This document shows positions 1 to 64,000 of a DNA stretch of 64,000 bases, piece by piece. Under the pieces are notes generated by a model. That model was not told the origin of the DNA and did not search any database. It saw nothing but the letters and a program-made list of their open reading frames with translations. Position numbers and translations under genes: made by a program. The DNA lies in NCBI RefSeq assembly GCF_021134715.1, contig NC_060020.1, positions 3,410,001 to 3,474,000 of the forward strand, written 5' to 3'. Position 1 is the stretch's first letter. The number at the start of each line of letters is the position of its first letter. Source of the DNA: Daphnia pulex (lineage: Eukaryota; Arthropoda; Branchiopoda; Diplostraca; Daphniidae).

Positions 1-520
1 CTGACGAAAGTGGAATAGAATAGAAAGAAGTGAAAGAATAGAGGTTTCGGTTTGTTCTACTGGCAGAGTTCTTTTTAAAAAATTGTGGAATTGGCCTATA
101 GAGAAGAGCAGTTACAGTTTGGACGTGCATTGTGATGTGTAGCTTGTTTAATCTGTGGTGATCTACTCAATCTAGATGAAATGATACCTCGGACAGCCTA
201 GTTACTACAGTTCATTTCGCGCCCAGTTTGTGTTGTGTTCAAGTCGATCCCTTGTCGACCCATCTTTGATGCCAAGTGAAAAGTAGCTTACAAATACCGT
301 AGTATAAATAGTACCTTTGGAAATCAACAAAAAGTATAAATATTGCGCACAAAACTGTGTCGCATTTGGCAAAGCCCATTCGGCAGTTTTAATTTTAGTG
401 TCGTAGCTTTGTTATTCTCGAGTAAACCACAACAACAAACACATTTTAGCTCCCTTCGCTCGTACTGGTGGTCGCTAAATTTTAGGTCTCCTTGGGCTTT
501 AACTAGTCTATATTTTGAAG

Positions 521-586
521 ATGGCCATAGTCATTCAACAGCAGCGTCAAAACAAACGCCATAAAACAAAATCCATCGGGAGCCCC
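521..586 (+). other. Putative upstream exon of the GTPBP2-like gene
   Basis: An ATG at 521 opens 22 codons that run in phase 0 into a strong donor (GTAAGT, intron from 587). A plausible acceptor (pyrimidine-rich stretch ending AAAAAAAG at 933) lies just before the main ATG at 940. Joining the two keeps frame and would add 22 residues plus Asp-Pro before the main Met. The segment is rich in Gln, Lys and Arg. It may be coding, or a 5' leader exon whose ATG is not used; sequence alone cannot decide. The bases before 521 look like leader or promoter DNA, with no recognisable gene. Confidence 0.35.
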
Positions 587-649
587 GTAAGTATATTTCA
601 TCACATTTTGTGAAAGGGAAACCGCTATACACAGTCCTTTGTTGTCACA

Positions 650-657
650 TGACGTCA
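650..657. promoter_or_regulatory. Perfect CRE palindrome upstream of GTPBP2
   Basis: The sequence TGACGTCA, the full consensus for CREB/ATF bZIP dimers, lies just after the putative leader exon and 283 bp before the main start codon. A second perfect copy lies in the first coding intron at 1456-1463. Binding is inferred from the motif only. Confidence 0.4.
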
Positions 658-939
658 GCATGATATCCGTTATGTTCTATAGTCGTGTTCAGACTTGTTC
701 AGATTTCTTTTTTTCTTCTTCAAACCCCAATTCTTTTGTTTACCGTGTTCTAAACGACCAACAGTGGGGCAGGTTTCCCTAAAATTTTTATAAGAGTGCA
801 GTGAAAGTAAACACTGAATTTTACTATTTTTTCTGACCCAGATAACAAGACTGTAGAGTGCCCAATAAATAAGATGCACTTTCTTTTTCTATTTATTTAC
901 GACTTTATTGTGATGATCTCTTTTTAAAAAAAGGACCCT

Positions 940-3526
940 ATGGATGCATTTTTGGGGTTGTACGACAATGGATCGGATTCAGACGATGACGAATGGATTT
1001 CTCAGCTCGAAATAGGTGATCCTCTGGCCAGTAACAGCAACCAAAAGAAGAATCTACCACCAGAACCGCAATCCGGCAATATTGAATATAAACTTAAATT
1101 AGTGAACCCTTCGGAGCAACGGATCCAGCATCTTGTCACGCAGGTATTACTAACGCTAGTATATCACGGATGTGCACTCATCCATTTTTTAAATAAGCAA
1201 TTAGTTAAAGAATGTTTTCAGTTGTAATTAAAAATTCATGCGGAGAAAAACCCGCCATAACTCTTCCCGCTTGTAGTAATAAGCAAAACAAGAGATTAAA
1301 TCTTACTGCATAATTGTATCATTAATCTTTTAGTCAAAACCCAGTCATTAAGGCTGTATATGGTAAGGTAAGCAGTTTAGAGAAATATGGTTCAATGCAC
1401 TTTTGGGACCCGGTCATTTGAAACACGTTTTGATGACGTTTGTGATTATTTTGCATGACGTCATTTTTTATTTAGATTACACGTGGAAAGTTTGAAAACG
1501 ACATCTAGTGCTTTCAAATTCAAGTTACAGATTCCAGGAATTTCGCAGCATTGTACTTTGAAAGTATATATTCTTTTTAGGGTGCTTTTGGTCTAGACCT
1601 TAAGTAATAAATAGCCCACAGGGACGGTAGCCAAAAGTGATTCATTATCATACCAAGGGCATTAATCAATATTCCGATGTTCTTTACGATTTTGATGCAC
1701 GCTTTATGATGAATGATGGATTGATTTTGATTTGCATAACTAAAGAATTCTTCCTTTCGGTGGCTGCGCAGATGAAATGGCGTCTACGTGAGGGTCAAGG
1801 TGAAGCAATCTACGAAATCGGAGTAGGGGACGATGGATTTTTGCATGGCTTGTCACGCACGGATATGGATGCCTCTTTGGATACTCTGGGCACAATGGCC
1901 AGACGGCTAGGAGCCTCTGTAACTGTTCTTCGAAGAAGGTATGTCATTATAAAACCTGTTGGTAGTTAAGTTCAATTATTATTAATCCTTCAATTAATTT
2001 TTTTTTCATTACAGATCATTAGATGTGACCGATGATGAAGCCAATGCCAATCTATCTGTGGCGGAAGTACTCGGTTCGTAAAAAAATGTATTAATTGATT
2101 TTCGATTTCATTAAATTTTATATTTGTTTTCGCTTGATTAAAAATAGTACGGAAGGTCCCCGATGACCAGCGTAGTATCGACTTACGAGTAGCTGTCCTC
2201 GGCAATGTCGAAGTAGGAAAGTCAACATTAATCGGCGTCTTGACTCAAGGTCAACTGGACAACGGCCGTGGCCTGGCTCGGCTCAACATGTTTCGACACA
2301 AACATGAATTTCAGACGGGTCGCACAAGTTCTGTCAGCCATGACATTTTGGGCTTCGACTCGAGTGGACAGATCGTTAATTACGAGCAGGCCACTACGGC
2401 CGAGGAGATCTGCGATAACTGCTCCAAATTGCTTACCTTCATCGATTTGGCTGGTCACCACAAGTACCTGCGGACGACTATACGTGGATTGACTTCGTAT
2501 TCGCCCCATTACGTCATGCTTATCGTTTCTGGAACGTCGGGAGTGGTCGGTACCACCCGTGAACACCTTGGCCTGGCTCTTGCTTTGGAAGTCCCTTTCT
2601 TCATCGTCATCACCAAACAAGACGTTACCCGGCCCCAAGTTCTTTCGGACACAATTCACCATTTGGAAACTCATCTCAAAGGTCCCGGATGCAACAAGGT
2701 CCCATTCCGAATTGAAACGGAAGATGATGTCATTACGGCTGGCGCCGCTTCGCTTTCGGAGAAAACCGTGCCCATCTTTGTGGTGTCGAGCGTAACCGGA
2801 CGGGGTCTTAATCTTTTGACCAAATTTCTGCATCTGCTGCCACCGGGGTGGGGAGCGCTGGAACGCGAAAAGATGGAACAGGAGCCGGTGGAATTTCAAA
2901 TTTACGAGACGTTTTGTCTACCTCAAGTTGGCACCGTCTTGGGAGGCCTTTTGACCCAGGGCGTCTTGACGGAAAACATGAAACTTTTGCTCGGACCTCT
3001 AGAAGATGGATCGTTTCATCCGGTTCAAGTCCAATCGATTCAGCGGCACAAATCTTCGTGCCGAGTCGTCCGAGCTGGGCAGAGCGCTTCGTTGGCCCTC
3101 AACATCGAGTTGCCCAACATCCGCAAGGGAATGATTCTGGCTGATCCGCACCTTAATCCGCAAGCTACCCTTTTCTTTCAGGTAATTGATTATGATTAAA
3201 TTGTGATGGATGGTTCTCTCATTAACACTTGTTGAATTTCTTGACAGGCTACAATCGTTGTGCTGTTTCATTCGACAAACATGCACAAAGGGTTTCAGAC
3301 GACGGTGCACATTGGCAGCATCCAGCAAACGGCCGTCCTGGAAGGAATAATGGCCCAGAAGCACATCTCGACCAACGATACGGCGTCCGTTCTTTTCCGC
3401 TTCTTGCAGCATCCGGAATTCATCCGAACGGGATCGAGACTCTTGTTCCGTACGGGAAGCACCCAAGGAATAGGCAAAATCACCCAGGTCTTCCCAATTG
3501 AAATTGACAGCTGTGTAGAGAAATGA
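940..3526 (+). CDS. GTPBP2: GTP-binding protein 2-like translational GTPase
   Basis: Five coding exons, 940-1143, 1772-1938, 2015-2073, 2148-3181 and 3248-3526, join to 580 codons plus stop. The product is a cytosolic GTPase of the GTPBP1/GTPBP2 branch, related to EF-Tu/Hbs1; vertebrate GTPBP2 acts in ribosome rescue. Visible signatures are G1 GNVEVGKST near residues 162-170, G3 DLAGHHKY near 243 and G4 TKQD near 299. The acidic N-terminus leads into the family segment MKWRLREGQGEAIYEIG. The G-domain is followed by beta-barrel domains II and III, ending near VFPIEIDSCVEK. DLAGHHKY, RTSSVSHDILGF and TREHLGLALAL fit GTPBP2 better than GTPBP1 from memory. The donor of intron 3 (GTTCGT at 2074) is weak but is needed to keep the conserved VLVRKVPDDQ junction. 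A longer N-terminus from an upstream exon is possible. Confidence 0.93.
1456..1463. promoter_or_regulatory. Second perfect CRE in the first coding intron of GTPBP2
   Basis: TGACGTCA is preceded about 25 bp upstream by a half-site (TGACGT at about 1431), inside the 628-bp intron 1144-1771. With the copy at 650-657 this suggests CREB/ATF control, but only the motif is seen. Confidence 0.35.
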
Positions 3527-4590
3527 ACGCCACCTCGTCTCCGTTTCCTGACCTAGATTCTTAAGTATCCGCTCCCGTAGGGACATAGATTTTCAACCTC
3601 GAAAAATTTCTTAACATCCGTTTAATTCACGCCCCCGTTTTTTAAATTAAATTCAGCATTCTTCTTAATATTAATTGTATGGTAACCAAGGGAAGCCCCA
3701 CATGTTTACCCAAACAGTGTGTCGTGTTGCGAAATTTGATTGTCGTTCCTACTCTCACTCGCAAAAGTTCAAAGACGTTTAAAAATTATTCTTGAATTTA
3801 AAGTTACGATATTTTTTTTTCCCCCTTTTTTTCATTTACGAATCCGGCAATCTCCTGTAAAACGACTTCCTCATCGCCAAAATACTTGTGTTCTATCTAT
3901 CTTCCCGTTTCCTATCGAAGGATGTCAAAGCCTTAAATTCTTTGTTCTTTAACACTACGTTGTGTGTGTGTGTGTGTGTGTCGAGATTTTGTCGGATATA
4001 TACGTACAAACTAGAAACGACACGAGACCTTTAAGAAGTGGGCGTCTTTTTTCTAACTTTAGGCCGATCCCGGCAGTGTACGAGAAACAGTTGGGTCTCA
4101 AAGAATTTGAAAAGAAAAATATGGCCACAAGCCAAAGATGCGCGTACAGATCACTGTGGTCGACCTAGAGAGAAACTGATTGAAGGCGAGTCTCAGAGTA
4201 TAGCTTTAGGACTATCGCGGATGGAAAAGACCCGAAACAAAACACAGAGATATATTTTTGGATCTCCGAGTATGTGTCGGGTGTGGGAGTAGAAACGGGC
4301 CGATCCCGTTGGTCGTATTTCCCGCTGCGTTCGCTCATCCTCCCTATCCTGTCGCCCCCTCTGTTTCTGATCGTTCCCTCAGCGCGTTTCATTTCAACTC
4401 TGAGCGTCCACGGACGCAGTATCTCTCCTAACTTTCTCCATCTATTTCTTTTTTTTTATTATTTTTTTTTATTTCTCCTTCTCTCAACTCAAGAACGATC
4501 CTTAAACAAGTGCTAATAACATCTTTCCTCTACAAAATTTAATACGTCTTAAATTAATCCCGAAATCGAACGAACGAAAGCTGAGACACG
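3527..4590 (+). other. GTPBP2 3' UTR and leader of the JAKMIP-like gene
   Basis: No ORF of interest. The stretch holds the GTPBP2 3' UTR (no canonical AATAAA that I can see), a (TG)10 microsatellite at 3961-3980, T-rich tracts, and the presumed promoter and 5' UTR of the downstream gene, whose first ATG is at 4591. No TATA box is evident. Confidence 0.5.
3961..3980 (+). repeat. (TG)10 microsatellite
   Basis: Ten uninterrupted TG units between GTPBP2 and the JAKMIP-like gene. Confidence 0.85.
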
Positions 4591-7500
4591 ATGAAGCCCA
4601 CAAAAACGGTAAGTAGGCCGGTCTAATGGCATTTGCTAAAACTTGTGTGCTTGAAAAGTGAGCAGGATTTCTTTTGTAAGGATTTTTGTTGAGCCCCTTT
4701 GTGATGTTGATGAGGCTAAAATGGTTTCTTTTGTCTCTCGCAAGCCTATATAGTACGTGCTGGGTGAATTCCTTGTCTGCCTTTTCGGTCGTAAAGTTGA
4801 TCGAGTCATTAAAGAAAACCAAACCAAAATGCTCGGAATTGCTTAGCGGTTAGTTGAAAAATTCCTCTTTAAAGTGAGAAAGAAACCACGGCACCACAAA
4901 AAGGTCTGGTGACAATTTCCAACCATTAAGGTCGTTGCCTGTAAGACTTAATTGTTCTTGACACTTGATATAGCTAATTTGTTTCTGAGACCCGGTGGAC
5001 TGGGCAGTCCACCAAAAGAAGCTTTGAACGGAGGGGCGTTTTGCGCTGGCAGCACCAAGTTTTTAAATACATTCCAACTTGGTGTGTTGCATGTTTATAA
5101 ATGTACGCACGCAGAAAATAAAAGAATCAAGTCAGCCAACACACCACGTGACCAGCACTGTCGGTATCGATCTTTTTTTTTCCCATGTCACTCTTCATAA
5201 CCGAAACGCAATAGGGCACTCCCGAACGAACGCAGCTGGGGGGGAGCATGGCGGCTCTGTCCATCATTTTGCCAGCAGTATTCTCTTTTGTTTCGCAATT
5301 ACTCGACTTTCACGCACTAGAAGAAGAAAGGTGACACAATAAAAAACCTTTCCGGTCGTGGAAATAAAATTCTACAATCATTTTTCCAGTTGAGATGGAC
5401 TCTAATGGCTGTGTTATTGTTTCTTTTTCTTTCATTGGTCATAACCCAGAAACAAAAGAGAAAATTGTGCGTCCATTATGAGATGTGGCAACCGTTTTCA
5501 ATTGACATTCGATCGACTGGAGCAATTGTTATTATTCAGTCTATTTTCTTGTTTTAGTTCTTTCACCTCTAAAAGCTCGATGTGTACTCGCCCATTATTC
5601 CGTTTCCTTGTCGTGAATATTATAATATTCGGCCATCGCAACAGACTTTCCCTTACACATATACAGCTGCGACGTCATAATAGCAGCCGAAAGGCAGAGC
5701 TCTCAACAGCCAGTGGGTGGGTTTCACAACAACACGCGATCGACAGCGGCAGCACCAACAAAAGCCGTCAGTTGAAAGTTTGGCACCACCAGTACCAGTA
5801 GGTTCCATAACGCACCTGGCAGTGCCTCTCGCCGGTCGTTACCAATCCAACATCATTCTCAAAACATCAACAGTATTATCGATTCCAATTCATCACTCTT
5901 GAAAAGGTCGACAGAAACTTTCTTTTTGTTTCTCAACGAGACTCTCAACGTGGCTTTCACCAACTTCGTTTAGGTTCGTACAGTTACCATCATTATTTCA
6001 TAACCACGTGTTTTTTGGAGGGAAGACACACACATATGGTTTCGCCATTTTTCTTATTATCATGTCGGATTTGGCTCGAGGTGACGTTTCGAGAGTGATG
6101 GGCGAAACCCCCGTGTAAATATCGTTGCACATTGTAATTTTTTGGCGTTGACTTTATATTCTGAAGAATTGTTTTCGGTTGAGAGCTTTCGATTAGCTTT
6201 TTTTGTGCGTCCCCAATTTGGCATTGTGAAATATGGCTGGTGTGCTATACGTGCATCATCATGGGGAAATTTTTATCTTTTGTGTTGTGTTTGTGAGCTG
6301 TGAACTACATTCGTTATGAGTACTGGGTTATTGATTCATTCCCAAAACAAGATAGGACCGGCTACGGGGTATATATAGGCTGGTAGAACATCGATACAAC
6401 TTCTTCTTTCCCCCTTTTTTGTTTTTATTACGCCATCATGGCCTTGCAAAATGTTCATGAGTGCATAATCAGCTTAGCAAGTCGAATGTCAGATTTGCGT
6501 CAACGGTCAATGTCCTAGTGTACGTGGCACTGAACGCAGCTCAGATAAGCATTATTTCTGCTCTTGTTACTCTCTCTCTTTTAAAAAGCTTAGAGTACGT
6601 ACACATTTTGACATTTAGCATCAGTATCTATATAAAATAATATTCGACTGTTATATGCACACACAAGGACGAAGAAAAAAAAATATCGTGAATCCTTTGC
6701 AATGCTGGCAAAAATTTCAGGGTGCGTGATATCCGGTTTTTCTTTTTCTTCCCAAAGTCATGCATAATATGACGGTCACACTTGCTTCTTCTTCTTCTTC
6801 TTCAGCTATTTATTATTTTTTAAAAAAAAGGATCGATAGTGAGAAAGAGGGGAGAAAACTATTAGGATAAAAGTTGCAAATTGCATCAATGACATCATCG
6901 GCAGCCGTGCCCAAACCTGTTAAAAAGGACTCGCTGAGCCTTTACTCTGATCTTGGGCTTCTTCGCCAATAGCGAAACGTTCACGGTGAATTCCTGCGCT
7001 GTCGTAACTGCTGCTGCTGCCCGCCGATCGTTTGCAGACGACGGGAGTTGCAACATAGTAGGAAGTCTCACGGGGAGAACAATATAATTGGCAATTCTTA
7101 TCGATGACTGTCTTGAAGGAATTCAAGTTGCAAACAACAACTGGCATTCCAGGTTTCGATTCGACGGTCTCGGTAATCATTTGAAATTCTGAAATCTCAT
7201 CGGGAATTCATTTAATCCCCCCCTTGTTACGGTCACATAATGTTTACAAGATTTTTTGGACTGAAATTTTTGGCTTCAGATTGTGAAGGGAAAGGGGAGG
7301 GATAAATATTGCTTTCTACTTAAATCATGTCGTGTCGTGTTTTTAATGGCCGCCGGTGCGTTCTCCAATTTTTTTATTTTATTTTCACAAAATCCATCAC
7401 ACAAGTCATCACGCTATATATATACACCAGCTAATAACAGGAGGCATATTTTATTAATAAAATTTCACCACCGTGTTCCCACCTTTGCAATTCTTCGACA

Positions 7501-10500
7501 GAAAGAGGAAGGAAAATGTGGGTCTTTGAGGAAAAAGCCAGAAAAGCCAAGAGTTTTTTTTTTACCATCAAACAATTGTTGAAAAGAATATGAATAAATA
7601 TCCGTACAGGACAAGAAAAAAAAAGAAAGGAATGAACGAACGAACGAACGAAAAAGAGAAGGAAAAAAAGAACCTTGGCTCAGTGCCCGATTGGCATGGG
7701 ATCAACGTGTGCATATACATACGAAAAGCACGACGGGATCGAGCGGGCCGGCCTGAATGTAATGTAACCGCATATATCCAACGTATACACACGGCGCCCG
7801 CCTCTTAACCTCCTCAAAAGTCTCATGCTGCAACCTCGCCGTCGCCTCGTACCATTTTCATTCCGTCCGTCCGTCTGCTGCTGCTGCTGCGTGCGTGTTT
7901 ATATAATTTTATATATATTTTTTTCTTTCACTTTGGAACTTACAACTCGTTTACGGCTTGTTTTTCATTCGGAAATCTCTTTGGATTTTCAAGGCTAAGT
8001 TTTTTGTTTCTCCCTATCATATTTGTGTGTTTCCCCCCCGGTTTTATCCATTTCCTTTCCTTATTTTTTAAAAGGCTCGCCTTGATCGTTGTATCTATTC
8101 TATTCATCATCGTTGTATGAATAGAATTTATTACCTTCAAGTGAATTTAGAAAAGGATAAAAAAAGGCACTGGCTGGGTTTCCTGTAAATCACAAAGTTA
8201 ATTGTCATCCCCATTGTCCGACTATTTCAATAGGAAGTCGAAAGGGAACCCACCGCTTTCTTCGTCGGTTGATTATTATTTCAATTGAATTATTAAGAGA
8301 GGCTAACCCGACAGCAACGACAGCAGCTGCTCTCGCTCTTGGAAGCATTCAATTGAGACACTGCTGAATTGTTGTGTCTGGGTTTTCTTTTTTAAAAAGC
8401 CCAGACAACCCGATCTCCCGATACAAAAGTGTACCAGCAACAAAATCGTCCATCACAATTTGCCATTTCTCAGCACTGCGAAAATTCTTCGAAGGCGACA
8501 GACATTTGGCGATCGACGCCCAAGATGTCTTGTAGTATACATTTTTTTTTGTTATGTTAGACACACACCAACTCGATCGTGATTTATCCATTAGATCACC
8601 TTGTTTGGGACGTTGTAGCGAAATGGGGTCCCGCGTCTAAAGAAACCAAACAAAAAGGGAACGACCGTGAAAGAAAGAAACAAAACCAAACAGCAGAAAA
8701 AGAAAGAAAAAGGAAAGATTGATAGAGGCAGCAGCCAACAACCAGGCCGTAACCTTTTCGTTGGCCCCGGTCGCAGCAGCAGCAGCTGTTTTCACTCAAC
8801 AATTTTCAGTGACTGACGGATCCTTGAAGCGTGAAGACGCGTTCAGTTCTTTTTTGTGCTGTGCTCGTTTGATTCTTTCCCTTTTTTTTTTGATTCTTGT
8901 TGCTGTTGCGTCTTGATGAATCATTTGCTTTTCTTATCCTCAAAAGAGGTTTCCAGAAGTAAAAGTAGTGCCGAATAATCATACGTGAACACTGAACCTG
9001 GCTGTACTGCGCTGTTCTTTTTTGCGGAATTCAAGCAACTTCTAATGCAATTTGGATGCCTTTTCGTTCAGTGTTGGGAAAAGAACAACAGATCCCGCTG
9101 ATCCTTAATGCGTGTGTGTGTGTTTGTTTGTCTGCGTGCTCGTCAAACCCAACCCAGAAAAGTGCCATAATCCTCCTCCCCCCTGGGCTGAATGACAAAC
9201 GAAACATTTCCCGTATTGTTTTTTGTTTTCTGCCAGTTCAGACACCTCCAGTCGCCCAGTCGGTCCGTGTTAGTTGGACGAGTGAGTCGCGACTTGATGA
9301 CGACGCTGGAGAATTCGCAGTCGTAGGAGATTTTAGCTTCTTCTTATTCGTTTTCTTGGCCGCCAGTCACGAAACCCATTCTCCACCTGTCTGCATCTCC
9401 CCTCACCAAACTTGATGAAGTATTGCGATATTATTTTGTGTAGCGTGCGAAACAGATAAGAAATTTTTCCGAGTCCGACACTCTTTTATTTCCAAAAAGA
9501 TAAATACTTTGAACGTGAAAAAAAGATAGCCGGTCGTGCTGATCGGGTTTAAACGTGGGAAATTATCGGTATTCTCTCGTCCGTTGATATTTTTTCCATG
9601 TACAAATAACCCAAACCTCTTATTTTCTTTCTTCCAATTTCCGTACAGTGAACTGTTGCGGTTTGAGAAACTAAAAGGTTCATTGTTTATATATACCCAA
9701 TTTTGGCTATACGTCGTCTAGTCCGGCGATGATCTTTTTTCTCCGGCTAAGAATTCCCCAAACATAAAAGTCTTGGCTAGTTATCTGCTTGACTGTCCTT
9801 GTCTCTCTCTTCTCTGGCCCAGCGCACTCCCAGGTGTGTGTGTGTGCGCGCTGGTTGGTGCTGCCCAGTGAGTGGATCGAAAGGTGCCGGCAGCGCCAGT
9901 CCACAACAGCAGACTTGTATATTCTCTTTTACACTTGGTTCGTCTCAGCCGGTCGACTCGGTAGCCTTGTTATTTCTCTCTCTCTCTCCGTGTTGTGTTA
10001 GTGTCGTGTTAGTGTGCGTACTCTGGTAAAAATACGTTGTGTTTTCTTTTGACGTTATATTACACGCACGTTGAGCATACAGCAAACACTCGATTCGTTA
10101 CGCTGGCAAGTATGTACTACCCAGTTGGTGGCGTGTTGTTGTGTGGACTTTGACTGGAATCGACGACCTCGATGGCCCCCACCATCACAAGAGAAAACCG
10201 ATGGGAAAAGTGTCGTACATCATTTTGTGAAACTGCTGTTAAATCCCTTCTAAAACTGCGTATTCCTTGACTTGACTTTTGTTGTTGTGTGTTGGCTGTT
10301 TGTTGCTGCCGGGCTCTGGTGACATTCCAACTCTGGATATCGACCCGACTTTTGTCCCGTCATCCGAATAATTCAATAAGACCCTGGAGTGAGAGTACGT
10401 AAGGAATTAAATCCTCCTCATATCACCGTCGTCGTCGTCTTTCACGGTTTTGAATTTTTGAATGAAATGGAATGTCTTTTGGCGTGTTATTGCCGTGCGT

Positions 10501-13500
10501 TTAAACGTGGCGATAGGTCGGGAGGGAAATTCTTGATAATAGATTCCACCTCGTTATTCATTCCGTCCCGGATGTATCGTCGGTGACACACTCGACTTGC
10601 GTTTGTGTTATCGTAGGTTCAGACTGTTTTTTTTTTCCTTGCTCTTCTTATACACACACACACGAACAAACGTCACTGTCGTGTGCTCAACTTCCGCCTA
10701 TTTGCGTCTTTTTTTCTTTTCCCCCTGGAGTTAATCACGCCGAGAGGAATGTCTTCTCACTGTTGTTGTCATCCCCAAAGTATCTTCTCTCCTCTCCCTT
10801 TTACTCGGCAGACAACAAGAAGATGACGTGATTATATCACATGGGAGGCAACCTGAAACGTGCGTGAGTCAAACTCTCCTTGCAGGTCCTTGAGATCGGG
10901 GCTGCAGAGAGAGAGAGAGGGGAGAGTGTGTGGGTTGGCGTTCGTTCACGGTCTTTTTCGGAATGAATTGCAAAGTCGAAGAAAGAAAAAGAAAATTCCC
11001 AAAAAAAGAAGCCAAGAAAAATCTGAAAATCTCGCGCAGTGACCCGAAAACAATTTCTTCCACCCCATAAAAGAGAAAGAGACAAGAACAGAAAAAAACA
11101 ATAGTAGAAAAGTTAACCACTCTTATAAACTGCTGGCCGTCATTTCACGGTTGTTTTTTATTTTTTTTTATTATTTTTATTTATTTTTGTTGCCGTTATT
11201 AAATGTCCCTTCTTCTTCTTTTTTTCCTATTGTCTCTTTTGAATGGTCGACGAGCGTGGATAGTAGTTTGTGCGGGTCCGTCGGGGCCTTTCTGTTCAGT
11301 CGCGTGAACCGTTGCATTCGGTTTGTATTTTTGGTTGTTTTTACCGTTAGCTTGACCGCACTGTAATATTGCACACACACACCGTACGTGAGTGCAGACT
11401 ACTGTGTGTGTGTGCCGAAAAGAAAAATAACAGATAAATTAGAACACCCAAAACACGCAACAACACCCACAAAAGGGGGACAGCCTTCGTTTGAACGTAT
11501 TGGGTAATGACGTGAGTCAAAAACCGCCGGATGAATCAAAGGGGGGGGGGGACTCTCTCGTCCTTTCACAGTATACATTCTTGGAACCGCATGCACAGGC
11601 TTAGCCGAGAGAGAGAGAGAAGATGGCTGGATTATTTTGATAATCTACAAAGATCGTCTGCCATTTCTTTTTTGGAGTTTATTTGCTTTTTTTCTTAAGG
11701 AGAGAGAGAGAGAGTCGACCTTTATTTTTCATTCATTTGCGCTTATCAAAGCTTTTTAAATAAGGCGTGGTCCGCGGGAGGCCTCTGTTTGGAGTTGGTT
11801 TACGATTACGCCATAGAGTATACACTTACTTAGATTACAATGTCTATTTTATTTATATCATATTTTGAACATGCTATATTCCGCGTTGAGCGATGACTTA
11901 ATCTCAACTTTGGCCGGCGGCGGCGATGATGGCGGGAAATATGAAATACGACACGGGAATCTGGTTTCACGAAATGAGCGCTGGGCGGGCAGAATAAATA
12001 ATTCTGTGGAAACTCCTTCCATCTGGTGGTACGAAAAAAAGGCTTTTTCGAAATTCTTATTATTTCCCTGGAACGAAATTCAAAAATAATCGAAAAGAAA
12101 TCAAACGGAGAGAGAGAGAGAAATATCTTTGGGGATTTTAAAATTGCGAAATAGTCCGGTCGCTGAACGGAACAGATGGTGTCCGATGACTGCCCAGCCT
12201 TAGGTCATCATCATCAAGGCCAAATTCAGCATTCTTGTTTTGTGTAGTAGATGTACCGACAGTTGGAATGACGAGAGCAGTAGACGCCCATCACGCCTTT
12301 TATCATTTCGTTTGTCATCTTTAAATACTTATGGCCATTTTTGTCTAAGTTCTTTTCTTTTTCTTATTTTTGCAGACGAGTTCGTTTACACGGAAGATGA
12401 TGATGGCCTCAGAGCCGGCCAACGGTAATAGCATGCCGTCGGTCATCCTGGGGTCGTCCTCGGCGGTGGGAACCAGTTCGGCCGCCTCGTCCATGTCGAG
12501 CCTGACGCTCCGTGACCAGCAGCACCACGTCGAAGGAGCCAAGGAGCGCAAAGAGCGACAGATGCGTCGCTTGGCCGCCGAAATGGACGACCAACGATCA
12601 AAGTGAGTTTTTGACGAGCAGTTATTGTCACCTTATTCTTTCGTCCCGTCTCCTACCTCTCGTGTGTCGCCCGAAACGTTGACCGTCAATCACGGAAGCA
12701 CTTTGGAATAATAACCGTTCCGCACTGGCGCCTCCAACTTCTCATCTCCTTAATTTTCCAGGGTGTTGTCGTTGTTGAAATTCCAAATGAATTTTTATTT
12801 CTTTCCCCCCCTGGACTGCCGTTTCCGGGACCGAGACAACCGCCCGTCGTTTCTCATCCGGCTGAAAATTCACTTCCCTCTTGACTAGAGAGATATGAAA
12901 TATTCTGTACCTACTAGATCATCATCCCTCATCATATTTCATTGGACTGACTCTCGGCCGCGCGTTGATGTGTCGCCCGTCCGCATTGTGTAGGGATTCC
13001 AGGCTGCACTTTCACGCCGACCGAGACGGGCCGTCCTTTTTTGTTTTCCCCCCCTCACCAAGTTGTGTGCTCTACCGTTCGTTCACCTCATCTATTACCA
13101 TCAGTCAAAATGTGTCGCCCAGCAGCAGCTCTTCTCTCCCTCATCTAACGTTGACTGGAAAACGCTGTCGGCGTGACTGTACACAGCCGCCCAGGCTGTC
13201 TAATGTCGAGCTATAAATAGAATTAGTGTACATGTACCGGGCGACACACAGGTAGACGCACTTGACAGACTTCCCGATTCCATATTATCCGTCATATGAA
13301 TAACATTTATGTGCGACTTTTTTTCTTTTGTCCGTTGGCATCACACAGAGAAAAAAAAAGGAAAAGAAATGCCGGTGGGATTATTATTTGTTCCGAGTCT
13401 CGAATGTCATTACCGTGTGAAAAAAGATTTTAAAAAATGTTTTGACTTTGTTTTTCTTTTGGTTGTTATCGCCGGTCGATATCATCAGATTTGAACGCGA

Positions 13501-16500
13501 CAAGGCGGAAGCGCTGAGCCATCAAAAGGAGGCCATGAACCGCGCCTTTCGCGTCCAGCTGGCCAAATTGCTCAAAGAGAAGGAGGAGCTGCAGCGAAAA
13601 TGTCAGACGCTGCAGTCCAAGGAGCCGAACGGCAAGATCAGCGGCAACGGCCTCGGTAATGCAGCGACCGCCTCGAGCCAAGCGGCCGCCGCCGAAATGC
13701 TGAAATTAATTCACGAAAATTCCATCCTGCGCATCGACAAGAAGAAACAGGAGGAACAACTGCAGGTGAAGGCAACAATCAAATATACACTAAGGATTTA
13801 GGACCGCGTATTATAAGTAGTCGGATGTTCCGTGTGTTGGAAAAAGGAAAAATTTAGAAACCGAATTGCTTGGACCATTATATCTGAGATATGGAAAACC
13901 CCCAAAAATGCTCATCTACATTTTTCTGTTTGTTTCGGTAATTGCTCGCCCAGCTGATGAGGGAAAGTGAGCAGCACCGGTTCGAGAATATGCGCAGTCT
14001 ACTGGACGACAAGGCTCGTGAGTTGATCACGTTCCAGAAGCAGTTGCGGCAACAGATCGCCCGTTTGGTAAGTCGAATCGATTCTTCTTGTTCTTTTTCA
14101 AAACGATTCTTGTTTATCGAAACCTGTAGCAGCCAGACAATTCGAGCTAAAAAATCGATTATTGACAAAACACCTGTGCGCAAAAAAATATCGCGTTCGT
14201 GTTTCGCACCAGAGTATTGCGTGAGGCAAAGTCAGTTCAATGACCAAGAAAAAACATTGAACTGGTTTCTGTACATATCCCTAGTTCAGTTATTATTGTT
14301 TGTAATTGGATTTTATCGAGCGCTATAGTATACTATTAATTACGGCGATTGTAAATTGGATCACGCAGACTCGTATGGCTTCTTGCTCCGTGCTGGAGCG
14401 CAGCAGCTTTCACACGTGACAAGGAGATGAGCGCGAACTTGCCAGGGGTTTGAGCGTGAATCTGCTTAGAGAGACTTTGGGATTTTCCTTTTTTTTGCGC
14501 AATTGCATTCCGTTGTGTGGTAATCCTGTCAGCAACGCCAACGTTAATCCAACGTCTCGTGTCTCACGATCCATTGATGGTAGGAAATGTCCCACCAATC
14601 CCACCTTCACGTGCGCTATTAGAAATTCAAATTTGCCATATTGGAAAAGCGACAATAATCGTAAATTCACTTGCGTCGTGCACGTTGTTGATCCTTACCA
14701 AAAATGGAATTTTCGTATCGACACGCAAAATCTCTTTTCTTTTTCTTGGAAGATTTGGCAAGATTCGAAACTCTTTTCCCTAGCTGGAAGTCGCAATATT
14801 GTACCTATATACCGGATCCATTCGCGGAATCGAATTAAATTCTCTTCTGATTGGCCCATTATCTCCCCCAGGCAAACCTATCGATTCTTTTGATGGGCGA
14901 ATATAACAATCCCCCATCTCAAAAAGGTTTGGCCGGCCCGTGTAATTAGAAATCCAAACGCTATAGCGTGAAAAATTGAAGGTGTTTACGAGAGATTGAA
15001 GCGAGATAGTATCGGATAGCGGCTTGTGATCAATATTACATTGTTTGGCGGCTGCGTCTTGTGTCGGGGCGTGTAATTGTGCGCCGAATTACAATGCGTG
15101 TAGCGTTTCAATCCGCCAGCAACCGACGGACTGAATGATTCTCCCCTTTTTGTTTTTCCGATTCCCATTGGCGATTTTTAAAAATTTCTTGCATGAGATT
15201 GGAAAACATTGGCCGTCGTCCCATAATGATACGAGGAGAGAGAGAGAGAGTGCAAATAATGTTCAACTTTCGCCAAACACTTGGAAATGCTGTGAAGAAT
15301 TTATCTCGGGCGCACCATGTGTGTCTATTACACCTCCTCTCTCTATCCGGTTTCGGGAGCTACTCGAGTCGTTTATATTACACACATGGCCGGGGAAAAA
15401 AAAAACTTTCATTTCACTGAGAAATCTATAACTGTTTTTTTTTGTGTTTGGCTTTTATTTTTAATATGCGCGCCGTGTGCAGTGCGCGTCTGCTGCGTGT
15501 ATTATCCGTTTTTTCTTCTTCGTCCAATTCCCGCGCGCACTTGTTGTAATTTTATTTACGAGTTGTTGACTCGCATTTTTTTTTTGTTTGGCGTGCAGAT
15601 TTCTATTTGCCCTTTACCCTTCTTTTCTTTTTCTTACTTTGAATGGGAATTGCGGGAATGTCATTGGCCAACTTTCAACTCCCGACTGGAGAGGCGCCGG
15701 CTGAATGAGCCGTTTTGACGCCTAGGAATTTGAAGTTTTCGCTCATAGCCTCTTTTTTGAATTTTTTACCTGGACACGTCCGAGAATGAATGAAATGGGA
15801 TAGAATTTTTATCAAAGAGATTCCCGTTAATGTGGCTGCTATGACGTATGGGTAATCGTATTCCATGTGAAGGGAGTGCTGCTGATGTGTATGGGTGTTG
15901 TAATACGCGCATTGCAGGCCCACCTGTCGCGTGAGCCTGCAGAGCCCTATGGTGAAAATCGGCACACCTGCAACGAATTACACGGCCCGTTGACTCTCTC
16001 GGGCGCTTGGAGATTCGACAGATGAACGGAATTACCGCACGTAATCTCAAACCTGTTTTCTGTAATATTTGGTTTTGCGGCCGACTCTTTTTCTTGTTTT
16101 GTTTTGCTTATTCTGGGCGCATTTTCACGAACTCGTCGCTGCCGTTTCCCGCGCCCAACACGGAGCGAACAAATAGCCCAAAAAACAACGAAAGAAAAAA
16201 AAAAAACGATTGTTTTACATTTTGACCGCTAAGAGATGAATCGACTTTCACCACCTGAGGGCATCCCGACCGACCAAAAAAAAATATAGTGGCCGTATAG
16301 TATATGCTATACCTGTGCAACAGGTGAACGAGATATCCTTTTATTTTACATCTTGTATCCAACTTGCGCGGAACCTTAAAACAAAACAAAAAATTGGTTA
16401 ACATTCCGTCGACATAATAAATTCTGCACACCTCCTCCCCCCCCCCCACGCCTTCATCGTTTATTCCTCAATTTCTTGACGGGTCTTACGAGACGCGTAA

Positions 16501-19500
16501 ACCTTTTTTTTTTCTCCCGTTTTTTAACCGTGGCCCGTCATGGGAATAAAGGTCAACGACGTCTCCTTATTTTTCGCCCAGCGTGTTTGGGAAATCCAGA
16601 ACAAGGATCTTAAAAAATGAGCTTCTTTTGACTTCTCTCTCTCTCTCTCTCCACCTGCAGTGAATTGGCAATGAAGAAAAAGGGCGCAAACCGGTGCAGC
16701 AGCAGTAGAGTTTGACGTCAAACTCTCGGCAACAACAACAACGATCGCTCACAACAGCACGAAGGAGAGATGTTGGTCCGAAATGCCCGTCATTTTGTTT
16801 ATTTATACATTTTTTCGCTATTGCGTTAGCGTGTGTGTGTCTGAGGTCTGAGCTGAGTATAGTCTGTATTTGGCGCTCGTGAAAGTTCATCGTACGGCAA
16901 GAGCCCGCGGTTGATGGCAGGCCATATCTATTTGAGCGCAATAGCCTTAAGTATGGGCTCGCCCCCCCCCCCCTCTCGTCTTGATTGTACCTACTATTCT
17001 GACTCTGCAAAAAAATGTGGAAAGATAAAGCTGGGCAACTGTCGGCAGGTAGACACACACCGAGCTAAGCCCCGGTCCTTTAAAGAAAATGGACCCGTAC
17101 CTGACTGGAATATTTAATGGCGCCAAAATGTAGAAATTTCAAACGGAGAAAAGTGCATGGATCAGAAAGGTTAGAGACGTGAGTCTCTTTCTTCTTCTTC
17201 TTCATTTTACCAGGTGAACTTCCTCCTTTGTTTTCGGTCTTCCTCCTCCTTCTTCTCTCTATGCACACACACAGCGCTGTGTGTGTCAGTGTGTCAGCCT
17301 TTAAAAAAATAAAATCCGTAAAACTCACGGCGACGACCGCTCGGTACCGTGGCTGTTGCGCGGAATTATTTACAATCGGCAATGGGGCGCTCGCGCCGCT
17401 TTCAATCACGACGCATTTTGTGCATCGCATAGTCTCTTGCTTGTTTCCCCCCTGCGGGAAACAGCCCGGTTGCCTATCCTCTTGTCCTTGTTTGGGTCGC
17501 GTCATCTTCCGTGTTTGATACTATATCATCCTCCCGCTAGGGGGAAATAATCGTCGTGCGCCTGTGTGTGTCCGCTGCGTGCGTTGACATCGCCAGCTAC
17601 GACACGATAATCTACGGCGTGATTCGATTGCCCGCGGAGCTAAGAAGAAGAGAAAACGACAATCAATCAGAATCAAAAACTCAAACTCCCCGTGTGTGTT
17701 GTGTGTGCGTTGTGTACGTGTCCCAGCCGGTGGACAGTGGGACACAACGGCCGCCTGCAAGAGAGACGGATGGCATTTCAGGGCGGTCGGGGTTTCAAAC
17801 TGCTGGCCAGCGATTTCTATCTAGTGGGGTACACGCCGTGATGGACAGTCGAAAACAAACAACACGCACCCCCAAGCTCTGACCAATAAGTAGACGGGCG
17901 TGAGGCATATGATAATAAGACGGGGAAAAAAAGAAAAGAAGAAGAAGAATATATTTGAACTGATACAAATCGCCGCCCTGTTTCTCTATTTTCTCTTGTA
18001 TAGCGAGGTACAACCGAGAGCTATTTTTCTAGTTAAAGAAGAACCTCTCGACTTATTCGGGGGTGGTAGAAGGAAAAAAGTAGGAAAAAGTAGGAAAAGA
18101 GCTCGAGCGCATTAGACCTGCAACATTGTGTTGTTCCGAAGAAGCTAGAACGAGGTTCTATTTTTATTTTTTTACTGTTAATGGAAATGAAAGAAAATGT
18201 CAGTCATGACGTTTTCACGCGAGGCGTGCTGGCCTGTGTGTGGTTGGTTGGTTGTATAATGTTTTCTTTCTTGTGCTGCTGCTGCTGCTGGGGCCTTTGT
18301 TTCGTATTGATATTCTTTTTTGATTGCTGTTTCTTCCCCACTTTTTTTTCTTGACTTTGCCTCTGTCATGTGGGGCAGCAGCACTGCCTTTTGACTCGGC
18401 AGGGTAGATGTATACTCTGGCACGATGATGTTATGGGCGGATAATAAGCCTCTGTGTGTGTGTGGAATTTATCGTTCGTTACTTTTTTCTTTCCCTAGCC
18501 AAAGTGTTTACGTCTTGAGAAGGGAAAATTATATGCCTCGAGGTTTGCTCTATACGCTGGCGTACAATAGGCCCGTGTGGTATTTTTCTTGTTGCTGCCT
18601 TTTTATCTTGATTGTGTTTTTCTTTTTTTTCATGGAAAAAGATATATGTTCCAAGGTAGGGGTGCTATAGATGCATAAGGGGAGGGCATTGCCAACTGCT
18701 GCTGGGCCGGAGAAAGTAGAGAAAGTGGGACTTTCGGTTCAATTTTTCCGTCACTTCTTTCTCTCACCCTTCTTTCTTCTCACTTGCTTATAGTCTGTCG
18801 ATTCGTAAAACTTGGTCTTCCCTTTTTTTATTTTGTTCTTGTTATTAAAGAATTTGGAGAAGGGACCCATTTTTAAGTCTTAAACTCGGACCAAATAGTT
18901 ATGATACCTCTTTAATTACAACGGCGGCGGCGTTGGGGTTTTTTACCCCTATTTTTGACGAAATGAAATTTTGGGGTTTTTGGTTGTTGTAGCTTCTACA
19001 TAACCGCCGGCCGATATTAAACGTCCTTATCTCTGTGGTTCGGTCTCATTTGAAAAATGAAAAAGGACAAAAAAACAAATTCCTTTTGGGCTCTTATTAG
19101 TGAATAGTCAAGTCCCGGAGCCAAGTCAGGAAGGAGCTAGAGAGAGAGAGAGAGAAATATGTGTTACACGTCATTTTGATATCTTGTTCTTATAAGATTG
19201 ACGTTTGTTCTTGATTTTTTGTTTTGTTTTCACAAAAATGTCGGTTCAAATTGGTCATGCCCTCATTCTAATTTTCTTTCTTTTTCTTTTCAACATTTTT
19301 TGTTACGTGTCGGAAATGGCGACGAGCAGCGTGAGGAATCCCGGACCAAAGATCGTGTCATTTCTCACCTGGAATCGGAGCTGCGCGTGCAAACCGGACG
19401 GGCCCAGCAATTCCGCGACATCCTCGAGCAGTCACTCCTCACGGCCGCCAGCCGTGGCAGCCTTTCCGTAAGTCTTTTCCTTTTATTTTATTTATTTATT

Positions 19501-22500
19501 TATTGATTGTATTTTCCCAATTCAATTTCTTCCAATCACCATTTTCGACCTTTTACGACTTGTCTGATGGAATTAGCATAGCCACTCGACTCTCCCAAAA
19601 TCGTTCGATTTGCTATGCCCCGCGCGTGTGTGTGTGTGTGGGCTCGTCTATTGTCTTGTCGTGTTCGACTCACGCCGAAGCAGACGAGAAAATCGACGCT
19701 TAAATCAAATCACAAAATAAAGAAGAACCCAAAAAAGCAAACAAAGAAAGCCTCGTGAAAGAATAGGCAAAAAGCTAAGAGGCTGGCGCACACGCTATTA
19801 ATAAGTTAGTTATAATATCCGGAGCTTTCTCTCCAATGAACATTAAAAATCGCTGCGGCTGCTGCTGCTGCTGAGTCGTCAGCTACTGTATGGCTTTGAC
19901 CGCGCCACACACAAACAGGCACGGGCGGTTGAGAGTCGTCGGGGAGGGTATACCCATTGTGGTTATTACGGGTTGTTAGCGAATCGTGTTGTTGCTTGTC
20001 TGTGGGCCTCACGTCTGTGTTCTGTGTTCTATTCCTTCATATTTTTTGGACAGAGATTGTGTGTACGTTGTGTATCGGGAGACCTATTGCATCATCATCA
20101 CGCACCGATGATGATGAAGAGGGGCTATTAAGACTAGACTTTGCGTTTACCTTCTTTTTCCCGTCACGAAATAAGTGCGACCGAGGTGACGGGCCATCAT
20201 CCTCTGGCGTGTAGAGTATAGGCCTATATATCCCATCAGGTAAAGTGCCGGGTGCTTATTGAGCGTCGTCTGCCATTATTAGAGATGCGGTTCACCTTCT
20301 CACGGTTCGGTTTCATGTGTCCCGATGTTTGTACAACCGCCGCATTTTGTCGAGTTTCTCCACAAGTGGAAGAAGAGGAAGAAGAAGAAAAAGCTTTTTT
20401 TTTTCTTCTTTTTTTCTGAAATGAAAAGCCGATGAACAAGGCTTTTATTACCATGAGGCATCACATCCAGTTGATGGATGGGTCCTCATCCACGCAACAT
20501 GCGATGGAGAAAATAGAAAGGACGAAAACTTTCAAGGGACTGGCAGCACAGCACAGCAGCAGCAGCAGACAAACGAATTAAAAGCAAAACGTCCGAACAG
20601 ACGCTTTTGCTTTAAGCCATTAGGCAACCACCATTTTTCTCTTAGACATGAGCGTGTATCACTTGTAACATGTATTCCGAGCTCCTTGTTGTTGATTCAA
20701 GTGAATGGTGGGGGCCACCACCATCTCTCCATTCGAGGACACGCTAAACAACAAACTGTTTTCTCTCTTCTTCTTCTTCGTTCTTTTGTCGCTCTCTCCT
20801 CTTAATCTTTTTGTTTTTGCAACGGCCAAAATAGAAACCCCCGCTCCCTCCCTTCGGAAGCTCATGTGATGGTTTAATGTCTCCTGAAGGAGGTGAAATT
20901 TTTTACTGGGTTATTATTGTCTAGAAAATTCTATTGATTCTCAGGTGCGACCCTCTCTCCCTCCGTGTCGAAGGCAAATATTTCTTTTATTACTTTGATT
21001 TGTTGCAGCGTTTGTTTGGTGTCGCCCAGTACTTCCACCACTTTAGGGTGGCGCCTCTTTTTGACGTGTGTCGTCATGGGTCACACGGTAGAGAGCTTCG
21101 TGCTACTTATTATAGTATATACCATTCTATAAAGCTGTCGTCTTATTTCTTTCTTTATGGTCTTGCCATGATGAGGTAGGATTTCTTGGAAAGAAAAAGC
21201 TTTTTTTCCACCGTACTAATACCAAGTAATGTGTTAATCCCCTCGACATCTTTTATGTACATTTTTACAGACATATATCTGTAAAAGAAAAACACATACA
21301 AAGCTATTAGATTGGAAGTTGGGTGACGAGCTCGTTTCGCCTATTTCTGCGTGTCCATTCCCAAATTCCACGATCGTCTGGCCGGTCTACGGGGAAAGGA
21401 AAATGGACGGCGGTCGGGTCATAAAATGCAATCAGTTCTTCTTTCTTTTCTTTTCTTTCTGCAGATGATGCGGTTCTAACGACTTTGAATTGAGAACTAT
21501 ATAGTAGCGACACTGGCCTCTAGCACACAATACTCTCTCTCTCTTAACTATGCACCACCTGACTCTCTGACTGGCGGGTGACGTCAACTCAAAAAATGTC
21601 TGAATTCAGTGGTCTCTTTTTTTTTCGCGTGTGGAAATGTCTAGCTTGCGTGTTTGCGTGCTGAAATCTTATTTTATTTTATATTTTTTTTGCCAACTTT
21701 TTTTCTTCTTTCCCCCCCCCCCCCACTCTGACGTTCTTAGTTATTTATTTTTTTATATATTCTTCTTTCTTTTATTATGAAAATTCTCCCGTCTGGTCGA
21801 TTGGAGCAGACAGAAAAAGAAAAAAAGAAAAAAAATGTTGGTATCACGCAGTCGACCCTTGTAGACGACCCTCGAACTCCTGCGCTCCTCAGACATTTTC
21901 ATTTTTATTTTTTGGTTATTTCAAAGTCTTCTCCGGTTCCACAACAACAACGCGGCTGAATAACTTCACTTAATAGATAATGGTAGAGGGGGGGAGAGGG
22001 AGATGACTGTTGGAGAGCCGCATTTTATTTCCAGTTTATTTGTCTTCTTAGTGTCTCTACTCTCGGGGGCGAGTCGTGCTGCGTTGCCTCGATAGGAGCA
22101 ACAGGTGAAACGATGAAAGAGATTCGAATTTCAAAAAAAAAAAAAAAGAATAAAGAGCTGGGCTCTTTTTTTGTGTTTTGTCTGAATGGATAGAAACGGG
22201 AAATCGACGGCGCTATCGGGAGACTATACAACTGAATGTACTTTCACTGTTCCAATGATGATCTCTCTCCCCCTTCAGTGATTATTATTATAGACGCCGT
22301 GATGTCTTTCTCTTTTTCTATTTTTTTGGTCTCCATTCCGCTGGCCTGAGCCTTTCAAAGATAAAAGAGCGGCCGGACGACGCATTACGAACAAAAATTG
22401 TAACTTTAGAAGATGGACTACCGAGCGGGAATAGGCGATCAGACAGGAATCTCGTCGTATAAATCAAACAACTAGAGGCGTTTTATTTTATATTTTTTCG

Positions 22501-25500
22501 GTCCGTCCTAAGTCTTGAGCTATGCACAAGTGAACGGGAGGAGGACAAGGAAAAGGCGAACTAGGAGAAAGAGAGAGAGAGAGAGGAGAAAGCGTGATAA
22601 GAGAAGAGAAACAGGTAACAGGAGAAGAAGGGAGGCTGAACCTGTGTTTATGTTGGAACGAGTGGCGTCGTCCCTTATTTCCTTTGAGCAGAGAGGCTCC
22701 TTGACAATGCCCGGCTCGCAGGTTGTGTATACCTTCAGTCGCGCTCCGCCCGTCCGACAGTGCGCAACTATAACCAACACCTCTCTCTCCTTCTCTCTAT
22801 CTCTCCGCATTCTAACCGCTAAATTAGAAAAGCCTCACACACACCTGTACGGCAGTATATACCCAGTCTATATACTTTTGCACCGGTGAATTCGCCTTTC
22901 CAAATTAGTGACTCGATTCCATTAGTGTCGTGTGTTTTCCGTGTCTTGTGAAATTGTCGCCATCGATCGAAAAATCCCAAACGGGAGGATTTCTCATTTG
23001 TTGGCTGTCGAAACATTTCTGGTGAGTTCCCATCTTAATCAAATCTTGTGTTTGACATTTTAGTCGTCATAAAAGAGTTAGGTTGGATTTCTTTTAGAAG
23101 GGGGTAGAGAGAAATTAGAGTCAGCCCTGGCCGAGTTTTGTCATTTTTTGTTTTTCTTCCCGCTCACGCTGTTCAGTGGAGTGACGCCTAGTGCAATCAC
23201 CATCTCTCTCTCTTGACTTGCAATTGCAAAACCCAAAATCGTAAATATTAATTTGAAAACGGAAAAAAAGAGAACAAAAACAAAAATTGGGAAAAATCTA
23301 AAGTAACACAAGTCCAACCCAAGAAAACAACGAGAGATCGTGATGAAATAGGGCCGACAAGTTAACGGTTGGGTTCTTACGGCCGGGGCGCGCGAACACC
23401 TGGTCATTAGCACGCCATTCTCCATCTCGCCAGTCGGCTCAGCTCACGCTGCGGCAGACTTGAGCTGCTGCTGCTGCTGCAGTTTGAAATATATGGTTCG
23501 AAAGAAGGGAGTGCAACGTTCTACTTGAACCGCCATCTCTTTTCTCAACTTTTCTTTCATTTTTGTTTGGAAATATTTCCGTCTTAACTATCGGCTCTCG
23601 TCTGTCAGGTACGTCTTATCATCTCAGACTCTCGAGTCTTTTGTTGAGTCGGGACTGGTCGGGACCCAGCATCGTCACAGCTGCTCTCTCCTCCTAGCCC
23701 TCCTAGCGTCCCGGTCGACGCTCGTTTTATATGCGTCTCACTCTGGTGGGGCGAGATGAATGTCAATGATCGTTAAATCACGGCCCTAACGGCGCCTATC
23801 CATTCATAACATTTCCCTGATTTTTTTGTTGATGCGCGGTCGTTACGATATCGCAGGGTGGGCGCCGTGAACTTGTTTCTTTTTCCTATTCCGTTCGTGA
23901 TCGTGGGTATTTATTTGAACAATTCGGACTCGGCGCGTTATTGTCGGTCACGGGGCTGACCCGCGCGAATTCCTTCTCAGTTTCTAAATGACTTTTAAAA
24001 GTCAGGAAATAAAACGAAGAAGAAGAAGAAGAAGAAGAAAAGAAGGAGAATGAAAAGTTGGAAAAAAGAAATAAATACAAATTGAGGAGAGCGAAACAAG
24101 GGCCGTTACCCAGATGGCAAAAGCGGAACTCCATTTACGGTCTTGTCCCGAAAAAAGAAAAAAAAAAAAGAAAAGAGGCATTCAGTATTTTTATTTTCTC
24201 TCCTTCTTGTCTTTATTCTCTCCTACTGACCCACAACTTTAGCCTCCCTCCGGTCCCGACCAGAGCCTTATAGTACCAGCAACTGCAACAACAACAACAA
24301 CATTCAGTCGATCTCCATTTGAGACTTTTTCACGAATCGAGTTGTTATTATTCACAGCGAGGGGAGTTTTTCTTTTTCTCCTTGTTTGTCCATTTCGTTC
24401 GCCACTCTCCTTCACACATGTCAGGCCAAAAAATCAAACAAGAAATTTCACTGTGAAAACATTTTCTCCAAAACTCCATTTTGGGAAGGAATTTTCTAAA
24501 AAAGAAGTGATCTGGTCTCTCTCTGCTGGACTGGACTGGACGATTGACCGAATTGTATATAACCAGCATCAGATGCGCAATGAGAAAAACCTGTCTCGTC
24601 TTCCGAGAGAGATGCGGATTCTTTCCAAGACTTGGAGAACATCTCTTTGACGCCCAAGGGTTCGCGACTTTTAAAGAAGTGGACAAACCCCATTCTGTTT
24701 TATTATTTCGCTGCTTTGTGGCTGATAACCTCATTTGTTGGCCGGAGGAATGTCAGTTTGAATTGGAGCGAATTGGCTCGCTTATTTGGCGTCGTCCATT
24801 AAAATGTTTAGCGGCAGCAGCTGCTGCTGAATAATCAATCAAGTTCCGCCCTCGATTTAACATGTTGCTAATCTAATTCTCAACTTTTTTATTTTTTGGC
24901 AGGGTCAACAACACAACCACAATGAGCGCGACGAACTGATTGCCCGCGAACGCAAACTCCAAGTCCTGGTGGATGATCTTCGGGAGACGATGCGGCATCA
25001 GCAAGACACCTTCGCTCACGAGAAAAAAGAACTGGTAATAATAATGTCACGTCTCTTCAACTATATTCATCACCTGCTTCTTTTAGTTGTTCGTAACTCT
25101 TTCCGTTATCCTTCGTGACGGGTCGTGTGTGTGCGTCTTCCTGGTTGCCAAAAAGCTGCACACACAGTTCACCACCATTTTTCTTCCTTCCGCGTGTTTT
25201 TTCCCATGGACCTTGTGTGTGTCGCGTGTGAGTGACACACTGACATCGGGGGGAAGCAACAACAACAACAACAACAACAGGGGAGAGACAACAATAGCTG
25301 CTACGCCTTCTCACGTTTCCGGCAATTTATGGATGAAACTCTTACTATCATTAAACCGTGATCTCGGCGCGCCGAGTTGAAGTTGTTGTTGCTGTTGTTG
25401 TTGTTGTTGGGGGGTGCTTCGGGTTGCCCGCTGGGGGTTTGGCTGAGGTTTTTTTGTGGGGAGGAGGAGGCGTGTACAGACTGATGTCATTTCAAGGGAT

Positions 25501-28500
25501 TGTTTTCACGAAGTGGGGGAGAAAGGCAAGAATTTATGATTAGAAAAATGCGGAAAAATGTCGGAAGATGAATCAAAATAAGTCCCGTCTTGTCCTCGTT
25601 TCTTTTTTATTTTCCTTTTATTTCCTTTTTAACTTCTTTTTTTTTTTTTCATTTTACGGTGCCGAGGTCGCGACTCGAGAGCACCGCATTAAGACACGAC
25701 ATCCGCCGACGTTCAATAGCGTTAATTGGTGTAAAATGTCATGTTAAATCTTCTTCTGATGACTCCACCAGAAAAAAACAAAACAAAAATAATTCAGTAC
25801 CTCAGACTAAACAAAAGCGGAAAACGTTTCAGGGAAGATTTAACCTACTAACGGGATGGCCCAGCAATCATTTTGTGAAATTTGGCACCTCTTGGGTGTG
25901 TGTGTGTATTCTCCAAGTCGTAAAATGTCGTCTGTGTTCTCAACCAAAATATTAGCAGTAGGATCCGTGGCTAAAATGTTAAATCTAGATTTTTACTTTG
26001 TAAATTCGTTTGTTATATGCGAACATATGGCGGTTGATTTCTTTTTTCTTTCAAATTGACTGATGGTTTTATTTTTCTTTCTTTTTTCTTTCTGTCATAA
26101 TGGAATTGACTTTAGCTCCGCCGGTTAAGTGAGACGGAACGCCAGCAAGGTTCATTGCGCCAGAAGAACAAACAGGTCCTGACCCGCAACGTCCAGTTGG
26201 CTGTCAAGAGCCAAGAATTAGCCGAAACAGTCAAGAATCTCCAGCAACAGCCGGCCGGTGGAAATATGTCGACGGCACCCGACACAACCAATTTGAAGAG
26301 AAGTTTGACGAGACCCAACGTTAATCAACTAGGCTCGCCATCCAAGGCAAGTCTTTTATTATTTTTATTTTATTTTGTTGTTGTTGTTGTTGATCGAGTT
26401 TCACCTGTTCACCTGACATAATAATCAAGCGAGTACCGATCCACCACCCGTTTGTCCACAGCAACGACTCTCAGTTCCCGCAAATAAGGACATATGGTCG
26501 TGTGTAACAATCAAATAATGCACTCCTTTCCTTTCTCCGGCCTTTCTCGCCAAGAGTTTCTCCAGTCTAATATGTAAATCTATTGCACCTTTCTCCACGC
26601 CTTTCACTGTCAGTTTCTTAACTGGCCCGTTGACCATATTCGGGTTGACGCATATTCGTCTACAGCACATGCACAGCAATCAAGCAGCTCAGACACACAC
26701 GGATCTCACCTTGCTGTATCACACACGACTGCGACTGATGATGACCACACGCTGTCGTCATTCGTTACGCTTCAAAGGGTTTCCAGGACTCTGCTGTGTG
26801 CATGGGGATATCCTGACAGAATGGGAACACAAGAGACTGGGGCTGGAGAGAGAAGTACGGCCACTTCACATATTACGTGCAAGGGAGCTCAGCAATATTG
26901 ACAAGTCCGAAGAGATATTTTCTGAGAGTAGAGCAGAGCTTAAAACTCGACTAAGAATCTCCAGCGAGCTGGGCGGGTCCAAGTATTTTTTTGGGGGGAA
27001 TTATTTGAATGAGAACGTGTAAGAACTCGCCCAACATCATCTTTTTTTGGATTGTGTGTGTGTGCGTGTAGAGTTGGACGAATCGCAGTCGGTGTGATGA
27101 AGCTCCACTTTCTTCTAACCGGTTATTTTATTATTTGATAAAACTAGAATGACAAGCAGCGGCGAATGGAGTACGTCCAACAAATCCAGAAATTGCGCAA
27201 AGAGCAACGCTACTACTCCATGTGGGAACTGCCGCCACTGCTCGAAGTCGACACGGACGGCCTGGGCTCTGATGGCAATGCCGACTCGGACGGTTCCTTG
27301 TCTCCGGCCGCTACCTCGGGCGTTACGTCCTGTTCTTCCGACTCGGCCTGGAGCGAGGTATACACACACACAGTCAAATAAGAAAACACCAAAAATCTTG
27401 TTGTTCTTTTTTACTGTCTCCTTATTTTCATGTGCCCATTAAGGTTTATGTTGTTGTTGGCTCGATGGTTTTTGACCGTTGAACCACTACTTTTTCCCAA
27501 TGGCAGATATTCCAACTGCCAAACAAGCGTTTATTTTTTTTTTAAACGACTGGCGTGTTTTAGTTATGGCTCATATGGGAGGAAACCGCGAGAATGAGAC
27601 TTTTAAAAAACGGCCATGTAATTACGAAAGAGGCTAGTCGTTCCGCCGAGCCTTCATTGATTTTTCTTATATTTTTTTTATTATTTCACCAAAGTGTTGG
27701 GTAGATTGGATTCAGATTCGGCAAAAACGTTGAAAAAAAAGTCAGTTCATCTTATACGCACGGCTAGCAATTTCAAGCCCCGTGCATAATTCGAATTTCA
27801 CGAATATCAGCGGAAACTGGTTCCAGTTTTTTTCTTCTTTCCCCTTTTATTATTTTGATCGATTGTGTTGGCGTGATGAATTGGAATTCAGATTTCACCG
27901 GTTTATACGACGGTTCGAGGAAACTGTTGTGCTGTGTGTACCAACTGCATAGTAGTACTCAAGGAGATTAGATTGATGATTAGATTGAATTGTAGTCTAC
28001 AAATAATCCTTTATTAGAAATTCTTAGCTCGGCGACGTCGTCTGCTTCGCTTTGTTGAACATTCCTAGTTTCACATGATTGTAAATTTTCTTCTCCATTT
28101 TCTCTTTCTTTTTATATTTTTTGTAACTACAAAAGGACACGCGACGGGAATTGGAAGTGTTGTTCTCACAGCTGTCGCGGGAGCATTCCGATTTGCAGCG
28201 CAACTACCAACTGCTCCACGAGAAGTTGCGCCAGCTGACGTGTTTTTCCGACGCCGACGCGGCCAATGTCAACTACGCCACCCTGCAGGCTGACTACAAC
28301 GCGGCCAGAGCCCGAATCCGTGACCTGGAGGAGATCCTGCAGCTGAAAAACAATCGCGAACGAGAGGCCAGTGACGGAGCCAACGCCGGACGCCCGACGG
28401 TCGTTCCTTCTCTGCTGGAAATCCAGGCCAAATTCGTTCGTGAGAAGCACATCCAGCAAACGCAGATGGCCATCCTGGTCAAACGTCTCGAGGAGGCCAA

Positions 28501-31500
28501 AGACAGGCACCAATCTGTCCAGGCGGAGCTGAACGAAGCGCGAGATCAGAACGAGTTGCTCGAGTTCCGCATTCTCGAATTGGAAGAGATCCAAGAAAGG
28601 GTGCGCTTATTATTTATTATTTTGGTTTTGGAGACTATTTAGCCACGCTCGCCGGGTTTCTTTAATTGAATAGTTTCGCATTTGTGCATTTTTGAATAAT
28701 AGGCGCCGTCACAGTGCTCGACCGATCAGCGCGATCGTAAGGATGTCTGCACCGACACGGATTCGGATGACGTATCGGTCGGAGATTCGGGCATTACGTC
28801 GCTCGCTTCACTCATGGTCGAATGTCCGTCACCAATCTTGCCCAGAAGCCCGTGCAGCAGCGGATCGTCACTGGACTCTGACTACCTGGTAATTGATTTT
28901 ATTTTTAAAATTTTCCAGCTGATTTCGACATCTTTTGGGGGAAATTGAGTGTCGGCAATTGAGTCATTGTTGTAACGGTGTATTTTGCGGCGTTCCTTAG
29001 GGCGAAAAGATCTCGTCGGTCAAAGCAGAACTGCAATTGATGGTCTCCTCGCTAAATGATCCGTCTCAGAAAACCGTGCTGGCCCAGCTTCAGGCGCTGT
29101 TGGGCGTCTGCCAGTCTCGACTGGCCCACAAGAGTCCCGTCGCCAGTGAGACTTCCAACTGGGACTGGCAGCTGCAGGAGAGTGGCATCTTCGAAGAGGA
29201 CCACCATCATTCCACCGATGGATCCACTCAGACGGACGCCGTCGAGTGCGATGGATACAATGGCGATGTCAGCATCCGGGTGACGGTCCCGTTGCCTCTT
29301 TGCGGCCGAGTGACCGAAGACAAGGAAGTTCAAATGTCTCCCGCCGAGTTGGAAGATAAATCCGTGCAGACGGCAATGACGGATGTCCAGGATTTTGCGG
29401 TCCAAACTGATTTGATTGTCTGTCATTCCGCCGGCGCAGAAGAAAAGTCCTATCGAGATCAGGGCGTTCAGTTCTACGAGGAACGGCCCATGTTTGCGGA
29501 AGAAGATTCCCAGACGGATGGGCAGGTGATGACCCTGGAGGAATTCCGCGACGTTGAGAGCTACTACGTCCAGCAAATTGAAATCCTGCAGAAGGAGAAG
29601 GCCAGCCATCGCAAAAAGTTCCAGGCCAGTCGGGACGAAACGACGAAATCGGTGCAGCAGCTGGAACTGTTGGGCCGCCAGTTTCAAGAGCGCGAGCGGC
29701 AATTCGAAGAGATTTTGCAGAAGAACTGCCGCGCATTCGAGCGGGAACTCGAAACGGCCCGCGAACTCAACAACAACGAGCTCTCCACGCTCAAGGAATG
29801 TCTCCAGCTGGTCTGGCACGAAGTCAAAGACTACGCCAATGTGACGGACATGCCCAAAACGTCGGTCATGGAGTTCACTCAGGCGCTGATCAGTTCGCTT
29901 CACGGAATTTGCAACGAGCTGGGCCAACTGAGAGTCCGTGTAGTCGATCTCGCCGATATGGAGCAAGCCTTCCAGACGACGTTGCGACAGGCAGACGGGC
30001 TCGTCCATCACATGGAAGAGAAGCATTTGCAGCGCATCAGAGAGCTGGAACATATAGAACACGAACTAAGGATCCAGTTGAATCATCCGACTGGAAGTCA
30101 CCAAAGCTACGACATGGATGGAAGTCTCGAAATCAAAATACAAGGTATGGCGCAATTCGATCTAATTGCCTGAGTGATGGCGTAATCTAAGAAATACGTT
30201 CTAATAATTCGATAAAATACTTAGAACTGGAGCAGGAGAAGGACGCTCTGTCGTTGCAGGTCGGCAAGTGCCAAGAGTTGGAAGACTATTGCCAACGACT
30301 TCACGGCCGGCTGGAAGAGTATGAGCAACGTGAACGAAGCTTGCATCAAGCCGTCCAAGATACGGAACGCCGCTTTTCCACCAGGTTTGATCAAAGCGTT
30401 TTCACAGATTGTTTTCCGTGATATAACTCTTTTAACGGGCTTTTTTTTTACTTTGATCCAGAGAGCAAAGATATCGCGAAGAAATTCAGTTGATGAAAAC
30501 AGAGCTGGACAAGTGTCGCGAAAATGAAGCGACCTGGCGTCAACGACTGGAGCAGAGGGACAGTCAATTGGGCCTCATGAGGAACGAACTGGAGGCCGAA
30601 CAAAAGACCATCGCCAGTTTAGAGTTAGAAGTCAAGGAGTTGCAATCCAAATTAGATAAGGACGACACCTCCTTCAGAAACGAGGTCAGTTGCCTAGCAG
30701 AACTAATCGCCCGTTGTTGAGTCAGTCCAATGAAATTTCTAATTATCTTGTTCAAAATAGGTGACCAAGTTGCGTTCGCAGCTCACTACCTCTCTGGCGC
30801 AGCTGAACGAGCTCGAGTCACTTAACTGCCAACTTCGCGAGAAGATCGTCGAATACCAGAACACGATTTACTCTCTGCAGAGGAGCCTAGACGAGAAGAG
30901 TTGCCAAAATGGCAATCTAATGGCCGAAAATAACAGACTGGCCCAAGCTCAGATGGAAATGATGAGCATGTCTATGGTCGCCATGGGTAAGTTGATTTTC
31001 ATCAATATTAATTGGTTCGACTGAATCCCCTTTTGTAATTTTACCATACGTATTTTCTTATTTGACAGCCAAACCGCTAACTGAGGAGCTGCTAGAAATC
31101 GAGTCGGATGAAGGCTGCATGTCACCCGAACCTGTCGCCGCCACGAGCGAAACCGCTGCTACGCTGGACGACTTTCAAGAAATTTCATTGCCCACGACGC
31201 CGACCGTTGTGGACGGCTGCAACAACGTCTTTGAGGAACATTTCAAAGTGCTCGAGTCGTTGGAGAGTTATCTGGAAACGCAGCATCTGACTGGAGCGAC
31301 GGCCGAAGATAACGACGAGTCGGGAATTTCCACATCACCTTCGATTCACGAGGTAAAAAACCGATTGTCGGGGTTGAAGTTAAAATGTCAATTAACGTTT
31401 GTATTGTTTCGGCTTTCGCAGAACGAGAATTTTGCGCTGTTGGAAGCTCAGTTGTCGCAGCTTCGAACCGAGAAGCACTTTTTGCTCAATTCGGTTGTCA

Positions 31501-32825
31501 ACAGTCAGAAGAAAGATGAGGTCATTCAAATCTTGGTCGACCAACTCAAATACAACGCGCCCCGTCAATACCTGATTGAAACGGCGGCGCATATCCGCAA
31601 GATCGCCACTAACGGCGACTACGACGCGAACCAACATCGCACGCATGACAAAGATATCGATCGCGTTTGCTCCATGCTGGAAGCCCCGATTGATCTGGTA
31701 AAAGATTTGAAATAATTTCGTCTTATTATGCATTCAATTTTCTTTGTTCATATTCTTCATCTTTATTTTTCGTCTTCATCTTCTTTTCTTCTGGTTTTAT
31801 GTCTGCCTCCTCTCTGTCGCAGAAATCACTCGTCTAAATCTCTCTATATCTCGTTTCGGGTGATGGCGATTTTCGTTTCTATTTTTGACCAAAAATTATG
31901 TAACCACTCACGGCAATGGTACGGACTGACTATAAACCCATGCCCATCCTTTCTTTGTTTCTAACCACCGCTATGTGTGTAACGAGTCCAGACATGTGTG
32001 TGAACTGCACACCTTTCGCCATCTCCATTCAACATTTGAGATTACGATGCCTCGTATTTTTTTCAGACCGACGTAACGACTGAGGGTTGTAGCCTCATAT
32101 CACAACAGCCCTCGGCGTCTCCTAACTGCAATTATGATGTCGTCATCCCCCACAATAAAGTAGTCCGCCGCCAGACAACTGTAACCGTTCTGCCCGAGGA
32201 GGATCCGCTTCTTTCCCCACGTAAATATAATAAAAGCTAATTTTCGTTATCGATGAGGAAATAGCCTAATATGGACCTCACTTTCGTTTGCAGCCTCCGA
32301 TCTTAAAATTACACGCAAGGTCGGCAATGATGGACTTGTGATAGCCTGGTTACCTTCACCAGACTCTGAATGCGTCGGATACCTGGTAAATATCTAAAAT
32401 CTTTAACAAGAGTAAAAAGTAATTTTGAAAATGTCTTTTTTATTAAACAGATCTGCGTAAACGGCCAAGAAGCTCATCGTGGGCGAAACGCCCAGAGGAC
32501 GAAAGCAGTGTTGAGCGGATTGGACTTGCATAGCGAGATGGATATTTGTATTTATTCGTTGTCCGTCGACGGGCTCGTTTCCAGCCCCACAACTACTGTC
32601 TACTTGCCCGACGAGCGACTGGCTGTTGGCGCTCATCAAGGACATGCCGGCGACTCGGAATCGGCTGAGCCGACCCAGGCCGTCGTCGAGGTGAGCAGTC
32701 CGCGCGAGGTGGTCGTTCAGACATTTTATACCAACTCATCCGTTACCGTCAGGTCATCGCGCAGGGTTATCGCTCCTGCTGCCCACGTATCCCGCTTACC
32801 ACACCGGCCGACCTGCGTGCCTTGA
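4591..32825 (+). CDS. JAKMIP-like coiled-coil protein with C-terminal FN3-like domain
   Basis: Nineteen coding exons join without frame break to 1644 aa: 4591-4608, 12376-12602, 13489-13765, 13954-14067, 19327-19467, 24903-25034, 26116-26346, 27148-27357, 28136-28600, 28703-28888, 29001-30144, 30225-30384, 30462-30684, 30761-30986, 31069-31352, 31422-31697, 32067-32220, 32294-32385, 32451-32825. Most of the protein is predicted coiled coil. The stretch EARDQNELLEFRILELEE (about residues 584-601) and KDRVISHLESELRVQTG match Janus kinase and microtubule-interacting proteins as I remember them; vertebrate members are about 630-850 aa and link microtubules, kinesin and signalling receptors. Residues about 740-842 carry six TQT/VQT-like motifs. 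Residues about 1490-1575 form a fibronectin III-like fold (IAWLPSPDSECVGYLICVNG) resembling those of RIM-binding proteins. The hydrophobic C-terminal tail of vertebrate JAKMIPs is absent. The first exon codes only six residues, so the start is less sure; Met at 12397 is an alternative. Confidence 0.82.
4609..12375 (+). other. First intron of the JAKMIP-like gene (7.8 kb)
   Basis: No supported gene on either strand; open frames here are short and low-complexity. The DNA is rich in T-runs, TG, CTT and GA microsatellites and CTG/CAG triplets. Its size, beside neighbouring introns of 50-600 bp, suggests enhancers or alternative first exons, but none can be fixed from the sequence. Confidence 0.55.
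14068..19326 (+). other. Large intron 4 of the JAKMIP-like gene (5.3 kb)
   Basis: No supported coding sequence. It carries poly-C and GA/TG microsatellites and a 20-bp palindrome at 16707-16726. The acceptor has a tandem AG (GAGCAG): the exon can start at 19327 or 19330, adding or dropping one Gln without a frame change. Confidence 0.6.
16707..16726. promoter_or_regulatory. 20-bp perfect palindrome centred on a CRE
   Basis: AGAGTTTGACGTCAAACTCT equals its own reverse complement over 20 bases, and the central eight are the CREB/ATF consensus TGACGTCA. It sits in intron 4 of the JAKMIP-like gene. It may be an intronic bZIP enhancer site; function is inferred from the motif. Confidence 0.45.
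21712..21724 (+). repeat. Poly-C run of 13
   Basis: An uninterrupted run of 13 C in a pyrimidine-rich intron segment. Its length is likely to vary between alleles or assemblies. Confidence 0.8.
24016..24039 (+). repeat. (GAA)8 microsatellite
   Basis: Eight uninterrupted GAA units in intron 5 of the JAKMIP-like gene. Confidence 0.85.
25257..25409. repeat. Inverted (CAA)n / (TTG)n pair, possible hairpin
   Basis: A (CAA) tract at 25257-25279 is followed about 100 bp later by a (TTG) tract at 25383-25409 with one interruption. The two are complementary, so the intron RNA between the exons ending 25034 and starting 26116 could fold into a stem of roughly 20 bp. Folding is inferred from complementarity only. 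Confidence 0.5.
26347..27147 (+). other. GC-AG intron of the JAKMIP-like gene
   Basis: The exon 26116-26346 ends TCCAAG and the intron opens GCAAGT, the typical strong form of a GC donor; the acceptor is AAACTAG at 27147. No GT donor near it keeps frame. The reading frame continues in phase 0 into the exon at 27148. Confidence 0.65.
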
Positions 32826-33125
32826 TGGAATGATTGTCGCTTCACTTCTCCATTTATAATTCTCACATTATTTGTTTTACTTTCGCGTTTGTTAAAAATA
32901 ATTTTTATCGCAATATTTGACGTATAACATGAAGTCCGAAGCTCTCTATTTCAAAAATATCACCACAAACAGTAAGTAGTTTAATAACGTTTTGATGACA
33001 TAACTCATGAGGTTTGATGATGAATTCGTAATTGTATGACGCAAAAGAAGAATGACTTACACGAAGTAATAAATTGTAATTCGATCGCCAGTCTCCATAA
33101 CTGTTGTTCTGTAACATCTTATGAA

Positions 33126-33131
33126 AATAAA
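33126..33131 (+). terminator. Poly(A) signal of the JAKMIP-like gene
   Basis: AATAAA on the plus strand, 301 bp after the stop codon at 32825, in otherwise AT-rich 3' UTR. Confidence 0.5.
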
Positions 33132-33156
33132 ACATATGTAGAAGATGAAAAATGAT

Positions 33157-33162
33157 TTTATT
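33157..33162 (-). terminator. Poly(A) signal of MRPS23
   Basis: AATAAA on the minus strand (TTTATT on plus), 49 bp beyond the MRPS23 stop. It lies past the convergent plus-strand signal at 33126-33131, so the two transcripts are expected to overlap at their tails. Confidence 0.5.
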
Positions 33163-33210
33163 CATGTCTTTCTTTCAATACTATATACTATCACAAGAAC
33201 AGGGGAAAAA

Positions 33211-33858
33211 CTACTTCTCAGATAACACATTGGCTATATTAATTTTAGACTTCTGAGATATTTCTTTGTTAACTGAAGTGAACATGGAAGCCATACTGGT
33301 ATCACGGCTTTGTTGTTCATTGGACGAAGAAAACATTGATTTTTCTTCTTGTAGAACTTTTACAACAGCTTCAAAAAGTTCATTTTCATCTGCATAGTCT
33401 TTTTCCATTTCCCTATATTTATCCAAAAAATTTTGGCAAGGTGTAGGATACTTGTTTGTCAGCGAAATTTGCCCAGATGAACCATATCTTTCGTAGAATT
33501 TCCTACCGATTCAAGATTAAATGGTCAAAATTACTTTTCGTAAAAAAATGTGAAGCTGAAGTGTAAGCTTACGCTCTTATAATGTCTTCTGGGTAAAGGA
33601 TGTTGCGAACAGCCATGTCAGGGACTTTTCTACCATGAAAAGGTTCTATTTTTGGAGGAAATGCTTCATAAACGTCGTACCATACTGGTTTATCCTCCTG
33701 TTTCATAGCACCGGAACGAAGAAGACCTCGTACCCTAAAGTGAAATCAGTTGCTAAAGTTACTAGTTTTCCTTCAATGATAGAAAAATATTTACAAAGAA
33801 AACATCCTTCTTACCTTGTATATATAGTTCCTATTCTTTCTAGGCGACTAGAAGCCAT
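33211..33858 (-). CDS. MRPS23: Mitochondrial ribosomal protein S23 (mS23)
   Basis: Three minus-strand exons, 33815-33858, 33573-33734 and 33211-33502, join to 165 codons plus stop. The product is a small-subunit protein of the mitochondrial ribosome. The start MASSRLERIGTIYTR matches the human N-terminus pattern (SRLE-x-G-x-I-x-x-R), followed by VRGLLRSGAMK, PVWYDVYEAFPP, an acidic RILYPED-like stretch, then FYERYGSSGQ and FLDKYREM. Length is close to animal orthologues (about 150-190 aa). Donors and acceptors are canonical. It converges on the JAKMIP-like gene and has its own AATAAA 49 bp beyond the stop. Identification rests on remembered family sequence. Confidence 0.9.
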
Positions 33859-36800
33859 TTCTGTTTATTTTGTTTCCTGTTTTACGTTTGTGAAATTTTC
33901 TACAAACCAATGTGTTTGACTGTGTGTGTTCATTAGCAGACGAATCTGGTTTCCATAGTTTCCGAGAATCTTGATGAAAGATACTGCATCGTACAATAGA
34001 TGGCGAAGGGTTCTCCTTAGGTAACGACAGACATGTGATTCGAGAATCGAGATCTAGACAGTTTGAAATTCTCTGTTGTGTCGGTTGTCCTATGAATTTG
34101 TGGTACTAGAAAAGAAATTGGTAAGCTATGAATCTGATTATTTTGGTTGTATTTTGAAATACTACAGTGTTAACTTGTTTACCACAATTAATGCTCGGTG
34201 GCTAATTGCATCAAATGTATTCTCAGAATCTTTAGTCTTTACCGAGCCCATGAAGTTTTTCCTTTATCAAGGTCTTGTACAACAAGCATTTAAGATTGCC
34301 GTGTTATTTTGTGTTAGTGATTTAGTGTAAGCTTATTCTGTTAGCTATGGTTAATTTCACGAGTCGTTAGAAAAGGCTTTTTCAAAAACTTTAAAATGAG
34401 CTTTCTTTTTCTTTTTACAGACTTTTTGCTTTTTAAGGTGGCTTTTAACTAATGTGCACTAGATGGCGCGGAATATGGTGTGTGTTTCCGGAACAGAAAT
34501 TCAATGCATTTTCTATCACCTTTCCCACCTACTTCTTCCTCAGTTACCACTCAACCAGCGACTACCTACCACGTCAGTTAAATTTGTTTAACAGTCTTTG
34601 AAATTGTTGAAATCAAAATTGCTTCGTTGATGTAATGACACAGTGAAGTTCCAATCACACTGCAAGTGCTAGAAGAAAGTCTGATTAGTGAAGTACACAA
34701 GGATTAATATGTAAATGTAACAGAAACATTTCTGTCTGCTGAGTGTTGTGACTTGGACTATTTCCACTCCTGTGAAGTGAATCCCAATTGTCAAGAAACA
34801 TTTATCTACTGTCAAAAGGTATGTGACATCTTCTCTTACTTTTTTGTTGCGATCATATTATTGTAAGAAAATTGTGGGCAATCGAGAAAGAAAAAGATAC
34901 TAGCGCTTGTTTCAGATAACATTTTTGTCAAAGCTCTTAGTGAAAAAGCATTTATTGAAGTTAAATTCATCTGAAAGAAGTTTTAAGTGACGTTCGGCCA
35001 TTAGTTGATTTTCAGTTGTGTTTTCTTTGCGACAAAAACGTTCGTATTCTATTCTCACCATGCTGTGCCATTTCCGTGGCCGAGCTGTGAGTTGATGGTC
35101 GCTACGTTCGTTCACCTCCCCGTTTTTTAGACCTGTGTGACCTAGAAATCCACATAGTGGAACTGTTCAAAACCAACAACCAGTAATACTAGTTGAGCAA
35201 TCGGTCAAGCGTACAGAATATAGAATGAGCATGTAGCTTAGCCTGCTGTGGCATGAAATTTTCCAGAAATGTTGTCGTGAAAGCAATATTATATTTTACT
35301 GTGGTCACAATTGCCTTAATCAATCGTCATCTCTTCCTGATCTCTCATCGTATTTGGGATACTTTTGAGAGAAGACGAAGGTGTCTAGCTTGTCTTTCGA
35401 ATTTGGAAACTCAATCATTGATTATCTCATGTCAATTTTACCATTGTTTCGTTTTGGGTTTATACTCAATCTCGATCAGTACGATAACTTCTTGCAAAAA
35501 GGTACATTTAAAATATTTTTAATAGCTGGTTTTTTAACGGGAAAAGGAGTGTGGTCAATGTGGTCAATATGTTCAGTCGAAACTGAATAAAAACAGTTGA
35601 AAAATACCAATTTTTGGATGGAAATGGGAAATGCCTTGAATATAGTTGTAATGTATCATTCTGGCACTTCATTAAATACCGCTACATTTCCAAGTACCGT
35701 ATTTTAAATGAAATTATTTCCTTTGGTTTTGACTCAAGTTTCAAAGTTTTCGCACGAATCAAGTGCTTACCCAGCTACACAACAATTTTGTGGTATAACT
35801 GGAGTTACCTATCCTTCTGACATCCTTCCGGATATCCCGTATTCTCACCCATCTCATTTTCATTATTTAAATGTACTGCCAAAGTATAGAAAGAATCAGA
35901 AATGAGAAGTGGAAAGAATAGTTAAGTTCACGTGCTGTGCGCCGGGTACATAGTATCGGGGAAAATCCTAAAAATAAAAATTCATTGAGCGCAGTGACTC
36001 GAGCCTTTTATTCCCATCACAGCTGCAGTAAAGCCAGATATGTTGACCTAAAAAGAGGTAGATATACTACATGCCTCAAAGCTATTCCGGGTTCTCTCTT
36101 TCATGCGCTTGAAAGACTGAAAAGTAGAGAAAGCTTCAATCGTCTGTTTCACTATGGATTACGATGGGTAGAGCTTAATTATAATGACCTTTATTTTTCT
36201 TTTTAAAATCTATTTTTGTAAATGGTTTAAAGCGGAAGTAAATAACAAAAAGGTGCACACTTCGAAAACAGTCAATACTGGGAGAATTCACGCAATGACA
36301 CATTTTTTCCCGCTGCGTGCAACGCCTATGCTTTGACAAGATTTGAAAAACGAGATTAGTGCGTTCAAATCACCAATAACTGATGCGTTTTCGTGAAATT
36401 TAAACTGCCGGAAAATTCGTGATTCAAAACGATAACTAATGGGAATTTGACAGTATCATTTGTTTTGTTTTGATTCCCGTAGCTTGGGGGATGTTGATAT
36501 AAAGAAAACTTGATTCTGGGACAAACTGTCATTTCCAATAGAGATGATTTCATTCAGACCACACGGTTCATGTTCTTTACACTATAATTGTAGGAAACAG
36601 ATAGGCGAAAAAAACATGAAAAAAGAAAGAACACAAAGTTAAAATATTAAAGTTGATGTAGAAAGGAAGGGATTTCATATTCTAGATTAAGTCACGAAAG
36701 AAGATTTGTCTCAAGTTTGCCTTCAAATGCGATTAAGTGCGCCCAGTTTTTTGTTTTTTCTGTAAGTTAAGTAAAATTTTTGTTGATTTTTTAATTATTA

Positions 36801-38184
36801 TTATTTTATCTCTAGTGTGGGTATTTAAAGTTTAGAAACCAAAAAATTTATGTCATTTTCGAAGAATCCAATGTACTCAGGTTTCTGGCTGGTTGATTCA
36901 GATGACGTTGACACCGGATTTGGGGAAAACCAGTGAAAGTGAGAACACATGAAAGTTAGGAATTAAGGGGCAAAAAGGAAAGAGTAGGACAATATTCCTT
37001 GCAGAACAAACTACAGATTGCACTCAGGTATGAAACTTGAAAAGAAATAGAAAATAAGATCCCGGATCTTAACTTTTCCTCTCGAAACTTTTCTTTTTTT
37101 CCCCCGAGTTTTCCTCCTTTTACATCGAGGTGACCTCAATTCGTTTCCCGTTTATTTAAATTTATTTGTGTTTATATTCATTTTATTGCACTAAATCTGT
37201 TGTTAAACAAACAATGTTCTTTTCTTTCTTATTTTGCAAAAGATAATGACGAATGACGTTAGTAAAAATGATCCCAACTTATGTTTTCAACAAGTCTATA
37301 ATTGGTATAGTTAGTTGATGCTGTAAGATTTTCTAGTTTCAGACCTTTTCGGATGCGGCGTCTGTAATGCCACAGATTTAGGTCACCAATTCCGCTTGCA
37401 TCTTTTTCGTTTCAATCCCTTCCGACAGGAAATTAAAACTGTGATATGTTCGTCGCAATAAGATGGCGCAATCACCACACCGGTTATGACTTATGACAAT
37501 GATGTCAAGTGTATCATTTCACAAATTATTCAGCTGATCTAAAAAAAGAAAAAAAATCCCAGAAAGAGCGATCGCAACTAATATGTTCTCAGCGTAAAAA
37601 TTTAGAATAAGCCAATAATCTATAAAAGAAGAGTTATGTAGGTTAGAAACGAATGATAGTTAGCTATTAAGCCTACTTGATTCCTACACAGATTAATCGA
37701 AGCTGGCCTAATTAAAGAAACTGATCTTATCGATATTTGCACACTTAGACGAAATTCGTAGGGAGGTGAGCTACTAGAGGTTTCCTTCTTGCAAGATATC
37801 CGGAGATTTAGAAAGTTTGTTTTGGGATGATGAAAGTAGGTCAACTGAATTCTTTGGTTTTTGAATCACTCCCCGTAGGCTACTAGAAACGTCTTGTGAC
37901 CCTCCCCTTTTTTCAGTCATTTTGCTGGTCTGTGTTTTGGTGGGTTCGTGTATAGCCAGTAGGGCATCACCGGTTGAAAGCGAAGGTTCATCTTTTTATC
38001 TATGTGCGAGAAAGTGATATATCTTTAGCTGCTGTTGTATTCGAATTTCAAACTAAGTTCATACGTTTGTCTTTCGTGGACTAGTTAACATCTAGGCGTA
38101 CTACTGGCGTAGCTGTTGGTCGTCGTCATTCTTCGTCGACTTCAGCTAGTTCGTCGAACTTACCTCCTGATCAATACCTGGAAA
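33859..38184. other. Intergenic region between MRPS23 and the receptor gene
   Basis: No supported coding gene; open frames of 60-89 codons show no family resemblance. It holds the divergent promoters of MRPS23 (left) and presumably the receptor (right). A segment around 34500-34819 ends in a good donor (AAAAG|GTATGT) and could be a noncoding first exon of the receptor. Three AGATGGCG elements lie at 33998, 34461 and 37461. Confidence 0.4.
34461..34470 (+). promoter_or_regulatory. AGATGGCGCG element (CTCF or YY1/Pho-like)
   Basis: The octamer AGATGGCG recurs at 33998-34005, 34461-34468 and 37461-37468, and the last two read AGATGGCGC. It resembles the core of arthropod CTCF sites and also contains the reverse of the GCCAT core of YY1/Pho. 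Which factor binds, if any, is unknown. Confidence 0.3.
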
Positions 38185-41100
38185 ATGTATTGCATACGGT
38201 TACTGTTGTTGGTGAGTTGCGCCACTTTTGCGGCGTTGGTGCAATCGAGTGACATCATTCTAGACGACGCTTCTCTGCGGTCATCCATCCTAAGAGACAT
38301 CCAACATTCAAACGCCTCCTGCTTTCCCAAGGACACTTGCCGCACAGATAAGGTCAGTGTTATTAGCATTCTTTTTATATTTTTATCTACTTCTTCGAAA
38401 ATGTGTGCAGGATTGGTTAAAGGGCAACGTCCTTTATCTTTTCTTGGAAATGTGATGCTTCCTTATTGCTTTGATGTTTGTGTTAATATTTCCATCTGCT
38501 TCAAATCATTTGACAGGTGAGCCGAATTAGCGATTCCCCAGACTGGACCAAACGCAATTGTCTTTGCGACGATTCGTGCACAAATTTTGGTGATTGCTGT
38601 CCGGATTCAAAACGATTTGAACCTAACCAGCAACGACTAGCGGGAGCTCGCTTCACCTGTTTGCATCTAATGCAATATAACTTCAATTGGATCGTCAATA
38701 AATGTCCAAGTGATTGGAATGATCCTGTTGTGGCGCATGCCTGTGAAACGGAACCAGCTGAATGGCAAGTCCATTTGGACCCCATTAATCACATGCCAGT
38801 GACGAGTCAGGTTTCCGGTGTTACTTATCGAAATCTGAATTGCGCTCAATGCCATCAAGATGTGGCCTACGCCAACAGCCAGTCATCCTCCCTTCGCTTT
38901 TGGTACGTATGAAAGCAATTAGCAAAGATAAGAAAACATGTGCAATACATATGGTCCTCCTTCATTCCTTATCATCTTTCATTTTAATGAATGCCATATT
39001 TTTAACAGGAATCCGAGATTGGAGTGCAACTCCATATTAGCTGGGAGCACAATTCTTAACACAATGAACAAAGATACTCTGGCTTCCAAGGTAAATTGAC
39101 AATAATTTCTTTTTAATCTTTCTCCTCGTCTTTTAACTTGATCTTGCATCATTGTTGAAATAGATCGAGTGGGATAATGAACAGAAGATGTGGGGACTTA
39201 TGGTCGATATCGACGGCAAAGGTGAACAGTTTCATTCTTGCTTTGTTGATCCGGCCCTACCTGATGACCTGCAGTCTTATTTGCGGCCTTGCCAACCTTC
39301 GATGAACGAATGTCCCTTGGATTGGGAAGATGAAGACGTTCGCAGCAAGTGCCTATCGTACACGTCCTTCGTGTACACACCGCAAGAAATCTACCGCAAC
39401 TTCCACTGTGCAATTTGCAACGGTGTCCTACCAGAGGAACTGTCGTGCAATTCACCAGGCATAACCTTTCGTAAATTGCCGGATGCACGCGAATTTAATC
39501 CTTCCGCGTTCGCCCTTCTTTTCGATCTGAAAGACAACGACGGCAATGGAATTGTTGGAAAAGAAAAAAGTTGCCTGGATGGCCAACTTTACGATCCCTT
39601 TTCGCGAAAGTGTCGTACCGTTTATTGTTCACAACCTGGCACGTTCTATCGCGAAGGACGTTGTTATGGATTACCCCCTAATCCTTTATCGGACACAACA
39701 ACAACAACTACTACTACAACAAGTACTACTACAACCATTGCCGATGATGTAACAGCAGTTACCGACGCCAACGAATTCGTATCTCCTAAGCAAAAGGATT
39801 CTAAAGGTTTTTATACCGAAGAACTGGCCAACTCATCAGCCCCTCAGTTGCCGGAGATTATACTGAATATTGCTGATCCTTCAACTGAGATTTCCACCAT
39901 GGAAAACGAAGGTTTTCCGACAACGACGACAACTTTCAATTCGATAATTCCAGTGAACATGACCGATGACGCCCAGAGTTCGACAGAGACGAATTTTACT
40001 TCGTGTCCTAAATTTCTTCTTTCGGAAGACGAAGTAGAATGGCTGGAAAACGGCACCCTTTATGTCCCCTCACACGAAAAACCCTATGAAGTGGGTCAAT
40101 ACGAAAAATCGAAAGACGGAATTTTGATCTGCGCCGAGGGGTTAACGTTGGTTTCCAAGTTTGATCCAGTTCTCGGTTGGGTGACGGTGGCTGGACTGGG
40201 ACTATCTGAAGTGTGTCTAGCTCTCCATTTAATTGCGTTCATCATTAGTCCCGATTTACGCAATTTATCCGGTCGAAATTTGGCATCTTTATCGTTGGCT
40301 CTCTTTGCTGCATACGGCTCTTTCATCATAGCGCAGTTTGTTCCCACTGGTGGCAACATCTGTGTAGCAGTTGCATTGTGCACCTTCTACTTCTTTCTCT
40401 CTGCCTTCTGGTGGACATCAGTTTTAGCGTGGGATGTGTGGCGCACTATCCGATTGGCTACCGTTCAGCTGAGGTGTTCTTCGTCCGGTCAGCAGTGGGG
40501 CAAGTTTATTTTGTATTCGATGTACGCCTGGTTGCTACCTGGATTAATTGTAGCCGCAGCTGTGGCTGTTGAGTACGTTGACACGGATGCTTTTTCCTGG
40601 ATGCCGACAGAATACCGCCCATTTTTTGGTCGCAACGTGTGTTGGTTCGGTCAACGCAAAGCGATTCTGATCTATTTCGCCGCTCCGTTGGCCGTCATCC
40701 TCTCCATTAACCTATTGCTTTTTATCAGTTCGGCTTACATGATCCGTAGTACCACTGCGAAATCTCCTACCTCCAGCAACCAAGCAAGTTCGCGCAAACA
40801 GTTAGGCTTGTACGTTCGACTTGCTCTGATTATGGGTCTTTCTTGGTTAGCTGGTTTGATTGCTGGGGCTGCCGATTTTATGCCTTTGTGGTACGTGTTT
40901 GTTGCCCTGTGTTCGCTTCAGGGTGTTTTCATTCTGTTAGCCTACACCTGCAATCCTAAGGTGGCAAGGTCCATCCGTAACAGGATTTTGGTGTGCCGGA
41001 AAACCAAAGGGCGTCAATCCACTTATCGTACAGCTCTTGTGGGAGGTCTTAGTCGAAGTCAAGACCTCAGACGCTTGGGTAAAGGAGGAAAGGGTAAAGT

Positions 41101-41185
41101 TGAAGCCCGGGATTCACACGACTCGCAGATTTCCCAAACGTCACAAACTTCCCTTACTAAAACAAGTTCAACAACAACTCCGTGA
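38185..41185 (+). CDS. Adhesion/methuselah-like class B GPCR with somatomedin-B domain
   Basis: Four exons, 38185-38352, 38517-38902, 39009-39090 and 39164-41185, join to 885 aa. A signal peptide (MYCIRLLLLVSCATFAALVQS) precedes a somatomedin-B-type Cys cluster (CLCDDSCTNFGDCCPD, about residues 70-85). Two related Cys modules follow, each CPxDWxDxxVxxxC then YRNxxCAxC (about 118-171 and 261-297). A Thr-rich mucin-like stalk runs near 390-405. Seven helices begin near residue 545 (WVTVAGLGLSEVCLALHL) and end with WYVFVALCSLQGVFILLAY. The TM3 FWWTSVLAWDVWRT and loop NVCWFGQ are typical of methuselah-like receptors. I see no GAIN-type GPS cleavage motif. The cytoplasmic tail is basic, then Ser/Thr-rich. 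It is probably a plasma-membrane receptor; its ligand is unknown. The start was chosen because the signal peptide begins there; an in-frame upstream ATG is less likely. Confidence 0.88.
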
Positions 41186-43914
41186 GCAAAAAAAGTAATC
41201 ACGAGAAAGAGCTGATGGTATAACGTGTCTTTTTTTTTTCTCTTTTGCTTTCTGTACATTTAAGATGTGGAATTCGTCCACAGTTGTGCGTTTGTATGTT
41301 GATCTTTTAGAACGCGCTGCGATGTTCACCAATCAGACTGCAAATAATTGATACCAAATGTTTATTATTAATTTTCGTATTGGACGACGCTTGTTTCTCC
41401 ATTAAGATTGGTTGGCTGAAAATTCGTCTATCCATATATGTACTTACTTACTTAAGTGTATGATTACACATTAGCCTGCATAACGTGTTAGTCTATTCTC
41501 CTTTCCCTCTCGTTTCACTAGTCGTAGTTCTTGCTATCTGGATTGTATTCTCCAGTGATTGTATGTCAAATGTGTACGTTATGTTTTCTTTTTGATACTT
41601 GAGTGTGATATAGATCTAACTGTGTATGTTGATAAGTTTTGTGTGGATTCAAAAGTGGGTTTACCAGGTCTCAATTTCAATATCATATTTTAAACGATTT
41701 GTGGAATTTTGTATGTTTCGCATTGTTTTCATTATATTTCACTTATATAGTCTCAATCGAATAGACGGCTATGACAACACATTTAACAATCAGTGTAAAT
41801 ACTTGGATTTTTTTATTATTTTAGTTAATTTTATTTACTTTGTATTTTGTAATAACCAAATTATATTACTACTTGGTATCAAATTACGCAAAACTTGAAT
41901 GTTGCAACAATATTTATCGTCTGCTAATTTACATTCTACATCGCGTTTACATTCTACAAGCGTTTGTGCAAAACAGGAACGGTAAACAGTGAACGCTGTA
42001 CTGTGTGTGACCCGAAGGCCTGGTTACACCCAACAATTACATTTATGACTACCACAAGGGATATTTTATCACTTTCCCTTAGTATGATTCTGAAAGTCCT
42101 TTTAGCATTGTTAAGGGAAATTGCTGTCACACCCCTCTTACCAGGAAGAAGAACACAGTGGATAAGTAAATAATCGAAGAAAGTCCTGTGACTACCAAGT
42201 ACCAACGTCAACTAACAAATCACAATTTTTACTCCATCGTCGGTCCGCGAGTAAAAAGAGGAAAAGTCTGACAAATCCTAGATGTCGCCTAAGTCGACCA
42301 CGGCACCACGCAAGGTAATGAAAACTTCCGGGTAAAATACATAAACTTCATTCGATTTGATTTGCTTAACTCGATCTATTGAAGGTTGTTTTCAAGCAGT
42401 GACGCAGTATTATTGTACGTGTTAGCTTTGTTTTTCAAAATTCGAAATTCAAAAACCCATATGTGATGCTGTTTATAAGCACACACAGGCAGGCAAGATA
42501 TTTTAATTTGAACTAAACTTTACTCTAAGTCCTTAATGAAAAGGATATTTGCCGTTTGTTTTAATATAATGTAATTTTTTTAATTTTTTAATTTTATAGG
42601 TCATACTCATATGCTATTTTGATTTTTTTAATGAAAAAAAATCACAATTAAAGCACTTTGCTTGCTAAACGGCACGCTGCTGCTGCTGCGCGCTGATATG
42701 CTGAGTTGCTGCCCATGCCATGAACATACTTCATGCCATACTTCATGACCATGCAATCAGGTTAAGCGCAAACTAGCGGGGGTAACCGCTGTTAATTTAA
42801 TTCGCTTCGCTTGTACTTTGCATTAATTTGAATTTATTTCAATAGTGAAAAGTAATATCTTTTAATTCATACAATAATAATAATAAGGTTATTTGCAGAA
42901 TTGCAGGATATTAGCATGGTAAATGATATTAGCCTATTAGGATTTAGGATAAGAGGATAACCGAGTAATTCACATTTCACAGGGCGGCAATGCGGCATCG
43001 GAGCTTCAAAAATTGGCACTTGGCAGCACTGCTTTCTGGTTGTCACGAAAGTTCGTCTGCAGTGCAAATGTTTACGTTTAATCTTCACTCTTCAGAGTTC
43101 GTTCCATGGTTCGTTCAGTCGTTCAGTGTCTCAGTGTCTCACGTCTCAGCCTTATTAGCCATATATGCTCACGATTCATAGCCCCACAAATATCTAAGTA
43201 AACTGTTGGACAGTATATCTAGCCTGAAATAGCAAGAGTTCTAATCTCCAGTCTACATTGGACTCAACATGTTACATGCTTCATCGTTCAACAAAATATT
43301 GATGCTGAAGGGAAAATGCTAACAAGTGAGAAAAAAAAAACATCTATCCAAAAGTGAAGAATAGTAGAAGAAGGCAGCCCAGTTTTCGACTGCATGTTCC
43401 AGGTTCGTCAGAGAGGAGATTGATCAATTTCACTCAACTGTCGACTCGAATATTGGATGTTTTTAAAAAAGAAAATCTTCTGTAGACACAAGACACCAGG
43501 TAATTAGGAGACATTTTTATTTCGTTTATTTCTCTCTAAACCATAGCTAATGAGCATTTCACTCAACAGATCTTCAAATCAGAAATTCAAATTAAGAAAT
43601 TCAAATCTCAAAAAAGATCTTCAACAGATCTAGAAACACAAAGGTGATGGAATTCATCTTTGTGGCCAATAGAGCTCTACCGCTTGACAGCATCTAGCCC
43701 GATGTCGTTAAAGATTTCCATCACGGCCCCATGGATAACTCGCTTTCTTGGATCTACTCATTGGCCTCACCTCTGTTTCTGGCCTAATGTCTCGTTTTTC
43801 TGCACAAACGGTCTCAACTCGTTGACTCAACCCACACACCGGACACTCAACTCGTTGAGTGAATTATCGCTTTGTAAGTTCGAACCCTCTATATGCGTGT
43901 CCCGCTGAGAAGAA
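41186..43914. other. Receptor 3' UTR and gene-poor AT-rich DNA
   Basis: The first several hundred bases are probably receptor 3' UTR. Near 42281 an ATG with eleven codons (MSPKSTTAPRK) runs into a GTAATG donor, but I find no matching downstream exon. The rest is AT-rich with no recognised gene. Confidence 0.4.
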
Positions 43915-44494
43915 ATGGCGACCAAAGCCGGCAACACGGGCAATGGTAGGTAAAAACGGTCACCGTCACAGAGGAGTGAAGTTAGCAATTTTTTCAATTT
44001 TTGTTTCAATTTTTTTTCATGTTTATAGCTTGGGATGGGACAGTTGTTTTTTTCTGAACATGTTTCCTACAGAAAATGCATTGACACACAAGTCAAGCAA
44101 GACAAGGTATTATTCTTCCTTCAAAAATTTTTAACTTTTATTTGATGCCATAAACTGTATCTTCTGTCATAGAGGAAGCTATGTGAACATAATCAAGGCC
44201 ATGGGTAATCTTCAGGTTTATTCACCAACTTTGGGGAAGTCACATGAAAAGATGCAGGGCACTACCAGCATGTGTATTTTTCTGAATTTTTTACTCAAGC
44301 AGTTGGTGCTGTTGCCTTACAGCCACAGGCAGGAAAATTATGCTTTGGTTCAGAAAATTGTAAGTTTAATTTTTTGTCTTGACCCCAACACTTTCTGTTA
44401 ATATAATAGATTTTTATGTTGAAAGAGTTAAAAAGTCTGAAAAGCTAACTAAAAAGTGTGTGTATTTGTGTCATAGGGAAAGCTGCTGGAGTAA
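43915..44494 (+). CDS. Possible small spliced gene of unknown function
   Basis: Four segments, 43915-43945, 44073-44106, 44173-44359 and 44477-44494, are bounded by usable GT/AG sites and join in phase to 89 codons plus stop. The product would begin MATKAGNTGN and contain YVNIIKAMGNLQVYSP. I recognise no domain. The short exons and chance of random open frame make this weak; an alternative intron inside the third segment is possible. It could be a lineage-specific gene, a noncoding transcript or nothing. Confidence 0.2.
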
Positions 44495-46185
44495 TCTGGT
44501 GTCGATGCTCATTTGATTCATTTCGTGCCAGCTAGTGAAAGCCGAAAGGCATGTCGAATTCAAGTTGAGCTGCTGCGGGCTGTCTCTGAAAGCAAGCAAT
44601 CCAGCCGTTGCGTTCAGTCATTTGAACAGGAATCTAATGGCTGTCAATAGGTGGCTGTCAAAAGTTGGCTGGAATGTCCACCAGATAGCGCGAGTGTCTT
44701 CAGGGACGCATTTCGGCCATTTTGTTCCAAGACACAGCAGAAATGGGTTGCTGGTTGTGACGTTTCTCGCGATGAAAATTAAAAGGTATTTCTTGTTAAT
44801 TTCCTATTGTTATTGATTGTAAAATGTTTATGTGAAAATGTTACAGGTTATTTATCACGTAGAAACCAATTTGCCAAATCATTCAACTCAGACTTGGAAT
44901 TGCCTGTACATTGCCGAAATGGCGTGCCTCGTGTGTCTCGCTGCCTGTTCTTAGGCGTACGTCTCATCCCAATGATCCCATGCAACAGTAAAAAGTAATT
45001 ATTTTGATCAAATGTCTTGCAAAAGTACTACAGATTTAGTTTACATGACTAGAGAGTAGACCAGTTAACTCTGCTACTATAGAAATTTTGAATCAGATTT
45101 AAAAGTTATTCTGTTGGGCTGCGCAGTTATCTGTTACTCTTTGTATTCTTTTGTCTGACGAGTGTGTACACAGTTGTGTTTCTCAAAAATAATTTTATTT
45201 TCTTAAATAGGTATTACAAACGCTTCTTTAACGCTGTTGGCCACCTTGTTGCAGCCAAATGGTGAAAGGTGTGACGAAGACAGATTAAACCGGTGTATGC
45301 AGCATGAGGTTGCAGTGTAATCCAGAAGTAGCTGCGCTGGTGCTACCCTGAAATTGCTGTGCTGTTCTAGCTGAGCTGTTCCATCTTGATTCCTGACTTG
45401 AAAATTTTGTGTTGTTTGCCTGCCAGTATTTTGTGTTGTTACTTCAAATAGTTTGATCTGTCGTCTTTTGAGTTTTCATTCAATCATGCAGTATACGACT
45501 GAGGCAACCTGATCAATGTCAGGTTTGACACAGTCGAGAACTGCTAGATAAAACAAGCTTTCTGCGCCAAACAAATAATAACTTGCATATAACTTGCATC
45601 ATGTTATTATCGCGGTAGAGAAAGCGACAGGCCCCCCCCCCCTGGGGGCCACAGGAAAAATATGTATGACAATATAAATTTTGAAATAAACTTATTATGA
45701 TCCAGTAAAATATCATATATAAAATCGTTCGAATAAAATTTTCGCAAAAAATTTTTAATAACTTTGTGTAAAGGGGATTTTTTAAAATTTTTTTTCAAAA
45801 ACAAAAGTCTGGACTTAGCAGAAATAATGGAAGGTGGACTTTGAATTTTAGGCATATTGTTGGACTTGGACTTTGAATTTTATAAAAAAATTGTATGTTC
45901 TTGAAATGGTAAACAAAATGAGTTTGAATTTTTATTGTTGTATTTTTATTGTTTTGTTTAGTTCACAAAGCATTCAGAAATAGTTTCTCACATCATGCGA
46001 TATCAAAAGAAAGAAAGGTACTTCAGGAGAAAATAGAGACATACACGTGATTTTTCGATCAATCTTATATTTCAGCAATCTTTCAACACATCCAGAGAAA
46101 TACTTCAAAACTTCGATGTATAGGTCGGAGCAACATAGTAGTGGTGACATAGTCGGGAGAATTGTTGGTTTAATACATATGAACC
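44495..46185. other. Gene-poor AT-rich stretch
   Basis: Nothing I can name. A C-run next to a G-run near 45632-45650 forms a short GC inverted repeat in AT-rich surroundings. Open frames are short, with no family resemblance. Confidence 0.4.
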
Positions 46186-46982
46186 TCAGATGGTAGTACT
46201 TTGGAGCAGGGTAATACTTAAATTCCTCGATGTGGTATTCCAGGCTGCGTACGTGGATGTGTAATAGGCGGCTTCTTCGGTGTAGTACTTGGGAGCTGCG
46301 GTGTTGTAGCTAGGTGTAGCGTAGGTCGTGGTGTAGTAGACTGGAGCATCAGTACGAAAGAGCAGCTTCTGGGTAGTAAGTAGGGACTGCGTAATACTTG
46401 GTCGCCTCAGTTGTGGTTGTGTAGATCTGACAGAGAAGGACTTTCCCGCTTCGGTGTAGTATTCGGCCGTTTTGGTGGAGTAATCAGCGGGAGCCTCGGT
46501 GTAGCAACTGGGAACAGAGTAGTACTTAGAAAAATAGGTGCAGTAAGTAAATGAGAACAGAGTAATACTTCGGAGCCTCGGTGTAGTCGGATGGGACAGC
46601 ATGCATTGTCATGTAGTAATCCGTCGCCTTGGTGGTGTAGTAACTCGGGGCAGAGTAATACTTCAGGGCGTCAGTGTAATGACCCGGGGCAGCGTAAGTT
46701 GTGGTATAAAACTCCGGTGCTTCAGTGGTGTAGTACTTGAAGACTTCGGTGCAGGAACTGGTCGTTGCGTAAGTTAGGAAGGCGGCGGCGTTGCGGTTTA
46801 GTTTGCGGAATACCACGGAGACATCGGTACACCAGTGGTCGATCCAGCCATCAACGATACAAAATCCAACAGGAGCAAGACGCCAGTTATCTAAACAAGA
46901 AATAAATTTAAACATTAGAACAACATTAGAACAAAATAAATTGATACAAAAATCAATGTAAAAAAAAAGAATATTTACCCAT
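46186..46982 (-). pseudogene. Broken Tyr-Tyr-Thr repeat gene, copy 2
   Basis: Minus strand. A first exon ending ATGG|GTAAATATTC (start at 46982) and an exon from 46890 match copy 1 in structure. The exon has a leader-like frame (GVLLLL...MAGSTTGVPMSP) and then many YYT/YYTEAP/YYTTTYAAP repeats resembling a secreted or cuticle-like repeat family known to me from Daphnia. The repeats switch reading frame at least twice and meet stops (for example at 46526), so no intact product can be read. It may be a decayed tandem duplicate; sequencing errors cannot be excluded. Confidence 0.55.
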
Positions 46983-47068
46983 AATTGAGAATCGGTTACA
47001 CGATGAGGAATCCAGTTGGTGACAGATAAGGCACTGCTGGGCACGACTTCTTTTTTCAACGACTCCTT

Positions 47069-47594
47069 TTACGCACAGTAATTCTTCGGTACGTAGGTGT
47101 AGTAGCTCGGGGCAACGTAGGTTGTAGTGTAGTACTTAAGCGCTTCGGTGTCGTAGTAATGCGGGGCCTCGGTGTAGTAGGCAGGGGCGGCATACATAGA
47201 CGTGTAGTATTGCGCTTGTAGTACTTAGGAGCCTCGGTGTAGTACTCCGCCTCTGGTGATGTAACTCAGGGTTCGGGGTAGCAACTCGGGGCATCATGAA
47301 TTGTAACACTCTTGAGCCTGGGTGGTGTAGGAACCGGTTTTTTCGTATGTTGTTGTTGTGTAGTAAGGCGGCAGCGTTGCGGTTTGGCATCCGCCATACC
47401 CAGGAGACATCGGTACACCAGTGGTCGACCCAGCCATACAGCATACACCACCCAACAGCATACGACGCCTTAGTTAACTTGACAGTAAAAAAAAATTCAA
47501 ACATTAATATTCAATAGTAACTTACATAATAAAACAAACAGAAAATAATTGCCATTATCAAATAATTCCATATAAAGACAGAATATTTACCCAT
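47069..47594 (-). pseudogene. Broken Tyr-Tyr-Thr repeat gene, copy 1
   Basis: Minus strand. A first coding exon of four bases (ATG G, 47591-47594) has the donor GTAAATATTC; a second exon starts at 47468. The spliced frame (MGVVCCWVVYAVW) ends early, while the repeat frame (LLGGVCCMAGSTTGVPMSP, then PYYTTTTYEKTGSYTT) lies in another phase and also hits a stop. The C-terminal part is open again (KYYTTTYVAPSYYTYVP) and ends at 47069. The promoter looks intact (TATA at 47701-47710), so the locus may still be transcribed. Confidence 0.55.
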
Positions 47595-47700
47595 GGTTGC
47601 GAACTGGCAATACGGTGAAGAAGGCAGATGGAGAGTGCGCTGCAGTTGTTTCCGTGTCGGAGATGCTCACTCGACTGACTTTCCTTCGCCTTTTCTCTCT

Positions 47701-47710
47701 CCTTTATATA
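47701..47710 (-). promoter_or_regulatory. TATA box of repeat-gene copy 1
   Basis: TATATAAAGG on the minus strand, 107 bp upstream of the ATG at 47594, which leaves room for a short 5' UTR. It is the clearest core promoter element in the window. Confidence 0.55.
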
Positions 47711-47786
47711 CGATTTTTTTTCTCACCCTTACCTCTAAAGCCTTGCGGGTGTTCTACCTGCTTGATAATGAAGCAAAACGGCCGTC

Positions 47787-48385
47787 CTCACCCAACCTCT
47801 AGACCACTGCATATATGACAAGTTTTACCTTTTATGTAATGATCTCCCTGACCTTCGAGCGTTAAGGACATGCAAACTAACCTTTCTTTCTACAGGTAGA
47901 CGTTGCCGGGGATGGGTCTACAAAAACAAATATCAAAATGAATACCAAATGGTTATACGTAACACATCCCGTTCTTACCCAACCTCTACACCACTGCATG
48001 ACACGTTTTTCGCAAAGATCTCCGTGACCTTCGAGTGTGTTACTGGCCTTTCCTTCTGCAGGTTGCTGGGGGTGGGTCTACAACAACCAATATCAAAATG
48101 AATACCAAATGGTTATTTAACACGTGTCGTTCTCACCCAACCTCTAAACCACATGACGCGTTTTTCGTAATGGTCTCCGTTACCTTCTGGTGTGAAGGAC
48201 ATGCGGACGCTCCCTTCCTTTTGCAGGTTGACTTTGCTGGGGATGGGTCTACACACAAAAATATCAAAATGAAATACCAAATGGTTATGTAACGCATCCC
48301 GTTCTCACCCAACCTCTACACCACTGCATGAAACTTTTTTACCTTTTACATAATAATCTCTGTGACCTTCGAGTGTGTACCTTTC
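47787..48385. repeat. Tandem repeat of about 160-171 bp units
   Basis: The phrases CCCAACCTCTA(C)ACCACTGCAT, GACCTTCGAG and GATGGGTCTACA followed by ATCAAAATGAATACCAAATGG recur. The GGGTCTACA anchors lie near 47914, 48074 and 48244, giving spacings of about 160 and 171 bp, with partial units at both ends. No ORF runs through it. It could be a local minisatellite or decayed mobile-element DNA. Confidence 0.75.
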
Positions 48386-48642
48386 ACCGGCTGGCTGCAA
48401 CCTAATAAAGCTGTTGTTACCTTATTATAGCTTTTATAAAATAAAAGAACATGATTTCCTTTAGAAATATTAAATTATATTAGAAATATACAATTTTAAT
48501 GTTTAGCAAGTCTTTTCATGGTGGAATGTTAACAAAAGAAAGAAAATGTTAAACTGCTTTACTCTAACTTTCTAAACAGATTTCATATCAAAAGAAAGAT
48601 TGACACAAGCTAAGGGTACAATCTGAAATGATCAGTCAGGAT

Positions 48643-51600
48643 TTAAAGGCGACGTTTAATAAGCTTCTCAAGTTTTTTTATGCGGCTCGATTCATGATCG
48701 GGACTTAGAGGTAATCCTTGTGTGTTACTTGCTGAAACGGCTGAGAAAGTGGAACTGTCTTCACGATCTCCTTGACTTGATTGCTGAGCACGATAAAGGT
48801 CCACTAAGAGCTGCTGTTCAGATCGGCGAACTCCTTTCATATCCAGTATTTTTTGGAACTCGGAAGGATCCGATTCAGGCAATAACCGCATGTAGTGCGC
48901 AACGTATTTAGCATTCGTATCGGAGGCGTCCATTACTACTTTCAGTATCATTTCTGCGCGCGTCATACCTTTAACAACCATCTTTGAATAGCTTCATAGA
49001 ATAATAGTAGGTTAGATTCCAAAGCTAAACGAAGTACAAATTAGTTATTATATGGCCCTTGTTTAGATATTACCTCGCCGGGGGTTTACGCGTCACCTGA
49101 CTTCCAACAGAAGGCAAATCAAGTAAAGCTGTTTTAAGCATATGGGTGTCAAGCAGTAACTGTTCTGCTCCCACAACACCCACTGGCTTGCACTTGTACA
49201 GTTGTTGGACGAATCGAGTCATGAAGGCACTATATAGTCGGATTTTTGAGAATGACGTAGACAAAGGTTTTGAACTGGAACTTACTTGACGAATCGCATA
49301 CAAAATTGTGTAAAGTATTTTCTTGATGAGACCAGGCAGTCGCGGATAAAGGGAATATAGTGTTTAAATTGTGAAGTCATTAGGGTAACGTACTGAGATT
49401 GATCGCCGACGCTCTCCCAAGTTTGCCAAGCCGTCTAAAACATTGTTCAATTAATACATGCACAATTAATTAACAACACAATTGAATACCTTGGCCATAG
49501 TAACGAGTGCCGGTTCGCAGGCACATTCCAAATCCGCCACCAAGAGTTGAATGCACTGACTGATGACACTATAAATAACAAGATACTTCAATTACAGACT
49601 GAACAGGTGGGAGAACAAACTCCTTGCTACCTTCCAAAGAGATCCTGTTCCGATCCGAGATCAACTTTATCAGCCAATGCAGGCTGAACCTTTTCTTTTA
49701 ATTTTCCTTCTAGTTGCTGTGTGGTTTCTAGACAATATTCAGCTGTAGTCAAGATTCTGAAAGGATAAGCGAACAATTCTACTGAATGATTGGCACAAGA
49801 ATGTAAAATTACATGGATTTACGTGCAGATTCGAGCAATATCGTCTTTGGAATATTTAGGAGAAGTGCTGGACATGTCACCTTCCTTAAGAAGGCTCTGA
49901 AAATTTTGAATTAATCCAGCAGCACCGCCTGAACTCAAGTCACGCAATTCTCTGGTAAAATCTTTTGTCAGGCTACTCATGCTCATGGGTAAAACTGGAG
50001 TTATTGAGCTGGTGTTGTTTGATCTGTAATCATTAGTTAAGCAACATAAATTTGTTGTTCAGGATTAAGAAAAAAATATTGTAACCATTCGTACCTTGGT
50101 AAATTACTCTGAAGTAATCTTGACGCGTATTCTCTGAGGTATTTCTTAAAGACGGATGTTAAAGAAAGCATAGGTTGACCTGTACTCAACTGAGCACATT
50201 GCAGGAGGCATTTTTTATAGAAAACAAAAAGATCTGCACACGAAGGTAACACACAGCAACCCTCTATCTCTGCTTGGGCTAGTGAAGGACCTTGGATTTT
50301 TAAATCTGCTACAAAGCGATCCATCAGTTCCGCCAGATTTCTAAATAAAAAATCAATTATCGAACTGAAAACAAAAGAACGTCATCAACGATGAAACCTT
50401 ACTTGTCTTGGCTATCGACAAATATATTTAGGTGGTTTTCAAAGCAGCGACTAATTAATCCATGGAACGGTGACACCGTAAGTGACTCGGTTATTGTTAA
50501 CTGAACTTGGTTAGTTGGAACTGACTTTTCAGTTTCATCTTCTTCTTCAAAAGGGTTCTTACCAACAGGTTCTTCAAAAGGATTAGTACTCTCTATTTTT
50601 TTAGCAGACTTTTCAGAAGACAAAAGCTCTTCCATGGAGGCACCAGTAAATCTAATGGAATACCATGCGACCATTAACACAAATTATGAAAAAATCAGAG
50701 AAATCACAAAATCACCTTCGTGATAGAAGCTCCTCAAACTGCGTGGTTTTTTGCAATGTAAACAGTAGAAGTTTGACATCAATTTCATTTACTCGTTTGG
50801 CCATTATTTTTGTCAGTTCATTTCTTAATAACAACAAAAAAGAAAAGGATTATGAAATATGGAAAAGAGAAAAAGTATGAGTGCTTTATAAACCTAGTGA
50901 GAATGCAGAACTCAACAGCTATGCGTTCGCTCATTTCCCAATCTTGTGAAAAAATACGTCCCATTCGCTCCTCAAAGCTCAGGAGATGACGCTTTACCCA
51001 AGCATATCGGCGATCGACTCGATCTAACCATGCATTTTCCTCCGACTCTTGGAACAAATGGCTGTACTCAACTAACTGAAGACCAACAAACCAACGGATA
51101 ATTTCACGCCTAAAATTATTTCAAAAACATGTTTAAATTCTGCCTTTTTAACTTTTTTTTAATTTCTAAAGATATAACAAATGACTTTACTTGAATCTAG
51201 GTTCGATTACGTTGAGAACCGAGCAAGCTTCGCTAAGCTGGGTAAGTGTTGACGGTTGTTTAGGGCCGCTACCGGAAAATGCTTCCTTAAAATCATTTGA
51301 AATTTGGTCTCCAAGCCTTTTTTCTATTTGATCCAACTGTAAGGTAACACGTCATTAGATTTTGTTTATACAAATTTTTTTCGTAATTTTAATACTTGAT
51401 CAGCCAGTTGCTTCACTTGAGGAATATCTAAATATGGAGTAAAATGTTCCATTACTCGACTTACACCTTGCAATAGGCTAGCAATTTCAGAATACTGTCT
51501 CTTCTGACATAGCACTCTGTGGAAATCAAGTAAAAAATTTAGGACATGTATAGAAAAGAAGTATAGGATTATAGACAAACTTACTCTAACTGGTCCACTC

Positions 51601-52167
51601 CAAAAACAAGAAAATGTAAATGGTTAAGAGTTGTAATTGCAGATGTCAAATTCCTCTTGGCTATGTCTAGTTGCTTTATGTCCCTTGTTATTTCCCGAAC
51701 AGTGTGCTCTGATTTTTCAGCTTTGGCTCTGATGTCTTTAATACGTGCAAACAGTTGACAGATTGCTATTTGGGCTTCCTCCAAAGCAGCTGCACCATCA
51801 GCAGATACTCCACTCTGGCTACGGATGCATGACTTAATCTCTGAATCCAAATGGTGAATTTTCCCTTGAAAATCGGAAATTACTTCTTCAATATTAGAAA
51901 GGGATTGTTCAGTTGGAAATAAGTTATTGATGTAATCAACTGGATTGAAATCAGCTCTGTCTAAAGGATCCTGACTAGGAAAGACCTGCAAAGGTAAGAC
52001 AAAGAAATCTTGATCATAAAGCTCGGTTTGACAACATTCAGGTTATTAGCCTTTGATCTATTAAGATATTCTACCTGATCAATTGCTGCGATGACTTCCG
52101 GTGGAAATACAATGTATTGATTTACTAGTTCATCATCTAGAAAATCGTCTACTTCTTGTGCTGCCAT
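48643..52167 (-). CDS. VPS53: VPS53, subunit of the GARP/EARP tethering complexes
   Basis: Fourteen minus-strand exons join to 879 aa: 52075-52167, 51585-51985, 51396-51516, 51191-51336, 50894-51109, 50716-50823, 50403-50651, 50095-50340, 49823-50023, 49631-49756, 49490-49568, 49286-49434, 49074-49229, 48643-48991. The protein tethers endosome-derived vesicles at the trans-Golgi (GARP) or recycling endosomes (EARP), with VPS51, VPS52 and VPS54 or VPS50. Near-identical family blocks include [70 protein letters not shown] and the C-terminal [16 protein letters not shown]. Length suits animal orthologues (about 830 aa). Two NPFEE motifs near residues 385 and 394 could bind EH domains; human VPS53 has one at the like position. 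Confidence 0.95.
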
Positions 52168-53175
52168 TCTTCTTAATTACAAATTGATTTATGAGATTGA
52201 CCGGGGAAAGAAAAATGAGACTTGAGGAGCTTTACTTTCGTAATTATTAATAAATAATTTGCAAATGTATAAAGTCAAGAACGTCGTAAGAGCTTTACGG
52301 TGTAGGATCGGAACCAGAGGGGAAGAGGAACTAATTAATGCAGACAGCTCACGTATGACAACAACAAACTACCTCTTCTTCCCTCTATCGGCAAAATAGG
52401 ATAACGAATTTTACTGGCAACGCAATTAGTTTGAATAAATAATGGTGATTCTTTTCATCTCTAATAAAATAAAGCCATTAAGCGCCCGCTATCGAAAAAG
52501 AATATTACGAAAATTACGAAAACACATCCAAAGCGTATAAATTTCGAGTCAAAGTCACGTTATTACAAGAGTTGAATCCTACAGATGTGCCCAAAAAATG
52601 GTAGTTTTCTCAAGTTGCCTCTGCCATTATTCAAAAAATATGTCGGCCTTCTGTAGAAATTTTTTTTCTGTAACGCGCTTGGTTGAGTATGTATAACCTG
52701 TCTTAAAAAAAGTAACAAACAAATTTTTCGGACATGAACACAATCGTATAAATAAAACGTCGCCTTCAAACCCTGACCATGGACGTTCAGGACAGGGACA
52801 TTCAGCCACATTCAAATTGCAACACAGGAAGTTCTAATTTGTATCAATATTCTAAATGCGGAATCATGTCATAATTCAGATTCATAAATGCAGCAGCTAT
52901 AACTTTCTATGTGGTTATGATTACATTCAAACTGAAAAAGAAAAACATATTTCTTTAATCATTTTAATTGTGTATTATTGTGTAATAGTCGTAACGGGTG
53001 GATTAGATATATATTTTTTTTTTATTAGAGCTGCAAGGTAACACTACTTCGTAGTATGTGGTAACACCGAAACAACGTTATTTCAAGATTATAAAAAAAA
53101 AATAATTTTTTTCCGCTTGAGTTCGGACGTACAATGAGTCATTTAGTTCAACGAATGTACGAAATTAATTTGTCG
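52168..53175. other. VPS53-neverland intergenic region
   Basis: It holds the VPS53 promoter and the neverland 3' UTR. A minus-strand AATAAA at 53021-53026 lies about 150 bp beyond the neverland stop. No coding sequence is supported. Confidence 0.5.
53021..53026 (-). terminator. Poly(A) signal of neverland
   Basis: AATAAA on the minus strand, about 150 bp after the stop codon. Confidence 0.4.
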
Positions 53176-54797
53176 TTACCAATTTGTAATTTCATTATCC
53201 TTGTTTCCTTGAAAATCGAAGAGAGGGGAATTCTCCGAATAAAATTGCTTGAACCAACGGCGGTAGAGATTAATAGCGCGATCTTCAGCAACGAGTATTG
53301 GTGATTTAATGAAAGTTTTGTTGTTCCAGATAACTACATCTCGTTCAAACTATTTGATTTATTAAATTATATAACATGTAATAAAGTAAAATTGGAAGTA
53401 TTATACTATTTGACATACCTGGACGGCCTCGCCCCATACGATAAATTTTGCTAAAGGCCCCATCATCGGCAACGGAGCGTACAATCGATGAAGAACACGT
53501 TGAACCATTGGTTCGACCGGTGTCACAGTTTCGAACAAAATACATCTTCCGAATAAAGGAAAATTAAATGTCAAATAAACCAAACCAGGGCCAATTTGTT
53601 TGGCTTCTACGTCAACCGAAATGCAGGACAATCGGCCGAAAATTCGTATTTCATGATGAAGTCTGGAAACTGCGACGTGCTTCTCTTCGGGATCAGTTTC
53701 CCAATTCACCGACCAGTGATGTTGCATGAACGGTGCAAAGCCATTGACACTTTTCCCATTTAGAGTTGCCTTTAGATCGGACCCGTACAATATGGATGGA
53801 CCATGTAAACACTCTAAGTGTGCAACGTCGGATCCATTTTCAGGAATCTCCTGAATATGGGCATTCACTCTGTATTCACTACGTCCACCGTAAAACCATT
53901 TTTTAGCAGCAATCTCTGGTATTTGAGGGGGTTTCCAACTTGGCTCTTCTTGCTCAGCATGATACCAGACGAGAATAAAACCGTTTACTTCGTCAGAGGG
54001 CCATGCTTTAACTCGGGCGGATTGTGGAACTGGTTTTGGTTTTGTTTCCAGAGCAAAACAAAAATCAAACATTAAATAATTGCTGTAACATATGCAGATT
54101 TGGTTTGAATGCATTACTTTTTCCAGCTGCATATGGGATAGAAGTACACTGTCCGTCCTCCCCACGAAATCGCCAACCGTGGAAAGGGCATTCAACGCAG
54201 TCGCCTATCACTCGACTTCCGATACCTAAATGAGCACCTAGATGTGGACAATAAGCATCCAAGACGCTAGCTACACCTTTCTCTGTCCGGAAAACAACAA
54301 AATGTTCACCTATAACAAAAAAGAATGGTGATTTTTTTTACTTTACATTTTTCAATTACAAATAATAATATTGTATATTGATACTATATACGTACCAAGA
54401 GCGTCAACAGCTCGAACTTCACCATCTCTAACATCATCTGATTCGCAAAGAGCGAACCACCCATTAGGAAACACGGGTGGGATTCCTCCAACTTTCTTGC
54501 GTCGACGTACTTCGTTCGCTAACTGACGTCGAGTTTGTCCATATTTGTCTAAACGCAAATGCTCTTCATAACCCACATCGCACAAGTCCTTAAAACAAAG
54601 ATAAATTACAAGTTTAGGTTAGTGCTAAACTACTAGTGTTAATTCAAATTAATAAACGTATTTCTAATGTTCAACTTTACCCTGATTCGGTTTAGCGGTT
54701 TGTAAAGGATATAGCAGGCTATCAGGATTAGCAGTATTACAATTGAACATATTATAACGCCGGCTATGTCGGATTGGCTGATTGAAAAAACGTCCAT
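53176..54797 (-). CDS. nvd: Cholesterol 7-desaturase (Neverland/DAF-36 Rieske oxygenase)
   Basis: Five minus-strand exons, 54681-54797, 54396-54588, 54118-54309, 53419-54029 and 53176-53349, join to 428 aa. The enzyme converts cholesterol to 7-dehydrocholesterol, the first step of ecdysteroid synthesis, and is anchored in a membrane by its N-terminus. One hydrophobic helix lies at residues 12-32 ([18 protein letters not shown]). The Rieske [2Fe-2S] motif C-P-H-x17-C-x2-H is complete (CPHLGAHLG ... CPFHGW). The non-haem iron region DVAHLECLH follows the typical [13 protein letters not shown] block. Length matches Drosophila and other arthropod Neverland proteins (about 430 aa). The start was chosen because the TM anchor reads directly into the conserved part; the acceptor of exon 4 (AACCAG at 54030) lacks a good pyrimidine tract but restores the family sequence. 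Confidence 0.93.
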
Positions 54798-55762
54798 ACT
54801 GTTCTTGAAAAAGTTCTCTAGAAACTAAGAAACAAAATTGTGAAACTATAGGAGTGAAAGGCTGAATCGTTAGTAATTTTCCTAAGAATGTGAAACCAAA
54901 AGAAACAGCTGTGTGCCACAGCCGCACAGCGTTCACATTTGAACTAATTAAAAGAAAACATAACTGGTTATGGTACGCCCCGGGAAATGGTAAAGTTAAA
55001 TACATGGAGATAGGGGGAATGGAAATTTGGGTAGCACAAGAAGATGCAATCTTGTGAAAGTTTTGGAAACCAGTTTTGATAAGTTTTTACCTTTAGCGAT
55101 GCTGGGCTTTAAAAGTTGCCGTCAAATAGTTAACACATTTGCAATAATTTAGCGTTGCCACAGCTAGATTGTGCGGCGGTTAAAACGTAACAGGAACTTT
55201 TAAACCAAGAAACCGATTTATTAAGTAGTCGTGATTGAGGACACGTACGTAGGTAGAACAAACCTGTCGTTATCTTATTAGATAGCACACAGATAAGCTT
55301 TATCTGCAACTAATTACTAACGCAACGTACTCAAACAAAGAAGGCAAGTGAATTAACTTCAAACTCTTTCAATTTTAAGGAGGACATTAATATAGTCAAA
55401 TATAGTTGGCCTTTTTATCTTGTATACCACACTTTTTCCAATCAAAGATATTATGCCTTGGACCCTAATACAGTTTTGGATTTACTGTCATAACTCATAA
55501 AGCATCATTACTCAAAAATAAAAACATATTTTTTTTTGTTACAATGCATCAGTGCTGAAATGATCTGAATGACAATCAGAAAAACCTAAAAAATGTGACT
55601 TTTTCACCAAAATGAATCAAGCTGATTTTTGGTAAAAATGATAAGAGAATCCTTGTTGAATTGCTTTTTATCAGTTTTATTTACACTCTAAGTTTACCTG
55701 TTACAATTTGAAATCAGGCAAATTATGGATATTATTGAAATCTATTCCTTGTCCCTTCTTCA
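54798..55762. other. Neverland promoter and NDUFB7 3' UTR region
   Basis: No coding sequence is supported. The part nearest 54800 is the presumed neverland promoter; I see no TATA box. The part nearest 55762 is the NDUFB7 3' UTR, with AATAAA at 55676-55681. Confidence 0.5.
55676..55681 (-). terminator. Poly(A) signal of NDUFB7
   Basis: AATAAA on the minus strand, 82 bp beyond the stop codon. Confidence 0.5.
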
Positions 55763-56251
55763 TTACAAAAGTTCATGATGATTGTTTTTAGCAGCCCTTT
55801 CTTCCAGGCGGCGGTTTCTTTCAAATTCTTTCATTCGAATTAAATAACTTAAAAAAAAAAAACATTGTAATACAATTACTTAATAAAATATTTAAATACA
55901 TACTCTTCATATTGGCAGTGAAGATACTCATGTTTTTCGTGATGGCACCTGTAAACCCAGGGGTACTTCTCACTTCGGCATCCCAAATATTTCATTAGAT
56001 AATCAACACAATAGTCCCGTTTATCTAATGGAATTCTTGCCGATTCCATCTCTTCTAAGGTTGTTTTGATTTCTAAAAAAGATTAATAATATATACGGTA
56101 AAGTGAAGTCGTATGGTCAGTAAGGCAGTTTACAATGAATGATAAAACATTTAAAGTTACCTCGAGGTTTACGGCCGTTAGGAAACCCTTCCAATGGATC
56201 ATGTTTATAATCGCTTCCATCTTCCAACGACTTTGCAGATACTGAACCCAT
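55763..56251 (-). CDS. NDUFB7: NADH dehydrogenase (complex I) subunit B7
   Basis: Three minus-strand exons, 56161-56251, 55904-56072 and 55763-55847, join to 114 codons plus stop. It is an accessory subunit of respiratory complex I on the intermembrane-space side. A twin CX9C (CHCH) motif is exact: C-VDYLMKYLG-C and C-HHEKHEYLH-C, followed by the family block DYLIRMKEFERNRRLEER. The N-terminus MGSVSAK begins with the Met-Gly seen in orthologues, which are N-myristoylated in mammals. Length is slightly below the usual 120-137 aa. It lies 282 bp from the EARS2 stop on the same strand. Confidence 0.92.
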
Positions 56252-56395
56252 TATTTTATCCGTTTATAAAATGAGAAAACAGAAATCGAACACAAGTTGC
56301 GTTCCGTAGCCAAGAAGCAGACTAGAAAAGAATGTCGGAGGCTCGGACAAAATACCCTCTGACGGAGAGTTTGAACATTACACGGTCCTAACCAT

Positions 56396-56401
56396 TTTAT
56401 T
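56396..56401 (-). terminator. Poly(A) signal of EARS2
   Basis: AATAAA on the minus strand, 133 bp beyond the EARS2 stop and 145 bp upstream of the NDUFB7 start. It falls in the short gap between the two same-strand genes. Confidence 0.45.
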
Positions 56402-56533
56402 CGAAAATGGCTTATGATATAGGAACTGGAACAGTGGAACCCCTAGTTCAACTGATTTAAAACAGAATTTAAAAAAAAGAATCATACAATTGCGATCATA
56501 ATGAAGCATGTGTATGTCTACAATTTTCGTTTT

Positions 56534-58621
56534 TCAAACAATCAAATTCAAACTGGAACCAAGTCGATTAGCGCAAATCTGAGGACCAAGAATTTCCATA
56601 ACTTCACTGACTGGAGGTCCTTCCTAAAAAATAAATAGTAAAAAAATGTTGAAATTATTATTCGTTAAAATCCAAAATCAAAAGTTATTGAAAAGGAACA
56701 TACTTTGAGGCCTGTCAAGGAAGATCGCATCAACTTCAGTACTTCTTTTAGTTTAAGGTTATATTCTGTGGCAATTTTCCCAAGCATAGTTGTTACTTCA
56801 TTTTTTTGTATACGATCACGTTCGTTTAGCATCTGAATCACCCGAATAAGTACGTTTCCTAGAATATAATTTTTAAATAAAAATTAAAATTGGTTAAAGT
56901 AATCAACTAATCATTCATAAAGAAACTAGCGACGTAAATCGTTTTATAACATAAATTACTGCAATGCTAAAATAATAACAATTTACTTGCTGTAGAAGGA
57001 TCTATTTTTGACACGATCGGACTTTCCTGGGAATTCCATAAGAATCCCATGCTTGAATCGGTTAGCTGATGCAGAAAATTAATTCGCCCTCCATTTGACG
57101 CCCAGTGAAGAATCTTCAACAAGCTGGCCTTTTCAACCATATCCTTGTCAAGGGAAGAATTTTTTATCTTATCGTGGATCAAACGAAACAATTCTTCACT
57201 CAATTTATCTATTTCTTCAGGATGATTGATGCGATTCTGTAGAGCCAATCGATTAAAATATTCCAATCGAGGCCCGTCCAATCTTCCTGAATGGGTTGTA
57301 ACAATTCCTAAATTAAACTTCATTTAAAAGAATTACAAAAAAATTTAACAGAATAATTTGTCAATTAGTACCGCTTTTGCTAGCTCGGAGAGAGAGTGTA
57401 AATTCTTTTGGATGTCGATAGATGGGGAAAATCCCCCTCCAACTAAACAAAGTAGACCGATAATGGCCTCTGGATAGAAGCCTTGTTTTCTAAAATATTC
57501 CAGCCTGATATCATCTTGTCTCTTAGACAATTTCGTCCCATCTGGGTTCAATATTAATGGCAAATGAGCAAACGAGGGAGGTGTCCATCCAAATGCACTA
57601 ATTAATAGAATAACTCATTAAAAAAATCGTACAACGGAACGAATAAGGTCCAATCAAGTAATAGTAAGTGAGGTTGATACATACTTGTATAGAAGGACGT
57701 GTTTAGCCGTTGAAACGAGCCATTCGGTCCCTCTTAATACATGAGTAATTCCCATTAGATGATCATCCACTACGTTAGCCAAATGATACGTAGGATACCC
57801 GTCTTGCTTCAAAATTACCGGGTCACCTTCATGCAGAACTGCACTACGATCAATGTTTCCATACACCAAGTCTTGTAGGGGTTCATCTAAAGGGCTTAGC
57901 TAACAAAGTCGAATAAGTTAATTTAAAAAGTGACATTCACGCCTACTTTTTCTCAAGTTTTAGCGGAGGAAAAAATTTCGGTACCTTAAATCGTACGCAA
58001 GATGCCATTCTTTGCTGTTTCTTTTCTTCTACTTGAGCGCTGGAAAGTTGTCGACAGCGATTATCATATCGAGGAATTGCTCCTTCTCTTAAAGCCTCTT
58101 TCTTCACAAATTCTAATCTCCTATCTGAACAAAAGCAATAGTAGGCATGTCCACTCTTTACTAATTCTTGAACAAATTTGCTGTACAAAGGCAATCTCTT
58201 AGATTGTGTGTAAGGGCCAAAACCACCATCTTTAACTAAAAGAAGAAAAATTTCATTAAAAAACTAGATTTTATTACAATAAGGGTGATTTTACTTGGAC
58301 TTTCATCTGGTGATAGACCCATCCAATCTAAATCAGTCTCTAATTGAACAGCAGCCCCAGGTACTAAACGTTTTTGGTCTGTGTCTTCAATTCTCAAGAT
58401 AAATTTACCACTATTAGCTTTGGCAAACAAAAAATTGTACAATGCAGTCCTCAGGCCTCCTAAATGTATATAGCCTAAACAAAACAAAGGTTTGTGAATG
58501 ATCCCCAATAGTTCACAATATAGTCAATGAACTTACCAGTGGGACTAGGGGCAAATCTGACTCTGACACTACTTGAATGACAAGAAAGGTGAATGAATCG
58601 ACGAAAAGGGTGAGAAAACAT
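56534..58621 (-). CDS. EARS2: Mitochondrial glutamyl-tRNA synthetase
   Basis: Eight minus-strand exons join to 510 aa: 58537-58621, 58295-58474, 57985-58235, 57685-57899, 57372-57597, 56987-57317, 56704-56858, 56623 down to 56534. It charges mitochondrial tRNA with glutamate. A short basic N-terminus ([18 protein letters not shown]) fits a mitochondrial presequence. The class I signature 'HIGH' appears as [13 protein letters not shown] (about residues 25-37), split by intron 1, and 'KMSKS' appears as TKLSKRQDD (about 266). Between them are [33 protein letters not shown] and [12 protein letters not shown]. The C-terminal anticodon-binding part is divergent, as in human EARS2 (523 aa). Intron 5 is only 54 bp. 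Confidence 0.94.
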
Positions 58622-59203
58622 GTTATCAGGCGGTGGAGTAAATTATTTCGAACACAAGGTTCATAAATTCTAAATTATAGAATTTTTTTTCAAATTTCAA
58701 GAAGTCCTACAACATAAAAAAAAAACAACTTCGTATTTTTTTATTATTACTTCTGCTGCTACATTGCGTTGCCAGATATCACAAATTTTTATTTTGAGGT
58801 AGGAAATCTGAAATGCGGATGTGCGGATGCGGATGAACGATTTAAATATATGAAAATATGAAATGACGGAATTGCACAATGATCCAGCCTCATCCGGAAA
58901 TAAAGTTGAATCAGAGTAATGGGTTCCACAGCATTAGCGTGCCTTATACAATGTTTTATTTATTGCCTTTAAAACAGATAATTAAAAAAAAAAAACACAA
59001 TCGTACGCAGATGTTATTTAAAACAGTACAACTTATAGAAAGTTATTGTAAGCTGGTTCCTATTGAGCGCTTTATTACCCCTAAATCAACATGCATCACA
59101 CTGTTTATTAAATATTTAAATTTTTTTTTACTTCAGTGCAGTAGCGTAGTTACGAAATGGGTTGCAATTGTAATGACAATAATTACTGTTTTACCTTACC
59201 GAA
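58622..59203. other. EARS2 promoter and aldehyde oxidase 3' UTR region
   Basis: No coding sequence is supported. A minus-strand AATAAA at 59104-59109 lies about 95 bp beyond the aldehyde oxidase stop, with another at 59071-59076. The rest is AT-rich DNA upstream of EARS2 with no clear TATA box. Confidence 0.5.
59104..59109 (-). terminator. Poly(A) signal of the aldehyde oxidase-like gene
   Basis: AATAAA on the minus strand, about 95 bp after the stop at 59204; a second copy lies at 59071-59076. Confidence 0.4.
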
Positions 59204-62200
59204 TCAGAATAAAAACTTTGAAGGGTCGATTTTCATAAGTTTGTGGAGCGTATCAATGGTTGCCGGTCCATCTAATAAACAAACAATCTAATTTATGCAA
59301 CTTTAACAAAGATGTTGAAACAGTTTCGCAAGTTCGTACATGTTTATTGTTTACGATATTTAAAAAATTTCTATTGATTATGTTACCCATTCGAAACCAG
59401 TCTGAATCACGACAATCGATTCGTGCTGCATTCACTGCATTGCGTAAGGCGAAGAAAACTGACACGGACATGCACAGTGGTGGCTCTCCTGTGGCTAAAA
59501 ATAAGAATTGATTTGATAACAAAAAAAAATGTATTTATTTTTTTTTATTTTTTTACCTTTAGATCGTAATACACCAAAAGGATGGGCGGCATTTTTCAAC
59601 ATCGTGATGCGAAAATCCATTGGTATGTCATTATTCAAAGGAGGATAATAGTTCTAAATGCAAATTCATTACGTAAAAGGGACGCATAACAGTTTTAGCG
59701 TTTATAAAAAAGGCCTACCCAAGTTCCTCTACTTAATTTCTTCCCTGTGGTTGGATCATACTGCAAGGAAAAAATATTTGCGAATAAGAAGAAAAGAATA
59801 TTAGTAAAACGTGTTCCATTATTACAATCATTTTCTCGCTCGTCCATAATCCTAGGCCCATTATAAAACCACCTTCGACTTGCCCAATATCCAACAAGGG
59901 ATTTATACTGAGACCAGCATCTTCTAGAATGTCTACACGGCGAATCTAATATCAAACAGAAATATTTTATGAATATACTTGAATGACCAAATTTATTGTT
60001 TGTTTGTTTTCATGTCAATTTGCACTTCACCCACCATTTTCTCTCCCGTTAGGACGTCAATTTCAACTTCTGAAACGGTGGCTCCTCGAATAACGTACCC
60101 TGTAAGGTCGTCTTTAGGCGAATAACTGTAAATTAAAATAAGCAGCAATGATGCAGAATTTGGTCATAAATAACGGTTGTGGTTTTGCTTACAAATGGCG
60201 AGCAGTCAAGTCCACATTAGAGTTGTAACATTTCTCGACTAACACGTTCCAGTTATCGTCTTGAATCTTCTCTCTGATTGGCAGCATTTTTTTCTTTAAT
60301 TTTTGACATGCTCGCATAGCAGCCTGTTGTATAATCAATAGGTTGATTAACCTAATGTTATATTATAATTAACGATGCAAAAATAAATTACGTAGCAATT
60401 CAGTTCACTAGTTTTGCTTCCTCCTGTGACGGATCCGTTCGTATTAGTCAAAGTGTTGGTTGGTTTGATGGAAACCAAAGAAATGTCAATACCCAGTTCT
60501 TTGGCTACCACTTGTGATACCTTTAAAGTTATAGGTAAAAATGTACAAGTCGTTTAAAAATATGACTGGAGTGTCTTTGATTACTTTAGTGTTGATGCCC
60601 TGGCCACACTCGATTCCGCCGTGAGAAACACTAACGGACCCATCGATGCGGTTAACTGCAACCAAGACGTTGTAACGATATGAAGAATAATACATTGGAT
60701 AGACCATGGGAAGCAGATTTATTCCCCGTTTCTTCCATCTGTTATTGCAGTTAAATTCGTTCACCTAAACGTAACGATTTCTTTTCAAAATACTGATTCT
60801 ATTAATATAAATTTTTGTATCATTACCTGACGATGTCTTTCATCGTAATTCGATGAGCAACGCACTTCACTAATTATGTGTTGAAGAGCGCTGAATTCAT
60901 TTTCATCGGATCTATTTAAATTCTTCAATCGGAAATCAAGAGGGTCTTCCTTCCGGACATGCGCCAGATGCTCCATTAAATTTTCTATTATAGCAATACC
61001 TTGGATGGGACCTATTTAATTGGATAAAACAAATCAAAATCATATTGTGCTAGATACTTTATAAGTTACGCGTCTACACACCTGGTGCACGACAATGGGT
61101 ATTGGAAGCCGTATCCGTTTTGGCTAAGAGGGGTGTGATCTTCCAACATTTTGATGCGTAACAGTTTTTTGCGAACGAAGCAGCTATGTACGCAGTTCCT
61201 TCATTGAAACTGCAGCCGCAGTCACTTATTATTTTCAAATCAACCGCCTGCAGAAGCCCATTCTTGTTGACTCCGGCCTTATTATAAAAGAAAATTACGG
61301 GTTGGCAAATTATATTCATACTTATTATCTTTAATGGTTACCTTATAGTGGCAATAATACGGAAGACGACCACCTGTTAACGCCATGTTGGTATCCAAAT
61401 CTAAAGCTATTCGAACCGGTCTAGACAACTCCGATGCCGCAATTGCGCAAGCAACAGCCACAAGTGTGGAGCGGGATATTTTCCCACCGAAACCACCACC
61501 AAGTCTACGAGTTTGTACATTAACTCTGAAGTAATGATACAAGAAAAATATTATAATTGCTGAATCGAACTTTATAAAATATGTAATCCTACTGGGAATT
61601 TCGTAGATTAAGGCAATTCGCAACTGCACTTTGCACGGCTTCCTGATCTTGAGTGGCACAAAAAACGTCCATTCCGTCTTCGACTGGAACACACGCCGCA
61701 ACCAGGGTTTCCATGTAAAAGTGATATTGACTGCCAATTTCAAATTCACCCTCGACTACAGTGTCAGACTGAGACAATCCGTCTTTCGGTAACGAGTGCC
61801 AACATTCATTATCTAATATCGCATCATATTGATTAAAGGAATAAAATGAAACACACCTTCAACGTCACCGACGTTCACCACCCGCCGCGATCCAGAGACG
61901 GAATGTTTCTGAATTCTCGTAGAATCTTTCAAAGCATCTTTGATTGTCAATACAGGCTTTTGGTGGTTCCTATAAGTCACCCGAACCAATTTGGCGGCTT
62001 CGATTGCTTGCTTTTGATTACGGGCGACTACTAATCCAAGAGACTGACCAGCGTACAACACTTTACCGGAGCAAAAAACCTAACAACGCAAAAAGATTAT
62101 GGTTTAAATAAATCTTGAATATATAATAAGCATGACAGTAAATGAAATCTCGAACCTCTTCGTTATTGTCGCAGTTGAGGCCACTGTTAGCAAAGAAAAA

Positions 62201-63954
62201 CACATTTCCGGTGTTAATATTTAAGGCATCAAAAAAAGCGATTACCCCATCTGATTTCTGCAAATAAAAATAAAAAGATTGAAAATAAAACAACTCTAAC
62301 CTGTATCTAAATTTTAGTACTAGTGCTAAAGTTGCATCCACTTTATCCAGTAAACAATTTGCTGCAGTGCTCAAAACGAACGCCCCATAAAGTTCATCCA
62401 CACGTATCGGAATGTCATCAATGTATTTGGCTTCACCTAAAGTAAATAAGGAATAGTATCAATTCGAACACAAATAATGTTAAGTCTAGAAAAAGAAATC
62501 TACCTGAGCATTGCGCCCTTGCTTCAACTTTGATGGTTGGTTGATTCACAGGCCATTCCTTTGAATCAATGTCATAGTCCTGCTTGCCGCTCATAATTTT
62601 ACGTTCCAAATTCAGAGCGCCAGATCGAAATTCAGGTGCTGCTTTATCTCCAAAGATTGTCAACACAAACTGAAAATAAATCAACATATTTTAATTAGAC
62701 TTTGGGACTTTTGGAATTTAATTTAAAATTTTTTTTCAAACCATACCTTGTAAAAAAGTCCTTGTGCTACGGTCTTCAAATAGTCACTGTCCGGATTCAA
62801 CAAATGCTCTTCAGGACAAAGTTCTTGATCCAATACCTTCTGCGCATTTTGAAACGTCACATCTAAGAATTTATCGGCCAAGAAATTCTCCGTCTCGGTC
62901 ACATGTATCTGCGAAAATTTTTCGTTAATTGACGAAAGACTTCAAAAAACACAAATTTTTAAAACTAACCAGCGAAGAACGAATCCCTCCAAAGATAATT
63001 GTAGGTTTCCCTACAATGCGAATATTCTCTTGGCGTGAAATTTTCGCACAAAATCCAGCGTTTATGTATGCATGCGCATTACATGAACGAGGCATAATTT
63101 TGAAAGTTTTGATAATGTGATCCGTTGATAATGGAGGAAGTGTCACATTTAAAATGATTTGGCCGTTCATGTCCGTCTCAAGGAATTGTTCCAATGTTAG
63201 TTGCTGAGTTTCTCTTTTGCAGCTTACTAAAATACAAAAGAGCGACTGTTAGTGCTAGAAACGTAGAAACACGAAAAATTAATCTAGTTTACTAATGGTG
63301 ATTTTCGCTCCTATAGTTGCAAGAACGATGAATAAGTCAGAGGGAAATTCACGATGTCCGTGTTTCATCATCAAATTCCCCGCAATACTTCCTGCCTTTT
63401 AATAAAATACTTTTAATGATTAACTTCAGAAACGAGCAAAAAGGTCAAATAGCTTCATACATTACGAACTGGAACGCTGCCAATTTTCTCTATGTGTTCG
63501 GCAAGATTCACTGCGTACCAATAGTCCGGATTCGTGGATCCAATAGAGGATAAAGTCTCTTGCATGACAGTTAAATTTATTCCGCCACCAAATATTAGCG
63601 GGGAATCTTTTGAAATCTGATACAAATCTCCAATTTGGTTTATGTCCACGTAAACGTCATACGGTCCGTCCTCTTTGTACACACCTGCAAATCATGTAAT
63701 TGATGACTGCAAAGTTGTTATACTCGTTACTCACATAGAAAATGTTTACCAGTTCCAGTGTTTCCCGCAACAAGACGATATTTCACTTTCCCGCCAAAAG
63801 AACTTAGAAGCTCCATCAGCTGTTCCAGCGATTCTGGTCGATACCAATTTCCCATTTTGAATATTTCTCCGTCAACCACTTTGGCAAGTCGGTTGCTTTC
63901 ACAAAGTCCTTGGCAAGCGGAACCCGTTTTTGGACAAATTGCATTCCCCAAATC
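59204..63954 (-). CDS. Aldehyde oxidase-like molybdo-flavoenzyme (5' end outside window)
   Basis: Minus strand; 22 exons visible, coding 1102 aa. Exon bounds: 63750-63954, 63461-63684, 63293-63395, 62970-63226, 62747-62908, 62504-62669, 62321-62436, 62156-62257, 61857-62079, 61593-61812, 61342-61525, 61082-61277, 60827-61011, 60585-60764, 60392-60520, 60193-60323, 60035-60125, 59826-59945, 59719-59760, 59557-59653, 59387-59494, 59204-59271. The N-terminal [2Fe-2S] domains lie beyond 64000. Seen are FAD-domain motifs LVAGNTGTG and IFGGGINLT, the molybdopterin motif [40 protein letters not shown] and KATGEPPL with the catalytic Glu. The [18 protein letters not shown] and THCRAPGPIQG blocks resemble insect aldehyde oxidases; xanthine dehydrogenase has FRGFGGPQ at the latter place. 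The likely reaction is oxidation of aldehydes or N-heterocycles to acids. Confidence 0.9.
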
Positions 63955-64000
63955 CTAATAATATAATCAGAAAGTCTTTACAGTTAAATCAATATCAGAG

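Follow-up and report, generated by a model that had tools for sequence, protein, structure and literature searches.

A candidate multivalent LC8 docking region in a JAKMIP-like protein of Daphnia pulex

Results

A JAKMIP-like gene and its array exon

The window, a stretch of 64,000 nucleotides from Daphnia pulex (contig C4:3410001-3474000), contains a JAKMIP-like gene on its forward strand. Fourteen exons with phase-consistent splice sites, from 24903 to the stop at 32825 (+) in window coordinates, join into 1,385 residues. Exons between about 12602 and 24903 are mapped partly, so the residue numbers given here hold for a partial gene model. Possible N-terminal exons of the gene lie at 12376-14070 (+), more than 10 kb upstream of the mapped ones; the upstream exon at about 12376-12602 (+) has a methionine codon at 12397. 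The intron at 26347-27147 (+), required for phase, starts with a GC donor, identified by eye after 26346, and ends with an AG acceptor.

The gene has the CC3 domain that marks the JAKMIP family. The JAKMIP_CC3 profile (PF16034) matches the spliced model best at residues 289-348 (E 1.7e-14; 54.4 bits versus a cut-off of 30.2), and a 168-residue part of the gene with an E-value of 4e-18. A profile search of the whole genome (133 Mb, 13 contigs) for CC3 gave two pieces above the cut-off, both from this gene, the sole locus found. From the other end, 149 residues of the C-terminal part match fibronectin FN3 domains (PDB sequence search, best E 7.3e-6), and a RIMBP2-like Pfam domain near the C-terminus is sub-threshold (20.4 bits versus a cut-off of 27). 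We know of no vertebrate JAKMIP with an FN3-type domain and a RIMBP2-like match at its end.

The exon studied here lies within an open stretch at 29001-30173 (+), whose translation includes all six strings described below. A genome search found it in single copy, with no paralogue elsewhere in the genome. Among solved structures it had two PDB matches, with E-values of 0.21 and 0.82, which we judged meaningless; an NCBIfam search with two exons gave no match. One scan of viral contigs returned a single stretch fitting a pattern and confirmed no relative. An antisense open frame of 337 residues crosses the exon at 29052-30065 (-) and is probably a by-product of codon usage.

Six short motifs in one reading frame

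A first-pass annotation had pointed to six TQT/VQT-type strings within one exon of this gene, and this is borne out: they share a single reading frame and, written as 8-residue motifs, extend from 29214 to 29519 (Table 1). The codons of their central glutamines start at 29229, 29331, 29367, 29403, 29469 and 29511, giving Q-to-Q spacings of 34, 12, 12, 22 and 14 residues; successive motifs are separated by linkers of 26, 4, 4, 14 and 6 residues. Position -4 is D in five of the six sites and E in the remaining one. Sites 1 and 2 are separated in part by a hydrophobic piece, SIRVTVPLPLCG.

In pairwise comparison, the 24-base sequences of the sites are identical at 7 to 14 of 24 bases and use mixed synonymous codons. 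A recent tandem DNA duplication was rejected on these grounds as the origin of the array, the codons differing from site to site.

Table 1. Features of the JAKMIP-like gene around the array, in window coordinates. Sites are named by their anchor glutamine; matrix and flank are the two motif scores defined in the text.
Feature	Position	Strand	Basis
JAKMIP CC3 exon	28136..28600	+	Pfam PF16034
Exon carrying the array	29001..30144	+	AG acceptor, GT donor, phase matches neighbouring exons
Acidic low-confidence linker with the six sites, probably disordered	29127..29522	+	pLDDT <50, charge
Site 1, TDGSTQTD, Q485	29214..29237	+	matrix 14.5; flank -2.08; small G at -3
Site 2, EDKEVQMS, Q519	29316..29339	+	matrix 10.6; flank 4.64
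Site 3, EDKSVQTA, Q531	29352..29375	+	matrix 14.7; flank 3.69
Site 4, QDFAVQTD, Q543	29388..29411	+	matrix 12.9; flank 2.50
Site 5, RDQGVQFY, Q565, doubtful	29454..29477	+	matrix 7.2 (below the binders' 10% quantile of 8.5); flank 3.19
Site 6, AEEDSQTD, Q579, weak	29496..29519	+	matrix 3.1; flank -0.04
Long predicted helices, exon residues 179-279 and 286-361	29535..30083	+	single-sequence AlphaFold2, ten-residue means mostly 54-75
Last two exons, FN3-type domain and C-terminal tail	32294..32825	+	PDB sequence search, Pfam

Scoring of the sites as LC8 motifs

The published LC8 consensus is given as [D/S]-4 K-3 X [T/V/I] Q [T/V] [D/E] (PMC3078936). We scored the sites with a log-odds matrix of our own, distinct from LC8Pred, built from 28 published LC8 binder 8-mers: PMC6607443 supplied 11 distinct motifs through its Table 1 and 7 through its Table 2, PMC5963919 another 6 (Table 2), and LCA5, Bmf, gephyrin and myosin Va one each. 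Six weak or off-consensus peptides were excluded and scored separately, reaching -5.0 to 12.3. As non-binders we used 26 of 43 peptides from PMC6607443 (16 of 31 in Table 1, 10 of 12 in Table 2); the dropped rows mostly have no QT or QV anchor, and PLK1, DDX1 and BSN-shift (all with QT) and a second SCRN2 peptide were also omitted. The background frequencies, like the scales for hydropathy, TOP-IDP and helix, were entered by hand.

Leave-one-out matrix scores of the binders centre on a median of 13.4, their 10% quantile being 8.5. For the 26 anchor-bearing non-binders the median is 9.0, and their best score, 15.8, lies above every site here, so the matrix alone separates the two classes poorly. 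In PMC6607443, 7 of 19 matrix-predicted peptides bound LC8. A second, flank score considers only the flanking positions, in property bins that we defined ourselves, and compares binders with non-binders; its leave-one-out AUC is 0.76.

Four sites reach at least 10 in the matrix (Q531, Q485, Q543 and Q519), all inside 66 residues. By flank, Q519 is outscored by none of the 26 non-binders, Q531 and Q565 by 2 each, Q543 by 3, Q579 by 7 and Q485 by 14. Judged by their letters, Q519, Q531 and Q543 look like LC8 binders by both scores. Site 3 is the nearest of the six to the natural consensus peptide DKSTQTD; the VQM anchor of site 2 occurs in none of the 28 training binders. Q485 and Q565 each pass one score, the matrix and the flank score, respectively: Q485 has a TQT anchor and D at +2, yet a small residue at -3, and Q565 has F at +1 and Y at +2, a position where LC8 motifs poorly tolerate hydrophobic residues (PMC6607443). 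Q579 combines an SQT anchor with repeated negative charge; we rate it as weak because, among the five SQT peptides in Table 1 of PMC6607443, one (TOGARAM1) was a weak binder and four were non-binders. Of the six motifs first proposed, three to four thus score as good LC8 motifs and two to three are weak or doubtful.

Weak sites that adjoin strong ones can still contribute, by analogy with two described cases: the ASCIZ QT3 peptide is reported as too weak to measure alone, yet occupied in longer constructs (PMC5963919), and the CQS site of LCA5 as unverifiable as a peptide while binding within the protein (PMC9481538).

Elsewhere in the protein, one more match reaches at least 10 in the matrix, RHQSVQAE at Q320. 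It is one residue off the MAST1 training peptide and falls within the CC3 stretch, so that it is probably inaccessible to LC8. After the FN3-type domain there is an isolated VQT string, REVVVQTF (32703-32726, +; Q codon 32718, Q1351); VVVQTF scores 6.2 in the matrix and a favourable 4.61 by flank, with a hydrophobic residue at +2.

Comparison with chance

An acidic stretch rich in V, T and Q might yield such a cluster by chance, and the 130 residues 470-599 contain 10 Q, 14 V, 10 T and 14 D. We consider this highly improbable: four matrix matches of at least 10 were equalled in 0 of 40,000 shuffles of the same composition, and 20,000 shuffles of the whole exon never reached that number either. 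The pattern [DE]xx[TVIS]Q[TVMFIC], drawn up after the sites were known, has six matches against a shuffle mean of 0.19 and was equalled in 0 of 50,000 shuffles; the stricter core of the published consensus, [DS]xx[TVI]Q[TV], has three, equalled in 1 of 50,000.

The genome itself provided a second background, twenty 10-kb pieces of contig C4 with 1,035 open reading frames of at least 60 residues. Here, 8 of 86,841 8-mers reach 10 or more, and none of the 1,035 frames (200 kb in all) has two such matches within 60 residues. Only 242 of these frames are 100 residues or longer and 22 are 200 or longer; many of them are therefore likely to be non-coding.

Surroundings of the array

The array had been described as acidic, probably disordered and placed between coiled coils. 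Its acidity is plain, with a net charge of -22 over residues 470-599. We ran AlphaFold2 on the exon alone, as a single sequence (mean pLDDT 54.2). Helices were predicted at exon residues 2-16, 21-42, 179-279 and 286-361; pLDDT is below 50 at exon residues 43-174, corresponding to protein residues 451-582 with all six sites, and at 361-381. Disorder around the array and helices beside it are thereby indicated by the model. Since only one sequence was supplied, the low pLDDT is supporting evidence at most. TOP-IDP, averaged per 30 residues, speaks against the disorder, with no separation between the linker (0.11-0.24) and its helical flanks (0.07-0.23).

Inside the linker, the model places low-confidence helices at exon residues 114-117 and 122-135 (protein 522-525 and 530-543); the latter spans the anchors of sites 3 and 4. 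Five residues lie between the end of the last site, at residue 581, and the start of the first long helix, at 587. The two long helices are a probable coiled coil.

LC8 in the same genome

A canonical LC8 gene with at least two exons is located on contig C8. Its joined product of 89 residues is identical to PDB 1rhw_A at 88 positions, the sole difference being at residue 2; judged by this identity, the organism encodes an LC8 whose groove is unaltered. A divergent second match to Dynein_light (64.2 bits) lies at C4:2227668-2227829, about 1.2 Mb from the window.

Discussion

A proposed model of LC8 docking

Altogether, we favour, with moderate confidence, reading the stretch as a multivalent LC8 (DYNLL) docking region through which LC8 would staple two JAKMIP-like chains into a stiff in-register duplex. 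The multivalent docking of the first-pass annotation remains the best reading, given a consensus match far above chance, short linkers, the acidic low-confidence setting and the presence of an LC8 gene; the tie to dynein proposed with it has less support. LC8 binding, the number of LC8 bound, the parallel register and the stiffening are what we infer from these features.

Two parallel chains would be joined by coiled coils on both sides of the linker, each laying the same motif as a β-strand in one groove of an LC8 dimer. Q519, Q531 and Q543, with their 4-residue linkers, would be the main sites; Q485, Q565 and Q579 would be further or weaker ones. Two to four or more LC8 dimers would then stack along the linker, stiffening the flexible hinge into an in-register duplex and strengthening the dimer. 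Q519-Q531-Q543 on the one hand and Q565-Q579 on the other may stack LC8 closely, because their linkers of 4, 4 and 6 residues resemble distances tolerated in ASCIZ and LCA5: ASCIZ linkers of 6 and 9 residues are described as not associated with heterogeneous binding, those of 3, 30 and 41 as associated with it (PMC10046861), and in LCA5 two sites 4 residues apart are reported as both functional in the protein, at a distance judged enough for two LC8 (PMC9481538).

The strings might instead serve another partner, or form a phosphorylation cluster with acidic residues after T or S, with no binding by LC8. Residues at +1 and +2 deviate at several sites, those at +1 being unusual in sites 2 and 5, and the most constant features are the acidic residue at -4 and the anchor Q. 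We know of no other reader of a D-x-x-V/T-Q-T/x string. The two constant features, however, also belong to the LC8 motif as published (PMC3078936), and we hold this explanation to be unlikely.

Among readings in which LC8 does bind, the main rival is that it bridges separate dimers or oligomers into larger assemblies, as with LCA5 or 53BP1. LCA5 is described with two LC8 sites between two coiled coils, where LC8 drives higher oligomers (PMC9481538, PMC12017986), and the JAKMIP-like protein is laid out in much the same way, with a larger number of sites. Short linkers would nevertheless favour in-register duplexes, to extrapolate from ASCIZ (PMC10046861), and we hold such bridging to be rather unlikely here.

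LC8 is also a dynein subunit, and microtubules and kinesin I are reported binding partners of JAKMIP1 (PMC12732012); the array might thus recruit the dynein motor through LC8, with the protein as a dynein cargo adaptor. Clients, however, normally occupy both LC8 grooves, and a 2025 review describes one observed two-client complex, of Bim and Bmf (PMC12017986); different clients are not bridged, according to a 2025 AlphaFold study (PMC12057147). We therefore regard the adaptor role as quite improbable. The first-pass annotation had offered dynein or LC8-driven dimerisation: because both grooves usually hold copies of one client, the dimerisation half is favoured and the dynein half is less supported. 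An LC8 array alone establishes no dynein connection of the protein.

Implications

In a literature search with most subscription papers outside its reach, we found no paper on LC8 and JAKMIP together; for DYNLL and JAKMIP there were, by title, only gene-list or unrelated papers and none on LC8 docking. Multivalent LC8 clients are already known as a kind, so the array is a probable new member, and the JAKMIP-like protein a probable new client.

More speculatively, and with low confidence, arthropod JAKMIP-like proteins (possibly also nematode ones) may be LC8-stapled scaffolds, in which graded strong and weak sites would set stiffness and oligomerisation, and the LC8 level would control a scaffold at microtubules or the ciliary base. 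A list of ciliary-gate genes includes C14H10.2, the nematode JAKMIP3 orthologue (PMC10917524). If LC8 docking is true, the JAKMIP family enters the LC8-organised coiled-coil scaffolds, and a poorly understood family acquires a concrete dimerisation switch. The study of multivalent LC8 assembly would also gain a new array whose sites differ in strength.

Comparison with known systems

The protein shares the CC3 domain (Pfam PF16034) with vertebrate JAKMIP1, JAKMIP2 and JAKMIP3; to our knowledge, its part after CC3 is unlike theirs. Binding to microtubules and Janus kinases is described as a feature of the family (PMC12732012).

LCA5 (lebercilin) resembles it in layout, having a VQT site and an off-consensus site, 4 residues apart, between coiled coils, as described in PMC9481538. 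It differs in having two sites versus four to six here, in belonging to an unrelated family, and in that its binding is shown, whereas ours is predicted. Nup159 of yeast, where LC8 is called Dyn2, has a disordered stretch with five consecutive LC8 sites, according to PMC5963919; it is a nuclear pore protein with shown binding, and the likeness concerns the number of sites and their setting, not their letters. ASCIZ is a zinc-finger transcription factor, and the accounts of it cited here mention no coiled coils beside its array. With the seven sites of Drosophila ASCIZ, as these accounts describe them (PMC10046861, PMC5963919), the present array has in common a mixture of stronger, weak and off-consensus sites, joined by both short and long linkers.
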